Shown: piece by piece, positions 1-64,000 of the stretch | Numbering within the stretch: position 1 is the stretch's first letter | Layout: each line of letters begins with the position of its first letter | Source of the DNA: Paracoccus fistulariae | GTDB lineage: Bacteria > Pseudomonadota > Alphaproteobacteria > Rhodobacterales > Rhodobacteraceae | DNA length: 64,000 bases | Assembly (NCBI RefSeq): GCF_028553785.1 | Contig: NZ_CP067136.1 | Location: forward strand, 620,001-684,000 | Reading direction: 5' to 3' | Position numbers and translations under genes: made by a program | Notes under the pieces: model-generated | The model's database searches: none | Seen by the model: the letters and a program-made list of their open reading frames with translations, nothing else | What the model was told of the DNA's origin: nothing

Positions 1-670
1 TGGCGCGCCTTTCTCGGGCGATGGTCAGACCAAGTTCCCGGACCAGTCCAAGCGTGCCATGCAGCAACCCGGCTTTCATCTGTGCGCCACTCATCGGATA
101 AAGCGCGACCAGCGCCGCGCCGCCCATTTCCACCGTCTGGGCGCGGGCCAGGCGCTCGGTCCAGATGTTAGAGATGGCGTTCAGAACCGAGGTGTTTCCC
201 TTTTCATCCGCAATCACCATGGGCGTGGCGGCGATATCGTGCATCGTCATCGTCACCATCTGCAATTCGGGGAATGCCCGGCCCATGCCGTCACCGTCGA
301 TCAGGGGCAAGCCGGTGGCGGCTGCTACCGCGAAAGGAATGGTCGAATTCAGCCCGCCCGCCTCGATGCAGATCAGATAATCTGCCTTGCGCCCCAGATA
401 GGCCTCCAGCGCGGCAAGGGCCGACAGCGCCTCGTTCCCATTGGGCAGCTTTTCCAGCATCACCGTGGGCGCGCCCATCATGCAAACCGGCACGCAGAGC
501 GCATCGTCGGGCACATCGGCGGCGTCTACGACCTGCACCCGACCCTCTGCGCCCATGGCCGCCCGTGCCATCAGCTTGCCGATATAGGGATCACCCCCGC
601 CACCTGTGCCCAGAAAGGCACCGCCAAGGGCGATGGCGTCCATGTCCCGGGACGTTACCTCGAAACCCAT
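1..670 (-). CDS. DUF917 family protein, second copy, C-terminus outside window
   Basis: About 223 codons are visible from an ATG at 670 reading left off the window edge. The protein begins MGFEVTSRDMDAIA and carries the glycine run FLGTGGGGDPYIGKL near residues 19-33 and the DUF917 signature PLIDGDGMGRAFPELQM near residue 120. It is clearly related to the gene just upstream (670-1773). The start ATG shares one base with the stop of that gene (TGATG), so translation is probably coupled. DUF917 (COG3535) proteins are usually encoded beside hydantoinase/oxoprolinase-like proteins; the reaction is not established. Two adjacent copies may form a hetero-oligomer (inference). Confidence 0.88.
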   Translation of the reverse strand, partial: MGFEVTSRDMDAIALGGAFLGTGGGGDPYIGKLMARAAMGAEGRVQVVDAADVPDDALCVPVCMMGAPTVMLEKLPNGNEALSALAALEAYLGRKADYLICIEAGGLNSTIPFAVAAATGLPLIDGDGMGRAFPELQMVTMTMHDIAATPMVIADEKGNTSVLNAISNIWTERLARAQTVEMGGAALVALYPMSGAQMKAGLLHGTLGLVRELGLTIARERRA

Positions 671-1773
671 CAGACTGCCTCCGTCATGGGACGATAAGCA
701 AGGTCCGGGTATCCGAAGGCCGCCGGTCCCACCACCTCAAGCGCCTGCGCCGAGCGCAGCAATTCGTGACACGGCAGCGCCAGCACGGCGATGCGCTGGC
801 CATAGCGCAGCACTTCGGTGGTCAGCGGCAACCCCGTGTCCAGATCCAGAACCACGACCAGATCGGGCACGCAGACCTGCATCTCGCCATCGCGGCGGAA
901 GATCAGAAATTCGTTCTGAATGGTGATTTCGCCCAGCGAGCCGCGGCAGTTGTCCAGCCCCTCGATGCTGGCGATGCCGACATTGAAGCCGCGCGCGAAA
1001 TGCCGCTTCAGGTCGCTGATCTTGCCCGAGAAGATATGCCGCCCGCCTTCGCGTTCGCAAATGGCGGCAATGGGGTCGTCATGCTGGGCACGCGCGGTCA
1101 TCACCGCCCGGCCCAGCCCGATGGCCTGGGTATAGCTGTGCGGGATGGCGTGGCGTTTGAAGAACGCGCCGCTCATCGGGGCCGAGGCCAGAACCGAGGC
1201 GCCGCCTTGCGAGATCACGCAGGCCCGCGCCATGGTCTCGTGCCATTTTTCAGAAATCGCGTGTTCGAAGCAGACCGCATTCCCATGGGGGTCGCACATC
1301 ACCGACGGCGTCGAGCGATGGCCGTAAATCGCGTAGGTCGTCATCTGCATTTCGGGAAAGGCGCGACCCATCCCGTCGCCATCCACCACCGGCAGGTCGG
1401 CATAGCCTGCGGTGATCAACGGTTCCATCGAGTTCTGCCCCCCGATTTCCTCGCATCCCACGGCATCGGCCTTGAAGCCAAGCCGATCCTCCAGCGCGCG
1501 CAGGCAGCGCAGCCCCTCGCGCCCTTCCTTCAGCCGTTCGAAAGAAACCAGCGGCGCGCCAATGCCGCCCAGCGGCACCACGCGAGCCTCATCATCCAGC
1601 GCCTCGATGGGCAGGATCGACAGGCGATAACCCTCGCGCAGCGACTGGCGCGCGCGCAGCTTGCCGATATAGGGATTGCCGCCGCCGCCGGTGCCCAGGA
1701 TGCCCGAGCCGATTTCCAGCGCGTCGATATCCTCTTCGGTGAGGTGCCAGAGCTTATCCTTGAAGTCAGACAT
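670..1773 (-). CDS. DUF917 family protein, first copy
   Basis: This is a 367-residue protein, a normal full length for DUF917. It has the N-terminal GILGTGGGGNPYIGKL glycine-rich motif and DGDGMGRAFPEMQM in the centre. It has no signal peptide or membrane segment, so it should be cytoplasmic. Its start lies 8 bp inside the end of the HyuA-like gene (1766-3322) and its stop overlaps the start of the second DUF917 gene, so three genes are tightly coupled. The association with a HyuA-type ATP-binding protein suggests joint action on a cyclic amide or similar substrate brought in by the Dpp-type transporter upstream. The function is inferred from context only. Confidence 0.9.
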   Translation of the reverse strand: MSDFKDKLWHLTEEDIDALEIGSGILGTGGGGNPYIGKLRARQSLREGYRLSILPIEALDDEARVVPLGGIGAPLVSFERLKEGREGLRCLRALEDRLGFKADAVGCEEIGGQNSMEPLITAGYADLPVVDGDGMGRAFPEMQMTTYAIYGHRSTPSVMCDPHGNAVCFEHAISEKWHETMARACVISQGGASVLASAPMSGAFFKRHAIPHSYTQAIGLGRAVMTARAQHDDPIAAICEREGGRHIFSGKISDLKRHFARGFNVGIASIEGLDNCRGSLGEITIQNEFLIFRRDGEMQVCVPDLVVVLDLDTGLPLTTEVLRYGQRIAVLALPCHELLRSAQALEVVGPAAFGYPDLAYRPMTEAV

Positions 1774-3322
1774 TCAGATCACCCATATCGCCGACGACCT
1801 TCAGGTGAATTCGGGTGGCATTGCCGGGCAGATAGGCCAGCGGCACATCCTCGCGTTCGATCACGGTCAGCGTGTCGGCGCGCGCACCCGCCGCAATCGC
1901 GGTCTCGCGCGCTTCGGTTTCGGCGGCGGACAGACACTGATCGCGCGTCGTGCCCTCCAGCGCGAAAATGCGGTCCACTTCGCCCGAGATCTGCGCGATG
2001 GCTGCGCCCACGGCGTTGGCCACGGCAAAGTTTTCGGGGCGGATGACATCCAGATCGCCGATCCTTTCCGGCGCCAGGATCGAGCCGCCACCGACGGCGA
2101 TCACCGGGATAGGGTCGGGGCTGATCCGGCTGCGCTCCACAGCCATTTCCAGCATCTCGGCAATCCTGGCCTTCGCGGCGTCTACCAGTGCCGGGTCGAT
2201 GGACTGGACCTTGGACGCGTCGCCGACCTCGGCCATTCCCGCGCGCACGGCAATATCCGTGGTTGTCAGTGTATCGCCGCCAAAGCACAGCGCCTCTGTC
2301 GTCAGGCGGTAGCCCACCGATTTCGGGCCGACCGTCAGATCATCGGGCCCGCCCGTGACGATGGTCCCGCCGCCGAGCCCGATGGAAAACACATCCGGCA
2401 TGCGGAAGTTGGTGCGCACCCCGCCCACATCGACCACGGTCGCCGCCTGCCGTGGAAAGCCATGCTGCAAGGCGCCGACATCGGTGGTGGTGCCGCCAAT
2501 GTCGATGACGATGGCATCCTTGACCCCGGTCAGGAAGGCCGCGCCGCGCATGGAATTCGTCGGCCCCGAGGCAAAGGTCAGCACCGGGAAACGCCGCACC
2601 GTATCGGCCGCCATCAGCGTGCCGTCGTTCTGGGTCACGAAGAAGGGGCAGTTCAGGCCGGATTCTCGCAGGGCGCGTCCGAATGCCTCGACCGTGTGAT
2701 CCGACAGGCTCAGCAGCGAGGCATTCATGATCGCCGCGCTCTCGCGTTCCAGCAGACCGATGCGGCCGATCTCGCTGGAAAGCACGACCGACAGGCCGGG
2801 GCAATGCTGCAGCAGCAGGTCGCGGGCGCGCTCTTCCATATCGCGGTTGATCGGAGAAAAGACCGACGAGATCGCCGCCGCCTTGATACCAAGGTCGGTG
2901 ATTTCGCCGGCAATGCGGATCAGTTCATCCTCATCCAGCGGGGCGATCTCGCGGCCGTCGAACTCATAGCCGCCGCGCAGCATGTAGCGATGGCCGCCGA
3001 CCATTTCGACCAGATCCTCGGGCCAGTCGACCATCGGCGGCAGGCAGGCCGTGGCGGGCAGGCCCAGTCGGATCGCGGCGACCGGGTCCAGATGGCGCCG
3101 CTCGATCACCGCATTGGTGAAATGGGTGGTGCCGATCATCGTGACGTCGATGGCATCGCGGGCCACGCCGGCCTTTGCAATCACGGCTTCCAGCGCGGCG
3201 CTGATGCCGCTCATCACATCTTCGGTGGTCGAACTTTTCACCCCGGCCAGGACCTCGCGGTCGCGCAGGATCACCGCGTCGGTATTAGTTCCACCAACGT
3301 CGATACCAAGTCTCAGAACCAT
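1766..3322 (-). CDS. Hydantoinase/oxoprolinase family protein (HyuA-like)
   Basis: The 518-residue protein starts MVLRLGIDVGGTNTDAV, the phosphate-binding motif of the ASKHA fold in the HyuA/5-oxoprolinase A family. A second motif, AIVIDIGGTTTDVG, lies near residue 275. Family members cleave hydantoins, 5-oxoproline or related lactams with ATP; related carboxylases also exist. No HyuB-type subunit is present here; the partner position is occupied by two DUF917 proteins. The gene sits 16 bp downstream of the double-ATPase transporter gene in the same operon, which suggests intracellular opening of an imported cyclic compound. The exact substrate cannot be told from sequence. Confidence 0.88.
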   Translation of the reverse strand: MVLRLGIDVGGTNTDAVILRDREVLAGVKSSTTEDVMSGISAALEAVIAKAGVARDAIDVTMIGTTHFTNAVIERRHLDPVAAIRLGLPATACLPPMVDWPEDLVEMVGGHRYMLRGGYEFDGREIAPLDEDELIRIAGEITDLGIKAAAISSVFSPINRDMEERARDLLLQHCPGLSVVLSSEIGRIGLLERESAAIMNASLLSLSDHTVEAFGRALRESGLNCPFFVTQNDGTLMAADTVRRFPVLTFASGPTNSMRGAAFLTGVKDAIVIDIGGTTTDVGALQHGFPRQAATVVDVGGVRTNFRMPDVFSIGLGGGTIVTGGPDDLTVGPKSVGYRLTTEALCFGGDTLTTTDIAVRAGMAEVGDASKVQSIDPALVDAAKARIAEMLEMAVERSRISPDPIPVIAVGGGSILAPERIGDLDVIRPENFAVANAVGAAIAQISGEVDRIFALEGTTRDQCLSAAETEARETAIAAGARADTLTVIEREDVPLAYLPGNATRIHLKVVGDMGDLNV

Positions 3323-3338
3323 GTCGCCTCCTTTTATC

Positions 3339-5015
3339 TCATGCCGCCGAGGACACGAGGAACCTTTGTTTTTCAGCTTCTGTTACATGCGGTTTCGCGG
3401 CTTCCTCGGCATCGGTAATGACCGGGATCGCGGCGATCAGCGCGCGGGTATAGGGGTGTTGCGGGTCGGCAAAGACATCCGCGGGACGACCCTGTTCGAC
3501 AATCTCGCCCTTCAGCATGATCGCAATGCGCGAGCAGAAATTGCGCATCAGCGACAAGTCGTGGCTGATGAAAAGATAGGTCAGGCCCAGATCGTCGCGC
3601 AATTCTTCCAGCAGCGCGATCACCCGTTTCTGGACCGAGACATCCAGCGCCGAGGTGGGCTCATCCAGCACGATCAGGCGCGGATTGGCGGCCAGGGCGC
3701 GGGCAATGGCGACGCGCTGTTTCTGCCCGCCCGACAACTCGTGCGGATAGCGCGACAGGAAATGGCGTGGCAGATCGACGCGTTCCAGCAGTTCTTCCAT
3801 GCGGCGGGTCTGATCACGCGCCGCCATGCCGGTGAATTTCAGCGGCACCGACAGCGTCTGCGACACCGTGCGCTTGGGGTTCAGCGAGGTGCCGGGGTTC
3901 TGATAGACGATCTGCGCCATGGCCCGGTCAGCCCGGCCCCCGACCATCGTGGACAGGTTCACCCCATCAAGCAGAACCTGCCCCCGGCTGGGCTGCATGA
4001 TGCCCATGACCATGCGGGCCACGGTGGTCTTGCCCGATCCGCTTTCCCCGGCCAGCCCGAAGATCTCGCCGCTGCGAATGTCCAGATCGACGCCCTTCAC
4101 GGCCTCGGTCACGCGATTGGGCCGCAGCAGGCGCTTTTCGGTAAAGCTCTTGCCGACACCTTCCAGCCGGACCAGGCTTTGCCCGCTGGTTTCGGGCTGA
4201 TCCTTGACCAGCGGCCCGTAAAGCGGCGGGATCGCCCCGATCAATTCGCGCGCATAATCGGTCTGCGGTGCTTCGAAGATCCGCTGCAAGGGGCCATGTT
4301 CGACGATCTCGCCCTTGCACATGACATAGACGTAATCCGCCGTCATCCGCACCACGCCAAGGTTATGCGTGATCATCAGCAGCGACAGCCCGTCTTTTCT
4401 CACCAGTTCATTGATCAGATGCAGGATTTCGTCCTGCGTGGTCACGTCCAGCGCGGTGCCGGGCTCATCGGCGATCAGCAGGGCAGGGCGGTTCATCAGG
4501 GCCAGTGCAATCAGCACCCGCTGCCGCATGCCGCCGGAAAGCTGCGATGGATAGGCGGCCATGACGCGGTCCGGCTCGCCCAGTTGCACCTTCAGCAGGG
4601 TTTCGCGGATGCGCGCCTGCCGTTCCGCGCGGCTGGATCTTTTGCCAGCCCGCCGGTCGGCCCAATACATCACATCCTCAAGATGACGGCCGATGGTGAA
4701 GACCGGGTTGAACGAGGACAACGGGTCCTGCATGACCACGCTCATCTCGATGCCTTTCAGCGCCTCACGCGCGGCATCGCTTTTGGTCAGCAGATCCTCG
4801 CCCCGCCACAGGATCTGACCCCCATCGACCGAGGCATTGCCCGGCAACGTGTTCAGCACCGCCTTCGACGTGACGGATTTCCCCGAACCGGTTTCCCCGA
4901 TCAACGCGACCCGCTGACCCTGCGCAATCTTCAGAGAGATATCGCGCAGCACATGCGCCCGTTGTCCATAGCTGGCGAAAGAGAGGTTCAGATTTCGGAT
5001 TTCAAGCAGATCCAC
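3339..5015 (-). CDS. ABC transporter ATP-binding protein, fused DppD-DppF type
   Basis: The 558-residue cytoplasmic protein contains two complete nucleotide-binding domains of the peptide/nickel ABC family. Domain 1 has Walker A GETGSGKS near residue 38 and signature LSGGMRQRV near 160. Domain 2 has Walker A GESGSGKT near 315 and LSGGQKQRV near 425. Both domains have Walker B motifs (LLIADEP, LIVLDEP). In many systems the two ATPases are separate DppD and DppF genes; fused versions are common in alphaproteobacteria. The gene follows the two permease genes, with only 3 bp to the DppC-like gene. It powers import of a peptide-like or small amide solute. Confidence 0.95.
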   Translation of the reverse strand: MDLLEIRNLNLSFASYGQRAHVLRDISLKIAQGQRVALIGETGSGKSVTSKAVLNTLPGNASVDGGQILWRGEDLLTKSDAAREALKGIEMSVVMQDPLSSFNPVFTIGRHLEDVMYWADRRAGKRSSRAERQARIRETLLKVQLGEPDRVMAAYPSQLSGGMRQRVLIALALMNRPALLIADEPGTALDVTTQDEILHLINELVRKDGLSLLMITHNLGVVRMTADYVYVMCKGEIVEHGPLQRIFEAPQTDYARELIGAIPPLYGPLVKDQPETSGQSLVRLEGVGKSFTEKRLLRPNRVTEAVKGVDLDIRSGEIFGLAGESGSGKTTVARMVMGIMQPSRGQVLLDGVNLSTMVGGRADRAMAQIVYQNPGTSLNPKRTVSQTLSVPLKFTGMAARDQTRRMEELLERVDLPRHFLSRYPHELSGGQKQRVAIARALAANPRLIVLDEPTSALDVSVQKRVIALLEELRDDLGLTYLFISHDLSLMRNFCSRIAIMLKGEIVEQGRPADVFADPQHPYTRALIAAIPVITDAEEAAKPHVTEAEKQRFLVSSAA

Positions 5016-5018
5016 GGT

Positions 5019-5894
5019 TCAGACCTCCACGTCGAACATGTCGCGCAGCCCGTCACCCAAAAGGTTGAACCCAAGCGTCGCGTAAAAGATGGCCAGACCC
5101 GGTGCCAGCACGCCCCACCAGTTTTCCGGCAGGAACTGGCGGCCATCGGCGACCATCGTGCCCAGATCCGGCGTCGGCGGCTGCACACCCAGCCCCAGAA
5201 AGGACAGGGTCGCACCGAAGAGGATGATGAAGGCGGCATCCAGCGTCGTCTTGACCGAGATGACCGAGACGCAATTGGGCAGGATCTCTTTCGTCAGGAT
5301 GTGCCAGTGTGAAGCGCCCGACAGGCGTGCGGCCTCGATGAAATCCTCGGTCGCGACGGATTTCGACACGCGATAGACAAGCCGCGCATGCCAGGTCCAC
5401 CACAGCATGGCGATGGCGATCATCGCGTTGGTCAGGCTGGGCGTCAGCACATTGCCCACGGCCAGCGCCATGACCAGTGGCGGGATCGCCAGCATGACAT
5501 TTGTAAAGCCCGCGATCAGCGTCTCGACCCTGCCCGAGAAATAGCCCGCCAGCAGACCAAGTGCGCCGCCGATCGGGACCGCGATCGCCAACACGCCCAC
5601 AACCAGCAGCAGCGAGACCCGAAAGCCGAACAGAACACGGCTCAGAATGTCGCGGCCCACCTTGTCGGCGCCCAGCAGATAGGTGGCGTCAGGGGCGTGA
5701 TGCTTGTTCCGGAAATCGATCACCGCGCCGGCATGATCCGGAAAGGGCGCGATCCAGGGCGCAAGCAAGGCCGCCAGCAGGACCGAGATCACCATCAGCG
5801 CGCCGATGATCGCGACGGGGTTTGCGCGAAACCGCATCCAGGCCATCTGGCGCGCGGTCAGCACCGTGATATCGTCATTATCCATTGCAGACAT
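5019..5894 (-). CDS. ABC transporter permease, DppC type
   Basis: This is a 291-residue inner-membrane permease with an N-terminal segment typical of DppC (ANPVAIIGALMVISVLLAALL) followed by the periplasmic motif YLLGADKVGRDILSRVLFG. It has about six membrane spans. The BPD transport signature is seen in the EAARLSGASHWHIL loop, which contacts the ATPase. The start ATG overlaps the stop of the DppB gene (TGATG), and the fused ATPase gene follows after 3 bp. With DppB it forms the translocation channel. No binding-protein gene is visible in this operon inside the window. Confidence 0.93.
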   Translation of the reverse strand: MSAMDNDDITVLTARQMAWMRFRANPVAIIGALMVISVLLAALLAPWIAPFPDHAGAVIDFRNKHHAPDATYLLGADKVGRDILSRVLFGFRVSLLLVVGVLAIAVPIGGALGLLAGYFSGRVETLIAGFTNVMLAIPPLVMALAVGNVLTPSLTNAMIAIAMLWWTWHARLVYRVSKSVATEDFIEAARLSGASHWHILTKEILPNCVSVISVKTTLDAAFIILFGATLSFLGLGVQPPTPDLGTMVADGRQFLPENWWGVLAPGLAIFYATLGFNLLGDGLRDMFDVEV

Positions 5895-6922
5895 CAGCGG
5901 CTCTCCTTCAGGCGCAGCCGTGGGTCTATCAGGCCGATGACCAGATCGATCAGCAGATTGGCGATCACGAAGAAGCAGCCCGAGACCAGCACCACGGCCA
6001 TAACCGTGTTCAGATCTTTTTGCAGGATCGCCTCTAACCCGGCCGAGGCGAAGCCACCCCAGGAAAACACCATCTCGACCACGAAGGCATTGCCGATCAG
6101 CGAGGCGAATTCCAGGCCCATGATGGTCAGCGGTGCGATGGCCGACAGCTTCAGCAGATAGCGAAAGGTAACCACCCGGCCCGGCACGCCAAAGCTGCGC
6201 AGCGTTTGTACATGGTCACGCCGCTGATGTTCGATCATCGCAGACCGTGTGATCCGCATGATCTGCCCGATGCCCGACAGCGAAAGTGCCAGCGCGGGAA
6301 AAAGCAGATGTCTCAACGCATCCAGCGACACCTGAAGCTGACCCGTCAGCACGCCGTCCAGCACCAGCAGGCCGGTCGGCCCCTGAAAGCCCGAATATTC
6401 CTGCGACAGCCGCCCCAGAATAGGCCAATCGGTCAGATAAAACGCCGCGCCCAGCTGAAACAGGATCGCGACCAGAAAGCTTGGCATGGTCACCCCGACC
6501 AGCGAGACCAGGCGCAGGATCGTGTCGGGCCAGCCATTGCGATAGCGCGCCGCCAGAACGCCAAGCGGCAGCCCCAGCAACAGCATGAAGACAAGCGACA
6601 GCAGCACCAGTTCCAGCGTCGCAGGCAGCAGCGCGGCCAGCTCTTGCGCCACGGGCTTGCCCGAGATCAGCGAATTTCCGAAATCGCCCTGAACCGCGCC
6701 TGTCAGGAAATGCCAGAACTGAACGGGTAGCGGATCGTCCAGCCCCATCTCGACGCGCAGCTCTGCCACCTGCGCTTCGCTGGCCGTCGGCCCCAATGCG
6801 ATCCGCGCCGGATCGCCGGGAACCACGCGCGCCAGGACAAAAATCATCAGCGCCAGGACCAGCAACACACCCGCGAACCCTACGATTCGCCTGAGCAGGA
6901 ATTCGGCAAAGCCGGATGTCAT
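5894..6922 (-). CDS. ABC transporter permease, DppB type
   Basis: The 342-residue inner-membrane protein opens with the classic DppB start (LLRRIVGFAGVLLVLALMIF) and the periplasmic PGDPARIALGPTAS segment, followed by five further spans. The EAA-type loop is near RYLLKLSAIAPLTIMGLEFA. It is the first gene of the minus-strand operon that also encodes DppC, the fused ATPase, the HyuA-like protein and two DUF917 proteins. The 106 bp upstream hold a pair of direct repeats that may be the binding site for the LuxR-type protein encoded just upstream. DppB families import di- and oligopeptides, nickel, glutathione or opines; the solute here is unknown. Confidence 0.93.
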   Translation of the reverse strand: MTSGFAEFLLRRIVGFAGVLLVLALMIFVLARVVPGDPARIALGPTASEAQVAELRVEMGLDDPLPVQFWHFLTGAVQGDFGNSLISGKPVAQELAALLPATLELVLLSLVFMLLLGLPLGVLAARYRNGWPDTILRLVSLVGVTMPSFLVAILFQLGAAFYLTDWPILGRLSQEYSGFQGPTGLLVLDGVLTGQLQVSLDALRHLLFPALALSLSGIGQIMRITRSAMIEHQRRDHVQTLRSFGVPGRVVTFRYLLKLSAIAPLTIMGLEFASLIGNAFVVEMVFSWGGFASAGLEAILQKDLNTVMAVVLVSGCFFVIANLLIDLVIGLIDPRLRLKESR

Positions 6923-6990
6923 CGAGCTACCTCCCTGTTGTCGATGCAGACAAGGCTGTCAGGACGATGCGCGCCGCGATAGATGTTCGT

Positions 6991-7023
6991 GGGCTAGGTT
7001 TTCAGCTAACTGGGATAGGTTTT
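6991..7023. promoter_or_regulatory. Direct repeat pair upstream of the dpp operon, candidate LuxR-protein site
   Basis: Two 12-bp copies, GGGCTAGGTTTT (6991-7002) and GGGATAGGTTTT (7012-7023), match at 11 of 12 positions and start 21 bp apart, two helical turns. They lie between the LuxR-type gene and the DppB start at 6922. Tandem boxes on one face of the helix are the usual arrangement for MalT/LuxR-type activators. The link to the neighbouring regulator is inference. Confidence 0.45.
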
Positions 7024-7028
7024 GCGCG

Positions 7029-9194
7029 TCAGGAGGCCAGCAGCGCCCGTTCCCGCGCCTCGGCAAGCGCGGTTCTTCGATCCGTGGCGCCCAGCTTGCG
7101 ATAGATATTGCGCAGGTGAAACTTCACCGTTGGCAGGCTCAATTCCATCTCTCGCGCGATATCCTTGTTCGAGCATCCCTCGGACAACAGCAGCAGCGTG
7201 CGCCACTCCTGACGCGACAGCGGCCCGCTGCCAACCGCCTGCAGGGCACCGCGGCGCAGGTTGCGGGGCAGGGGGGCGTTACGCATCTCGCCCTGCATGA
7301 TCTGCGGATCGTCCAGCAAGGGCATCAGAAAGCCACGCTCTTCCATCAGCGGGGCGGCCGTATTGCGGTCAGCACAGCGGGCCAGAAGACGCAGCAGCGC
7401 GGTTCGGGCGGGCTTCACGCGCCCCTGACGACGCTCGGCCCAGACCTGCCAGACCGCCAGACAAAGCTGCTGACGCGGCGTGACCGATGCGTTCTTTTCG
7501 ATGGCGCGAAGACGCAGCAGCAGATCAGGATGGCGGGGTGTCTCGAATGTCTGCTGGCGCAGCCATAGCAAGGCCTGTGCGACATCCTCGCCATCGCGCA
7601 GATCGGCAAGGTTTTCGCCCGATGCCTGCATCCAGTTGCGCCCGATCCGCAGGGCCATGTCTTCCAGCCGCAACCGGGCCTCGCGCCAGCGTCTTGCGCT
7701 TTGCAGCGTGGCGATTTCGCGCTGCTCGATCAGCACCTGAAAGCGCCGCGTGCGCCAGGCCGGTACTTTCCAGCCGTCGATATAGGCCATGGCCGCAGGC
7801 ACGCCGCGCAATTGCAGCAGGGCTTCGGCCCCATAGGCCAGCGCCATGGTCGCGATCGACGGCCATAATTCACCATAGAGGAAGGTCTCAAAGGCTGTTT
7901 CGGCGAAATCCACCATGGGTTGCGGATCGCCGGTTTCATAGGCGGCGATGGCGCGCAGCAGCGCAATGAAGCCGTGATCCTGGCTGCTGGCGAAAGGCAC
8001 CTTGGCCAACGACGCCCCGGCCGCCTCAAGATGCGGCTGCGCCTGTCCCGCTGCGCTGCAATGCAAGGCAATCACCGTGCGATGCAGATGGATGAAAAAG
8101 GACAGGTAATGCGCGCCTGCAGCCTTGTAATGGCGAATGGCGCGGCGCGCGGCATCGTCAGCCTCGCCATAGCGGGCGGCGCGGATATGCAGCTCCAGCA
8201 CGGCATTATAGACCGCCCCGCGCATCAATTGCCGTTCCGGCGGAATGCGCGACAGCAATGCGGCGCCTTCGTCCAGAAAGCGCTGACGACTGACGTCGCT
8301 GCGATAGATCGCCAGCATGATGCGGCAAAAGCGCAAAGCCAGCGGCACGCTATCGGGGTTCTTCAGCGGCCTGCCCAGATCGATCAGCGCACCACCCGCG
8401 GCATTGGCCAGGATCACGCTGGCGCGTTGCGTATCGCCGCTTTTCGCTGCCATGAAGAATTCGAGGCCGACGACCTCGGGGTCAGAAGCGTCACGAAAGG
8501 CGTCACGCAACCGGGCGGCTGCGTCGAAGCCATGCAGATGGCCATAAAGATGTCCGCCAGCTTCGTGAAACGCATCTAAGGCGCGTCGGTGCTGCCCCTG
8601 GGCCAGATGGCCCAGGATCAGATCTGTGGGCGTGGCGGCGGCAGTCATATCGCCGGACCATGCGCGACCAGCGCGAGTCAGCCACGCCGCCAATCTTTGG
8701 TTGTGAACGAACCATTTGCCGCTGCGATAGCTGGCCAGAGGGACAAGTTGCAGCAGCGCGGCACGTTCCGCCGCGCGGATATGCGCATCATCTGTTCCCT
8801 CTTCGTTATGCGCCAACCGCAGCAACATGTGCCGAAGTGGTGGTTCCATGGCAGAGAGCAAGCCATGCAGCAGCGTAACCGGATCCTTCTCGTCTTCAAG
8901 GCAGGCCGACAGCGCGGGCCACCCGGCAGATTGCGCGTAATGCGGATCCTCGAAGGCGCTGTTGAACAACTCCAGATTGGTGATCAACTGCATGTCGGGA
9001 CTGGCTGCGACATGCAGGGTGATCCCCTTGTCACCTAGCACCTGGCGCAAAGCCTCCCGCCCGCAACCGGGCAGCGCTATCACCGCGATGTCGCGCACGC
9101 CATCCAGATGCAGCCGATCCGCCCAGGCAGCAAGTTCCTCAATGTTCGGCATATTATCCGTGATCTCTGAGGGCGCTGATGATGAACCCGGCAT
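7029..9194 (-). CDS. LuxR-family transcriptional regulator with long MalT-like N-terminal region
   Basis: The 721-residue protein ends in a clear GerE/LuxR helix-turn-helix (LSRQEWRTLLLLSEGCSNKD, then MELSLPTVKFHLRNIYRKLG) over roughly the last 60 residues. The preceding 600 residues are alanine- and leucine-rich helical repeats resembling the TPR-like arm of MalT-type regulators. At the N-terminus the string ALPGCGREAL looks like a decayed P-loop, without the GK[ST] needed for nucleotide binding, so ATP control is doubtful. A second possible start (MPNIEELAAW) is at 9152. It probably controls the dpp/hyuA/DUF917 operon transcribed in the same direction just downstream. Confidence 0.88.
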   Translation of the reverse strand: MPGSSSAPSEITDNMPNIEELAAWADRLHLDGVRDIAVIALPGCGREALRQVLGDKGITLHVAASPDMQLITNLELFNSAFEDPHYAQSAGWPALSACLEDEKDPVTLLHGLLSAMEPPLRHMLLRLAHNEEGTDDAHIRAAERAALLQLVPLASYRSGKWFVHNQRLAAWLTRAGRAWSGDMTAAATPTDLILGHLAQGQHRRALDAFHEAGGHLYGHLHGFDAAARLRDAFRDASDPEVVGLEFFMAAKSGDTQRASVILANAAGGALIDLGRPLKNPDSVPLALRFCRIMLAIYRSDVSRQRFLDEGAALLSRIPPERQLMRGAVYNAVLELHIRAARYGEADDAARRAIRHYKAAGAHYLSFFIHLHRTVIALHCSAAGQAQPHLEAAGASLAKVPFASSQDHGFIALLRAIAAYETGDPQPMVDFAETAFETFLYGELWPSIATMALAYGAEALLQLRGVPAAMAYIDGWKVPAWRTRRFQVLIEQREIATLQSARRWREARLRLEDMALRIGRNWMQASGENLADLRDGEDVAQALLWLRQQTFETPRHPDLLLRLRAIEKNASVTPRQQLCLAVWQVWAERRQGRVKPARTALLRLLARCADRNTAAPLMEERGFLMPLLDDPQIMQGEMRNAPLPRNLRRGALQAVGSGPLSRQEWRTLLLLSEGCSNKDIAREMELSLPTVKFHLRNIYRKLGATDRRTALAEARERALLAS

Positions 9195-9344
9195 TCACGC
9201 AAGTCAACGTCGCGTGCGTTATGGTGAACCGACACGATGTCAGGTCGTTAAAGCCTCCGGCCCGAAGTCTGCATCATGGTGTTTTCCAGATGGTTTGGTT
9301 TGAGGTTCATCCTGTTTGGTAGGATGGCCGATATGTAGGCGTTG

Positions 9345-9690
9345 TCTGGCGATCACCGGGCTTTCAACTTGACGGCTGAAAGTTCCATGGGGCAGGTGGT
9401 CGATGCGTTTTTGCGGGTGGCGCGCCGCGATCGTGGCGGCCTCGATCAGGGGCGCGGATTTAAGGCGCTTGAGGACGAGAACAGGCGTCTGCGAGAGATC
9501 GTGACCGGGATATGCGTCGACTGGGGCGTGTCGATCCGGAAGGCTTGCGGGGACATCTGCTTTGACACGTCCAGCTGCCACGACAAGTCCCGGCGGACGG
9601 ATCAGGCTGCCTTCGAAAGATGGATCAAAGAATTTGCGAGATACACGTGCGTTATGGCGATGGCTCATGCTTCATGACGGGTGTCGAGGA
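9345..9690 (+). pseudogene. IS3-family transposase remnant
   Basis: The frame around 9460-9650 encodes FKALEDENRRLREIV and then VSIRKACGDICFDTS followed by KSRRTDQAAFERWIKEFA. These correspond to the coiled-coil end of OrfA and the N-terminal part of OrfB in IS3-family elements. The two pieces are joined without the intervening OrfB start. Near 9645 the frame breaks: the expected VRYGYRR continuation appears as VRYGDG in another frame. No inverted repeats were found. It is a decayed fragment marking past insertion between the two catabolic clusters. Confidence 0.7.
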
Positions 9691-9763
9691 CCGAATTTTC
9701 ATTAGCCTGCGGGTCTGTCGACACATCTGAGAAGCTCTCTTCCTGAATTTTGAAAAAATATCT

Positions 9764-9791
9764 TTGACAAATGTCAGGATCAATATATTTT
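9764..9791 (+). promoter_or_regulatory. Candidate sigma-70 promoter of the polyol ABC/kinase operon
   Basis: A perfect -35 hexamer TTGACA (9764-9769) is followed after 16 bp by TATTTT (9786-9791), a 4/6 match to the -10 box. It sits about 70 bp upstream of the first operon gene at 9860. Palindromes overlap the -35 and lie just after the -10. Confidence 0.55.
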
Positions 9792-9815
9792 CCTATGTCA
9801 GTCGCTGTCTGACAT
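9765..9815. promoter_or_regulatory. Two palindromic operator candidates sharing the TGTCA core
   Basis: Palindrome 1 (9765-9776) is TGACA-AA-TGTCA and overlaps the -35 box. Palindrome 2 (9795-9815) has perfect arms ATGTCAG and CTGACAT separated by 7 bp, downstream of the -10 box. Both are built from TGTCA/TGACA half-sites. Placement on each side of the RNA polymerase site is typical of repression with looping or exclusion. The SorC-type regulator encoded at the end of this operon is the obvious candidate binder (inference). Confidence 0.6.
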
Positions 9816-9859
9816 CTGGCGTTTCGCCACCGGCAGAGGCGACCTAAGGGGAGGGTAGG

Positions 9860-11341
9860 ATGCAGCAACCACTGCTCGTGGCTGATGGCTTCAAGAAGGC
9901 GTTCAACGGCGTGCCTGCGCTTAAGGAAGGCCGGTTTACGCTGGAGCCTGGCTCTGTTCATGCACTCTGCGGTGGTAATGGTGCGGGCAAATCGACCTTT
10001 CTGAAGATACTTATGGGGATTCATCAGCGCGATGCCGGGACGCTGACACGGAACGGTTCCAAGGTGGTGTTTCACGAACCTTCCGAAGCGCTGGCCAATG
10101 GCATTTCGATCATCGAACAGGAACTCAGCCCCGTGCCCGCCATGACAGTGGCGGAGAACATCTATCTGGGGCGCGAGCCGGTCGGGTTTCTGGGCCTTGT
10201 CGATTTCCGCAAGATGAACGCCGATGCCCAGAAGCTTCTGGACGGTTTCCAGTTCGGCATTCGCGCCGACACGATGATGATGGATCTGACCGTGGCGCAG
10301 ACACAGCTGGTCGAGATCGCCAAGGCGCTGAGTTATGACGCCGAGGTCATCATCATGGACGAACCCACCTCTGCCCTGGGCGAGGCAGAGGCCGATCAGC
10401 TGTTCGAGGCGGTGCGCACGCTCAAGGCCCGTGGCAAGGGCGTGATCTATGTCAGCCACCGCCTGTCCGAGATTTTTACCATCTGCGACCGCTACACGGT
10501 GTTCCGTGACGGGAGCTTTGTCGAAGATGGCGCGCTGGCCGATATCGACAAGGACCGCCTGATCAACCTGATCGTCGGCCGCCCCCTGGCCGAGGAATTC
10601 GTCAAGGAAAACACGCCCGGCACTGAAGAGGTGCTGCGCGTCAGCAACCTCTCTGCCGATCATGGCGTGGCCGAGGTCGATTTCTCGGTCCGGCGCGGTG
10701 AGATTCTGGCGCTTTACGGGCTGCTGGGTTCGGGGCGTTCGGAAATCTTCGACCGGCTGTTTGGCCTGTCATCGGCAACCGCCGGTGAGATCCTGATCGA
10801 CGGCAAAGCGGTGCGGATCAGCACGCCAAGGCAGGCGATCGATGCGGGTCTGGCCTATGTGACCGAAGACCGGAAGGGATCGGGCCTCGTGCTGACCGGC
10901 GATGTGCGCGAGAACCTGTGCCTTGCCACGCTGGACGCCATGTCGCCGCATGGGGTGATGAACACCCGCGCCGAAGCGGAAGCCTCGGAGCAGATGATTT
11001 CGACGCTGAACATCAAGACGGCGACGGACCGGCTGGGCGTGTCGAACCTGTCGGGGGGCAACCAGCAAAAGGTGGTTCTGGGCAAATGGTTCCTGACCAA
11101 GCCCCGCATTCTGCTTCTGGATGAACCTACGCGTGGTGTCGACGTGGGCGCCAAGCGCGAAATCTATCGCGTCATGTCCGACTTCGCCCGCGGCGGTGGC
11201 ACGATCATCATGGTGTCATCGGAAACGGATGAAGTGCTGGGCATGGCGGACCGGGCCGTGGTCATGCGCGACGGCCGCGTGGCCGGAGAACTGAACAGGG
11301 CTGAAATGTCGGCCGAAAGATTGCTGCATCTCGCCGTCTGA
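9860..11341 (+). CDS. Sugar/polyol ABC transporter ATP-binding protein (RbsA/XylG-like)
   Basis: The 493-residue protein has two tandem ATP-binding domains of the carbohydrate uptake type 2 family. Domain 1 has Walker A GGNGAGKST near residue 37 and Walker B VIIMDEPTSALG near 170. Domain 2 has the usual degenerate loop GLLGSGRSE near residue 290 and LSGGNQQKV near 398, then LLLDEPTRGVDVGAK. This is the standard layout for ribose, xylose and polyol importers. It is the first gene of the operon, with AGGGGAGGG upstream as ribosome site. It energises import with the permease and binding protein that follow. Confidence 0.95.
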   Translation: MQQPLLVADGFKKAFNGVPALKEGRFTLEPGSVHALCGGNGAGKSTFLKILMGIHQRDAGTLTRNGSKVVFHEPSEALANGISIIEQELSPVPAMTVAENIYLGREPVGFLGLVDFRKMNADAQKLLDGFQFGIRADTMMMDLTVAQTQLVEIAKALSYDAEVIIMDEPTSALGEAEADQLFEAVRTLKARGKGVIYVSHRLSEIFTICDRYTVFRDGSFVEDGALADIDKDRLINLIVGRPLAEEFVKENTPGTEEVLRVSNLSADHGVAEVDFSVRRGEILALYGLLGSGRSEIFDRLFGLSSATAGEILIDGKAVRISTPRQAIDAGLAYVTEDRKGSGLVLTGDVRENLCLATLDAMSPHGVMNTRAEAEASEQMISTLNIKTATDRLGVSNLSGGNQQKVVLGKWFLTKPRILLLDEPTRGVDVGAKREIYRVMSDFARGGGTIIMVSSETDEVLGMADRAVVMRDGRVAGELNRAEMSAERLLHLAV

Positions 11342-11411
11342 TGCGCCGTCGCGGCGACGCCGCGCGGATCCGCGCAACAGATGAGACGCAAACTCAACAG
11401 GGAGGAATGAT

Positions 11412-12437
11412 GTGGAAGAGCAGATGAAGGCCAAGGTTCCTGCGGGGGCCGGCACCGAGCAAAAGCCGACGCTGACTGACCGGGTTGGCCCGATTGCGCA
11501 GCGCTATGGCATTCTGATTGCACTGGTCGTGCTTTGCGTGGCTCTGGCGCTGGTCAGCGAGAATTTCCTGACCTCGCGCAACATCATCAACGTGCTCCGG
11601 CAGACCTCGATCAACGGGATCCTTGCCATTGGCATGACCTTCGTGATCCTGACCCGGGGAATCGATCTGTCCGTCGGGTCGGTGGTGGCGCTGACCGGTG
11701 TGGTCGCGGCCAGTTTCGCGACCACCTCCTCATCGGGGTTCATCCCCGGCGCGCCTTATATCGCCATCGTGCCGCTGATCATCGGTGTGCTGACCGGCAT
11801 GGCCGTCGGGGCGATCTCGGGTGTGGCGGTCGCGCATTACGCGGTGCCTGCCTTTGTGGCGACGCTGGGGATGCTGTCGGCAGCCCGTGGCCTGACCCTG
11901 ATCTATTCCGACGGCCGCCCGATTCCGGCGCTGACCGATGGCTTCCGCTGGATCGGGACAGGCGACATCGCGGGCATTCCGATGCCAATCATCCTGTTCG
12001 GGCTGGTCTTTGCCGTATCGCATTTCGTTCTGACCCGCACGCGCTTCGGGCGTCATGTCTATGCGGCAGGGGGTAACCCGCATGCGACCAAGGTGTCCGG
12101 CATCTCGGTCAACCGCATCCGGTTTTCGGTCTATGTCATCTCGGGCGCGCTTGCCGGGATTGCGGGCATGATCCTTGCGGCGCGGACGGGCTCGGCGCTG
12201 CCGCAGGCCGGCATCGCCTATGAGCTTGACGCCATTGCGGCGGTCGTCATCGGGGGCACCAGCCTTGCGGGTGGGATCGGCCGCGTCAGTGGCACGGTGA
12301 TCGGCGCCCTGCTGATCGGCGTCATGAATAACGGCCTCGATCTGCTGGGGGTGGAATCCTATTATCAGCAGGTCATCAAGGGCGCGCTGATCGTCGCGGC
12401 GGTCATGCTTGACCGATCCCGCAAGACCGAAGCCTGA
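11412..12437 (+). CDS. Sugar/polyol ABC transporter permease (RbsC-like)
   Basis: The 341-residue membrane protein has about eight to ten hydrophobic segments and the RbsC-family motifs GMTFVILTRGIDLSVGS and AAGGNPHATKVSGI, the latter being the ATPase-contact loop. I chose the GTG at 11412 because GGAGG at 11401-11405 lies 6 bp upstream; an ATG at 11424 is possible but further from it. It forms the channel together with the RbsA-like ATPase and the binding protein. The last coding part (GGTSLAGGIGRVSGT) matches family consensus closely, so the gene is intact. Confidence 0.94.
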   Translation: MEEQMKAKVPAGAGTEQKPTLTDRVGPIAQRYGILIALVVLCVALALVSENFLTSRNIINVLRQTSINGILAIGMTFVILTRGIDLSVGSVVALTGVVAASFATTSSSGFIPGAPYIAIVPLIIGVLTGMAVGAISGVAVAHYAVPAFVATLGMLSAARGLTLIYSDGRPIPALTDGFRWIGTGDIAGIPMPIILFGLVFAVSHFVLTRTRFGRHVYAAGGNPHATKVSGISVNRIRFSVYVISGALAGIAGMILAARTGSALPQAGIAYELDAIAAVVIGGTSLAGGIGRVSGTVIGALLIGVMNNGLDLLGVESYYQQVIKGALIVAAVMLDRSRKTEA

Positions 12438-12462
12438 CGCCCCGCAGCCTTCGCGAAAATTC

Positions 12463-12510
12463 CCCGGACATGCAGCGGCATCGCCACCAAACAAAGAAGG
12501 CGTGTCCGGG
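12463..12510 (+). other. Inverted repeat between permease and binding-protein genes
   Basis: Arms CCCGGACA (12463-12470) and TGTCCGGG (12503-12510) are perfect complements around a 32-base loop. There is no T-run, so it is more likely an mRNA processing or stabilising element than a terminator. Confidence 0.4.
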
Positions 12511-12545
12511 CAACTACAAGATCGTCACCAGAGGAGGAAAACCAC

Positions 12546-13544
12546 ATGACGTTCAAGACTTTCGCAACCACTGCCAGTGCATTGGCGCTGACCGTATCGC
12601 TGGCAACCGGCGCAACTGCCCAGGAAGAGCCGCTGAAAATCGGTGCAGCCGTCTATGGCCTGAATGCCGAGTTCATGCAGCTTTGGGCCGCCGCCGCCGA
12701 ACAGCACCCCGCCGTGACCTCGGGGCTTGTCGATCTGACGGTTTTTGACGGCCGCTATGATGCGCTGGTCCAGCAGGATCAGTTCGAGACGATGATCACC
12801 CAGGGCTATGACGCGATCGTCTTTGTGCCGATCGATGTCGAGGCCGGGGCGACCGCCGTGCAACTGGCCGCCGATGCGGATATTCCCGTCGTGGGGTCCA
12901 ATACCAGGGTCAACAGCGACCTGCTGAAGGCCTATGTGGGGTCGGACGATGTGCAGGCAGGGTATATGGAGGCCAAGTCTGTTCTTGATGACATGAATTG
13001 CGAAGGCGCCGTGGTCATTATCGAAGGCCCCATCGGTCAGTCCGCCCAGATCCAGCGCGGCGAAGGCAACGAAAAGGCACTGGCGGAATGCGACGGCGTC
13101 GAGGTGCTTGAGAAACAGACCGCCAACTGGTCCCGCGCCGAGGCGCAAAGCCTGATGGAAAACTGGCTGACCTCGCATGGTGGCGACATCAAGGGCGTGA
13201 TCGCGCAGAATGACGAAATGGCACTGGGTGCGATCGAGGCCATCAAGGCCGCTGGCATGAACGTGGATGATTTTGCCATTGCCGGTGTCGATGGCGTGAC
13301 CGATGCGCTGATGGCCGTCAAGGCAGGCAGCATGGCCTCGATCCTGCAGGATGGCGCGGCACAGGCGCAGGGCGCCATCGACGTGGCGGTCAAGGCGGTG
13401 AAGCCCGACTATGAGCCGATGTCCGAGATCTGGAAAAAATATCCCGACATGGCGTGGGAGAACGGCGAAAACGCTGAATACAGCGTGCCCTGGACCCAGG
13501 TGACGCTGGATAATGTCGACGCGCTGCTGGCAGAGCGTCAGTGA
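12546..13544 (+). CDS. Periplasmic sugar/polyol-binding protein (RbsB-like)
   Basis: The 332-residue protein has a signal peptide (MTFKTFATTASALALTVS, cleavage probably after ATA before QEE). The mature protein is a type 1 periplasmic binding fold: YDAIVFVPIDVEAGATAVQL, IPVVGSNTRVNSDLL, VIAQNDEMALGAIEAI and AIAGVDGVTDAL are typical family landmarks. A strong ribosome site (GAGGAGG) precedes the ATG. It captures the solute for the RbsA/RbsC-like transporter. The hairpin immediately after the gene may protect this transcript, as binding proteins are needed in excess. Solute identity is not deducible; the downstream genes point to a polyol or ketose. Confidence 0.94.
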   Translation: MTFKTFATTASALALTVSLATGATAQEEPLKIGAAVYGLNAEFMQLWAAAAEQHPAVTSGLVDLTVFDGRYDALVQQDQFETMITQGYDAIVFVPIDVEAGATAVQLAADADIPVVGSNTRVNSDLLKAYVGSDDVQAGYMEAKSVLDDMNCEGAVVIIEGPIGQSAQIQRGEGNEKALAECDGVEVLEKQTANWSRAEAQSLMENWLTSHGGDIKGVIAQNDEMALGAIEAIKAAGMNVDDFAIAGVDGVTDALMAVKAGSMASILQDGAAQAQGAIDVAVKAVKPDYEPMSEIWKKYPDMAWENGENAEYSVPWTQVTLDNVDALLAERQ

Positions 13545-13562
13545 TCTCGATCTGACCCACTC

Positions 13563-13589
13563 GACGCCGGCACCCGACGTGCCGGCGTC
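13563..13589 (+). other. Perfect 11-bp stem-loop after the binding-protein gene
   Basis: GACGCCGGCAC (13563-13573) pairs exactly with GTGCCGGCGTC (13579-13589) around a 5-base loop. No T-run follows and the operon continues at 13652. It is therefore probably a 3' stabilising hairpin or partial attenuator that raises binding-protein mRNA over downstream enzyme mRNA. Confidence 0.6.
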
Positions 13590-13651
13590 CCGAAACCTTC
13601 GCCCTCTCGCGCCCGCGACAGGCTGCGGGAACCACCCTGAAAGGAACGATC

Positions 13652-14410
13652 ATGGCCGGATCCTATGACTTTTCACTGGCGGGCAAGACCGCCATCGTTA
13701 CCGGCGCGGCCTCTGGCATCGGAGCCGCCATCGCCGAGGCCTTTGTCGCATGCGGCGCGCGGGTCGCGCTTTTGGACATGAACATCGACGCGGTTCAGGC
13801 CAGGGCCGATGGGCTGGGCGGTGATGCGCGGGCCTTTGCCTGCAACGTGACCGATGCCGATGATATCGCGGCGGCGGTGTCGGCGGTGACGGCGGCCTTT
13901 GACGGCATCGACATTCTGGTGAACTCTGCCGGGATCGTGGATCTTGCCCCCGCCGAAGATCTGTCGGCTGCGGCATGGTCGCGCACCATCGATGTGAACC
14001 TGACCGGCAGTTTCCTGATGGCGCAGGCCGTGGGCCGGGCGATGATCGCTGCGGGCAATGGCGGGCGCATCATCAACCTTGCCAGCCAGGCCGGATCGGT
14101 CGCCATCGACGGCCATGTCGCCTATTGCGCGTCCAAATTCGGCATTATCGGCGTGACAAAGACCCTGGCGCTGGAATGGGGCCATCATGGCATTACGGTC
14201 AATTCGATCTCTCCCACGGTGGTGCTGACCGAACTGGGCAAGAAGGCATGGGATGGCCCCAAGGGCGATGCCATGAAGGCGCAGATTCCCACGGGCCGCT
14301 TTGCCGAACCCGAGGAAATCGCGGCATCAGCAGTCTTTCTCGCCTCCGGTTCGGCGGCGATGATCAACGGGGCCGACCTTCTGGTCGATGGCGGATATAC
14401 GGTAAAATGA
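13652..14410 (+). CDS. Short-chain dehydrogenase/reductase, polyol (tetritol/glycerol) dehydrogenase-like
   Basis: The 252-residue NAD(P)-dependent SDR has the Rossmann motif TGAASGIG, the NSAG motif near residue 91, and the catalytic Ser145, Tyr158 and Lys162 (YCASK). The C-terminal region TVVLTELGKKAWDGPKG and GADLLVDGGYTVK resembles the group containing D-threitol dehydrogenase and GolD-type glycerol dehydrogenases, from memory of those families. The stop overlaps the start of the kinase gene (ATGA), so oxidation and phosphorylation are coupled at translation. Likely role: oxidise the imported polyol to a ketose such as erythrulose or dihydroxyacetone. The exact substrate is inference. Confidence 0.88.
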   Translation: MAGSYDFSLAGKTAIVTGAASGIGAAIAEAFVACGARVALLDMNIDAVQARADGLGGDARAFACNVTDADDIAAAVSAVTAAFDGIDILVNSAGIVDLAPAEDLSAAAWSRTIDVNLTGSFLMAQAVGRAMIAAGNGGRIINLASQAGSVAIDGHVAYCASKFGIIGVTKTLALEWGHHGITVNSISPTVVLTELGKKAWDGPKGDAMKAQIPTGRFAEPEEIAASAVFLASGSAAMINGADLLVDGGYTVK

Positions 14411-16191
14411 CAGAGGATCGGAAAACGGTGCCCTCGGCGGGCAAGGAAATGCAGCGTTTCATCAATGACCCGGATGATCTGGTGGATGAAACCATCGCGG
14501 GTTTCGTCAAGGCCCACCCTGATCTTGTACGGAAGGACCCGATGAATGCCCGCGTGGTGACATCGCGCTTTGCCCCGCAAAAGGACAAGGTCGGGATCGT
14601 CACCGGCGGCGGATCCGGCCATGAACCCGCCTTTGTCGGCTATGTCGGCCGCAATATGGTGGATGCCGTTGCGGTGGGGGAGCTGTTTTCCTCGCCCACG
14701 GCCAAAAGCTTTGCCGATGCGATCCGTGCCGCGGATGGCGGCGCGGGGGTCGCGGTGCTTTATGGCAATTACGCGGGCGACAACATGAACGTCCGCATGG
14801 CCGCAGAGATGGTTGCCGCCGAGGGCATCGAGGTATCGACCGTGGTGGCCAATGACGATGTCTGTTCCGCGCCGTTGTCGGATCGCGAAAAGCGGCGCGG
14901 CGTGGCCGGCGAAATCTTCATGTGGAAGATCGGCGGCGCAAAGGCCGCACTTGGCGGTTCGCTGGAACAGGTGATCTCGGTGTCGCAAAAGGCCGTGGAC
15001 GCGACCCGTTCGGTGGGTGTGGGCCTTGGACCATGCACCCTGCCGGCCGTGGGACATCCGAATTTCCAGATCGAGCCCGGCACCATGGAGGTCGGCATCG
15101 GCCATCATGGCGAACCCGGCGCGCGGGTCGAGGCGCTGAAGACCGCCGATGACGTGGCCGACGACATGCTGAAGATCGTGCTGGACGATCACGACCTGCC
15201 CGAGGGCACCGAAGTTGCCGTGCTGGTATCGGGGCTGGGTGCCACGCCGGTGAATGAGCTTTACGTCCTCTACGACCGGCTTGAAACCGGGCTGGAGGCG
15301 GCAGGGCTGCGGGTATATCGTGCCTTCGTCGGCAATTATTTCACCTCGCTGGAAATGATCGGGGCGACCCTGTCGGTGATGGCGCTGGATGACGAGTTGA
15401 AGACGCTGCTTGACGTCGAATGCGTCTCGCCCGGCATGGCAGTAGCCGGTGCGCCGACCGTGCCGGTGGGCCAGATCATCCGGCGCGAGCGCAAGGCCGC
15501 CACCGGGTCTGCATCGGCCAATGTGCCGCGCGCGCCCGAACCGACCAGAACGCCGATCCTGCCACTGTCCGAGGCATCCGGCATGGTCGAGGAAATTGCC
15601 GCCGTTATCGTCGCCAACAAGGCGCATCTGTCGGAAATCGACGGCCTGATCGGCGATGGCGATCATGGGATCAACATGTCCAAGGGTTTTGGCCGCGCCG
15701 CCGAACGCATCGCCGGACAGGTCATGCCGCTTGATCAGGCGCTGGAACAGCTGTCCGATGTGTTGATGTCGGAAATCGGCGGCTCCATGGGACCGCTTTA
15801 CGGGTTCATGTTCCACAACATGGCGCAGAGCATTGCCGGGCGTGATGCCATCGATGTGGACGGGTTCGCGGTCATGATGCAGGCGGGGCTTGCCGGGGTG
15901 CGCGCCACCGGATCGGCACAGGTCGGAGACAAGACCCTGATCGACTGTTTCGTGCCTGCGGTCGATGCCTTCGAGGCCGCAAAGGACGACGGCTTTGCCA
16001 CCGCGCTGACCGCAATGGGAAAGGCTGCCGAGGCAGGCCGCGACAGCACCGTGGACATGGTCGCCAAGCTGGGCAGGGCCGCGCGTCTGGGCGAACGGTC
16101 GCGCGGGGTGCCGGATGCCGGGGCCACATCCTGCAGCCTGATCCTGAATGAACTGGCTGCAGCCGCTGCGCGGCGGCTGACGGCAACATGA
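14407..16191 (+). CDS. DhaK-DhaL fusion kinase (dihydroxyacetone/erythrulose kinase-like)
   Basis: The 594-residue protein joins a substrate-binding DhaK domain (about residues 10-340) to an ATP-binding DhaL domain (about 385-590). The DhaK part keeps GGGSGHEP (His72), GDNMN (Asp125) and the covalent substrate histidine in GHHGEPG (His234). The DhaL part keeps the Mg-ATP aspartates (Asp412, Asp417, Asp419 of IDGLIGDGDHG). This is the ATP-dependent single-chain form, not the PTS-dependent three-subunit form. Start ATG 14407 overlaps the SDR stop. Family members phosphorylate dihydroxyacetone, glyceraldehyde or D/L-erythrulose. The preceding dehydrogenase makes a ketose from a polyol the most likely substrate. 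Confidence 0.93.
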   Translation: MTEDRKTVPSAGKEMQRFINDPDDLVDETIAGFVKAHPDLVRKDPMNARVVTSRFAPQKDKVGIVTGGGSGHEPAFVGYVGRNMVDAVAVGELFSSPTAKSFADAIRAADGGAGVAVLYGNYAGDNMNVRMAAEMVAAEGIEVSTVVANDDVCSAPLSDREKRRGVAGEIFMWKIGGAKAALGGSLEQVISVSQKAVDATRSVGVGLGPCTLPAVGHPNFQIEPGTMEVGIGHHGEPGARVEALKTADDVADDMLKIVLDDHDLPEGTEVAVLVSGLGATPVNELYVLYDRLETGLEAAGLRVYRAFVGNYFTSLEMIGATLSVMALDDELKTLLDVECVSPGMAVAGAPTVPVGQIIRRERKAATGSASANVPRAPEPTRTPILPLSEASGMVEEIAAVIVANKAHLSEIDGLIGDGDHGINMSKGFGRAAERIAGQVMPLDQALEQLSDVLMSEIGGSMGPLYGFMFHNMAQSIAGRDAIDVDGFAVMMQAGLAGVRATGSAQVGDKTLIDCFVPAVDAFEAAKDDGFATALTAMGKAAEAGRDSTVDMVAKLGRAARLGERSRGVPDAGATSCSLILNELAAAAARRLTAT

Positions 16192-16199
16192 AGCCCCTT

Positions 16200-16224
16200 G
16201 CGGTCCCGGCCCTTCCGGGACCGC
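16200..16224 (+). other. Stem-loop between kinase and DhaL genes
   Basis: GCGGTCCCGG (16200-16209) pairs perfectly with CCGGGACCGC (16215-16224) around CCCTT. No T-run follows, and the next gene starts at 16311 on the same strand. It may partly terminate or stabilise the upstream message. Confidence 0.5.
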
Positions 16225-16310
16225 ATTGCTTGCCTTGTCCTCGGGCTGTATGCACAGGATACCGACCTGTAATCCCTGCAGATGGAAGCCTTTGACCCGG
16301 AACATGCCGC

Positions 16311-16967
16311 ATGTCCAGCTTTACACGATCCGACCTGACCGACCTGTTCCGCGCCTTTGCCATGCGCATGGCCGCTGATCGGGCCCTGCTGGGGGAACTG
16401 GACGGCGAAATCGGCGATGCCGATCACGGCGTCGCCATGGCGGACGGGTTCGAAGCGGCCGCCCGCGCCCTGGCAGAAGCCGAGGACGCCGACCAGACGC
16501 TTGGAGACGGGTTCACCCTGGCAGCGCAGGTTCTGCTGAACAAGGTCGGCGCAACGACCGGGCCGCTTTATTCCAGCGCCCTGTTGCGGGCCGCAAAAAC
16601 CTTTGGCACCGAGAGGCAGATTTCCTTTGACCGCTTGCCCGAAATGATTTCAGCGATGTTCGAAGGCATCGAAACACGCGGCCATGGAAAACCGGGTGAC
16701 AAGACCATGCTGGATGCGTGGTGGCCTGCGGCCCATGTCGTCACGCACGATGACACGGATGCCACCGACACGGTCACGCGCCTGCGCAATGCCGCGCAGG
16801 CCGCCGCCAAGGGGGCCGAGGATACCCGCGCCATGATGGCCTCACGGGGGCGGGCTGCCCGGCTTGGTCCCCGCAGCATCGGCCATCTGGATCCCGGCGC
16901 GGTCTCTGCCGCCGCGCTGCTGGAAGTCTTGGCCGATTGGGCCACCCGTCACGAAGGGGCCTCCTGA
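16311..16967 (+). CDS. Stand-alone DhaL-type ATP-binding kinase subunit
   Basis: The 218-residue protein is a complete DhaL domain. Asp31, Asp36 and Asp38 in LDGEIGDADHG form the metal-ATP site, and TGPLYSSALLRAA matches the family core. It has no DhaK partner of its own as a separate gene: the preceding enzyme already contains its own DhaL, and the next gene is a regulator carrying a DhaK domain. Its stop TGA shares a base with the ATG of that regulator (TGATG). The simplest inference is that this DhaL pairs with the DhaK domain of the SorC fusion, either for phosphotransfer or for regulation, as DhaL does with DhaR in E. coli. Confidence 0.92.
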   Translation: MSSFTRSDLTDLFRAFAMRMAADRALLGELDGEIGDADHGVAMADGFEAAARALAEAEDADQTLGDGFTLAAQVLLNKVGATTGPLYSSALLRAAKTFGTERQISFDRLPEMISAMFEGIETRGHGKPGDKTMLDAWWPAAHVVTHDDTDATDTVTRLRNAAQAAAKGAEDTRAMMASRGRAARLGPRSIGHLDPGAVSAAALLEVLADWATRHEGAS

Positions 16968-19021
16968 TGGGGGCGCGCGGTCGCACACGCGATGCCGCTG
17001 CCCCGTCGGACAAGCGCCCTCCTACCCGATTTGGTGAAGACACGCTGCTATGGGCGGCCTGGCTTTACTATGAAGAGGGTCTGACGCAGGCGGAGATCGC
17101 GACGCGGATGGGGGTGTCCCGGCCTTCGGTCAATGCCTATCTTGCGGATGCCCGCACGCGTGACATCGTCTCGATTGAAATCGACCCGGCCCGGTTTCGC
17201 GCGCTGACGCTGGCGCAGGCCATGCAGGATCATTTCGGTCTGAACGACTGCCTGGTCATCCCGTCCGAGGGCAATGACAGCCCGCTGATCGACCGGCTGG
17301 GCGCGGCGGCGGCACAGCTGCTGGGGCGTCTGACCAAATCGGGTGAAACCATCTCCGTGACCTGGGGGCGGACCATGCTGGCCATGGCAACCCGGGTGAG
17401 CAACGGGGCGCTGCGCGACGTCCGCGTCGTCCAGGCCACGGGCAGCACCACGGCCAAGATCCCGTGGACCCCCGAAGCCTGCGCCACGCGTCTGGCCGAA
17501 AATCTGGGGGCACGCTGCATTCCGCTGTCTGCCCCGGCAATCGTATCGGCGCCCCAGGTGCGCGACATGCTGCTGCGCGAACCGGTCCTTGCCGAACAGA
17601 TGGCTGTGCTGGCACAGGCGGACCGCATCGTTTTCGGGGTTTCCTCGCTCAGGCCGGAAAGCACGATCCATACCAGCGGCTTTTTCGATGCAGTCTCAAT
17701 TCGCGATCATTACCACGCGGCGGTGGGCAGCATCGCGGGTCGGATGATTTCGGCCACCGGCGCCCGGGTGGATGGCCCGCTGGAAGAGCGCACCATCGGC
17801 ATGGATCTTGATACCATCCGCAAGGTGCCCGAACGCTTGGCCGTTGCGGGCGGCATGGACAAGGTGCAGGCCATTCTGGCGGCGCTGCGCGGCGGATATG
17901 TCACCGCGCTTGTGACCGATGCCGATACGGCCCGCGCGATCCTGAACTCTGAAGGCTATGAGGATCGTCCGATGCGCGGGCCCGAACGCCCGACCGAGGC
18001 ATTGCCCGAACGCACCCGGGTCAAGAAATTCCTCAACCGGCCCCGCGATGCCGTTGACGAGGCCATCGCAGGCGCGCTTCTGGCGCATGAAGACAGGCTG
18101 GTCGCGGTCGATGGCGTGCCTCGCGCGATCCGCGCCCGGCAGGCGCCCCGCCCGGGCAAGGTCGGGCTGGTGATCGGCGGCGGATCCGGCCATGAACCGG
18201 GATTTCTGGGTTATGTCGGACAGGGCATGGCCGATGCCGTCGCGGTGGGCAATGTCTTTGCCGCGCCGCCGCCGGATCCCATCCTGGCCGCCACCATCGC
18301 CGCCGATGGAGGCGCAGGCGTGCTGCATATCTTCGGCAACTTCTCGGGCGATCTCATGAATTTCGAGATGGCCGCAGAAATGGCCGAAGCCAAGGGCATT
18401 CCCGTCCGCACCGTCGTGACCACGGATGATATCGCCTCGGCCCCGCTGGACGCACGCAGTGCAAGGCGCGGGGTCGCGGGCAATGTCTTTGTCTTCAAGA
18501 TCGCGGGCGCGGCCTGCAACCGGATGCTGTCCCTGGACAGATGCGCCGACCTGGCGTCGCGCGCGGCCGAGCGTTGCATGACCATGGGCGTTGCACTTGA
18601 ACCCGGCGCGTCTATCGACACCGGCCGCCCCAGTTTCAGTCTGGGCCCCGACGCCATGGAAATCGGTGTCGGTGTGCACGGCGAACCGGGCGTCACGCGA
18701 ACCGAGGTGAAGTCCGCCGATGAAACCGCCGACCTGATCGTTGACCGCATATTGGACGAAATCGACCTGGCCAATGGCACCGAAGTCGCCTTGCTGGTCA
18801 ATTCCCTGGGCAGCACACCGCAGATGGAACTGTATATCCTGAACAGAAGGCTCAGACGGCGGCTGCACGCACACGACATTTCCGTACATGTTACGCTTCT
18901 TGGACATTACTATACGTCACTCGACATGGTGGGCGTCTCGGTCACGCTGATGCAGCTTGATCCCGAACTGAAGGAATTGCTGGACGATCCCTGCGACAGC
19001 CCGGCATGGACCCAGATCTGA
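16967..19021 (+). CDS. SorC-family transcription regulator fused to a full DhaK domain
   Basis: The 684-residue protein starts at ATG 16967 (TGATG with the DhaL stop). Residues about 25-65 form a helix-turn-helix (EGLTQAEIATRMGVSRPSVN). About 70-335 is the SorC/DeoR sugar-binding domain, ending TALVTDADTARAIL. Residues about 350-684 are a DhaK domain, starting RVKKFLNRPRDAVDEAIAG. The DhaK part keeps GGGSGHEP (His409), SGDLMNFE (Asp462) and the covalent histidine in GVHGEPG (His571), so it should still bind a ketose and may be a competent kinase half. It is the last gene of the operon and probably its own repressor or activator through the TGTCA palindromes. Ketose sensing through DhaK is inference. 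Confidence 0.92.
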   Translation: MGARGRTRDAAAPSDKRPPTRFGEDTLLWAAWLYYEEGLTQAEIATRMGVSRPSVNAYLADARTRDIVSIEIDPARFRALTLAQAMQDHFGLNDCLVIPSEGNDSPLIDRLGAAAAQLLGRLTKSGETISVTWGRTMLAMATRVSNGALRDVRVVQATGSTTAKIPWTPEACATRLAENLGARCIPLSAPAIVSAPQVRDMLLREPVLAEQMAVLAQADRIVFGVSSLRPESTIHTSGFFDAVSIRDHYHAAVGSIAGRMISATGARVDGPLEERTIGMDLDTIRKVPERLAVAGGMDKVQAILAALRGGYVTALVTDADTARAILNSEGYEDRPMRGPERPTEALPERTRVKKFLNRPRDAVDEAIAGALLAHEDRLVAVDGVPRAIRARQAPRPGKVGLVIGGGSGHEPGFLGYVGQGMADAVAVGNVFAAPPPDPILAATIAADGGAGVLHIFGNFSGDLMNFEMAAEMAEAKGIPVRTVVTTDDIASAPLDARSARRGVAGNVFVFKIAGAACNRMLSLDRCADLASRAAERCMTMGVALEPGASIDTGRPSFSLGPDAMEIGVGVHGEPGVTRTEVKSADETADLIVDRILDEIDLANGTEVALLVNSLGSTPQMELYILNRRLRRRLHAHDISVHVTLLGHYYTSLDMVGVSVTLMQLDPELKELLDDPCDSPAWTQI

Positions 19022-19139
19022 ATCCTGTGTCTGGCTGGCGGTATAAACTTGATGAATTTGCCACCTTGGACTTGTCTCGCGAAAGTGCCGGGTTCTTGAG
19101 AACATGAGAGCGATCAAGGAGACGGGCAATGACGCACAC

Positions 19140-19166
19140 TGGACCTGCGCCGGTTCTGTTCCGGTC
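19140..19166 (+). repeat. Left inverted repeat of the IS3-family element
   Basis: The 27 bp starting TGGACCTGCGCCGG match the reverse complement of 21714-21740 with three mismatches. Confidence 0.8.
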
Positions 19167-19200
19167 TTCTGAGAGCGATGCTCTTGAAAGGAGACTGGAT

Positions 19201-19485
19201 ATGACAGCGATACACAGCGATGCATTCAAGCAGGATGCGGTTTGTATTGCGCTCACCAGCGGTCTGATACGGCGTCAGGTTGCGTCCGATCTGGAGATCG
19301 GGCTTTCGACGCTCGGGAAGTGGATCCGGGCGATTTCCGATGAGGCGAAGGTTCCCGAACGCGATGCCGCTCTGCTGCGCGAGAATGAACGGCTGCGGAA
19401 GGAGAACCGGATCCTGAAGGATTTGAGCCGGATCAAGGAAACAGTCCGTGGAACTGTTTCCCCGGCGAATGTAGGGAAGTCTTAA
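19201..19485 (+). pseudogene. IS3-family orfA, disrupted at its 3' end
   Basis: The frame encodes an HTH protein (MTAIHSDAFKQDAVCIA, then RRQVASDLEIGLSTLGKWI) followed by the leucine-zipper stretch ALLRENERLRKENRILK. It then leaves consensus, running DLSRIKETVRGTVSPANVG before an early TAA. The true OrfA end (EVLKKAAQFFAAQKP) is intact in another frame immediately downstream (to 19523). A short insertion containing a hairpin (19437-19461) has shifted the frame. Confidence 0.8.
19437..19461. repeat. Palindromic insertion inside IS3 orfA
   Basis: GGAAACAGTCC (19437-19447) pairs with GGAACTGTTTCC (19450-19461) with one bulged base and a 2-base loop. It lies in the extra roughly 45-50 bp that separates consensus OrfA codons on each side. 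It may be a small mobile palindromic unit; no second copy was noticed in this window. Confidence 0.5.
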
Positions 19486-20226
19486 AAAAGGCAGCTCAGT
19501 TCTTCGCGGCTCAAAAGCCATGAGGTTTCATCTCATTGCCAACTATCGCGGGGACCTGCCTCGCAGTCGCCTGTGCCGCTTGATGGGCGTAACGGATCGC
19601 GGTCTGCGGGCATGGAGGCGCCGGCCGCCATCGCAGCGTCAGCGTCGCGACATGCTGATCCTTGCCGATATCCGAGAGCAACACCGGCTAAGCCTGGGCA
19701 GCTATGGCAGGCCGCGCATGACCGAGGAACTGAACAAGTTGGGCCTGCGTGTCGGCCGCGTTCGTCGGAAAAATGGCATCCGGGTTCTGCGCAGCCGCAA
19801 GTTCGAGCGCACCACTGACAGCGATCACAGCTTCACCATCGTGCCGAACCTCCCGCAGCAGGATTTTACGGCGAGCGCCCCGAACCAGACGTGGGTCGGC
19901 GAGATTACTATGTCTGGACGCGGGAGGGCTGGGTTTACCTTGCCGTGATCATCGACCTCTATTCACGGCGCGTGATTGGCTGGGCGATCAACAGCCGCAT
20001 GAAGCAGGATCTGGCGATCAGGGCGCTGAACATGGCGATCGCCCTGCGCAGGCCGCCGCCTGGCTGCATTCATCACAGCGACCGCAGATCGCAATATTGC
20101 GCCCACGACGATCAGAAGCTGCTGCGTCAGCACGGCTTCAAGGTGTCGATGAGCGGCAAAGGCAATTGCTGTGATCGTTCGGCTGTCGAGAGCTTTTTCA
20201 AATCATTGAAGGCACAGCTGGTCTGG

Positions 20227-20234
20227 CGGCGGGA
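20227..20234. repeat. Target-site duplication, left copy
   Basis: The octamer CGGCGGGA directly precedes the IS256-type element and is repeated exactly at 21568-21575. Confidence 0.9.
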
Positions 20235-21567
20235 GGGAGTGTCTGAAACTCTGTGTATCTGATGTGGCCCATGCGGTTTTCAGATACGTTCAGGCGTCGA
20301 AGCGCCCTGCGAACATTATGGCCAGCTGATTGCGGGCCGCAACCCATTCCCGGACCGCGCGGCCGCCCTTTTCGAAGTTGCGGATGGCGAGGAAGATCAG
20401 CTTCGTTGCGGCCTCCTCGGTTGGGAACGAGCCCTTGGTCTTCAGCGTTTTCCGCAGCACGCGGTTCAGCGATTCCACCGCATTCGTGGTGTAGATGATC
20501 TTCCGGATCGCCGCGCTGAAGGCGTAGAACGGGGTCACTTCCGCCCATGCCCGGCGCCAGGCCGGGGCGATGGATGGGTATTTCCCGGCCCATTTCTCCT
20601 CGAAGGCACCCAGTTGGCGGGCGGCCTGCTCAGCGGTGGGGGCCTCGTAAATCGGGCGCAGGTCGGCCGCCACGGCCTTGCGGTCCTTCCAGCTGCAGAA
20701 GTTCATCGAATGCCGGATCAGGTGAACGATGCAGGTCTGGACCGTGGTCTCGGGGAAGGCCGCAGTGATGGCCTCGGGGAAGCCCTTCAGCCCGTCCACG
20801 ACCGCGATCAGGATGTCCTGAACGCCCCGGTTGCGCAGCTCATTCATCACCGACAGCCAGAACTTCGCGCCCTCGTTGTCGGCGATCCAGAGCCCCAGAA
20901 CCTCGCGATCCCCTTCCCGGGTGACGCCCAAGGCGATGTAAACGGCCTTGTTTTTGACCATCCGGCTGTCAGCATCGCGGATCTTCACGCGCAGGGCATC
21001 GAAAATGACGATCGGATACATCCGGTCCAGCGCCCGGTGCTGCCACTCGCGGACCTCGTCCAGCACGGCATCCGTGACGCGGCTGATCAGGTCGGGCGAA
21101 ACCCGCAGGCCGTAAAGATCTTCCAGGTGGGCCTGGATGTCCCGAACCGACAGCCCAGCAGCGTAAAGCCCGATGATCTTGTCATCCACCCCATCGATCC
21201 GGGTCTGGCCCTTCTTCACCAGCTCGGGCTCGAAGCTGCCCTCCCGGTCTCGCGGCACCGAAAGCGGCACCTCGCCGTCCGAGCCCTTCACCCTCTTCGT
21301 CGCGATCCCGTTCCGGCGGTTGGTCTGCTCAGCCGGCGGCTCCGCACCAGCCTCATAGCCCAGATGTGCCGTCAACTCGGCCCCGAGCATCCGCTCCATC
21401 AGCCGGATCTTCAGTTCCTTCATCAGCCCGGCGTCGCCCAGCAGATCCTCAGGCCGCTTGCAGCCTTTCAGCAGCTCGTCCAGCAGTTCGTTCGAAATCG
21501 TCATGGTCCTTGCTCCTCTCAGGAAGCATGGACCCAATCAGCCATCCACAGAAGACCGGACACTCTC
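20235..21567 (-). mobile_element. Complete IS256-family insertion sequence (1,333 bp)
   Basis: The element is bounded by imperfect inverted repeats of about 23 bp. The left end reads GGGAGTGTCTGAAACTCTGTG and the right end, reverse-complemented, reads GAGAGTGTCCGGTCTTCTGTG. An exact 8-bp duplication flanks it, as expected for IS256. It carries one intact transposase gene on the minus strand and sits inside IS3 orfB. The intact ends, duplication and reading frame indicate a recent insertion that could still be mobile. Confidence 0.93.
20290..21504 (-). CDS. IS256-family transposase
   Basis: The 404-residue mutator-type transposase starts MTISNELLDELLKG; an upstream in-frame start at 21537 would add 11 residues that are not family-like. 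The DDE residues are visible: the first Asp in IVIFDALRVKIRD, the second in VVDGLKGFPEAI, and the Glu in YTTNAVESLNR. Length and motifs are those of a full active enzyme. The gene lies inside the 1.33-kb element and reads opposite to the interrupted IS3 transposase. Confidence 0.95.
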   Translation of the reverse strand: MTISNELLDELLKGCKRPEDLLGDAGLMKELKIRLMERMLGAELTAHLGYEAGAEPPAEQTNRRNGIATKRVKGSDGEVPLSVPRDREGSFEPELVKKGQTRIDGVDDKIIGLYAAGLSVRDIQAHLEDLYGLRVSPDLISRVTDAVLDEVREWQHRALDRMYPIVIFDALRVKIRDADSRMVKNKAVYIALGVTREGDREVLGLWIADNEGAKFWLSVMNELRNRGVQDILIAVVDGLKGFPEAITAAFPETTVQTCIVHLIRHSMNFCSWKDRKAVAADLRPIYEAPTAEQAARQLGAFEEKWAGKYPSIAPAWRRAWAEVTPFYAFSAAIRKIIYTTNAVESLNRVLRKTLKTKGSFPTEEAATKLIFLAIRNFEKGGRAVREWVAARNQLAIMFAGRFDA

Positions 21568-21575
21568 CGGCGGGA
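21568..21575. repeat. Target-site duplication, right copy
   Basis: The octamer CGGCGGGA follows the IS256-type element and matches 20227-20234. Confidence 0.9.
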
Positions 21576-21713
21576 TTGGCAAACTCGTCGCGCGGTTGAG
21601 GTCGCCCTCTTCGAATACATAAACGGCTTCTACAACCCCCACCGCAAACACTCAGCACTCGGCTGGAAATCACCCGTGGCCTTCGAACACACGGCCGCCT
21701 AACATGAGCATCC

Positions 21714-21740
21714 GACCTGAACAAAACCGGTGCAGGTCCA
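21714..21740 (+). repeat. Right inverted repeat of the IS3-family element
   Basis: This 27-bp end reads GACCTGAAC and continues to GCAGGTCCA. It is the inverted partner of 19140-19166, 12 bp downstream of the orfB stop. Confidence 0.8.
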
Positions 21741-21972
21741 AAGCACCAACTCTTCATAGAGCACGGTTGGTCCATCAGCCCCGTGAGATTCGCCGCGAGC
21801 TTGCACCCAGCAACCGCTCGACCCGCTGCGCGAGATGACAGCTCCGCGCGCCTAGCGATTGCTCAACCCGCGTCAACTGGCGTTAACGCAAGCCGGGCTC
21901 AAGTCGCCGCTGGATTAATGTTCAGCGGCAGATCAGTAGTGTTCGCTTGGAAAAGCATGTGGCAGCGCGGCC

Positions 21973-22641
21973 TCAGATCGTCCGGGCGAGGTAGCGGAGG
22001 TGATTGCCGACCTCGGCATTTGCGGCTTCGGGATCACGTCGCGATATCGCATCAAGGATCTTTTGGTGCTGTTCGACCAGCATGGAGATCACGGCAGGGC
22101 TGTGGGTTTCCTCGCGCCTTTCCCGCCAGCCCGCTTCGCGCCGCATTTCGCGGATCAGGTCATAGATTTCCAGGAAAAGAGGGTTCTTGGCCAGTTCCGC
22201 GATCCGGTAATGGAAGACCTCATCGGCAAGATCGTAGTCGCGCGGGGTCTTGGCCTCGCGCGTCTTCCGCATCAGGATCGCCAGTTGCGCGAACTCTGCC
22301 TCGGTCCCGTTGATGGCCGCCAGTTCGGCGAGGCGCGGCTCGATCTGAAGGCGCACATCCATGAGTTGCCCAAGCGCGATCTTGCCCGCCAGCATCCGGT
22401 GTCGGCCCCGGTCGGGATGCGGTGGCGGGGCAACGAAGGTGCCTTGCCCATGCCTTCGGAAGATCTTGCCCCGCTGCTGAAGCTCATTCAGGGCCAGCCG
22501 CAGTCGCCGCCGCGGTACGCCCAGTTGTTCGGCCAGATCGCGTTCGGCCGGCAGACGGGTATCACCCTCGCGCGAGGCGGAGGCGAGCAGAGGTTCCAGC
22601 GCTTTCAGAACCTCTTGCAGGTCGTCCGCAGCGGGTTCCAT
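21973..22641 (-). CDS. GntR/FadR-family transcriptional regulator
   Basis: The 222-residue protein has an N-terminal winged HTH (RLPAERDLAEQLGVPRRRLR, residues about 29-48, then RGKIFRRHGQGTFVA) and a C-terminal all-helical FCD ligand-binding domain (DVRLQIEPRLAELAA; DEVFHYRIAELAKN; VEQHQKILDAI). It is the last gene of the long minus-strand operon that begins at 31485, with 3 bp to the TauE/SafE gene. FCD regulators typically bind small carboxylic or amino acids with a metal. It most likely controls the operon through the palindrome at 31491-31511 (inference). Confidence 0.9.
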   Translation of the reverse strand: MEPAADDLQEVLKALEPLLASASREGDTRLPAERDLAEQLGVPRRRLRLALNELQQRGKIFRRHGQGTFVAPPPHPDRGRHRMLAGKIALGQLMDVRLQIEPRLAELAAINGTEAEFAQLAILMRKTREAKTPRDYDLADEVFHYRIAELAKNPLFLEIYDLIREMRREAGWRERREETHSPAVISMLVEQHQKILDAISRRDPEAANAEVGNHLRYLARTI

Positions 22642-22644
22642 CGT

Positions 22645-23475
22645 TTATCCTTTCATCAGATCGATAAACATCCGCACAGAGGTCACCAACAAAAACGCCC
22701 CAAAGGAAAGTCGCAGGGCCCGGCGTGGGATCGAATGGGCCAGCTTGACGCCGACTTGCGAAAATACGGTCGTCAGCGGGACGATCACTGCCGCCGCAGC
22801 CAGGTTTACGTAACCAAGCGACAGCGGTGGCAAGCCCTCGGCACCCAGGCCTGTGGCGGCATAAATGAGCGCGCCGGGTAAGCCGATGATGAAGCCAATC
22901 GCCGCCGACGTGCCGACGGCGCGGCGGATATCGTAACCCAGAAAGTTCAGCAGCGGGACACAAATCGTACCGCCGCCGATGCCCATCATCGCGCTGAGCG
23001 CCCCTGCGATCACGCCGAAGAGCGCCCAGACACGTCGAGAAAAGCCGCGGGGCTGCGGATCGGCGCGGCCTTTGCGGAAGATCATATCGGCCGCAACCAC
23101 AAGTGCGACTGTCGCAAAAACCGCGACCAGTACCTTGCCCGAGACATAGGCGCCCAACAGGCTGCCGCCGACGACGCCGACAAGGATCGACGGCGCCCAG
23201 AGCTTCAGCAGATCGGTATCGATGGCGCCCCGACGGTAATGGCCCAGGCTGGATGAAAGCGAGGTAAAGACGATCGTGGCAAGCGATGTTCCCACTGCCA
23301 TTTTCATGGTCAGGTCAGGGGGCATTCCCGTCATGGTCAGCGCGAAATACAGCGCCGGCACGATGACGATTCCGCCACCGACGCCAAGAAGGCCGGCAAG
23401 GATCCCGCCGACGACCCCTGCGCCGATGGCGATGGCGGCCAGTTCAAACAGTGCAGAAGCGGAAAGCTCGACCAC
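22645..23475 (-). CDS. TauE/SafE-family permease
   Basis: The 276-residue integral membrane protein has about eight hydrophobic spans. It shows the duplicated TauE/SafE motif: GGILAGLLGVGGGIVIVPAL near residue 23 and GALSAMMGIGGGTICVPLL near 156. Family members export or import sulfite, sulfoacetate or other organic anions. It is encoded between DUF1028 and the GntR regulator, 3 bp from each, so it is an integral part of the operon. It may remove a sulfonate or other anionic product of the substrate; the sulfur link is suggested by family name only. Confidence 0.9.
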   Translation of the reverse strand: MVELSASALFELAAIAIGAGVVGGILAGLLGVGGGIVIVPALYFALTMTGMPPDLTMKMAVGTSLATIVFTSLSSSLGHYRRGAIDTDLLKLWAPSILVGVVGGSLLGAYVSGKVLVAVFATVALVVAADMIFRKGRADPQPRGFSRRVWALFGVIAGALSAMMGIGGGTICVPLLNFLGYDIRRAVGTSAAIGFIIGLPGALIYAATGLGAEGLPPLSLGYVNLAAAAVIVPLTTVFSQVGVKLAHSIPRRALRLSFGAFLLVTSVRMFIDLMKG

Positions 23476-23478
23476 GGA

Positions 23479-24225
23479 TCAATCCTTCGAAGTGGCAAAA
23501 GAGGCGGTGGGACGACCTGTCCGAGCGCGCGCGTCATCCGCCTCGGCAATGCGCTGGTCGATGTCGCGGCGGTCGGGCAGCCCGGAAAACCGCGTCTCGG
23601 TTGGGATCGCCTCGGCCATGATCAGATAGCGCTCTGCGGCAACGGCAAGCAGGCGACGCAGTTCGGCAAGCGGATCGGCGTGATCGTCGGCGCGCATGTC
23701 AAGCCAGGGATGAGCGGTGCAGCGATGGATGCGCAGAGCTGCAGCCTGTCGGCCGCGCTTGTCCCCGCCGGCGGCTTCGCCCGCTTCCATTGCGGTCAGC
23801 ATACGTTCGGGCAGGGGCAGATCTTCGCACGCGGCATAGACCCTGGCGGTCTCGGCGATCACGTCGGGTCCGGCCAGCATATTGCCAGCGACCGAGTGAT
23901 CCTTGCCCGTCAGATGGCCCGCCCATTCGATACAGTCGCTGCCCGTATGCGCGACAAAATGGCCTTCAGCATCCAGCAGATGCGCCTGCCGCTGCGCCGC
24001 GCCATGATCGCGGGACACCAGGTCGTGAAGGACCGAGCGCGCATCTTCACCTGCTTCCATCCTGCGAAGCCCTTCGGTTCCCCAGACCGGGTTTACAAAA
24101 GCCTGCGTGGCGACCGCGCTTCGCCGCCCGATGTAGGGCACCAAGGATCCGCAGGCGAAAAACCGACTGGCCACGGCGATACCTATGGTGCCGTCGCGGT
24201 CCCGCGCAATTAGCGACCAGGTCAT
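23479..24225 (-). CDS. DUF1028 family protein (Ntn-hydrolase-like)
   Basis: The 248-residue protein begins MTWSLIARDRDGTIGIAVAS, the start typical of DUF1028, with the conserved ACGSLVPYIGRRSAVATQAF and GKDHSVAGNMLAGPDV segments. A known DUF1028 structure has an Ntn-hydrolase-like fold; no reaction is well established. It is encoded 3 bp downstream of a gamma-glutamyltransferase-like gene, also an Ntn hydrolase, within a peptide-transporter operon. The pair probably acts in sequence on amide bonds of an imported compound. The C-terminal 60 residues beyond the core are charged and variable. Confidence 0.88.
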   Translation of the reverse strand: MTWSLIARDRDGTIGIAVASRFFACGSLVPYIGRRSAVATQAFVNPVWGTEGLRRMEAGEDARSVLHDLVSRDHGAAQRQAHLLDAEGHFVAHTGSDCIEWAGHLTGKDHSVAGNMLAGPDVIAETARVYAACEDLPLPERMLTAMEAGEAAGGDKRGRQAAALRIHRCTAHPWLDMRADDHADPLAELRRLLAVAAERYLIMAEAIPTETRFSGLPDRRDIDQRIAEADDARARTGRPTASFATSKD

Positions 24226-24228
24226 ATC

Positions 24229-26019
24229 TCAGCGCCCAATCGCATAGGCCTGCATCAGGCGCGGGGTGGCTGCTGCTGTCAGCATCCCATCCGGGTCGCG
24301 CTGCGCGGCGGTCAGTCGGCCAATGGTCCAGGGCTCCGATACAATGACGTCATGGCCGCGGCGGCGCAGCTCTTCAATGACCGCATCGCCGAACTGTGGT
24401 TCCAGCATCAGCGCGCCCGGCTTTGCATCGCGGGGATAGAAACTGGCCTGGAAATGCATGCTGTGGAACAGCGGCGAATCCATGCCCTGCTGCATCGGGA
24501 TGCCGTGGTTGACATAGCGCAGGAACCAGATGAGTTGCCACTGATCCTGCTGATCGCCGCCCGGTGTTCCAAAGGCGATGCGGGTGCCGTCCTTTTCAGC
24601 CATCGAGGGCGTCAGCGTCGTGCGTGGCCGCGATCCGGGGCGCAGCGTGCCGGGCAGGTTTTCGCGCAGCCAGAACATCTGGGCCCGGCTGTTCAGCGGG
24701 AAGCCAAGTCCCGGAATCACCGGATTGGATTGCAGCCACCCGCCCGAGGGCGTGGCGCTGACCATATTGCCCCATCGGTCCACGATATCGAGATGCACGG
24801 TATCGCCGCGTCGTTCGGTCAGATGCGCCATGGTCGGCTCTCCGGCGCTGTCACCGCGCAGGGCGTTGAAATCGGTAGCCGCGCGAAGGATCGCGTCCTG
24901 CGCCAGATGTTCCATACCCGCTACGTGGCCCGGCCGCTGTTCAAGACTGGCTTCTGGCCCGATAAGCTTCGCGCGTGCTGCGGCGTAATCATCGCTGAGC
25001 AGATAGTCGATGGGAATATCGAAGAAGTCCGGATCGCCATAATAGGCTTCCCGGTCAGCATAGGCGAGCTTCATAGCCTCGACCACGGTATGGACGAAAT
25101 CGGCGCCCATCGGGTCCATCGCCGCAAGATCGACATGTTTCAAGATCTGAAGCGCCTGAAGCAGAACCGGACCCTGCGACCAGCTTTGGGTCTTGTGGAT
25201 CGTCCAGCCTTTATATTCGACGCTCAGCGGGGTTTCCCAGCTTGCCCTCCACCGCGCCAGATCGGCACGCGCCAGAACGCCCGAATGCGCGGATCTCGAT
25301 ACGTCCATCACGCAGGCATCGGACAGGTAGTCGCAGATGGCGTCGGCAACGAAGCCTTCCGCCCAGATCCGGCGCGCATCGTCGATCCGGGCCGTGCGGT
25401 CCGCGCCCTGGGCCTCATCGCAGATGCGGTGATAAGTTGCGGCAAGATCGGGATTTCGAAACAGCGACCATGCAGCCGGTGCTGCGCCTCCGGGCAGCCA
25501 GGTGTCGAAGCTGGAGGGCCATTCATCGCGGAAGAAATCGGCCAGCGAGGCAATCGTGTTGGCGACGCGCGGCAAGACCGGGTGGCCGTCACGGGCATAG
25601 GCGATTGCAGGGGCAAGCACTTCGGCCAGTTCCATCGTGCCATGATCGCGCAGCATCAGCATCCAGCCATCGAAGGCACCAGGGACGACTGTCGCCAGAA
25701 GACCGGAGCCGGGGATCAGACCATCGCCGAACTGGGCGCGGTAATGTTCCATCGTTGCGCCCTGGGGCGCCACGCCCTGGGCACAAAGCACCCGCGTCTG
25801 CCCGGATCCGGCGTCATGGATGATGGCAGGCATATCGCCTGCCGGGCCGTTCAGGTGCGGTTCGACCACCTGCAGGGTCAGGCCGGTCGCGACGGCGGCA
25901 TCGAAGGCATTGCCGCCCTTTTCCAGAATGGCCATTCCCACCGCCGAGGCGATCCAATGGGTCGTGGTCACGGCGCCGAATGTGCCGCGAATATCGGGGC
26001 GGGTGGTAAAGTCGTTCAT
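24229..26019 (-). CDS. Gamma-glutamyltransferase-family Ntn hydrolase, probably cytoplasmic
   Basis: The 596-residue protein has the family N-terminal block (AVTTTHWIASAVGMAILEKGG, NAFDAAVATGLTLQVVEPH) and the autocatalytic threonine in ERRGDTVHLDIVD (Thr407), where the precursor is cut to give the small subunit. SATPSGGW and GTPGGDQQDQWQ are further landmarks. There is no signal peptide, whereas classical GGTs are periplasmic, so it should act on compounds after import. It is co-transcribed with a Dpp-type transporter and DUF1028. It could hydrolyse gamma-glutamyl amides or related N-acyl bonds; the precise substrate is unknown. Confidence 0.9.
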   Translation of the reverse strand: MNDFTTRPDIRGTFGAVTTTHWIASAVGMAILEKGGNAFDAAVATGLTLQVVEPHLNGPAGDMPAIIHDAGSGQTRVLCAQGVAPQGATMEHYRAQFGDGLIPGSGLLATVVPGAFDGWMLMLRDHGTMELAEVLAPAIAYARDGHPVLPRVANTIASLADFFRDEWPSSFDTWLPGGAAPAAWSLFRNPDLAATYHRICDEAQGADRTARIDDARRIWAEGFVADAICDYLSDACVMDVSRSAHSGVLARADLARWRASWETPLSVEYKGWTIHKTQSWSQGPVLLQALQILKHVDLAAMDPMGADFVHTVVEAMKLAYADREAYYGDPDFFDIPIDYLLSDDYAAARAKLIGPEASLEQRPGHVAGMEHLAQDAILRAATDFNALRGDSAGEPTMAHLTERRGDTVHLDIVDRWGNMVSATPSGGWLQSNPVIPGLGFPLNSRAQMFWLRENLPGTLRPGSRPRTTLTPSMAEKDGTRIAFGTPGGDQQDQWQLIWFLRYVNHGIPMQQGMDSPLFHSMHFQASFYPRDAKPGALMLEPQFGDAVIEELRRRGHDVIVSEPWTIGRLTAAQRDPDGMLTAAATPRLMQAYAIGR

Positions 26020-26028
26020 GTCGTCCTC

Positions 26029-26892
26029 TCAGTCTTCGCGCGGGTCAAGCGCGTCGCGCAGTCCGTCGCCCAGAAGGTTGAAACCAAGCACCACAAGGAA
26101 GATCGCGATCCCCGGCCAAAGCGCCATCCAGGGCGCCTGAACCATGAAGCCCTTGGCGGTGTTCAGCATTGCGCCCCAGCTTGGCGCTGGCGGCTGTTGG
26201 CCCAGTCCCAGAAAGGACAGCGAGGCCTCGGCGATGATCGCGCTTGCGACGGTCAGGGTGGACTGGACCAGCACCGGCGGCAGAATATTGGGGAAAATAT
26301 AGCGGCGAAGGATCACCGGGGTCGAAAGCCCTATGGCATTGGCGCTTTCCACATAATCCTCTGCAACGACATTCAGCGTCTGGCCGCGTGTCAGCCGGAT
26401 GAAAACAGGGGTGGCTGCGATGCCGATAGCGATCATCGCATTGGTCAGAGACGGCCCCAGAAACGAGGCGAGCGCAATGGCGAGGATCAGGAAAGGGATC
26501 GAGAGCAACGCTTCGGTGCAGCGAGAGATCACCGCGTCGATCCAGCCGCCGAAATAACCGGCAAGCATCCCCAGGGGCACCCCGACAAGCAGCGCAATGG
26601 CCACCGAGACGACACCGGCCAGCAGCGAGGCACGCGCCCCCCAGATCATCCGCGAGAACTGGTCGCGCCCAAGTTCGTCCGTGCCAAGCCAATGCGCGGC
26701 TGAAGGCGCCTGCCGAACAGCGCCCCAATCGGTCGCGCTTGGGTCGGCAATGGGAAGGATCGATGCCGTCAGCGCCAGAAAGGCAAACAGCGCCACCAGA
26801 ACCGCACCGAACATTGCGCTTCGATGAGAGCGAAGCTTGCGCCAGACACGGCTTTTGGCGCGCGGCAGGACAGGAGCGGCAATCTCGGCCAT
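26029..26892 (-). CDS. ABC transporter permease, DppC type
   Basis: The 287-residue inner-membrane permease carries the DppC landmarks HWLGTDELGRDQFSRMIWGA, about six spans, and the EAA loop region YVESANAIGLSTPVILRRYI. The C-terminus FNLLGDGLRDALDPRED is standard. Its start overlaps the stop of the DppB-type gene by one base. With that protein it forms the channel for the solute delivered by the binding protein at 27903-29405. Confidence 0.94.
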   Translation of the reverse strand: MAEIAAPVLPRAKSRVWRKLRSHRSAMFGAVLVALFAFLALTASILPIADPSATDWGAVRQAPSAAHWLGTDELGRDQFSRMIWGARASLLAGVVSVAIALLVGVPLGMLAGYFGGWIDAVISRCTEALLSIPFLILAIALASFLGPSLTNAMIAIGIAATPVFIRLTRGQTLNVVAEDYVESANAIGLSTPVILRRYIFPNILPPVLVQSTLTVASAIIAEASLSFLGLGQQPPAPSWGAMLNTAKGFMVQAPWMALWPGIAIFLVVLGFNLLGDGLRDALDPRED

Positions 26893-27836
26893 CAGCTCAG
26901 CCTCAAACGGGGGTTGAGAAGGACATTCGCTGCGTCAGCGACCAGGTTCATCAGGATGAAGCCGATGGCGGTGACAAGGACCACCGCCTGTACCACCGCA
27001 TAGTCGCGGCTGAAGACCGCATCCACAACCATTTTTCCGAAGCCGGGAATGGTGAAGATCTGTTCTGTCAGGACGGCCCCTGCGATCAGTTCGCCAAACA
27101 GCAGGGCGATCAGGGTCACCACCGGGGTCAGCGCATTGCGGAAGGCGTGGCGCAGGATCACGCGGCGCTCGGCAAGGCCCTTGGCGCGGGCGGTACGCAC
27201 ATAATCCTGCCGCATTACCCCCAGCATGGCCGAGCGCGTATGCCGCATCAGTGAGGCGGCCAGCCCGGTGCCCAGAACGAAGGCGGGCATGAGCATGGTG
27301 CGCAGCGATTGAACAGGATCCTCGGTCAGCGGTACATAGCCAGAAGCGGGCAGAAGCTGCCACTTTACCGAGACCAGCAGGATCAGCATGATCCCAAGCC
27401 AGAAGTTCGGAATGGACAGGCCGGACAGCGCGACGACATTCGCGGCGTAATCTGTGGCCGTGCCTTTGCGCACGGCCGACAGGATCCCCGCGGGAATGCC
27501 GATCACGATGGCGAAGATCATCGACATCACGGCAAGCTGAATGGTGACGGGCAGTTTTGACAGGATCATGTCGCTGACCGGAAGCCCCGTGCGGATCGAA
27601 ACGCCCAGATCACCCTGAACGACGCCCTTGGCCCAAAGCAGATATTGCATCCAGACCGGCTTGTTGAGGTTATAGAGTTCGCGCAGCCGGTCCAGAGTCT
27701 CGGGGTCGCGATCCTCTCCGGCCAGGGCCAGAACGGGATCGCCGGGCAGCATCTTTTGCAGCGTGAAGACGAAGACCGAGATCAGGATCAGCGTCGGGAT
27801 CGAGATCAGCAAGCGTCGTGCCAGATATGAAAGCAT
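26892..27836 (-). CDS. ABC transporter permease, DppB type
   Basis: The 314-residue inner-membrane protein begins MLSYLARRLLISIPTLILIS, as in DppB/GsiC. It has the periplasmic segment LPGDPVLALAGEDRDPETL, the ARAKGLAERRVILRHAFRNA ATPase-contact loop and about six spans. It lies 66 bp after the binding-protein gene and directly before DppC. The family transports di- and oligopeptides or glutathione. The neighbouring GGT-like enzyme makes a gamma-glutamyl compound plausible, as in the GsiABCD glutathione system (inference). Confidence 0.94.
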   Translation of the reverse strand: MLSYLARRLLISIPTLILISVFVFTLQKMLPGDPVLALAGEDRDPETLDRLRELYNLNKPVWMQYLLWAKGVVQGDLGVSIRTGLPVSDMILSKLPVTIQLAVMSMIFAIVIGIPAGILSAVRKGTATDYAANVVALSGLSIPNFWLGIMLILLVSVKWQLLPASGYVPLTEDPVQSLRTMLMPAFVLGTGLAASLMRHTRSAMLGVMRQDYVRTARAKGLAERRVILRHAFRNALTPVVTLIALLFGELIAGAVLTEQIFTIPGFGKMVVDAVFSRDYAVVQAVVLVTAIGFILMNLVADAANVLLNPRLRLS

Positions 27837-27902
27837 GGTCCCCCCAAGGGATCGTCAGACAGGGTGCCGGGCGACGAGATGCCGCCCGGCCCGGTTCGCG
27901 GA

Positions 27903-29405
27903 TCACTGCTTCAGTTCGATATTTTCCAGTCGGATCATGCCGTCCGAATATGCGGTGAAGCCCGCCACCTTGTCCGAGACGCCGTAAAGCCAGGCCTCGT
28001 TGTAAAGGTAGAACAGCGGCTGTTCCTCGTTCAGGATCACATTGGCCTCGTGATAAAGTGCCTTGCGCTTTTCCACATCGCTCTCGGCGCGGGCTTCGGC
28101 CAGGATCCTGTCGATCTCGGCGTTGGAATAGCCGCCATCGTTGAACCCGCCGCCGGTCGAGACAAAGCCGGTGATATTGCCGTCAGGGTCGATCCGTCCC
28201 GACCAGCCGACCTGGCTGGCCTGGAAGTCGCCCGATTTCTGATCGGTCAGCATGGTCGCGAATTCCTTCGCGCTCAGGCTGATATTGATCCCGGCCTCGG
28301 CCGCCATCGCCTGGATCATCTGAACGACCTGCTGGCTTTCCGGCCGGTTGGGAAACTGCAGCTCCAACTCAAGCGGGGTCGAGACACCTGCCTCGGCAAT
28401 CAGAGCCTTTGCCTTTTCGATGTCGCGGGCCGGTACCGGGAAGGCCGGGTCGAAATAGGGGCTTGCGGTCGATACGAACTGGCTGGCCGGAGCGTTCAGC
28501 CCGGCAAAGACGACCTGGTTGATCGCCGCGCGGTCGATGCTCAGCGACAGCGCATCGCGCAGGCGGGCGTCCTTGCCGAAGGGATTATCCGCTTTGGCGC
28601 CGTTCATGATGTTGAAGGTAATGCCCTGATAGCCCAACCCTTCCGCCTTGGCAAAGACGAGGTTCCCGGCATTTTCAACGGTTTGAGCATCCGTCGCGGC
28701 CAGACGGTTGATCAGATCCAGATCGCCCGATTGCAGATTGGCCAGTCTTACGGTGCTGTCGGGGATCGGCAGATAGGTCACGCGATCAATCTTGATCGCA
28801 TCGGCATTCCAATAATCGCCGAATTTCTCCAGCTCTATCTTGTCCTGAGCGACCCGGCTGACGAATTTGAATGGCCCCGAGCAGACCGGGTTCGCTGCGA
28901 CGTCGCTGTCAAAACTTGACGGAGACAGCATGATCCCCGCGCGGTCTGCAAGCTGCGCCAATAGCGGTGCATCCGGGGCAGAGAGGTTCAACCGGACATG
29001 TGTCGCATCCAGCACCTCGACCGATTCCACCGAACTCAATTCGGTCTTGCGTACGCTGTCATCCAGCGTCTTCGAACGCTCGATATTGGCCTTGACGGCC
29101 GCCGCATCGAAGGGGGTGCCATCATGAAACACGACGCCCTCGCGCAGCGTCATGTCAAGCGCCTTGCCGTCCTCGCTGAAGCTCCATTCCGTGGCAAGCT
29201 GCGGGATCAGCGACAAGTCCGCGCCCACATCGATCAGCTTGTCGCACAGCGCGGTAAAGACAATGCGGCCGACAAAGGTTCGACTGCGGTCAGGATCCAG
29301 CGCATCGGGATCGCTTTCCAGCCCGATTCGCAAGGTCTGCGCCTGTGCGGCAAGAGCCGAGCTGCTCAGCAACGCGGCAAGAAGGACGGTTTGAGTGAGT
29401 TTCAT
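27903..29405 (-). CDS. ABC transporter periplasmic solute-binding protein, DppA/OppA family
   Basis: The 500-residue protein belongs to family 5 extracellular solute-binding proteins. I chose ATG 29405, giving a clean signal peptide (MKLTQTVLLAALLSSSALAA with cleavage near AQA), over upstream in-frame codons that encode arginine-rich non-signal sequence. The start overlaps the stop of the OppF gene (ATGA). Landmarks are QLATEWSFSEDGKALDMTLR, VVFHDGTPFDAAAVK and SLSIDRAAINQVVF. It binds the imported peptide-like solute in the periplasm and hands it to the DppB/DppC-type permeases encoded next. Confidence 0.93.
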   Translation of the reverse strand: MKLTQTVLLAALLSSSALAAQAQTLRIGLESDPDALDPDRSRTFVGRIVFTALCDKLIDVGADLSLIPQLATEWSFSEDGKALDMTLREGVVFHDGTPFDAAAVKANIERSKTLDDSVRKTELSSVESVEVLDATHVRLNLSAPDAPLLAQLADRAGIMLSPSSFDSDVAANPVCSGPFKFVSRVAQDKIELEKFGDYWNADAIKIDRVTYLPIPDSTVRLANLQSGDLDLINRLAATDAQTVENAGNLVFAKAEGLGYQGITFNIMNGAKADNPFGKDARLRDALSLSIDRAAINQVVFAGLNAPASQFVSTASPYFDPAFPVPARDIEKAKALIAEAGVSTPLELELQFPNRPESQQVVQMIQAMAAEAGINISLSAKEFATMLTDQKSGDFQASQVGWSGRIDPDGNITGFVSTGGGFNDGGYSNAEIDRILAEARAESDVEKRKALYHEANVILNEEQPLFYLYNEAWLYGVSDKVAGFTAYSDGMIRLENIELKQ

Positions 29406-30490
29406 CGATTGTTCCCCTGTTGGCTGTTGTTTTCGGTTTGACCCATGGCGTCGCGGTAAAGCCGGAACCTTGCCTCTGCGGCGGCACTGCGTTTGGGTGC
29501 GACTGGCATCACATCGGTTGCCTCGCCGATGTCGCGCCAACGCAGGCAGGCGACCTCGCTCATCTCGCCGGTGGGTTCCGCGGGCGGACGTGTGCGGGCG
29601 CATTCATCTCGGGCGAATTCGCAGCGGGTGCGGAAATGGCAGCCCGTTGGCGGGTCGATGGGGCTGGGCGTCTCGCCGGCTAGTCCGGCGCCGCCGCCGC
29701 CATCAGGTCCGGGAATCGCGGCCAGAAGCGCGCGAGTATAAGGATGGCGCGGGCGCTCGAAGATTGCATCTGTCGGACCCGTCTCGACGATCCGGCCAAG
29801 ATACATGACAGCCACCCGGTCGCTCATCTGGCGGATCACAGCCAGATCATGCGCAATGACGATCAGGGTCAGGCCAAGACTGTCGCGCAGGTCCGACAGC
29901 AGGTTGATCACCTGTGCCTGCACCGAGACATCCAGCGCGCTGACCGGCTCATCCCCGATCAGAACCCTGGGGCCAGAGGCCAGGGCTCGCGCAATTCCGA
30001 TCCGCTGGCGCTGACCACCGGAAAATTCATGCGGAAAGCGATCCATATGTTCCGGTCGCAGCCCGACCTGTGACAACAACCTTGCGACCTCTGCCCGGCG
30101 CTGGCTTGCGGTCATTTCGGGCCTGTGCGCCTCAAGCGGTTCGGCCACCAGCTTCGCGACCGTCAGGCGCGGGTTGAGCGATGAGAACGGGTCCTGGAAA
30201 ATGAACTGTACATCTCGGCGCAATTGGCGCAGATCGGCGCCCGCAATATCGGAAATATCGTGCCCCTCTATGGTGATCCGGCCCGAACTCGGTGTCAGCA
30301 GCCGCATCAGAAGGCGCGCCAGTGTCGATTTTCCGCAGCCCGATTCGCCAACGATCGCGAAAGTCTCGCCCTTGTTGACCGATAGCGAGACACCATCGAC
30401 GGCGTGAAGCAGCCGGGACGGTTTCAGAAATCCGCCACCCACGTCAAAGCGCTTGGAAAGGTCTGCGGCTTCGATCATGGGGCGGTTCAT
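29402..30490 (-). CDS. ABC transporter ATP-binding protein, OppF/DppF type
   Basis: The 362-residue ATPase has Walker [10 protein letters not shown], signature FSGGQRQRIGIARAL, Walker B VLIGDEPVSALDV, and the C-terminal oligopeptide domain with the cysteine cluster CHFRTRCEFARDEC. ATG 30490 overlaps the OppD stop (ATGA); further upstream in-frame sequence lies inside oppD and is unlikely to be used. The C-terminus after the cysteine domain carries an extra tail rich in Ala, Arg, Asn and Gln. It works as a heterodimer with the OppD-type ATPase. Confidence 0.93.
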   Translation of the reverse strand: MNRPMIEAADLSKRFDVGGGFLKPSRLLHAVDGVSLSVNKGETFAIVGESGCGKSTLARLLMRLLTPSSGRITIEGHDISDIAGADLRQLRRDVQFIFQDPFSSLNPRLTVAKLVAEPLEAHRPEMTASQRRAEVARLLSQVGLRPEHMDRFPHEFSGGQRQRIGIARALASGPRVLIGDEPVSALDVSVQAQVINLLSDLRDSLGLTLIVIAHDLAVIRQMSDRVAVMYLGRIVETGPTDAIFERPRHPYTRALLAAIPGPDGGGGAGLAGETPSPIDPPTGCHFRTRCEFARDECARTRPPAEPTGEMSEVACLRWRDIGEATDVMPVAPKRSAAAEARFRLYRDAMGQTENNSQQGNNR

Positions 30491-31485
30491 GCGGCGCCTT
30501 TCAGCTTGTGTTCCAGCGGGGCGAAGTGGCAGGCCGCGAAATGGCGCATTGCAAGTTCCTGCAACGGTGGCGTCTGGCGGCATTCGCTGCGCGCAAAGGG
30601 GCAACGCGTGGAGAAGCGGCACCCCTCCGGCATGGTCTCGATCGAGGGTACGATACCGGGCACCGTCGCCAGCCTTTCCCGAGGTCCGCGCAAGGGCGGG
30701 ATCGAGGACATGAGGCCGATGGTATAGGGATGCTGTGGATCGGTGAAAATCGCTTCGACCGGGCCGGTTTCGACGATCCGCCCGGCATACATGACCGCCA
30801 CCCGCGTCGCGACCTCGGCCACGACACCAAGATCATGTGTGATCAGGATCGTGCCCATGTGACGCTCGGTCTGGAGGCGGGCGATCAGCCGCAGGATCTG
30901 CGCCTGAATGGTCACATCCAGCGCGGTGGTCGGCTCGTCCGCGATCAGCAGCGCCGGATTGTTGACCAGCGCCATGGCAATCATCACCCGCTGCCGCATC
31001 CCGCCAGAAAGCTGATGCGGATAGTCGCGAAGCCGCCTCTCGGCTGCTGGTATTCCAACCAGACGCAGCATCTCCAGCGCCTGATCCATCCCGTCGCCCG
31101 GATTATGCTGACGCCAGGCTTCCGCGATCTGGTCGCCGATGCGATAGGCCGGGTTCAGGCTGGACATAGGTTCCTGAAAGATCATCCCGATCCGGCTGCC
31201 GCGTAGGCGTTTCAGCGAGGCAAGATCGCGCAGATCGATATCCTGGCCGTCGAACTCCATGCTGCCCCGTAATCCCGCGCTCAGCGCGGGCGCCAGAAGC
31301 CCCATGATCGAAAGCGAGGTCAGACTTTTACCGCAACCCGACTCGCCCACAACACAGAGGGTTTCCCCGCGTGACACCGAAAACGAAACGCCGTCCAACA
31401 AGGGTGCGGCATGGCCCCGGACATTCAGGGACACATCCCGCAGGCTGAGAAGGTTGTCGTTGTCGTCGGTCAGAGCTGTCACCAT
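30487..31485 (-). CDS. ABC transporter ATP-binding protein, OppD/DppD type
   Basis: The 332-residue ATPase has Walker A GESGCGKS, signature [15 protein letters not shown], Walker [14 protein letters not shown], and the C-terminal [14 protein letters not shown] cysteine motif. It is the first gene of the nine-gene operon running to 21973. The ATG at 31485 is preferred; a TTG at 31497 lies inside the upstream palindrome and would add four residues. The gene order ATPase-ATPase-binding protein-permeases is unusual compared with the binding-protein-first layout of dpp and opp operons. Confidence 0.92.
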
Positions 31486-31490
31486 CTCTC

Positions 31491-31511
31491 GAACCAATAT
31501 ATGATTGGTTC
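31491..31511. promoter_or_regulatory. Perfect palindromic operator at the head of the oppD operon
   Basis: Arms GAACCAAT (31491-31498) and ATTGGTTC (31504-31511) are exact inverted repeats around ATATG. The site ends 6 bp upstream of the oppD ATG and abuts the candidate -10 box. Binding would block transcription start or early elongation. The FadR-type regulator at the operon end is the likely ligand-controlled binder (inference). Confidence 0.6.
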
Positions 31512-31539
31512 AAGTTAGACGATTCTTCAAATCTGTCAA
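31512..31539 (-). promoter_or_regulatory. Candidate sigma-70 promoter of the oppD operon
   Basis: On the minus strand TTGACA (31539-31534) is followed after 16 bp by TAACTT (31517-31512), a 3/6 match to the -10 box, next to the palindrome. The -35 is perfect and the -10 is weak. Confidence 0.45.
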
Positions 31540-31979
31540 CTGCGCTGAACGGTACAACCTATCCTGAGCGAAATGCCGTCCTGTTTGCCTGCGGAATGTA
31601 TCGCGTAAAGCAAGACGGCGAGCTGTTTGATCTCACGGCTTGATAGTGGGATCCTTTCTCTGGGATGTGAGGATGCCCTAAGGATTCAGCGCCGTGAGGG
31701 CTGTCTGAGATTACAGTCCAGCAGGACCGCTTAGCGGCCAGGGACACGGGCGGCTGCTGCCTTTACCGTTGGAGTGAATGGTGCGGGGTTCATTCATCGC
31801 CTGTCTCTCGCGACAAATGGCCTCATGCACGGCGTTTTAGACTATGTTCACATCCTTAAAGCCTTCTACAGAAAGGATGATTGGTGCGGTGATCGCCGAT
31901 ATGACACAGCTGCGAATAGTGCTGCGATGTTTCAAAGTGCCTCCCGCCAATAAAAAAGAAAATCCAGGACACCGACACA
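31540..31979. other. Intergenic stretch without recognisable gene
   Basis: About 440 bp lie between the oppD promoter and an IS5-family remnant. Short open frames here (such as 31559-31747 minus and 31844-32026 plus) have no recognisable motif or ribosome site. The lower GC and the neighbouring transposase remnant suggest insertion-sequence debris. Confidence 0.5.
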
Positions 31980-32110
31980 TAGGTCCGCGACCAGATGCGC
32001 ATTACGGCTATCTTGATGAGGGCTAGGAAGCTGGCATCGTCTTTATCGTATCTTGCGGCGAAGGGCCGACGGTCTTCAGCTTGTCATCATAGAAGAAAAG
32101 CAGCTCCACC
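31980..32110 (-). pseudogene. IS5-family transposase C-terminal remnant
   Basis: Read on the minus strand, the segment encodes FYDDKLK and then, one base out of frame, DRRPFAARYDKDDASFLALI followed by KIAVMRIWSR. This matches the C-terminal end of IS5-family transposases (KLKDRRR..ATRYDK..). A single missing base separates the two pieces. No inverted repeats or N-terminal part were found. It lies between the accessory operon and tRNA-Ser. Confidence 0.6.
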
Positions 32111-32238
32111 TTTCGCGACCCGTAGTCGGACTGATTTTTTCAGAGCGTATAGACCATGATCGCAAGACAAGGATTGCCAAACCCTAAAATACTTTTTCTC
32201 TTCAATTCTTTGGCGGGTGATTTTGGCTAATTATAAAC

Positions 32239-32328
32239 TGGCGGAGGCGGTGAGATTCGAACTCACGGTGGGCTTCCACCCACGTCGGTTTTCAAGACCG
32301 GTGCATTAAACCACTCTGCCACGCCTCC
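32239..32328 (-). tRNA. tRNA-Ser (UGA)
   Basis: The 90-nt gene on the minus strand folds as a class II tRNA. The acceptor arm begins GGAGGCG, the anticodon loop CTTGAAA has anticodon TGA, a long variable arm (TGGGTGG..CCCACC region) is present, the T-loop is TTCGAAT, and discriminator G plus CCA are encoded. It reads UCA and UCG-type serine codons. Its 3' end faces the accessory half of the window, a common orientation for island attachment. Confidence 0.96.
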
Positions 32329-32372
32329 GACGAGCGCGGCTTACCTGCTTGCGCAGGGCCGCGCAAGCGCCC

Positions 32373-32879
32373 TTAGCGACGAATTGTCACCACATTTCCC
32401 GCGCCGGTGATCTCGATGGACGACAGCCGCGCAAGCTGGATATGCGACAGCGACATTGAGACCGTGATCGTGTCCGTGACCGGGTTCGACGGCAGCCGCG
32501 CCTGCTGGCTGTCGGGCCGGGGCGGCAGGCCGACAAGGCGCAGCCGCAGCACGCCATCCGCATCCGGGCTGATCCGGCCCGGCGGTTGCGGCCGCATCGT
32601 GACCAGGTCAACGGCGGAATAGCCCTTGGTCGGCGCCACGGCCGTGACCACCAGCAGGCGGCCTTCGTTCAAAGGCTCCCATCTGGCGCCGGTGATCTGG
32701 GCGACGGAAGGGCGCTGATCGCCGGTCGAGGCATAGCCGCCCTCGGGTTCAAGGGTGCTTGGGCCCTGACTGCCACCCGATCCCCAGGAAAGCGGGTTCC
32801 AGCCGCTGTCGCTGAAGCGGCCTCCGCAACCGGCAAGCGCCAGGGTCGCGATCAGCAGGGGTGCGGTCAGTTTCGTCAT
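32373..32879 (-). CDS. Putative lipoprotein, conserved hypothetical
   Basis: The 168-residue protein has a lipoprotein signal (MTKLTAPLLIATLALAGC, modified Cys at 18), predicting a lipid-anchored envelope protein. After a Gly/Ser-rich linker, residues about 55-168 form a compact region (ITGARWEPLNEGRLLVVTAV; then SNPVTDTITVSMSLS and IEITGAGNVVTI) likely to be beta-rich. I do not recognise a characterised family. It lies downstream of tRNA-Ser on the same strand, divergent from sufE. Confidence 0.75.
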   Translation of the reverse strand: MTKLTAPLLIATLALAGCGGRFSDSGWNPLSWGSGGSQGPSTLEPEGGYASTGDQRPSVAQITGARWEPLNEGRLLVVTAVAPTKGYSAVDLVTMRPQPPGRISPDADGVLRLRLVGLPPRPDSQQARLPSNPVTDTITVSMSLSHIQLARLSSIEITGAGNVVTIRR

Positions 32880-32996
32880 GTCACCATCCCATTGGTTTTG
32901 ACCAAAGTGTTAGGCCAAATCGCGGGCTGGATAAAGGCTCTTTGACCTTTGGCCGCGCAGGCTCTAACTGCAGGGGGCAGGACAGAGGGAAAGATC

Positions 32997-33407
32997 ATGG
33001 CCACCGAAGCCTTTGAAGATATCGCCGAGACCTTCGAATTTCTGGACGATTGGGAAGACCGCTATCGTCATGTGATCGAATTGGGCAAGGCGATGCCGCC
33101 GATGGAAGAGGCGCTGAAGGTGCCCGCCACCAAGGTCGAGGGCTGTGCCAGTCAGGTCTGGATCATGCCTGCGATCAGCGATGGCCGCTTTGACTTTCAC
33201 GGCGACAGCGACGCAATGATCGTGCGCGGGCTGATCGCGGTTCTGCACGCGCTTTACGCCGGGGTTCCGGTTCAGCAGATCGGCCGGATCGACGCGCCTG
33301 CCGAACTGGCCCGGCTGGGCCTGGACGAGCATCTGTCCTCGCAGCGGTCGAACGGGCTGCGGGCCATGGTCGAGCGGATCAGGCTGCTGGCCGCCGACGC
33401 AGGCTGA
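32997..33407 (+). CDS. sufE: Cysteine desulfuration protein SufE
   Basis: The 136-residue protein is a standard-length SufE. The active cysteine is Cys50 in [11 protein letters not shown]. SufE accepts persulfide sulfur from the cysteine desulfurase SufS and passes it to the SufBCD scaffold. The start ATG 32997 is preceded by GAGGGA; a longer in-frame extension has no support. The 3' end overlaps the convergent mnmA gene by 29 bp. Another Fe-S scaffold-like gene lies further on (40539-40982). Confidence 0.93.
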
Positions 33408-34551
33408 TCCAGCCGCCGCCCAGCACCCGCGTGCTGTCGGTTTCATAAAAGACGCAGGCCTGACCGGGGCTGACGCCCTCTTCCGGGTCCAGCAATTCGA
33501 CCTCGGCCCGGTTGGCAGCCGTCGGCCGCAGGATCGCCGGACGCGGCGGTCGGGTCGAGCGGATGCGCACCATGCAGGGGATCTCTCCCTCGAAGGGGGT
33601 GTCGCCCAGCCAGTTCACCTCGGTCACAGCAACGATGCGCGTCGCCAGCGCGGCTTTGGGACCGACCACCACGCGGCGGGTTTCGGGATCCAGCCGGATG
33701 ACATAAAGCGGATCACCCAGACCACCGATGCCAAGCCCGCGGCGCTGGCCGATGGTGTAGTGGATCACGCCGCGATGCTGGCCCAGCACATTGCCTTGCT
33801 GATCCACGATCTCGCCCGGATCGGCCGCCCCCGGGCGCAGCTTTTCGATGACCGAGGCGTAATCGCCATTGGGCACGAAGCAGATATCCTGACTGTCAGG
33901 CTTGTCCGCGACCGACAGCCCGTATTCCGCCGCCAAAGCGCGGGTTTCGGCCTTGCTTTCCAGATGGCCCAGCGGGAAGCGCAGGAAGTTCAGCTGCTCT
34001 TGCGTGGTCGAGAACAGGAAATAGCTTTGATCGCGATTGGCGTCGGCGGCCATATGCAGCTCGGCCTGCGCGGCGCCGTCCTTGCGCTGGATGTAATGCC
34101 CCGTCGCCATGCAATCGGCATCCAGATCGCGCGCGGTTTCCAGCAGGTCGCGGAATTTCACCCGCTCATTGCAGCGGATGCAGGGCACCGGGGTCGCGCC
34201 CGCCAGATAGGCATCGGCGAATTCGTCGATCACCGCCTCGCGGAACTTGTTTTCGTAATCCAGCACGTAATGGGGAAAGCCCATGCGCTCGGCCACGCGG
34301 CGGGCATCGTGGATATCCTGACCGGCGCAGCAGGCGCCTTTTTTCGCCAGCGCCGCCCCGTGATCGTAAAGCTGCAGCGTCACGCCGATCACGTCATAGC
34401 CTTCGCTTTTCAGCTTGGCCGCCACGACCGAACTGTCGACCCCGCCTGACATCGCCACCACGACACGCGTCTGCGACGGTGCCTTGGCGAAGCCCAGGGA
34501 ATTCAATTCGGTGCCGCGTGCATCTGCACGGGCAGGGGGGTGATAGGTCAT
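33379..34551 (-). CDS. mnmA: tRNA-specific 2-thiouridylase MnmA
   Basis: The 390-residue enzyme has the PP-loop [15 protein letters not shown] near residue 32, the nucleophile-containing [16 protein letters not shown] and the second catalytic cysteine in [12 protein letters not shown]. The C-terminal [18 protein letters not shown] is characteristic. MnmA makes 2-thiouridine at position 34 of Lys, Glu and Gln tRNAs, using sulfur relayed from a desulfurase. It is convergent with sufE, another sulfur-transfer protein. The N-terminus is about 20 residues longer than in E. coli. Confidence 0.96.
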
Positions 34552-34641
34552 GACGGGATCTCAACGAAAGGCGGATGCGTCGAAATATAGGCAAATGCTA
34601 TCTATTCTCAACCCGCAAGGGCGGCAAAATCCGTGTTCGCC

Positions 34642-34654
34642 TAACCGCGGGTTA
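34642..34654. promoter_or_regulatory. Palindrome upstream of sciP containing a TTAA half-site
   Basis: Arms TAACC (34642-34646) and GGTTA (34650-34654) flank GCG, and GGTTAAAT continues rightward. It lies 46 bp upstream of sciP. TTAA-type half-sites are bound by CtrA, so autoregulation of the sciP-ctrA region is plausible. Confidence 0.35.
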
Positions 34655-34699
34655 AATCTCGGACGCTATCTGTTGATGCAGAATATCAAGGGCAGCGTC

Positions 34700-34987
34700 A
34701 TGTATGTGAAAAAAACCTCTTCCCCGCGAACGGTGACCCTGGCCGATGGCAGCATCCTGACCATTGCCGACTTGCCTCCTTCGACCACCCGATGGGTCGC
34801 GCGGCGGAAGGAAATCGTTATCAATGCAGTTACTTATGGGCTTATCTCGCGGGATGAGGCGCTGCGCAGATACGATCTGACGGATGAAGAATTCGATGCC
34901 TGGCTGACGGCGGTGCGGCAGCATGGGCCCCGGGCATTGAAAGTCACCAGCCTGCAGCGCTTCAGGCAACCTCAGATTGAAAACTGA
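34700..34987 (+). CDS. sciP: SciP, CtrA inhibitor (DUF1153)
   Basis: The 95-residue protein matches the DUF1153/SciP family: VTLADGSILTIADLPPSTT, RWVARRKEIVINAVTYGLIS and RRYDLTDEEFDAWLTAV form the trp-repressor-like helix-turn-helix. SciP binds CtrA and restrains CtrA-dependent transcription. ATG 34700 gives the family-typical N-terminus MYVKKTSSPR; an ATG at 34676 would add eight residues. It is encoded 86 bp upstream of ctrA on the same strand, a physical pairing of regulator and inhibitor. Confidence 0.92.
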   Translation: MYVKKTSSPRTVTLADGSILTIADLPPSTTRWVARRKEIVINAVTYGLISRDEALRRYDLTDEEFDAWLTAVRQHGPRALKVTSLQRFRQPQIEN

Positions 34988-35014
34988 AAACAATTCATTA
35001 TAAGTAAGAACATA

Positions 35015-35057
35015 TTAACCTTCTCCGGGCAGGTTAACGCTTAGGACGAGGTGAATC
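35015..35057 (+). promoter_or_regulatory. ctrA upstream region with TTAA half-sites and a GANTC site
   Basis: TTAACC (35015-35020) and TTAAC (35034-35038) resemble CtrA half-sites, though spaced 15 bp rather than the canonical 7 bp. A GAATC methylation-type site lies at 35053-35057, 17 bp before the ctrA start. In Caulobacter a GANTC site in the ctrA promoter links transcription to DNA methylation state. A similar role here is inference. Confidence 0.45.
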
Positions 35058-35073
35058 GGGGACAGAACCAAAT

Positions 35074-35781
35074 ATGCGAATTCTTCTGGTAGAGGATGAC
35101 CCAGGCACGGCGCGCGCGATCGAGCTGATGCTGTCGGCGGCAAGTTTCAACGTCTTTCGCACCGATATGGGTGAAGAGGGCATCGATCTGGCCAAGCTGT
35201 ATGACTATGATCTGATCCTGCTGGATCTGGATCTGCCTGACATGCACGGGATGGAGGTGCTGCGCCACCTGCGCATGGCCCGGGTGAATACGCCGATCCT
35301 GATCCTGACGGGATCGGACGATACGGAAAGCAAGCTGAAAGGCTTTGGCTTCGGGGCTGACGACTATATGACCAAGCCCTTCAACCGGGAAGAGCTGCAG
35401 GCCCGCATTCAGGCGATCATCCGCCGCTCGAAAGGGCATAGCCATGCGATTATCCAGACCGGTGATATCGTGGTCAATCTGGATGCACGCACGGTCGAAG
35501 TCCGGGGCGCGCCGGTCAACCTGACCGGCAAGGAATATCAGATCCTGGAATTGCTGAGTTTGCGAAAAGGCACCACGCTGACAAAAGAAATGTTCTTGAA
35601 TCACCTCTATGGTGGTATGGATGAACCTGAGCTGAAGATTATCGATGTTTTCATCTGTAAACTTCGGAAAAAGCTGTCGGAAGCCCTGGGCGGCGACAGC
35701 TATATCGAAACGGTCTGGGGACGCGGCTATGTTCTGCGTGAGCCCAGCCAGAATGAGGGCAGGTTGGCTATAGGGGCCTAA
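35074..35781 (+). CDS. ctrA: Cell-cycle response regulator CtrA
   Basis: The 235-residue OmpR-type response regulator begins [19 protein letters not shown], with the phospho-acceptor Asp51 ([13 protein letters not shown]), Lys in MTKPFN, and a winged-helix domain ending [14 protein letters not shown]. The sequence is almost textbook CtrA, including [20 protein letters not shown]. CtrA controls cell cycle, motility and gene-transfer-agent functions in alphaproteobacteria; in Rhodobacteraceae it is generally non-essential. The C-terminal tail ([11 protein letters not shown]) is short. It lies downstream of its inhibitor gene sciP. Confidence 0.97.
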
Positions 35782-35800
35782 CCGACCTGCCTTTGCCAGG

Positions 35801-35831
35801 CGAGCCGGGGGTTTTCACCCTCGGTTCGTTT
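35801..35831 (+). terminator. Possible terminator after ctrA
   Basis: CGAGCCGGGGG (35801-35811) can pair with CCCTCGGTTCG (35818-35828), using G-U pairs, around a TTTTCA loop, followed by only three Ts. It is a weak intrinsic terminator. Confidence 0.4.
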
Positions 35832-35936
35832 GCATTTCAATGGGACCGTTACGGGCGATTTTCTGGCGCTGCCCTCTGTCAAAATCAGGACCGGACGTCG
35901 TATAGATTGCCCGAAGGACAGGCAGGGAAGACGTGA

Positions 35937-40240
<4,304 letters not shown>

Positions 40241-40327
40241 CGGAACGGGGCAGCATAAATGTTCTCAAAAAGTTCTTTACTTATGGTTAGGAAAGTGAGA
40301 ACAAAGTAGCAACAGACAGGAGTTGCC

Positions 40328-40426
40328 ATGATGTCCCGTGAATTTATCGCTGATCTGCTGGGTGTTACCGCTTTGGCCCTTACCACGGGGATCGTGCTGT
40401 GGCTGCCCGCCATTCTGCAAGCCTGA
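40328..40426 (+). CDS. Small single-span membrane protein, unrecognised
   Basis: The 32-codon ORF reads MMSREFIADLLGV followed by a hydrophobic run (TALALTTGIVLWLPAIL) and ends QA. A good ribosome site, AGGAG at 40319-40323, lies a few bases upstream of tandem ATG codons (40328, 40331). One transmembrane helix is predicted, with a short charged N-terminus. It is followed by an intrinsic terminator at 40513, supporting an independent transcript. I do not recognise the family. Confidence 0.55.
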   Translation: MMSREFIADLLGVTALALTTGIVLWLPAILQA

Positions 40427-40512
40427 TTGCCTTCGATTGTCTCTCTGCCCCGCGTTGCTTTCTGACGGCGCCACGCCTGTGCGCCGATCTTGTCCCCTGC
40501 ACGCGCAACTTG

Positions 40513-40539
40513 ACCGGCCCCTTTGCGGGCCGGTTTTTT
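40513..40539 (+). terminator. Intrinsic terminator after the small membrane ORF
   Basis: ACCGGCCC (40513-40520) pairs perfectly with GGGCCGGT (40527-40534) around CTTTGC, followed by TTTTT. It also overlaps the 3' end of the convergent gene at 40539. Confidence 0.85.
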
Positions 40540-40982
40540 CATGCGCTGCCGTTGGCCTGATCCAGCGCCTCCAGCGTGGCATCCCATGCCAGCAGGATCG
40601 AGGCATGCCGGTTCGGATAGTCGCGCGCGGGCATCAGGCTTTCCAGTTCGGCAAAGGGGGCGGCAGGGGGATCGCCCGCCTGCTTCAACATTGCGTGCAG
40701 CCTGTCGCGGGTTTCCGCGATCTCGTTCCGGCTGCGCCCGATCACCGCACTGCCCAGGACCGAGGCCGAGGCCTGCCCAAGCGCGCAGGCCCGGATTTCT
40801 TGCGCGAAATCGGTGATGCGCCCGTCCCTCTGCGTCAGGAACACCGTCACCGAGGAACCGCATTGGGGCGAGCGGCGCATCGCCGTTCCGTCAAACACCT
40901 CTAACCGGCCCTGATGGGGGATGGTGGTCGTCAGCGCCAGAATTCGGCGCGAATAAAGCTGCATCATATCGCTGTCTGACAT
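40539..40982 (-). CDS. SufU/NifU-N-like Fe-S scaffold family protein lacking one ligand cysteine
   Basis: The 147-residue protein starts MSDSDMMQLYSRRILALTTT; an upstream in-frame Met would add six residues. It has the first two conserved cysteines of the IscU/SufU fold, in RRSPQCGSSV and RACALGQAS. The third ligand position, expected in a sequence like RxxCAxLPW near the C-terminus, reads RHASILLAW, with Ser or Ala and no Cys. It is shorter than zinc-type SufU. It may be a scaffold variant or a sulfur-transfer accessory protein. It is divergent from hisI. Confidence 0.82.
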   Translation of the reverse strand: MSDSDMMQLYSRRILALTTTIPHQGRLEVFDGTAMRRSPQCGSSVTVFLTQRDGRITDFAQEIRACALGQASASVLGSAVIGRSRNEIAETRDRLHAMLKQAGDPPAAPFAELESLMPARDYPNRHASILLAWDATLEALDQANGSA

Positions 40983-41043
40983 CGGCCTTTTCCCCGTCAC
41001 CGCTTCCCCCTAGATAGGAAGCCGGAACCAGAAAGGAAACCCG

Positions 41044-41400
41044 ATGTTTGATCCGGCCAGACTGACCTATGACGCCAGGGGGCTGATCCCGGCCATCGCG
41101 CAGGATGCCGAGACGGCTGAGGTGCTGATGATGGCCTGGATGAATGCCGAGGCGGTGGCCCGCACGCTGGCGACCGGGCGCGTCACCTATTGGTCGCGGT
41201 CGCGGCAATCCTTCTGGATCAAGGGCGAGAGTTCGGGTCACATCCAGGAACTGGTCGAGATGCGCGTGGATTGCGATGGGGACGCGCTTCTGGTGCTGCT
41301 GCGGCAGACGGGTCCGGCCTGCCACACCAACCGGCGCAGTTGCTTCTATACCGCGATCCGCGAGGGCGAAGAGGTCGAGATCATGGATCCGATGGCCTGA
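41044..41400 (+). CDS. hisI: Phosphoribosyl-AMP cyclohydrolase HisI
   Basis: The 118-residue enzyme opens the adenine ring in step 3 of histidine biosynthesis. Landmarks are MMAWMNAEAVARTLATGRVT, YWSRSRQSFWIKGESSGH, the metal-binding DCDGDALLVL-like segment (VDCDGDALL), and the C-terminal zinc cysteines in CHTNRRSCFY. It is the single-domain form without HisE, as is usual in alphaproteobacteria. Its 3' end overlaps the convergent gluQ gene by 20 bp. Confidence 0.96.
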   Translation: MFDPARLTYDARGLIPAIAQDAETAEVLMMAWMNAEAVARTLATGRVTYWSRSRQSFWIKGESSGHIQELVEMRVDCDGDALLVLLRQTGPACHTNRRSCFYTAIREGEEVEIMDPMA

Positions 41401-42247
41401 AACCCAGCATCTGCCGGATGTCGGCGGGTGTGGCGCCGTCCTGACGGTAATGGCGGAGGGCGCGGGCATCGTCGCGTTTGGCCAGACGCTTGCCAGCATC
41501 GTCGCGGATCAGGCGGTGGTGGTGATAGAGCGGCGTCGGCAGCTGCAGCAGTTTCTGAAGAATGACGTGTATCCACGTTGAATCAAATAAATCTTTTCCG
41601 CGCGTCACGAGTGAAATCCCTTGTGCGGAATCATCCACCACCACAGCCAGATGATAGGATGTTCCCATGCCCCGCCGCGACAGAATGACATCGCCGATGC
41701 CGTCCAGAAATTCGTCCCTGCTGATCCTGTGCGGCTGACCGGGCAGGATGATCTCATCCCGGAATTCCAGTTGCGCCACGCCAATCGCATCAAAAGCGCG
41801 GCGCGCGTCCAGGCGGATCACGTCATCGGCGCCCAGATCGGTCATGGAACGATGGCGGCAGGTGCCGGGGTAGATCAGCCCGTCGGGGCCTGCGGGCAAC
41901 GCGCCCTCTTGCGGCGCAGAGAGGGCCGTGCGGATATCGCCGCGACGGCAGCGGCAGGGATAGCAAAGCGGTTCCAGACGCCGCAGCGCGTCCTGATAGG
42001 CGGGCATCCGGTCCGATTGGCGCAGCGCCGGTTGTGTCCAGTCCAGACCCAGCCAGTGCAGATCCTCATGGATCGCGGCCTCGTAATCGGGGCGACAGCG
42101 CTCGCGATCGATATCCTCGATCCGCAGCAGAAACGCGCCCGGATCGGCCTGTTCGGCGGCCACAAGCGCCGCATAGGCATGGCCCAGATGCAGCAGCCCC
42201 GTGGGCGATGGCGCGAAGCGCGTGCGCCTTATTGCGCGGCCAGCCAT
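41381..42247 (-). CDS. gluQ: Glutamyl-Q tRNA(Asp) synthetase
   Basis: The 288-residue protein is a truncated GluRS paralog lacking the anticodon-binding domain. It has the HIGH-type motif [20 protein letters not shown] near the N-terminus, zinc cysteines [10 protein letters not shown] and GTCRH, and a KMSKS-like [11 protein letters not shown]. GluQ-RS attaches glutamate to queuosine at position 34 of tRNA-Asp. The gene overlaps trmFO by 19 bp, pairing two tRNA-modification genes. The length matches the family. Confidence 0.94.
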
Positions 42248-43566
42248 GCCGAAAAATCGTCCTTGGCGCGCTGCGTATAGGCCGGATAACGATCCTTGCG
42301 CCCGCGCCTGCCACCGCGCATCTGATCCAGCGGCGGGAACAGGCCGAAATTCACGTTCATCGGCTGGAAGGTCTTGGCCTCGGCCCCGCCGGTGATGTGG
42401 TTGACCAGCGCGCCCATGGCCGTGGTGAAGGGCGGCGGGGCCAGATCCTGCCCCTTGGCCTGCGCCGCGGCCATGCGTCCCGCCAGCAGTCCCATGGCCG
42501 CGCTTTCGACATAGCCTTCGACCCCGGTGACCTGCCCGGCAAAGCGCAGATTGGGCCGGGGCCGCAGGCGCATGCGATCATCCAGAAGCGTTGGCGAGTT
42601 CAGGAAGGAATTGCGATGGATCCCGCCCAGACGCGCGAAGCCCGCATGTTCAAGCCCGGGGATCATGCGGAACACCTCGGTCTGGGCGCCATATTTCATC
42701 TTGGTCTGAAAGCCGACGATATTATACAGCGTGCCCAAGGCGTTATCGCGGCGAAGCTGAACCACCGCATAGGCTTTTTCTTCGGGGCGATGCGCATTGG
42801 TCAGGCCGACCGGCTTCATCGGGCCGTGGCGCAAGGTTTCCCGGCCACGCTCGGCCATGACCTCGATGGGCAGGCAGCCGTCGAAATAGCCGGCCGTCTC
42901 GCCCTCGTGGAACTCGGTCTTGTCGGCGGCCAGAAGCGCGTCGATGAAGGCCTCGTACTGATCACGGGTCATCGGGCAGTTGATATAGGCGCGACGCTCT
43001 GCCTCGGTCTCGCCCTTGTCATAGCGGCTTTGTTCCCAGGCGACGTCCATATTGATGGTGTCGGCATGGACGATCGGGGCGATGGCGTCGAAAAAGGCCA
43101 GCGCATCCGTGCCGGTCACGCGGCGGATCGCGGTGGCCAGCTTGTCCGAGGTCAGCGGCCCGGTTGCCACGATCCAGTTTCCCTCTTCGGGCAGATCGTC
43201 GATCTCGGCCGACCGGATCTCGATCAGGGGATCGGCCCGCAGCGCGTCGGTCACCGCTTCGGCAAAAGCGTCCCGGTCAACGGCCAGCGCGCCGCCCGCG
43301 GGCAGGCGGTGGCGGTCGGCCATGGCCATGATCAGCCCGCCGGCCGCGCGCATTTCCCAATGCAACTGGCCGACGGCATTCATCACATCGTCATCCGAGC
43401 GGAAAGAGTTCGAGCAGACCATTTCCGCGCAATTGCCGGTCTTGTGGGCGAAGGTTTCGACCTGCGGGCGCATTTCGTGAAGCACGACGGGCACACCCGC
43501 GCGGGCGATCTGCCAGGCGGCCTCTGATCCGGCAAGGCCGGCACCGATAATATTCACGGGCTGCAT
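42229..43566 (-). CDS. trmFO: Folate/FAD-dependent tRNA (uracil-5-)-methyltransferase TrmFO
   Basis: The 445-residue flavoprotein begins [20 protein letters not shown], a dinucleotide-binding motif, with CSNSFRSDD and [20 protein letters not shown] as family hallmarks. The ribosome site AGGAG lies six bases before ATG 43566, which decides this start over two upstream candidates. TrmFO makes m5U54 in tRNA with methylenetetrahydrofolate; alphaproteobacteria often have it instead of TrmA. C-terminal landmarks include [13 protein letters not shown]. Confidence 0.95.
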
Positions 43567-43666
43567 CGTCATCTCCTGCAATCGCGGTTCGGGCTAGCAA
43601 AGCCCCCGGAAAAAGGAAAGGGCGGCGCCGATGGCACCGCCCGGAAACAGGTCAGCGACCGGAAGA

Positions 43667-44314
43667 TCACTCTTCGGCGGCTGCTTCTTCTGCATCACCG
43701 GCTTCGGCCTCGGCCTCGCCTGCGTCATCATCGCTGGAACGCAGGGCCGAGGGGGCGGCCAGGTTGGCGATCACGAAGTTGCGGTCGATGGTCGGCTTGG
43801 CGCCGGCCGGCAGTTTGACGTCCTGAATGTGAATGCTGTCGCCAACTTCCAGGCCTTCCAGATCGACGGTGATCTGGCTGGGGATGTCGCCTGCGGTCAC
43901 GATCAGTTCGACTTCGTTGCGAACCGTCACCAGCGTGCCGCCCTTTTTCAGGCCGGGGCACTTGTCTTCATTGATGAATTCGACCGGGATGAACAGGTTC
44001 ACCTTCGAGGTGCGGCGCAGGCGCATGAAGTCGATATGGACCGGCAGGTCCTTGACGACATCTTTCTGAACCGCGCGGCAGATCACGCGAACGTCTTCCT
44101 GACCGTCCACCTTCAGGTTCCACAGCGTGGACATGAAGCGGCCGGCGCGCAGCGTGGTCAGCAGCTTGTTGAAGTCGAATTGAATAGCGACCGGGTCTTT
44201 GTGGTCGCCATATACGATACCGGGCACCTTGCCTTCACGGCGAGCTTGACGGGCGGCCCCCTTGCCTGTCCCCGTGCGTGCCTCGGCCACCAGATCAGGG
44301 ATCTCTTTGGCCAT
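43667..44314 (-). CDS. rplY: 50S ribosomal protein L25/general stress protein Ctc
   Basis: The 215-residue protein is the long CTC form: an N-terminal L25 domain binding 5S rRNA ([20 protein letters not shown]) and a C-terminal TL5 beta domain ([14 protein letters not shown]), followed by an acidic tail ([17 protein letters not shown]). Start ATG 44314 gives [13 protein letters not shown], the usual N-terminus. In many genomes pth follows rplY; here the region downstream is a 100-bp gap to trmFO, so pth is elsewhere. Confidence 0.95.
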
Positions 44315-44421
44315 GATGTCATTCCTATCAATTTGGTTGGTGCTGCCACCCTCCAAGGGTGCGTGACAGCAGGCCGGGCCTATAGCGCAGGATCGGCGGC
44401 TTGTGAAGGGTTATTTGCGGG

Positions 44422-45588
44422 TCACGCGCCGTATTCGGTCAGGAAACCCTCGGGCAGCAGCAGATTCTGGCGACCCAGATCCTGCACCCTGCGTTCGCCG
44501 CAAAGCGCCATGGTCGTGTCCAGTTCCTTGTGGATGATCTCCAGCGCCTTGCTGACGCCTTCCTCGCCCATCGCGCCAAGCCCGTGGATGAAGGCGCGGC
44601 CGATCCAGGTCGAATGCGCGCCAAGCGCCAGCGCCTTCAGGACGTCCTGACCGCTGCGGATGCCGCTGTCCATATGGATCTCGACCTGATCGCCGACGGC
44701 ATCGACGATATGGGGCAGCATCCGGATCGAGGACAGCGCGCCATCCAGCTGCCGCCCGCCGTGATTCGAGACGATGATCGCATCCGCCCCGAAATCGGCG
44801 GCGATCTGGGCATCTTCCGGGTCCAGAATCCCCTTCAGGATCAGCTTGCCGCCCCACATTTCGCGGATCTTTGCGATCTTGTCCCAATCCAGACGCTCGT
44901 CGAATTGCTCGGCCGTCCAGCTTGACAGGGACGAGGTGTCGCCCACGCCCTTGGCATGGCCGACGATATTGCCAAAGAAGCGCCGCTTGGTCCCCATCAT
45001 GCCCATGCCCCATCGCCAGCGGGTTGCCAGATCCAGCAGGGTGGGCAGGGTGAATTTCGGTGGCGCGGACAGGCCGTTCTTCAGATCCTTGTGCCTCTGG
45101 CCAAGGATCTGCAGGTCCAGCGTCAGCACCAGCGCGCTGCATTTGGCGGCCTTGGCGCGTTCGATGATCGCGGCCAGAAAATCCTGATCCTTCATCACGT
45201 AAAGCTGAAACATGAAGGGCGCCGAGGTATGTTCGGCGACGTCCTCGATGGAACAGATCGACATGGTGGACAGACAGAAGGGCACGCCGAATTTCTGTGC
45301 CGCGCGGGCCGCCAGAATTTCGCCATCTGCGTGTTGCATCCCGGTCAGCCCGACCGGCGCCAGTGCCACGGGCATGGCCGCGGGCATGCCGATGATATCG
45401 GTCGCGGTGCTGCGGTTCGACATGTCGACCGCAACCTTCTGCCGCAATCTGATCTGGGAAAAATCCGTCGTATTTTCGTGGAAGGTCTGTTCCGTGTAGC
45501 TGCCCGATTCAGCGTAATCATAGAACATCTTCGGGGTGCGCGCCTTATGCAGGCGCTTGAGATCTTCGATGCAGGTCACGACAGGCAT
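44422..45588 (-). CDS. lldD: FMN-dependent alpha-hydroxy acid dehydrogenase (L-lactate dehydrogenase type)
   Basis: The 388-residue TIM-barrel flavoenzyme has MPVALAPVGLTGMQHADGEI and PFCLSTMSICSIEDVAEHT near the FMN site, the catalytic histidine and arginine in VSNHGGRQLDGA, and the phosphate-binding GIRSGQDVLKALALGAHSTWIGR. It oxidises a 2-hydroxy acid, most likely L-lactate, feeding electrons to the respiratory chain. The symbol follows the family; substrate was not tested. It is flanked by rplY and a small lipoprotein gene, without an lldP or lldR partner. Confidence 0.88.
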   Translation of the reverse strand: MPVVTCIEDLKRLHKARTPKMFYDYAESGSYTEQTFHENTTDFSQIRLRQKVAVDMSNRSTATDIIGMPAAMPVALAPVGLTGMQHADGEILAARAAQKFGVPFCLSTMSICSIEDVAEHTSAPFMFQLYVMKDQDFLAAIIERAKAAKCSALVLTLDLQILGQRHKDLKNGLSAPPKFTLPTLLDLATRWRWGMGMMGTKRRFFGNIVGHAKGVGDTSSLSSWTAEQFDERLDWDKIAKIREMWGGKLILKGILDPEDAQIAADFGADAIIVSNHGGRQLDGALSSIRMLPHIVDAVGDQVEIHMDSGIRSGQDVLKALALGAHSTWIGRAFIHGLGAMGEEGVSKALEIIHKELDTTMALCGERRVQDLGRQNLLLPEGFLTEYGA

Positions 45589-45644
45589 AAGGCTTCCCCT
45601 ATAATTGGTAAGTTTTCATTACCGCTTTTGCTGCGACATGGCAA

Positions 45645-45911
45645 TCACTGGTTTTGCTGCATCCTTGCGCGGATCGACGGCTCGATCACGGGTTTCTTCA
45701 ATGCCTCGGCCCGACGGCGCAGGGCATCGGCCCGGGCACCCGCCTGCGCATCGACGGTTTCGGGGGATGCGACGGCCTCGGCGCTGTGATCGGGCAGCGT
45801 GGGTTCGGCCAGGATCTGCGCCGTGGGCAGCAGGTCGGGATAGGCGTCCGCCTGCGGATTGCAGGCGGCCAGCGTCACAAGGCCGAAGATCGGGAACAGG
45901 GTGCGTTTCAT
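45645..45911 (-). CDS. Small putative lipoprotein
   Basis: The 88-residue product begins MKRTLFPIFGLVTLAAC, a lipoprotein signal with the modified Cys at 17. The mature part is short, Ala-rich and probably disordered and helical (AGARADALRRRAEALKKPVI). I do not recognise a family. It lies upstream of lldD on the same strand, 56 bp away, and diverges from the TetR gene. Confidence 0.7.
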   Translation of the reverse strand: MKRTLFPIFGLVTLAACNPQADAYPDLLPTAQILAEPTLPDHSAEAVASPETVDAQAGARADALRRRAEALKKPVIEPSIRARMQQNQ

Positions 45912-45985
45912 GCCCGCAGGTTACGGCGCAGCACGGGCGACAGCAACGGGCTTTCAACTGGCGGGACGGCTGTCTATGAAGGGGC

Positions 45986-46573
45986 ATGGCACGCACCCAA
46001 GGCTCTCGATCAGACGTTACCGGCCCGCTTATCCGCGATGTGGCACGGGGCCTGTTCGCGCGTCAGGGCTATGCCGCCGTCTCGATGCGCCAGATCGCGG
46101 CCGAGGTCGGCGTGCAGGCCGGCGCGCTTTACGCCTATATCCCCGACAAGCAGGCCCTGCTGTTCGATCTGCTGGAAAGCCATATGCAAGAGACGCTGTC
46201 CTCGTGGCAGGATGACCCGACCCGCGATCCGCTGGTCCGGCTGGAGGCTTTCGTGCGCTATCACATCGGTTTCAGCCTTGATCATACCGATGCCGTCTTT
46301 CTGTCCTATATGGAGCTGCGCAACCTGACGCCCGCGAATTTTCAGCGGATCGCGCAGTTGCGCGGGCGTTACGAGGCCGCGTTAGAGGCGATTTTGCGCG
46401 ATGGGCTGAAGGCCAAGGTGATGCAGTTTCAGGATGTGAAGCTGACCGCGCTGGCGCTGATCGCGATGCTGACCGGGGTGACGAACTGGTATCGCGAAGG
46501 CGGGCGTCTTGATCGCGGGCGGATCGGCGATATCTATTGGGGGCTCGCCCGTGGGGCGGTCGGTGCCAATTGA
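45986..46573 (+). CDS. TetR-family transcriptional regulator
   Basis: The 195-residue protein has a TetR N-terminal HTH (ARGLFARQGYAAVSMRQIAA, then GVQAGALYAYIPDKQALL) and a helical ligand domain. The C-terminal region (LTALALIAMLTGVTNWYREGG) is typical of TetR_C regulators of fatty-acid or acyl-CoA genes. It diverges from the lipoprotein-lldD pair with a 74-bp gap, so it may control that pair. The target and ligand are unknown. Confidence 0.9.
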   Translation: MARTQGSRSDVTGPLIRDVARGLFARQGYAAVSMRQIAAEVGVQAGALYAYIPDKQALLFDLLESHMQETLSSWQDDPTRDPLVRLEAFVRYHIGFSLDHTDAVFLSYMELRNLTPANFQRIAQLRGRYEAALEAILRDGLKAKVMQFQDVKLTALALIAMLTGVTNWYREGGRLDRGRIGDIYWGLARGAVGAN

Positions 46574-46641
46574 CCTGCGCGCCGGACGCCGCCACATAAT
46601 GCGGGCTTGCCGCAACCCGATCCCGAACCGATAATCGCCCC

Positions 46642-48516
46642 ATGAGTCTGCCACCCGGCTTCCTTGATGAATTGCGCAATCGCGTCCCGATCAGCCGTGT
46701 GATCGGGCGCAAGGTGGTGTGGGATCTGCGCAAGTCCAATCAGGCCAAGGGCGACTGGTGGGCGCCATGCCCGTTCCATCAGGAAAAATCGGCCAGCTTT
46801 CATTGCGACGATCAGAAAGGCTTCTACTATTGCTTCGGCTGCCATGCCAAAGGCGATGCGCTGACCTTTCTGAAAGAGGCCGACGGGCTTGAATTCATCG
46901 AAGCCGTAAAGGTGCTGGCGGCCGAAGCGGGCATGCAGATGCCCGAGCCCGACCCGCGTGCCCGCGAGCGCAGCGATCGCCGCAGCCGCCTGTTCGAGGT
47001 GACAGAGGCCGCCTGCCGCTGGTTCCGCCTGCAATTGCAGACCGGCGCCGCCGCCGAAGCCCGCGACTATCTGGCGCGTCGCGGGCTGGATCAGGCCGCG
47101 GAAGAGCGGTTCGAAATCGGCTTTGCCCCCGATCAGCGCTACGCCCTTGGTCAGGCGCTGCGCGAGAAGGGCTTCGATGAAGGCCTGATCGTCGAGGCGG
47201 GCATCTCGGCCCGGCCCGAGGGCGGCGGGCAGGTTTATGACCGGTTCCGGGGTCGGATCATCTTTCCAATCCGCGACGGGCAGGGGCGCTGCATCGGCTT
47301 TGGCGGCCGGGCTATGGATCCGAATGCGCGGGCGAAATACCTCAACAGCCCGGAAACGCCGCTCTTCGACAAGGGGCGCAACCTCTATCACATGGGGCCT
47401 GCGCGTTCGGCCGTGGCCAAGGGCAAGGCGCTGATCGTGGCCGAAGGCTATATGGATGTGATCGCGCTGGCCCGCGCGGGCTTTGACGGGGCGGTCGCGC
47501 CGCTGGGCACGGCGATCACCGAGGATCAGCTGCGGCTGATGTGGCGCATCAGCCCCGAACCGATCATTGCGCTGGATGGTGACGCCGCCGGGCAGCGGGC
47601 CGCGCAACGGCTGATCGACCTGGCCTTGCCGATGACCGGGCCGGGGCAGGCGCTGCGCTTTGTCATCCTGCCTGCCGGACAGGATCCGGACGATCTGATC
47701 AAAGCCTCGGGTGCGGCGGCCATGGGCGCGCTGCTGGACAGGGCCCGCCCGCTGGTCGATCTGCTGTGGTCGCGCGAGATCGAGGGGCAGGTCTTTGACA
47801 GCCCCGAGCGCAAGGCCGCGCTGGACAAGCGGCTGGCCGATGCCATCGGCAGGATCCCGGATGAGGCCACGCGCCGCCATTACGACCGCGAGTTGGGCCA
47901 GAAGAAATGGGCGTTGTTCGGGGGCGGCGGGCGACGCCCGGGCAAGCCGGGGCAGGGTGGGCGCAAACCCGGTGCCGCCCGCGTCGTCGCCATGGACAGC
48001 AGCCTTCCGGGCGAGGATCTGCTGGAAGGCGCCAGCCTGCTGATCTGTGCGCTGCGCCCGGAACTGATCGCGGCGGTCGAAGGCAGGATCGAACGCCTGA
48101 CACCGCGCGATGAAAACCGGGCCGCGCTGCTGTTCGATCTTTTGTCCCACAGCGACAGCCCGGCCGGGCAACGGGGCCTTGAAACGCTGCGCGCCGACGC
48201 CCATCTGGGCCTTACTCCCAGTGTGATCTCTTCGCAGGATGCCGACGCGGTTGCCGCAATCCTGAACAATCTTCTGGATCGACTGGAGGCGCAGCGCGCC
48301 GCAGGGGCCGAACTGGCCCGGGCCGAGGCGGAAATACAGGGCGAGGCCGATGAAGGACTGACTTGGAGGATGCAACAGATCGCGCGGGCGCGTCACCGGG
48401 CGGAACGTCCCGAATTGGAAAGCAGCGGCGATCTGAATGAGGATCGCGATGCGCTGTCTGCACAGCTTTCGGGATGGCTCAGCGAAGAGATCTGGCGCAA
48501 ACCGCCACGACGTTGA
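46642..48516 (+). CDS. dnaG: DNA primase DnaG
   Basis: The 624-residue primase has an N-terminal CHC2 zinc domain (CPFHQEKSASFHC and YYCFGCHAKGDALTFL), the catalytic TOPRIM domain (IVAEGYMDVIALARAGFDGA; then IALDGDAAGQRAA), and a C-terminal helicase-binding region. It synthesises RNA primers at the replication fork. Start ATG 46642 gives MSLPPGFLDELRNRV, the usual N-terminus. It is followed by rpoD, the conserved dnaG-rpoD order of the macromolecular synthesis locus (rpsU is absent, as usual in this class). Confidence 0.97.
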   Translation: MSLPPGFLDELRNRVPISRVIGRKVVWDLRKSNQAKGDWWAPCPFHQEKSASFHCDDQKGFYYCFGCHAKGDALTFLKEADGLEFIEAVKVLAAEAGMQMPEPDPRARERSDRRSRLFEVTEAACRWFRLQLQTGAAAEARDYLARRGLDQAAEERFEIGFAPDQRYALGQALREKGFDEGLIVEAGISARPEGGGQVYDRFRGRIIFPIRDGQGRCIGFGGRAMDPNARAKYLNSPETPLFDKGRNLYHMGPARSAVAKGKALIVAEGYMDVIALARAGFDGAVAPLGTAITEDQLRLMWRISPEPIIALDGDAAGQRAAQRLIDLALPMTGPGQALRFVILPAGQDPDDLIKASGAAAMGALLDRARPLVDLLWSREIEGQVFDSPERKAALDKRLADAIGRIPDEATRRHYDRELGQKKWALFGGGGRRPGKPGQGGRKPGAARVVAMDSSLPGEDLLEGASLLICALRPELIAAVEGRIERLTPRDENRAALLFDLLSHSDSPAGQRGLETLRADAHLGLTPSVISSQDADAVAAILNNLLDRLEAQRAAGAELARAEAEIQGEADEGLTWRMQQIARARHRAERPELESSGDLNEDRDALSAQLSGWLSEEIWRKPPRR

Positions 48517-48523
48517 CGGAAAG

Positions 48524-48662
48524 TTAACGCTAAACTGCGCGAATCAGGTCAGACGAATCGGCTCGTGAGGTTGCAAATCATTGGGTGATGCTGTCTTTTT
48601 ATTCGTAGGCAGAGCAGGTTAAAAAGCAGAAAAATTGCGCTGATTCGTCTGATTCGCGAATC
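48524..48662 (+). promoter_or_regulatory. rpoD upstream region: inverted repeat loaded with GANTC sites
   Basis: Five GANTC sites (48541, 48555, 48642, 48651, 48658) occur within 122 bp. They are organised as an inverted repeat: GCGAATCAG and ACGAATCGGC on the left (48539-48562) against GCTGATTCGT and CTGATTCGC on the right (48640-48658), with a 5-bp insertion in the left arm. A TTAAC half-site is at 48524. The region lies directly upstream of rpoD (ATG 48686). CcrM methylates GANTC in alphaproteobacteria and GcrA reads it. Methylation-dependent control of rpoD is inference. Confidence 0.6.
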
Positions 48663-48685
48663 GCCGCACCGAGAAGGAGCCTTCG

Positions 48686-50659
48686 ATGGCCGTGAAGGAC
48701 GAAGAGACCGACAAGACGGAAAAAGACGACAACGCGCATTCGCTGGACATGAGCCAGGCTGCGGTCAAACGCATGATCGCCGAAGCGCGTGAGCGTGGCT
48801 ATATCACCTATGATCAGCTGAACGCCGTGCTGCCCCCCGATCAGGTCGGCAGCGAGCAGATCGAGGACGTCATGTCGATGCTGTCCGAAATGGGCATCAA
48901 TGTCATCGAGGACGAGGACGAGGCGGAAGAACAAGAGGGCGGCGCGGTCGCCACCACCGGCTCTGGCTCTCGCGAGGTGGCCATCGCCTCCAGCGAGACC
49001 GAAAAGCTGGATCGCACCGACGATCCGGTGCGCATGTATCTGCGCGAGATGGGCAGCGTCGAGCTGTTGTCACGCGAAGGCGAAATCGCGATCGCCAAGC
49101 GGATCGAGGCCGGCCGCAACACCATGATCGCCGGTCTGTGCGAAAGCCCGCTGACCTTCAAGGCCATCATCATGTGGCATCAGGAACTTCTGGAAGAGGA
49201 AATCCTGCTGCGCGACGTGATCGATCTAGAGACGACCTTCGGGCAGTCGATGGATGAGGAAGGCGAGGATGACGAGGAACTGACCACCCAGTCCGACAGT
49301 TCCGACACGACGCAGAAGCGCGAGGAACTGGATGCCGATGGCAACCCGATGCGCAGCGACGATGACGAGGACGAGGATGAGGGCGCCAATCTATCGCTGG
49401 CCGCGATGGAAGCCAGCCTGAAGCCCAAGGTTCTGGAAACGCTGGAAGAAATCGCCTACGATTACGAACAGCTTGCCGATATGCAGGATCAGCGCATGTC
49501 GGCCACGCTGAACGAGGATAGCAGCTTCTCGGTCGCGGCGGAAACCGCCTATCAGCAGCTGCGCAGCAAGATCGTTGCGCTGGTCAACGAATTGCACCTG
49601 AACAACAGCCGGATCGAGGCGCTGGTCGATCAGCTTTACGGCATCAACCGCCGGATCGTGACCATCGACAGCGGCATGGTGAAGCTGGCCGATGCCGCGC
49701 GCATCAACCGTCGCGAATTCATCGACGCCTATCGCGGCAGCGAACTGGATCCCGGCTGGGTTGACCGCATGTCGGAAAATTCCGGCCGCGGCTGGCAGGC
49801 GCTGTTCGACCGTTCGCGCGACAAGGTCGAAACTCTGCGCACTGAAATGGCGCAGGTCGGCCAATATGTCGGCGTCGATATCGAGGAATTCCGCCGCATC
49901 GTCAGCCAGGTCCAGCGCGGCGAAAAGGAAGCCCGTCAGGCCAAGAAGGAAATGGTCGAGGCGAACCTGCGGCTGGTGATCTCGATTGCCAAGAAATACA
50001 CCAATCGCGGCCTGCAATTCCTTGATCTCATTCAGGAAGGCAATATCGGCCTGATGAAGGCCGTGGATAAATTCGAATATCGCCGCGGCTACAAGTTCAG
50101 CACCTATGCGACCTGGTGGATCCGTCAGGCGATCACCCGCTCGATCGCCGATCAGGCCCGCACTATCCGTATCCCGGTCCATATGATCGAGACGATCAAC
50201 AAGCTGGTCCGGACCGGCCGCCAGATGCTGCATGAAATCGGCCGCGAGCCGACGCCCGAGGAACTGGCCGAAAAGCTGCAGATGCCGCTGGAAAAGGTTC
50301 GCAAGGTGATGAAGATCGCCAAGGAGCCGATCAGCCTTGAAACCCCCATCGGGGATGAGGAAGACAGCCAGCTTGGCGATTTCATCGAGGACAAGAATGC
50401 CGTCCTGCCGCTGGACAGCGCCATTCAGGAAAATCTCAAGGAAACCACGACCCGCGTTCTGGCCAGCCTGACCCCGCGTGAGGAACGTGTTCTGCGGATG
50501 CGCTTTGGCATCGGCATGAATACCGATCACACGCTGGAAGAGGTGGGGCAGCAATTCAGCGTCACCCGCGAACGGATCCGTCAGATCGAGGCCAAGGCGC
50601 TGCGCAAATTGAAGCATCCGTCACGCAGTCGGAAGCTGCGGTCCTTCCTTGACCAATGA
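48686..50659 (+). CDS. rpoD: RNA polymerase sigma-70 factor RpoD
   Basis: The 657-residue housekeeping sigma factor has a region 1.1 domain ([19 protein letters not shown]), an acidic spacer ([14 protein letters not shown]), region 1.2 ([16 protein letters not shown]), region 2 ([39 protein letters not shown]), region 3 and region 4 ([20 protein letters not shown]). Start ATG 48686 has GAGAAGGAG upstream. The BLUF gene begins inside its last codons. The upstream DNA carries the GANTC inverted repeat. Confidence 0.98.
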
Positions 50660-51074
50660 ACTGACCCATATCGACGGTCTGGCCTATGTGATCTATCGCA
50701 GCTCGGCCGTCGATCATCTCAGGGATGAAGACCTCGACGACATCCTGATCTCGGCCCGGGCCCGTAACGAAGAAAAATTCGTCACGGGCTGTCTTCACTA
50801 TGAAGACGGGATGTTCTTTCAATGGATCGAAGGCCCGGCGGAACAGCTGCGGCAGATCATCGACCTGATCCTCAAGGATGAGCGGCACCGCGACATCGCC
50901 GTTCTTGGCGTCGGCGCGCTTGAGGTGCGCCGCTTTCAGGACTGGCGCATGCGGTTTTCCGACCGCAAGAATGGCTCGCTGATGGATTGGTTCGCCTGCA
51001 GCGAGATCTCGACCTTCGACCGCAAGGAATATATCGGCGGGGTCGTGACCTTCCTGGCATCGCTGAAGGTTTAG
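50649..51074 (+). CDS. BLUF-domain blue-light photoreceptor
   Basis: The 141-residue single-domain protein has the FAD-binding BLUF residues: Tyr16 (VIYRSSA), Asn40 ([10 protein letters not shown]) and Gln58 (FFQWIEG), the hydrogen-bond network of the photocycle, as in AppA (FFQWLEG). A tryptophan in MDWFACSEI lies at the semi-conserved Trp position. The only suitable start is TTG 50649, which overlaps the rpoD stop by 11 bp, implying coupling to rpoD translation. No output domain is present, so it must signal by protein contact. A link to sigma factor activity is only suggested by the overlap. Confidence 0.88.
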
Positions 51075-51140
51075 GCCGACAGGGCTTGCAGGTTTGGCAC
51101 AAAAAGTGAACACTGCGCCGCAAGGTGACTTGGAGTGTCT

Positions 51141-52631
51141 ATGCAACAGGCGATAAACGCGATCCAGCGCGCGTTTGGCGACGTGCAGATCTTGCAGCTT
51201 TCTTTGGCAATCGGCGCGATCCTGTTGATCGTGCTGATCTTCATGCTTTTATCCGCGCGCCGCACGCTTCGCGACAATCAGCAGGGGCAGCAGGTCGCGC
51301 AGGATCGGATCCGCGATCTTGAGGCGCGGGAAAAAACGCTGTCAGATCAGGCGCATGGGCTGGAATTGCGGCTGGGCCAGCACGAGGCCAGGCTGGAGGG
51401 GCAGGCCACGCGGCTTGGCGAAATCGCCGAAGAGCGTGATGATCTGACCGATGCGCTGCATCAGGCGCGTCAGGACCATGCCAAGCTGCAGACCGAACTG
51501 GCCGAGGCGCAATTGCGCGCCGAGAAAGACCGCGAGGCCGCCGCGCGCGAGATCCAGACCCTGCGTGAACTGCGCGAGGAAATGTCGGGTCAGTTCAAGC
51601 TGCTGGCCGCCGAAACCTTGCGCGTCCAGCAAAGCGATATGCAAAAGGCGCAGGGCGATCAACTGACCGCGCTGCTGACGCCCTTCCGCGATCAGGTCCA
51701 TCGCTTCCAGACGGAATTACAGCATAGAAACAAGGTGCTGGACGAAGAAGGTGCAAGATTGCGCGAACAGATCGCGTTTCTGCACAAACGCTCTGAAGAT
51801 ATCTCGCGCGAGGCGGTGAACCTGACCCGCGCCCTGAAGGGTGAGAAGCAAAGGCAAGGGGCCTGGGGCGAGATGGTGCTGGAACGCCTGCTGGAGGAAT
51901 CCGGTCTTCAGGCGGGCACCCATTACGAGATGCAGTCAAGCTGGCGCGATGATGATGGCAAGATGTGGCGGCCCGATGTCGTGATCCGCATGCCGCGCGG
52001 CAAGGTGATGGTGATCGACAGCAAGGTCTCTCTGAACGATTACGAGGCGGCGGTGAATGCCGAAGACCCCGCCGAGGCCGAGGCCGCCCTGCGCCGCCAT
52101 GTCGCCGCCATCCGCAATCACATCACGACGCTGGGCGACAAGGGCTATCACCGGATGGATGATGCCTCGGTCGATTATGTGCTGATGTTCATCCCCATCG
52201 AGGGCGCCTTTTCCGAAGCCCTGCGCGCCGATCCCACCCTTGCCAGTTTCGCGATGGACCGGCGCGTCGGGCTGACCACGCCGACCACGCTGATGCTGAC
52301 CCTGCGCACGGTAGAGCATATCTGGGCGGTCGAGCGGCGCGAAACCAATGCGCTGGAAATCGCGAAGCGCGCTGGCCAGCTTTACGACAAGGTGGCGGGT
52401 TTCGTCGACTCGATGGAGGTCGTGGGCAAATCGCTGGATGCTGCCAGCCGCGCGCATGGGCAGGCCATCGACCGGCTGTCGCGCGGACCCGGCAATGTCA
52501 TCCGTCAGGTCGAGATGCTGCGTGAACTTGGCGCGCGGGCGCAGAAGAAAATCGCGCTCAGCCATGATGGCGAGGACGCGCCCGCGCTGGATCCGCCCGC
52601 ATCGCGCGACGGGCCAGAGGCGGCCGAGTGA
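51141..52631 (+). CDS. rmuC: DNA recombination protein RmuC
   Basis: The 496-residue protein has an N-terminal transmembrane helix (LSLAIGAILLIVLIFMLLSA), a long coiled coil (about residues 35-200) and a C-terminal nuclease-like domain (GAWGEMVLERLLEESGLQAG; VIDSKVSLNDYEA). RmuC limits certain inversions in E. coli; its biochemistry is poorly known. Start ATG 51141 is chosen because GGAG at 51132-51135 is a good ribosome site, which the alternative GTG at 51135 would overlap. It ends with a GTGA overlap with the next gene. Confidence 0.93.
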   Translation: MQQAINAIQRAFGDVQILQLSLAIGAILLIVLIFMLLSARRTLRDNQQGQQVAQDRIRDLEAREKTLSDQAHGLELRLGQHEARLEGQATRLGEIAEERDDLTDALHQARQDHAKLQTELAEAQLRAEKDREAAAREIQTLRELREEMSGQFKLLAAETLRVQQSDMQKAQGDQLTALLTPFRDQVHRFQTELQHRNKVLDEEGARLREQIAFLHKRSEDISREAVNLTRALKGEKQRQGAWGEMVLERLLEESGLQAGTHYEMQSSWRDDDGKMWRPDVVIRMPRGKVMVIDSKVSLNDYEAAVNAEDPAEAEAALRRHVAAIRNHITTLGDKGYHRMDDASVDYVLMFIPIEGAFSEALRADPTLASFAMDRRVGLTTPTTLMLTLRTVEHIWAVERRETNALEIAKRAGQLYDKVAGFVDSMEVVGKSLDAASRAHGQAIDRLSRGPGNVIRQVEMLRELGARAQKKIALSHDGEDAPALDPPASRDGPEAAE

Positions 52632-53050
52632 ATACAGTTTTCACGATCCACACCACAGGACCGGCCTGCCATGATTTTACCCATCAGGTCGCTGCATGGC
52701 TGCGCGATCTGGGCGCGCAGGAGGGCGTGGTGACGCTGCTGGTCCGGCATACCTCTTGCAGCCTGTTGATCCAGGAAAACGCCGATCCCGATGTGCAGAC
52801 CGATCTGCTGGGCTGGCTGGACCGGATCGCGCCGCCGGGCGATCACCCCTCGATGACCTGGCTGACCCATGTGCTGGAGGGGCCGGATGACATGCCCGCG
52901 CATCTGAAGGCCGCGATCCTGCCGGTCAGCCTGCAGATCCCGGTCGGGGATGGGCGCATGATGCTGGGCACGTGGCAGGGGATCTATCTGGTCGAACATC
53001 GCCGCGCGCCGCATCGGCGCCAAATCGCGGCGGTGTTTCAGGCGTCCTGA
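52628..53050 (+). CDS. yjbQ: YjbQ/UPF0047 family protein
   Basis: The 140-residue protein matches UPF0047: VVTLLVRHTSCSLLIQENAD, DDMPAHLKAAILPVSLQIPV and GTWQGIYLVEHR. The family has a single compact fold, and E. coli YjbQ has weak thiamine-phosphate synthase activity; its main role is unclear. Translation begins at GTG 52628, which overlaps the rmuC stop (GTGA). It has no signal peptide and is probably cytosolic. Confidence 0.9.
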   Translation: MNTVFTIHTTGPACHDFTHQVAAWLRDLGAQEGVVTLLVRHTSCSLLIQENADPDVQTDLLGWLDRIAPPGDHPSMTWLTHVLEGPDDMPAHLKAAILPVSLQIPVGDGRMMLGTWQGIYLVEHRRAPHRRQIAAVFQAS

Positions 53051-53188
53051 TGGCGCCATCGACCATCACGCTCGCGGCATTCGCGCCACAGGTTGCGCGA
53101 TCTGCATATAGTGGCCTGTGGATAACACTACCCAACCCTTACCAAGCGTCCTATAGTTGCAGGGGGTTTCGGGATAAGGGATCAATAC

Positions 53189-53653
53189 ATGCGCTGTCCG
53201 TTTTGCGGAAATGTCGATACGCAGGTCAAGGATTCACGCCCGGCCGAGGACAATGTCGCGATACGTCGCCGCCGTTTCTGTCCCGCCTGCAGCGGGCGCT
53301 TTACCACCTATGAACGGGTCCAGTTGCGCGATCTGATCGTGGTCAAGACGAATGGCAAACGCGAGGATTTCGACCGCGACAAGATGGCCCGGTCGATCCG
53401 GATCGCGATGCAGAAACGCCCGGTCGAGCCTGAGCGGATCGAACAGATGATCTCGGGGATCGTGCGGCGGCTGGAAAGCACCGGCGAAACCGACGTGGCG
53501 TCGAAGATGATCGGTGAGATCGTGATGGAGGCGCTGTCGCGCATCGACAATGTCGCCTATGTCCGTTTTGCCAGCGTTTACAAGAACTTCCAGGATGCCG
53601 ACGATTTCGACAAATTCGTGGCAGAGCTGCGCCCCGGCCCGATTGCCGATTAA
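53189..53653 (+). CDS. nrdR: Transcriptional repressor NrdR
   Basis: The 154-residue protein has an N-terminal zinc ribbon ([17 protein letters not shown] and [18 protein letters not shown]) and an ATP-cone domain ([20 protein letters not shown]). NrdR senses (d)ATP and represses ribonucleotide reductase genes. It stands 3 bp before ribD, a conserved order in proteobacteria. Confidence 0.96.
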
Positions 53654-53656
53654 GGC

Positions 53657-54664
53657 GTGAGCGGCGAGGGTGATCTGCGCCACATGGCCCATGCGCTGCG
53701 CCTGTCGCGGCGCGGGCTGGGCAATGTCTGGCCCAATCCGGCGGTTGGCTGCGTGCTGCTGCGCGATGGCCGGATCGTCGGGCGCGGCTGGACGCAGCCC
53801 GGCGGTCGCCCCCATGCCGAGCGGATGGCGCTGGATCAGGCAGGCCCGCTTGCGCGCGGCGCCACGGCCTATGTCACGCTGGAACCCTGCGCCCATCACG
53901 GCCGCACCCCGCCATGCGCGCAGGCCCTGATCGATGCGGGCATCGCCCGCGTGGTCAGCGCGATGACCGATCCCGATCCGCGCGTCTCTGGTCGCGGCCA
54001 TACGATGCTGCGTCAGGCGGGGATCGCGGTGGAAGAGGTGCTGATGGAGGCCGATGCCCGCAACATCCAGGCGGGTTTCCTGTCGCGCGCGCTGCGCGGG
54101 CGGCCCTTCCTGACGCTGAAACTGGCGACCAGCTTTGACGGTCGGATCGCGACGGCGGGCGGCGAAAGCCAGTGGATCACCGGCCCGCAGGCGCGCCTGC
54201 ATGTGCATGCGATGCGGGCGCAGCATGACGCGATCATGGTGGGCGGCGGCACAGCGCGGGCGGATATGCCTTCACTGAATGTGCGGGATCTGCGGACGCC
54301 TCGGCAGCCGGTGCGGATCGTCGTTTCATCGCGCGCGCTGCCGGATTTGCCACCAGAAGGACCTGATCATGGTCCGCTTTGGCAGGTGTCGGGGGATCCG
54401 GGTCAGATCATGGTCGATCTGGCGGATCGCGGCGTGACACGGGTTTTCTGCGAAGGCGGGGGCGGTCTTGCCGCGTCGCTTTTGCGTGCCGGGCTGGTCG
54501 ATCAGATCATCGGCTATACGGCCGGCCTGGTGATCGGTGGCGATGGCCGCGCGGCAACCGGGCCGCTGGATCTGCAGTATCTGGCGCAGGCGCCGCGATT
54601 TGCACTGGCCGAAACCTGTCCGATCGGGCCGGACCTGTTTCACCGCTGGCGCCGCGCCGACTAG
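53657..54664 (+). CDS. ribD: Riboflavin biosynthesis bifunctional deaminase/reductase RibD
   Basis: The 335-residue enzyme has an N-terminal deaminase domain with the zinc motifs PHAERMAL and PCAHHGRTPPC, and a C-terminal reductase domain (TLKLATSFDGRIATAGGESQ; VFCEGGGGLAASLL). It performs the second and third steps from GTP to riboflavin. The start is GTG 53657, three bases after the nrdR stop. Its normal downstream partner ribE is here 4.7 kb away, behind three minus-strand capsule genes. Confidence 0.95.
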   Translation: MSGEGDLRHMAHALRLSRRGLGNVWPNPAVGCVLLRDGRIVGRGWTQPGGRPHAERMALDQAGPLARGATAYVTLEPCAHHGRTPPCAQALIDAGIARVVSAMTDPDPRVSGRGHTMLRQAGIAVEEVLMEADARNIQAGFLSRALRGRPFLTLKLATSFDGRIATAGGESQWITGPQARLHVHAMRAQHDAIMVGGGTARADMPSLNVRDLRTPRQPVRIVVSSRALPDLPPEGPDHGPLWQVSGDPGQIMVDLADRGVTRVFCEGGGGLAASLLRAGLVDQIIGYTAGLVIGGDGRAATGPLDLQYLAQAPRFALAETCPIGPDLFHRWRRAD

Positions 54665-56667
54665 CGCCGCCACAGCCAGGCGTGCCCGGCCAGCGCGCCC
54701 TGCAATTTGGCCAAAAGCCGCAGCGCCGGTGGTCGGGGCGTGATGCCTTCTGCCAATCGTTGCACGGCGAGTTCGGCCGGGCAGGGCAGACCGGTTTTCG
54801 GATCGCGGTAACGCGGATAGGCGATCAGGCAGGCATGGGTCAGCGCAGCCAGATCGGGCCGCGCCCTGCGCCGCGCGGGCATGGGGCCCAGATCGCGCGT
54901 CAGCCCCCAGCCGGCATAGAACGGCGCGCCCAGGACGGTGACGGGAACATCGCGCAGCAGCGCCTCGAACCCCAGGGTCGAGGTGATGGTCCAGACCTCA
55001 TCCACCTGATCCAGCAGGGCAATCGGTTCGCTGGCGCGGGCGACATGATCGGCCAGATCCTGCAGATCCGCCGCCGCGATCGCCCCGGGCCGCAATCCGG
55101 CCTCGACATCCGGATGCGGCTTGTAGATCAGAAAGGCATCGGGATTGTCCTGCCTGACACGCGCCAGAAGCTGCAGATTTGTCCTTTCCACGCCCGCGCC
55201 CAGCCGGATCGAGGCGTCATCCTCGACCTGACCCGGAACAAGAATGCGGCGCTTTCCGTCGCGGGCTGGCAGGTCCGGCGGTGCGGCGGACAGGTTATAT
55301 TTCGACAACCCGGCCTTTCTGATCTGCGCCAGCAGGTCCGTCGCGCGGCGCCCGCCCCTCGGCGGCAGGGGGGCGGCGATCAGACGCTCTAACCGGCTTT
55401 CGCGGGTCGGGTCGTAATAGATCCCAAGATCATCGGCGATCAGCGATAGCGGCGGCGTCAGCGCCGCGCCGAGCCCGCGAGAGCGCAGAAACCCGTCCTC
55501 GACCCGGATCGCCTGCGGCACTTCCCCGGCCTTTCCGGCCCAGGCCAGCGTGACCTGATCCGACGGCGTGTCGGTAAAGCGCAGCGCCCTTCCATCGCCG
55601 AAAAACCGCGATATTGCGCCGCGTTTCCACAGCCGCATGCCATAGGCCAGATACCCGTCGCGATCCTGCCGCCAGGCCTTCACCTCGGCCTCCAACTGGT
55701 CCACGGCGCCATCGAAATCGGTCAGCTGATCGCGGCAGGGATCGTACCAGGACGGCGCCAGAAGATGACTGGCCGCGAACAGATCCTCTTTGCTGGCGCG
55801 ACCGCGTCGGTCCGGGGGCAGGGCGGTTTCATCCGCGCTCAGCCCCCAGCCAAGATAAAAGGGCGTGCCAAAGATCCGGGGGCGATGCCCGGCCAGAATC
55901 GCCTCATATCCAAGCTGGGACGAGATCGCATAGACCGCATCGGCATTTTCCAGCAGTCGCCAGGGTGAGATATCGGCATCGCAGAGCGCATCGCCGGGGC
56001 GCAGATCCTGTTCCGTGAAATGACCCGCACGCAATCCGCGCGCGGTTTCCGGATGGCTGCGGATCACAATGCGCCTGCCGGGGTTTTCGTCGCGCGCGGC
56101 CGCCAGCATCGCCAGAAATTCCGCCCGCCCCGCGCCGCGCAGCGAGGCATCGCCGCTGGTCTGGTCGATCACCAGCACATAGCCGGGTTTCGGCGGGGCG
56201 CTGTCCGGTCTGTGCGCATTGTATTTCGACAGATCCAGCGCCCTCAGCCGTTCGATCCCCCGACCCGCCTGATCCCGCAGCGCGGCGGTGGCGCCAGAGG
56301 AAATCAGCGTTTCGATCAGCGAGGGCGTTTCGGGATCGAAATGCAGGCCAAGCGGGTCGATCAGCAGGCCGATGGGGCCGCGCCGCGCCACATGCCCCGA
56401 GGCCCGCCCGGGCAGGATCGAACGTAAAAAGGCATCCTCGACCGTCAGCAGGGATGCTCCGCGCCGTTGCGCAATGGCGCGCCCGCGCCAGGCTGTCGGG
56501 CTGGCGCCCCAGATGCCCACGACATCCTCGCGTGAGGGCAATCCGGCCGCGATATCCCAACCGGACAGTTGCAGGATCCGGCGCAGGCGCGGCTGGGTCC
56601 AGAACCCGCCATTAAAGACGAAAAGCCGCCGGGGATCTGTCCCGGCGGCTTTGTTGTCTGTCGGCAT
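54661..56667 (-). CDS. kpsC: Capsule polysaccharide protein KpsC (Kdo transferase family)
   Basis: The 668-residue protein consists of two related halves, each with the KpsC motif set: TVEDAFLRSILPGR and LLIDPLGLHFDPETPSL in the first half, and RVEDGFLRSRGLGAALTPPL and SLIADDLGIYYDPT in the second. KpsC adds the first beta-Kdo residues of the lipid-linked primer for group 2-type capsules, using two transferase domains. Start ATG 56667 is preferred over an in-frame start inside the upstream gene. It converges on ribD with a 4-bp overlap. Confidence 0.92.
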   Translation of the reverse strand: MPTDNKAAGTDPRRLFVFNGGFWTQPRLRRILQLSGWDIAAGLPSREDVVGIWGASPTAWRGRAIAQRRGASLLTVEDAFLRSILPGRASGHVARRGPIGLLIDPLGLHFDPETPSLIETLISSGATAALRDQAGRGIERLRALDLSKYNAHRPDSAPPKPGYVLVIDQTSGDASLRGAGRAEFLAMLAAARDENPGRRIVIRSHPETARGLRAGHFTEQDLRPGDALCDADISPWRLLENADAVYAISSQLGYEAILAGHRPRIFGTPFYLGWGLSADETALPPDRRGRASKEDLFAASHLLAPSWYDPCRDQLTDFDGAVDQLEAEVKAWRQDRDGYLAYGMRLWKRGAISRFFGDGRALRFTDTPSDQVTLAWAGKAGEVPQAIRVEDGFLRSRGLGAALTPPLSLIADDLGIYYDPTRESRLERLIAAPLPPRGGRRATDLLAQIRKAGLSKYNLSAAPPDLPARDGKRRILVPGQVEDDASIRLGAGVERTNLQLLARVRQDNPDAFLIYKPHPDVEAGLRPGAIAAADLQDLADHVARASEPIALLDQVDEVWTITSTLGFEALLRDVPVTVLGAPFYAGWGLTRDLGPMPARRRARPDLAALTHACLIAYPRYRDPKTGLPCPAELAVQRLAEGITPRPPALRLLAKLQGALAGHAWLWRR

Positions 56668-56675
56668 GATGCGGA

Positions 56676-57803
56676 TCAGTTGCCGATACTTGCCAGCGCG
56701 TCGGCAGAAACCGCGGTGCCGGTGATCGACAGCAGCCGCTTGCGCCACTGCACATAGGGGGCTTCGGTCACATAGACGGTATCGCCGTCGCGGATCAGGA
56801 AATCGCGCGCCAGGAACAGCCCGTTCGGCCGGGTCATGTCCAGCACATAGGCCATGCGCTGCGTGCCATAGACCGATTTGCCCAGCACGCGCGAGGCCAC
56901 CGATTCCGGTTCGTCGCGCAGGATGAACACACCGGTCGGATCGGCCAGATCAGAGGACAAACCGCCCACCATGGCGACCGCCTCGACCGCGCTGATCACC
57001 TCATTGCCCAGCGGCACGCGGGTTTGCCCGCCAAGCGCACCAAGCGCGGTGAAGCTGCGCTGATCCTCTTCCACCAGCACGATATCGCCGGGGCGCAGCG
57101 CAATGTCGTTCTGGCCGGTATAAAGATCGGTCAGCCAGACCTTGCCCCGGTCGGTGCCGCGCTTGACGGTCACGACGGCGATTTCAGGCTCGATGGCAAC
57201 GCCGCCGGCCCGGGCCAGCATGGCTGACAGCGTGCGGGTCGGGCGTTCGATCGGATAGACGCCCTGCGCGCCGACCTTGCCCATGACCGAAACCGTGGCC
57301 CCGTCGCCCGCGACACGCGCGACCGTGACCTGCGGGTCGGGGGTCTGAGAGCTGAGCCGGTCGGTGATGATCTGACGCAGCTGATCGGGCGTGTTGCCCG
57401 CAGCGCGCAGGCGGCCCGCATAGGGCACGAAGATATAGCCACGGCTGTCGACCTGAATTTCCTGCAGGTTCGTCGAGCTGCTGCCCAGCGAGGTCAGCAA
57501 CCCGTCATCCACGTTTTCCCAGATCGACAGACCCAGCACGTCGCCCGCGCGGATCTCATCCGCGCCGACGGCACCCGCATTGCGGAAACTGCTGGAAAAA
57601 CCATAGCTTGGCACGAAATTCGTGGCGCGGTTGACGTGATCATTGACGAAAATCACATGGGCATTGCCGCCTTTTTCGACAGCACCGGAATAAATTTCTT
57701 TCTTGCTGGGGCCGGAACGTGGCAGCGTGCAGGCCGCCAGCAGAACCATCGTCGCCAGCATGGCCAAGCGAACCGCCGCAGTTCGGGAGGGAATGACTGT
57801 CAC
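56676..57803 (-). CDS. Outer-membrane polysaccharide export lipoprotein (Wza/KpsD-like)
   Basis: The 375-residue protein has a lipoprotein signal with modified cysteine at residue 25 (LLAACTLPRSG), a poly-export domain (EIRAGDVLGLSIWENVDDGL) and SLBB repeats (VSVMGKVGAQGVYPIERPT; VPLGNEVISAVEAVAMVGGL). It should form the outer-membrane channel for capsular polysaccharide. It is transcribed with kpsC, 8 bp downstream. The matching inner-membrane genes (kpsM, kpsT, kpsE) are not in the window, so this is a split capsule locus. Confidence 0.92.
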   Translation of the reverse strand: MTVIPSRTAAVRLAMLATMVLLAACTLPRSGPSKKEIYSGAVEKGGNAHVIFVNDHVNRATNFVPSYGFSSSFRNAGAVGADEIRAGDVLGLSIWENVDDGLLTSLGSSSTNLQEIQVDSRGYIFVPYAGRLRAAGNTPDQLRQIITDRLSSQTPDPQVTVARVAGDGATVSVMGKVGAQGVYPIERPTRTLSAMLARAGGVAIEPEIAVVTVKRGTDRGKVWLTDLYTGQNDIALRPGDIVLVEEDQRSFTALGALGGQTRVPLGNEVISAVEAVAMVGGLSSDLADPTGVFILRDEPESVASRVLGKSVYGTQRMAYVLDMTRPNGLFLARDFLIRDGDTVYVTEAPYVQWRKRLLSITGTAVSADALASIGN

Positions 57804-57897
57804 CTCAGGAAACTCCTGTTTTCTAGATCCGGCCTTTATGGCCAGTTTCTACGTAATCTAGCGTGTGATGGCGCTGGATACCACAATTTACTGTGAT

Positions 57898-59244
57898 CTA
57901 ATCTACAAGATCGTCAATTTGTTGCCGTTGCAGCGCGTGGCCCATCTCCAGCGCCTCATAGGGGTCATACGGCGACAGGATCATGTCTGCAATCAGTCGC
58001 AGCGTATGGGCGCGCGACTGTTTGGCGTAAAATCCTCCGGGGATCTGGCTGGTTTGCAGCAGATAGTCGCGGAAGATGCGATAGGAGGTGGGATCGGGCG
58101 GGATCGGGCTGGCGAAGAAGTCGTCCAGCCCTTGGTCAGAGACCAGCCCCGGCTTGCTATAGACCGCCCGGCCCATCGCCTTGACCGGCAGACCGCGCCA
58201 CAGCGCCTGCTGCGCGGCGGTGGAATTCACGGTGACGATCGAGCGCGCATAGCGCAGCATATCGGCCAGCTTGCCGCCCCTGAAATAATGCACGCGCCCC
58301 TGCACCCCATATGCGGCGGCGGCCTTGCGGATCGCATCGCGATTGCGGGCGCGGCCATCTTCCAGCGGATGTGCCTTGAACAGCAGATGATGGTGCCGCG
58401 GGGCCGAGCGGGCGAAGGAGGCGATAACCTCGTCCACGAAATCGCGGTTCCGGGGATATTTTGAATGTCGCAGAAAGCTGGAATCATGTTCCAGCTGCAT
58501 CAGCACAAGGGAATAGGGATTCCCGGACCGCTTGAACCTGTGCCATTGCACCGCGCGGACCAGGTTCACCACCGGTGACATCAGCAGGCGGCGCAGGTTC
58601 AGCCGGAATTCTTCCAGCACGCTCAGCGCGCGGTGACTGCGATAGCCCGGATATTTGCGGTTCGCCGCGACGATCAGGAAATGATACAGCGCGCCATAGA
58701 ATTTGTGCTGGCGCATATCGCCCCAATGCGCGGGCGGGCGGCGGATTTCCAGGTCCGACTGTCGCAGCGTCGCATGCATATGGGGCAGGTCGATCTCCAG
58801 CAGCGCCGAATGCCCGTTCGAGCCGTTCCGCTCATAGGTGACCCAATAGGGGCGCAGATAGCCCTCTTCGAAGACATGCAGCGTGATGCCCCGCGCCTCG
58901 GCGGCCATTCGGGCGGTGGCGTGGATCGGCCTGACATCGCCATAAAGCACGATATCGGTGACGCCATTCCGGGTCAGGATCTGGTCAAGATGCGCGGGCC
59001 ATTCGTTCGGATTGCCGCTGTGTCGGATCAGGCTGTCCTTGTCGGACCAGAAGAATTCGTCGCCCGCATTGAAGACGCAGCGCCAGACCGTGGACCCCGC
59101 CGCACGCAACAGCCGCGCCAGCCCGTCGAAAAACGGGCCATGCGGCCCCTGCAGCAGCAGGAAAACCCGCCCCTCGGGCATCTGTCTGGGATGCAGGCGG
59201 CAGGCAGTGGTCAAACGCCATTCCACGATCTGATCTTTTGGCAT
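57898..59244 (-). CDS. kpsS: Capsule polysaccharide protein KpsS (Kdo transferase)
   Basis: The 448-residue protein matches KpsS: FLLLQGPHGPFFDGLARLL, HVFEEGYLRPYWVTYERNG, HLLFKAHPLEDGRARNRD and ARSIVTVNSTAAQQALWRGL. KpsS adds the first Kdo to phosphatidylglycerol at the base of the capsule primer, before KpsC extends it. I chose ATG 59244, with GGGGC upstream; a later ATG at 59181 (MPEGRVFLLLQG) is also possible. A 95-bp gap separates it from the export gene downstream. Confidence 0.92.
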   Translation of the reverse strand: MPKDQIVEWRLTTACRLHPRQMPEGRVFLLLQGPHGPFFDGLARLLRAAGSTVWRCVFNAGDEFFWSDKDSLIRHSGNPNEWPAHLDQILTRNGVTDIVLYGDVRPIHATARMAAEARGITLHVFEEGYLRPYWVTYERNGSNGHSALLEIDLPHMHATLRQSDLEIRRPPAHWGDMRQHKFYGALYHFLIVAANRKYPGYRSHRALSVLEEFRLNLRRLLMSPVVNLVRAVQWHRFKRSGNPYSLVLMQLEHDSSFLRHSKYPRNRDFVDEVIASFARSAPRHHHLLFKAHPLEDGRARNRDAIRKAAAAYGVQGRVHYFRGGKLADMLRYARSIVTVNSTAAQQALWRGLPVKAMGRAVYSKPGLVSDQGLDDFFASPIPPDPTSYRIFRDYLLQTSQIPGGFYAKQSRAHTLRLIADMILSPYDPYEALEMGHALQRQQIDDLVD

Positions 59245-59410
59245 TCTGCCCCGGTGTAAATTTCTGCATCGACAAGATTGCACCCGCTTTTACACGAGTT
59301 GCTCTGTAAATGCATTATAGCTTGTTGGTTAAGTTAGGATTAGCGGCATGGCGGCGGGTTGAAAGCTGCGCGGGCATTCACTAGCTCTGTGCTAGGAATG
59401 CGAGGGCAGG

Positions 59411-60016
59411 ATGTTTACAGGGATCATCACCGATATTGGCGATGTCCGCACGGTGGAAATGCGCGGGGACATGCGCGCGCGCATCGCCTGCGGCTATGAG
59501 ATGGCGGGCGTTGATCTGGGCGCCTCGATCGCCTGCGACGGTGTCTGCCTGACCGTGATCGCCAAGGGCGAGGACTGGTTCGATGTCGATATCTCGGCCG
59601 AGACCCTGTCCAAGACGAATATTGGCGCGAATGGCTGGCAGCAGGGCAAGCGCCTGAATCTTGAACGCGCCTTGCGCGTGGGCGACGAATTGGGCGGTCA
59701 TATCGTCAGCGGCCATGTCGATGGCGTGACCCGGATCGTCGGGATCGCGGATGAGGGCGACAGCCTGCGCGTTACCTTCGAGGCGTCGGCGGAACTGGCG
59801 AAATTCATCGCGCCCAAGGGATCGGTCGCGCTGAACGGCACCTCGCTGACGGTGAATGAGGTCTTGGGCAATCGTTTCGGCATCAACCTGATCCCGCATA
59901 CGCAGGGCGTCACCACCTGGGGCGAGATTGCCGAGGGCGACGCGGTCAATCTGGAGATCGACACCCTGGCCCGCTATGTCGCGCGTCTGGCCGAGGCGCA
60001 GGCGGGCAGCGCATAA
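59411..60016 (+). CDS. ribE: Riboflavin synthase alpha subunit RibE
   Basis: The 201-residue enzyme has the two lumazine-binding repeats: MFTGIITDIGDVRTVE then ACDGVCLTVIAKGEDWFDVD, and GHIVSGHVDGVTRIVGIAD then NGTSLTVNEVLGNRFGINLI. It dismutates two lumazines to riboflavin. In many relatives ribBA and ribH follow; here only a 309-bp gene-poor stretch and nusB follow. It is often called ribC in other nomenclature. Confidence 0.96.
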   Translation: MFTGIITDIGDVRTVEMRGDMRARIACGYEMAGVDLGASIACDGVCLTVIAKGEDWFDVDISAETLSKTNIGANGWQQGKRLNLERALRVGDELGGHIVSGHVDGVTRIVGIADEGDSLRVTFEASAELAKFIAPKGSVALNGTSLTVNEVLGNRFGINLIPHTQGVTTWGEIAEGDAVNLEIDTLARYVARLAEAQAGSA

Positions 60017-60325
60017 CGCAGGCTGCCCGGCAATGCCGCGCCGACGCCTGCCCTTGCGCAAGCAGATGCCTGCGCAAGATGCCCCGGGCCATGCGGGTGC
60101 CGCCGTCCCGACGATAACAACCGCGCCACCCGATCGCCGCGTCAGACGCAAAGGGTCTTGACGCCCTGACCGTTTCCCGCCATGTCGCGCCTCTTGTTTC
60201 ACCCTGCAGGAACTTCTGCCAGAATGGGCATATGGCGCAGCCGCGTTGTTATGTCTAAAGAAGTTCAGCGCGGCACCGGGCCGCAAGACAGGACGTACAG
60301 GCAGTTTGGACGGAAAGGGCCGGGC
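60017..60325 (+). other. Gene-poor gap between ribE and nusB
   Basis: These 309 bp carry no recognisable coding motif; an in-frame extension upstream of nusB from 60182 has no family similarity. No trace of ribH or ribBA was seen. The stretch is GC-rich, with several short repeats of TGCGCAAG and CCTGCGCAAG (60054-60076). Confidence 0.6.
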
Positions 60326-60814
60326 ATGAGCACCGCCGATGATAACGCCAGGGCAAAATCGCAGACCCGTCGCGCCAAAAGCAGCGGCGCGCGGCTTTAT
60401 GCGGTGCAGGCCCTGTTCCAGATGGAGGCAGGAGGTCAATCCGCCGACCGCGTGATGACCGAATTCCAGAATTGGCGCCTTGAAGCCGAGGATGAAGACG
60501 GCCGCTATATCGAGGCGGATGACAAGCTGTTCACCCGCATCATCGACGATGTCGTGACCTGGCAGTCGAAGATCGATCAGGCGACGGATCGCGGTCTGGT
60601 CGCGAAATGGCCCATTGATCGCATCGACCCGGTGCTGCGCGCGCTGTTCCGCGCCGCAGGCGCCGAACTCGTCTCGCCCAAGGCACCGCCCAAGGTCGTC
60701 ATTACCGAATATGTCCGGCTGGCCGAGGCCTTCTTTCCCGATGGCAAAGAGCCGAAATTCGTGAATGCGGTGCTGGATCACATGGCGCGGGACCTGCGCC
60801 CGGACGCATTTTAA
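60326..60814 (+). CDS. nusB: Transcription antitermination factor NusB
   Basis: The 162-residue all-helical protein begins MSTADDNARAKSQTRRAKSS and has RLYAVQALFQMEAGGQSAD, VVITEYVRLAEAFF and KFVNAVLDHMARDLRP, as expected for NusB. It binds boxA RNA with NusE (S10) in rRNA antitermination. ATG 60326 starts after GGAAAGGG; the longer in-frame extension is not supported. A strong terminator follows directly. Confidence 0.95.
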   Translation: MSTADDNARAKSQTRRAKSSGARLYAVQALFQMEAGGQSADRVMTEFQNWRLEAEDEDGRYIEADDKLFTRIIDDVVTWQSKIDQATDRGLVAKWPIDRIDPVLRALFRAAGAELVSPKAPPKVVITEYVRLAEAFFPDGKEPKFVNAVLDHMARDLRPDAF

Positions 60815-60837
60815 CAAGATTTCGCCGTCTGCTTGGC

Positions 60838-60866
60838 AAAGGCCCGGGTCATCCCGGGCCTTTTTT
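60838..60866 (+). terminator. Strong intrinsic terminator after nusB
   Basis: GGCCCGGG (60841-60848) pairs perfectly with CCCGGGCC (60853-60860) around TCAT; flanking AAA/TTT extends the stem and six Ts follow. Confidence 0.92.
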
Positions 60867-61381
60867 CTTTACCTAGGGGTCATCGCCGTGCTTCTATCGC
60901 CGACAATATGCAGTTGCATACCGTGGTGAAGGGGCGCGACGGGCTGAGTCGCCGTCCCGGCGGGGCACGAAATTGAGGCTCATTCAAGAACGAACAAGAT
61001 GCCATCGTGTCGAATGTGCAACATCTGCAAGACCCGTTCACCGATATTTGTCTGCTCAATTTTCCGGCAGTAACGCTTAGATTTCATCTTATGATAACAA
61101 GGCAAACAGAACGAACTGTTTCGATATTCTGTTTTTGTTAGCGTTCTCATGCGCTTGACCTGTGCCGAAAAAAGTTCCTGCTTACCTGTTCACGGTTGTA
61201 TGTCAGCGGTTTTCCGCCGGTCGCATCGGCACTGACAATACCTCACGTTTTCGGGAATTCCTGCGATTTCGTCACCCCCTTTGAACCTTCGGCGGGCCAG
61301 TTTAATTGACCCCCAGCAGACATGCTCTGGTGCCCATCACAGTGCCAGGACAACGAAACTCAGCTCGTGAGGAACACTAAG
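60867..61381 (+). promoter_or_regulatory. Long untranslated upstream region of the outer-membrane protein gene
   Basis: This 515-bp region has no supported coding frame. It includes a relatively AT-rich core (about 61070-61150) and a possible -35 box TTGACC at 61153. The ribosome site GTGAGGAA precedes the ATG at 61382. Such a long leader before an envelope protein gene suggests complex transcriptional control or a small RNA, but no specific site is certain. Confidence 0.4.
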
Positions 61382-62344
61382 ATGAAAAAAGTTACGCTGC
61401 TGACCGGCACCGCCGCTCTCGTGGCCGCACTGTCGGCTCCGGCATTCGCGCAAACCGAAATCTCGACCGGCGCCAACGCCGCTGGCCTGAGCGAAATCGA
61501 CGATCAGATCACTGACATCCAGGACGACGTTCAGGACGACTTCGACCGTTCGAACGACCCCGAGCGTTTCGGTCCCGCTGACCGCCGTCAGGGCCTGTTC
61601 GGCTCCATGTCGCTGACCTATGCAGGCAGCGATGGCAACGACGAAAGCCAGGACTTCGCTCTGGGTGGCCGCGTGTCGTACAACCAGGGTCCCTGGGCGC
61701 AAACCGTTGGTATGCTGCTGGAATTCGGTGAAGACGAAAACGGCGACAAAGACAAAGAAGACGTCTCGGTCATCTATGATGCCCAGTACTACTTCAACGA
61801 TCGCTTCTATGCCTTCGCTCTGGGCCGCTTCGAAATCGACGGTCTGGCTGACGGCGAAGCCAACAGCGACTCCAGCACCCAGCAGGACCTGGTCGAAGAA
61901 CTGGGCGACTTCCGTCGCGACGGCTTCATCGGCGTTGGCCCGGGTTACCGCGTCATCAACACCGAACAGACCGCATGGCGCGTTCAGGGTGGTATCGGCT
62001 ACCGCTACACCCAGACCGGTGCTCAGCACGCCGGCTACGACCTGGTCGAGAACGCCGCTGGCGGCTATGACCGCGTTGCCGTCGACGATTCGTCGGATAA
62101 CGGCATCGGCTACATCGTGTCGTCGCGCTTCTACCACCGCTTCAACGACATGGTCTTCCTGACCAACGACACCGACTTCCTGTCTTCGGATGACTCGGAT
62201 GACGTGATCACCAACCAGCTGGGCGTCAACTTCAAGATGAGCGACCAACTGGCGACCCGCGTGAGCTACACCACCGAGTACCAGGAAAACCGTCCGATCC
62301 GCACCGACAATACTCTGGGTGTTTCGATCGTGTACGGCTTCTGA
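61382..62344 (+). CDS. DUF481-like outer-membrane beta-barrel protein
   Basis: The 320-residue protein has a signal peptide (MKKVTLLTGTAALVAALSAP, cleaved after AFA) and a mature part of alternating hydrophobic strands ending in phenylalanine (VSIVYGF), the outer-membrane assembly signal. It resembles YdiY/DUF481 proteins (GLFGSMSLTYAGSDGNDES; QLATRVSYTTEYQENRP). The mature N-terminus has an acidic helix (IDDQITDIQDDVQDDFDRS). Codon use favours C/T-ending major codons (GAC, GGC, CTG, CGT, GCT), unlike its neighbours, suggesting very high expression. A strong terminator follows. Confidence 0.88.
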   Translation: MKKVTLLTGTAALVAALSAPAFAQTEISTGANAAGLSEIDDQITDIQDDVQDDFDRSNDPERFGPADRRQGLFGSMSLTYAGSDGNDESQDFALGGRVSYNQGPWAQTVGMLLEFGEDENGDKDKEDVSVIYDAQYYFNDRFYAFALGRFEIDGLADGEANSDSSTQQDLVEELGDFRRDGFIGVGPGYRVINTEQTAWRVQGGIGYRYTQTGAQHAGYDLVENAAGGYDRVAVDDSSDNGIGYIVSSRFYHRFNDMVFLTNDTDFLSSDDSDDVITNQLGVNFKMSDQLATRVSYTTEYQENRPIRTDNTLGVSIVYGF

Positions 62345-62372
62345 TCCATCCCTCGGATCAGTCTCTCTGGAA

Positions 62373-62397
62373 GGGCGGCCATCTGGCCGCCCTTTTT
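62373..62397 (+). terminator. Intrinsic terminator after the outer-membrane protein gene
   Basis: GGGCGGCC (62373-62380) pairs perfectly with GGCCGCCC (62385-62392) around ATCT, followed by TTTTT. Confidence 0.92.
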
Positions 62398-62418
62398 CGT
62401 TTCAGTTGCGCGGATATG

Positions 62419-62451
62419 AAAAAACCGCCGCTGCCGGGGCAGGGCGGTTTT
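62419..62451 (-). terminator. Minus-strand intrinsic terminator
   Basis: AAAACCGCC (62421-62429) and GGCGGTTTT (62443-62451) are perfect inverted repeats. Read on the minus strand the stem is followed by a run of six Ts (62424-62419). It implies a minus-strand transcript ending here, though no well-supported gene precedes it. Confidence 0.65.
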
Positions 62452-62654
62452 CAGGTGGCGGGAACCGCAGCGACCGCGGCAGCGCGAGATTTCCCGAAAG
62501 CCTGGAGTACCAGGTGGGCGCCGGGTAACGAGACCAGGGTCACGCCAGAGCCAGCTCCCTCGGAAAAGTTATAGGCCAGTGGAAAAATGGCCGCACGCGA
62601 GAAGAGCAGAAGCCCGCCGGATCCGCAGATATGCAGCGCGGCGCGCGCTTTCAA
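62451..62654 (-). CDS. Possible small protein ending at the minus-strand terminator
   Basis: The 67-codon frame starts at TTG 62654 and stops at the base of the terminator stem. The product (MKARAALHICGSGGLLLFSR, then AAIFPLAYNFSEG and later GVTLVSLPGAHLVL) is hydrophobic in places, with no known motif. No clear ribosome site is seen. The terminator could equally belong to a non-coding RNA. Confidence 0.25.
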   Translation of the reverse strand: MKARAALHICGSGGLLLFSRAAIFPLAYNFSEGAGSGVTLVSLPGAHLVLQAFGKSRAAAVAAVPAT

Positions 62655-62716
62655 GAGTGAAGTTTCGCGGGGCAGGGCGCTTGCGGAATGTTTCCTTTTC
62701 GTTCTAATATGTCCAG

Positions 62717-63181
62717 ATGGATCAGCCTATGGAATACCTGCCCGCCATGCCCGGCCAGCGCCTTGCGCGCGGCGTGGCGCGGCTGTTGCGCAGCATGGAT
62801 CATGCGGTGCTGACGGAATTCGTGCCGGTGCGGGGGCTGCGGGTCGATCTGATCAGCCTGTCGCCCAAGGGCGATTTCTGGATCGTCGAATGCAAAAGCT
62901 GCCGCAATGATTTCGCCAGCGACAGGAAATGGCAGGGCTATCTGGATTGGTGCGACCGCTATTTCTGGGCCGTGGATGGCGATTTTCCGTCCGAATTGCT
63001 GCCCGCTGAAACCGGGCTGATCACAGCCGATGCCTATGGGGCCGAAATTCAGCGCATGCCGCCCGAAACCCGGCTGGCGGGGGCGCGCCGGACCAGGGTA
63101 TTGCGCGATTTCGCGCGGGCAGGGGCCCTGCGGCTGCAGGGCCTGACCGATCCCGAATCGCTTACTTCTTCGGCTTTTTAG
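62717..63181 (+). CDS. mmcB: MmcB-family DNA repair protein
   Basis: The 154-residue protein matches the MmcB family of alphaproteobacteria: VLTEFVPVRGLRVDLISLS followed by FWIVECKSCRNDFASDRKWQ, a PD-(D/E)xK nuclease-like core (Asp in RVDL, Glu and Lys in VECKS), and YLDWCDRYFWAVDGDFP. In Caulobacter MmcB acts with the ImuABC mutasome after DNA damage. It may start at ATG 62717 or at 62729 (MEYLPAMPGQ). Its 3' end overlaps the convergent small gene by 20 bp. Confidence 0.9.
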   Translation: MDQPMEYLPAMPGQRLARGVARLLRSMDHAVLTEFVPVRGLRVDLISLSPKGDFWIVECKSCRNDFASDRKWQGYLDWCDRYFWAVDGDFPSELLPAETGLITADAYGAEIQRMPPETRLAGARRTRVLRDFARAGALRLQGLTDPESLTSSAF

Positions 63182-63377
63182 CGCCGCCCTTTTTCGCCAT
63201 GGACCGGGCGGCCTCGACCGCCGCCATCAGCTCTTCGGCGATTTCGGCCGCCTCTTCCGGGTCGAAATCCAGCGGCAGATCGATTCCATCGCCCTCGACA
63301 TAGATCCGCACCATGCCCTGATCCGTCGGGCCGACCTGCAAATTCGCGGCGATGTTGCTCTGGCTGTTAATGCTCAC
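63162..63377 (-). CDS. Small DUF6324-like conserved protein
   Basis: The 71-residue protein starts at GTG 63377, with GAGGAAA eight bases upstream, which decides this start over an upstream in-frame extension. It reads SINSQSNIAANLQVGPTDQG, then MVRIYVEGDGIDLPLDFDPE and EAAEIAEELMAAVEAARSMA, and ends in a lysine-rich tail (KKGGAKKPKK). I recall this as a DUF6324-type protein widespread in Rhodobacteraceae. The function is unknown; the basic tail could bind nucleic acid. Confidence 0.75.
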   Translation of the reverse strand: MSINSQSNIAANLQVGPTDQGMVRIYVEGDGIDLPLDFDPEEAAEIAEELMAAVEAARSMAKKGGAKKPKK

Positions 63378-63480
63378 GGCGGTTTCCTCAATTTGGCTGT
63401 CGCTTTCTGTAACGCGAGGACGATTTCGCGGCAAGACGGGCTTGCAACTGACCCCGACCAGCGTTACAGAACGCATCCGT

Positions 63481-63557
63481 GCCGCCTTAGCTCAGTTGGT
63501 TAGAGCGCTAGATTGTGGATCTAGAGGTCCCCCGTTCAAGCCGGGGAGGCGGTACCA
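63481..63557 (+). tRNA. tRNA-His (GUG), alphaproteobacterial type
   Basis: The 77-nt gene including CCA has acceptor arms GCCGCCT and AGGCGGT, D-loop AGTTGGTTA, anticodon loop TTGTGGA (anticodon GTG), T-arm CCCCG/CGGGG with TTCAAGC. Position 72 is U (a G1-U72 wobble) and position 73 is A. The base before position 1 is T, so G-1 is not encoded. This is the unusual tRNA-His described for an alphaproteobacterial subgroup including Caulobacter. Confidence 0.97.
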
Positions 63558-63675
63558 CTTTCCAAACAAAAATTAAGATGAAATCCGGGTGCTTGTCATA
63601 TCGCCTCTGGAACAATGATCTCTGCCATGTGTTGTTGAGGTGACAAATCACATGACATCCTGAGGGGACATTATC

Positions 63676-64000
63676 ATGGCTGATGCAAAGCAAACCGTAG
63701 AAGGCGTCTCGCAAGACGTGAAGCAGGCCGCCAATGAGGCGAAAGAGGATATCCGTCGTGGCGCCCGCGAGGTTGCCGACGACGTGCGCGACACCGCGGA
63801 CCGTCTGCAGGACAATGGCGGCGTGGATCGCCTGAAAGAGCGTGGCGCCGATTTCGCCAATGCCGCCGCTGAAACCGGCCGCGAATATGCCGAGCGCGCC
63901 CGTCAGGCGGGCGAAGACTATGCCAACCGCGCCCGCGCCGAGGCAGAGCATCTGTACGAACGCGGTCAGCAGGCGGCCAAGGAAGTCTCTCACTACGCCG
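63676..64000 (+). CDS. Charged helical-repeat protein (YqjD/LEA-like), C-terminus outside window
   Basis: An ATG at 63676 with GAGGGGA upstream opens a frame that continues to the window end (108 codons). The product begins MADAKQTVEGVSQDVKQAAN and consists of Ala/Glu/Arg/Asp-rich amphipathic repeats (RGAREVADDVRDTADRLQ; ETGREYAERARQAGEDYAN). Such proteins resemble ElaB/YqjD or LEA/stress-associated proteins, and may end in a C-terminal membrane helix outside the window. Function is unknown. Confidence 0.75.
   Translation, partial: MADAKQTVEGVSQDVKQAANEAKEDIRRGAREVADDVRDTADRLQDNGGVDRLKERGADFANAAAETGREYAERARQAGEDYANRARAEAEHLYERGQQAAKEVSHYA

Follow-up and report, generated by a model that had tools for sequence, protein, structure and literature searches.

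In Escherichia coli, the Dha kinase is PTS-driven through DhaM, and the enhancer-binding regulator DhaR, a separate protein, acts together with DhaK and DhaL on its own operon. In Lactococcus, the ketose sensor for the regulator DhaS is DhaQ, likewise a separate protein and a paralogue of DhaK. Proteins in which a catalytic domain, or a domain of catalytic fold, is joined to a DNA-binding domain are also known, among them NadR, BirA, PutA and MocR/PdxR. Sugar sensing and sugar metabolism are usually separated in cells.

Here we analysed a SorC-DhaK fusion encoded in the window (the whole 64,000-nucleotide stretch of Paracoccus fistulariae DNA under study), which can be regarded as a variation on the known theme of DhaK and DhaL proteins controlling their own operon. 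Its likeness to the E. coli system would lie in DhaK and DhaL acting with the regulator of the operon to which they belong; the parts are separate in E. coli, whereas here SorC and DhaK form one chain and no DhaM is evident. With the Lactococcus DhaS-DhaQ pair (DhaQ structure 2iu4) it would have in common a DhaK-like ketose sensor for a regulator, but the fusion falls short of the DhaQ model cut-off and has a DhaL of its own. Relative to NadR, BirA, PutA and MocR/PdxR, the fusion has two additions, an effector domain and one of the two subunits of a kinase, whose other subunit is encoded by a separate conserved gene. An HTH and a Rossmann-like phosphosugar-binding effector domain are shared with DeoR, LsrR and CggR (available part of PMC11229326). 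Among the matches listed, the SorC chains of solved structure reach 346 residues at most and, unlike the fusion, lack a DhaK part. The same architecture bears the RefSeq name 'bifunctional sugar-binding transcriptional regulator/dihydroxyacetone kinase subunit DhaK'; the window's protein belongs to this group, whose name is annotation only.

The SorC-DhaK fusion and its distribution

The fusion is a single unbroken ORF of 684 aa with an ATG start, comprising the following features:

16967..19021, + strand: SorC-DhaK fusion, transcription regulator and DhaK subunit (ORF, Pfam, relatives and AF2 model)
17042..17158, + strand: N-terminal HTH, residues 26-64 (Pfam HTH-like matches, model helices and SorC-family alignments)
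17201..17947, + strand: SorC effector domain, residues 79-327, Sugar-bind PF04198
18020..19018, + strand: DhaK domain (DhaK2), residues 352-684, with His409, Asp462 and His571

HTH-like Pfam matches lie inside residues 30-74, and the AF2 model (pLDDT 83.7, pTM 0.73) places the HTH helices at residues 26-35, 41-48 and 52-64. Residues 79-327 match Sugar-bind PF04198 (5.8e-59, 199.8 bits against a cut-off of 27), and residues 369-680 match Dak1 PF02733 (1.5e-112). A PF04198 effector domain behind an HTH is the arrangement of the SorC family; the fusion aligns with full-length LsrR, DeoR and SorC, and the matches of its model, compared against the PDB, agree with this assignment.

We take positions 56, 109 and 218 of E. 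coli DhaK to be catalytic or contact residues, 218 being the covalent histidine. Alignment with E. coli DhaK chain 4lrx places His409, Asp462 and His571 of the fusion at these three positions, so that the fusion retains His56, Asp109 and His218 in E. coli numbering. All three were invariant in two sets of homologues chosen from the best 120 of 753 (28/28 and 75/75), as well as in all 31 DhaK domains of fusions taken from genome loci. The first-pass annotation had read the protein as one chain of HTH, SorC effector domain and intact DhaK domain, a description with which the ORF, the Pfam matches and the residue alignment concur. By model score the fusion is not the curated DhaK equivalog, though fold and residues agree: it reached 360.6 bits against TIGR02363, under the cut-off of 406.25. 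Against the DhaQ model TIGR02362 it scored 218.4 bits, under the cut-off of 413.25; this model had no match above cut-off in 16 firmicute genomes, the two proteins read there scoring below it. In the SorC part, Trp133-Gly134-Arg135, Gly296 and Lys299 were invariant in 75/75 homologues. Thr158 stands in alignment at the position of the DeoR lysine, presumably the Schiff-base residue, and covalent binding in the SorC pocket of the fusion is therefore not expected.

In a protein search, 753 of 7,997 scored candidates were kept, and each of the best 120 of these, the window's own protein among them, combined PF04198 with PF02733. The architecture had been presented as an unknown one, which it is not, since RefSeq already has the product name given above, carried by about two dozen of these 120. 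Sampling at three ranks gave full-length fusions in 1 of 385 genomes for the class (the window's own), 14 of 390 for the order, again counting the window's own, and 5 of 398 for the phylum; these five all belong to the class, and the order sample had already included three. Full-length relatives are thus plentiful and, with the fusions in 14/390 order genomes, exclude a frameshift artefact that merged two genes. In one of the 14 order genomes (G402), a stop occurs in the aligned stretch, yet the fusion frame is open from position 7340 of the locus (L170). Carriers include Paracoccus, Gemmobacter, Martelella, Aureimonas and Tropicimonas as well as Rhizobium, Labrys, Tianweitania and Brucella thiophenivorans. 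The fusion is spread over many alphaproteobacterial genera and has already been named by annotators; a scan of genome contigs gave at least 80 loci, and the range of the family may be wider than the alphaproteobacteria.

The literature searched, which subscription journals mostly lay outside, contained no paper on the function, partner or operator of a SorC-DhaK protein, and the word SorC is absent from the available part of an article on the dha regulon (PMC4777399). The first-pass annotation held that occurrence in many genomes with an assigned function would deprive the fusion of novelty; the many genomes were found and the assigned function was not, and the family is functionally unexplored as far as our searches show. 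New here are its conserved DhaL2 partner, the separate DhaK2 and DhaL2 lineages, a predicted operator and a genome in which the fusion is the sole DhaK.

The operon and the DhaL2 partner

In gene order, the operon of the window consists of the following genes, ending with the SorC-DhaK2 fusion:

9860..11341, + strand: ABC ATPase, RbsA-like, the operon's first gene (PF00005)
11412..12437, + strand: ABC sugar permease, ribose type (PF02653)
12546..13544, + strand: periplasmic sugar-binding protein of the ABC transporter (PF13407)
13652..14410, + strand: SDR polyol dehydrogenase of the GolD/DthD family (NF005309, 375.9 bits, cut-off 286)
14404..16191, + strand: DhaK1-DhaL1, a fused ketose kinase of 595 aa (NF011049, 606.8 bits, cut-off 492; trees)
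16311..16967, + strand: DhaL2, 218 aa, the conserved partner of the fusion (TIGR02365, 174.3 bits, cut-off 138.3)

Of 30 fusion loci, the window counted, 25 contained the dehydrogenase and 24 the RbsA-like ATPase. A threitol route of Mycolicibacterium runs via erythrulose and erythrulose-4-phosphate (available part of PMC12780249), and the GolD/DthD enzyme and DhaK-DhaL kinase of the window operon fit that route. We infer that the ketose is a tetrulose such as erythrulose, or dihydroxyacetone. The DhaM protein that marks a PTS-dependent DhaKLM system is not evident in the window's genome, in which the one EIIA-man match is a 145-aa frame far from the operon; the phosphoryl donor is therefore probably ATP. 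The isomerase step is missing from the window's operon, and one ORF flanking the fusion in L013 (Bestrophin-like) and one in L164 (matchless) were no isomerases.

The first-pass annotation had reported a DhaL gene overlapping the fusion, and the overlap is a single base, the last base of DhaL2 being the first base of the fusion ATG. Its description of this DhaL as an orphan is refuted by the other loci. Those testable were distinct sequences with usable flanks, 32 in all (the window, L009-L022, L039, L073, L075, L158-L162, L164-L170, L198 and L199); L163, a duplicate of L015, was left out, as were L008 and L023, which are cut by contig ends. DhaL2 adjoined the fusion in all 32, on its upstream side in 21 and on its downstream side in the remaining 11, giving the fusion the DhaL of its own expected of a DhaK kinase subunit. 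In the Tianweitania loci L021 and L022, the fusion and DhaL2 form a unit of their own with the kinase operon on the opposite strand. A separate DhaK1-DhaL1 pair was present in 31/32 loci.

Trees were built by a quick method with SH-aLRT support only, some long branches lying elsewhere in both. The 31 fusion DhaK domains grouped in a clade (SH-aLRT 96), and support was 99 for the clade of 34 rows that also takes in three unfused relatives; DhaL2 formed a matching clade (33 rows, SH-aLRT 96), and both were distinct from the DhaK1 and DhaL1 lineages. The possibility that DhaL2 is a stray copy of the DhaL in the neighbouring kinase was rejected, because DhaL2 is a clade of its own that travels with the fusion. 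The Asp triad of DhaL proteins binds Mg. DhaL2, above the TIGR02365 cut-off, keeps this triad: Asp31, Asp36 and Asp38, together with His39, were retained in 30/30 copies and also in two added loci (32 copies).

The two kinase lineages differed in rate. Mean identity over 24 common loci was 0.644 for DhaK2, 0.496 for DhaL2, 0.613 for the SorC part, 0.770 for DhaK1 and 0.661 for DhaL1; DhaK2 diverged faster than DhaK1 in 269 of 276 locus pairs, and DhaL2 faster than DhaL1 in 274 of 276. They also differed beside two key residues. The position just before the covalent histidine is His in 30/30 DhaK1 sequences and Val or Ile in 31/31 fusions, while that just after Asp462 is Asn in 30/30 DhaK1 sequences and Val or Leu in 28/31 fusions. 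These differences may indicate different pockets.

DhaK2-DhaL2 pairs also occur unfused, and six were found (L153, L154, L155, L195, L196 and L197). A separate SorC gene adjoins the pair in L153, from a genome that also has a fusion operon (L166). In L155 the stretch contains no kinase pair besides the unfused one, which is part of a GolD/DthD operon; the importer there is of the same kind, the SorC gene a different one. In L154, L195, L196 and L197 no SorC gene was detected in the stretch. Locus L199 comes from a genome, G1117, listed as 100% complete, in which the fusion is the only Dak1 match. It stands there with DhaL2 and without any DhaK1, its residues intact, opposite a different type of ABC transporter. 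As the only DhaK of G1117, the fusion is probably the enzyme there, and no evidence speaks more strongly for a possible enzymatic role of the fused half than this genome and the unfused pairs together. Leaving L199 aside, the fusion rows (32) group in a single clade (100/99) that includes no unfused row; at the base of the DhaK2 clade, L199 and the unfused pairs separate in no settled order. With L199 included, the tree gives one or two changes for the origin of the fusion. The SorC-part tree counts two changes on account of L023, in which the contig stops short of the DhaK part.

A palindrome recurring at the operon promoters

Upstream of the window operon two further elements were predicted:

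9764..9791, + strand: predicted operon promoter TTGACA-16-TATTTT (10 of 12 consensus positions)
9766..9775, no strand: predicted operator GACAAATGTC, a palindrome recurring at the operon promoters of fusion loci

The predicted operator overlaps the -35 box of the predicted promoter, which suggests repression. It is the only perfect site before the window operon, with degenerate further copies starting at 9790 and 9811 (21 bp apart). The motif GACAwwTGTC, in its perfect form GACANNTGTC, was found at the operon promoter (no more than about 130 bases ahead of the first gene, with estimated start codons) in 19 of 30 fusion loci. It was absent there from the other 11, including L012, which has no upstream flank; in L162 and L168, allowing one mismatch still gave no palindrome upstream. 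Elsewhere in the 30 loci only three perfect sites occurred, at 28995 of the window and twice in L167. The contig-cut fusion L023 has two perfect sites at its promoter and L198 has one, while L199 has none. No perfect site was found at such promoters in nine fusion-free loci, which contained two sites elsewhere. When the 260-base upstream regions were shuffled, the frequency of a perfect site was mostly 0-1% and never above 3.5%.

Paired sites were also scored. Pairs spaced by 21 or 22 bp and scoring at least 14/16 lay at the promoter in 14/32 fusion loci, elsewhere in 1/32 (L167) and in none of 16 controls, the best of which reached 13. The window's own best 21-bp pair scored 12/16, a level also reached in controls (first 24 kb scanned). 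The promoter did not hold the single best pair in L010, L012, L013, L162 and L167-L169 (L162 and L168 being ties and L012 flankless), and in L015 and L170 the best promoter pair tied with another place. DeoR and CggR bind two half-operators as a tetramer (available part of PMC11229326), an arrangement that the paired sites at fusion loci fit.

The palindrome follows the promoter in rebuilt operons, standing before DhaK1 in L013 and L039 and before the dehydrogenase in L165; in L199 a palindrome pair lies between the fusion and the transporter. The window's genome contains six other GACAWWTGTC sites, five of them inside ORFs. The sixth lies within a longer palindrome, before a gene that by eye resembles a TetR regulator.

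A working model and its alternatives

The reading we prefer, with a probability of roughly one half, is that the fusion acts as a local SorC-type repressor of its own polyol/ketose operon while DhaK2 and DhaL2 constitute a working ketose kinase. The SorC part, probably as a tetramer, would occupy GACAwwTGTC over the -35 box and block transcription. Ketose supplied by the dehydrogenase would bind His571 covalently and be phosphorylated there by DhaL2, and ketose occupancy and turnover would free the DNA. The putative route from the state of the DhaK domain to the DNA would most likely use the phosphoketose as its signal, read by the SorC domain. According to the available part of PMC11229326, SorC effector domains bind phosphosugars, and CggR-DNA complexes are disrupted by FBP and by DHAP; a kinase half placed beside a phosphosugar reader suggests the DhaK2-DhaL2 product as the signal. 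More tentatively, the fusion may make its own inducer, the product of DhaK2 and DhaL2 passing to the fusion's own SorC domain.

The first-pass annotation had proposed an enzyme half and a regulator in one protein. This stands as the best-supported reading, mainly through the sole DhaK of G1117 and the DhaL2 residues kept in 32/32 copies, with the kinase activity itself predicted from sequence. The proposal was incomplete in passing over the second complete kinase (14404-16191) just upstream in the same gene row. Since the operon already has a complete kinase, the fused half need not carry metabolic flux in this genome, and the presence of such a neighbour in 31/32 loci counts against the kinase reading in general. 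The faster divergence of DhaK2 and DhaL2 is a further counter-point, fitting a sensor as well as an enzyme. It is hence conceivable, if less probable than our preferred reading, that DhaK2 is a sensor only, binding ketose covalently and docking DhaL2 allosterically with any phosphotransfer incidental; it would then be a fused counterpart of DhaS-DhaQ or of DhaR with DhaK and DhaL. E. coli DhaK has itself been crystallised with DhaR (4lrx), and DhaK2 evolves at about the rate of the SorC part. A binding-only role, however, does not obviously demand the invariance of Asp462 and of the Mg/nucleotide Asp residues of DhaL2, the DhaQ score of the fusion is about half the cut-off, and no other DhaK was found in G1117.

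A purely economical arrangement seems rather unlikely: two kinases would serve two ketoses (erythrulose enantiomers, for example, or erythrulose and dihydroxyacetone), the fused SorC part being an economical way to encode the repressor and the halves having no crosstalk. The residues that differ beside the covalent histidine and Asp462 would allow different pockets, and unfused DhaK2-DhaL2 pairs do occur in several gene settings. A fusion of convenience should nevertheless split again, and the 32-row fusion clade (without L199) holds no unfused row, although the unfused branch at its base, ancestral or split, can be read either way. Least probable is that another regulator reads GACAwwTGTC while the fusion controls other genes, an idea compatible with the other readings. 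Some fusion loci lack the site, and a perfect site adjoins the start of L147, a standalone SorC relative with no DhaK nearby. Against this, the site accompanies the fusion in rebuilt operons and beside a different kind of transporter, and is missing from such promoters in all nine fusion-free loci; five of these (L045, L058, L063, L068 and L155) contain a DhaK-DhaL group and another SorC gene in the stretch, and most other sites in the window's genome lie within ORFs.

An alphaproteobacterial switch fused to one kinase half, with the matching half adjacent, suggests that the switch itself handles the sugar of its operon. Were the fused half active and in control of DNA binding, it would form a compact switch reading the turnover of its own substrate, which the conserved partner and predicted operator make directly testable. 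A family annotated in many genomes and, as far as our searches show, uncharacterised would thereby gain a functional basis, and synthetic biology a sensor part based on a covalently bound ketose. If the inducer were self-made, the switch would report kinase flux (ketose and ATP together) and not a pool. The deep branch of L199 in G1117 would then represent the older bifunctional state, a captured second kinase having left the fused one free to sense. Next to DhaL2, L199 carries an extra TIM-type gene, one of two in G1117.

Active-site residues of the DhaK domains

A residue comparison of DhaK domains revealed that in DhaK1, the kinase domain of the separate DhaK1-DhaL1 fusion of the operon (window 14404-16191), a histidine immediately precedes the covalent histidine (30/30 sequences) and an asparagine follows the catalytic aspartate, likewise in all 30. 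Neither the SorC-DhaK fusion nor the majority of a further 67 DhaK domains show this pattern, which is possibly a marker of tetrulose kinases. The window's genome also encodes a third DhaK-DhaL protein (locus L152, G000:C1:1474988-1475914), which forms a long branch in both the DhaK and the DhaL tree.

Unfused relatives and their neighbours

At locus L153 (12058-15335), an unfused DhaK2-DhaL2-SorC group adjoins a RhaD-type fused aldolase/short-chain dehydrogenase and a xylose-isomerase-like TIM barrel. Given these neighbours, the DhaK2-DhaL2 kinase lineage may also serve a second sugar pathway. The unfused DhaK2-DhaL2 pair of locus L195 (10460-13082) is adjoined by a RuBisCO-like protein and by a gene with SBD_N/NBD_C domains, an unusual pathway neighbourhood.

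A standalone SorC relative, 45% identical to the SorC part of the fusion, is encoded at locus L147. A perfect form of the predicted operator, GACATTTGTC, lies at the start of its own gene (L147:8396); despite this, no DhaK was found within the 19-kb stretch of the locus.

Genes flanking the operon

The following features lie to either side of the operon in the window.

7032-9194, minus strand: 721-residue protein with a LuxR-type HTH, 5' of the operon
19129-21702: transposase region immediately 3' of the fusion, beginning with frames of HTH_Tnp_1/rve type
20293-21537, strand opposite to these frames: Mutator-type transposase gene, located after them

Judged by eye, the Mutator-type transposase seems to have inserted into the HTH_Tnp_1/rve-type transposase.
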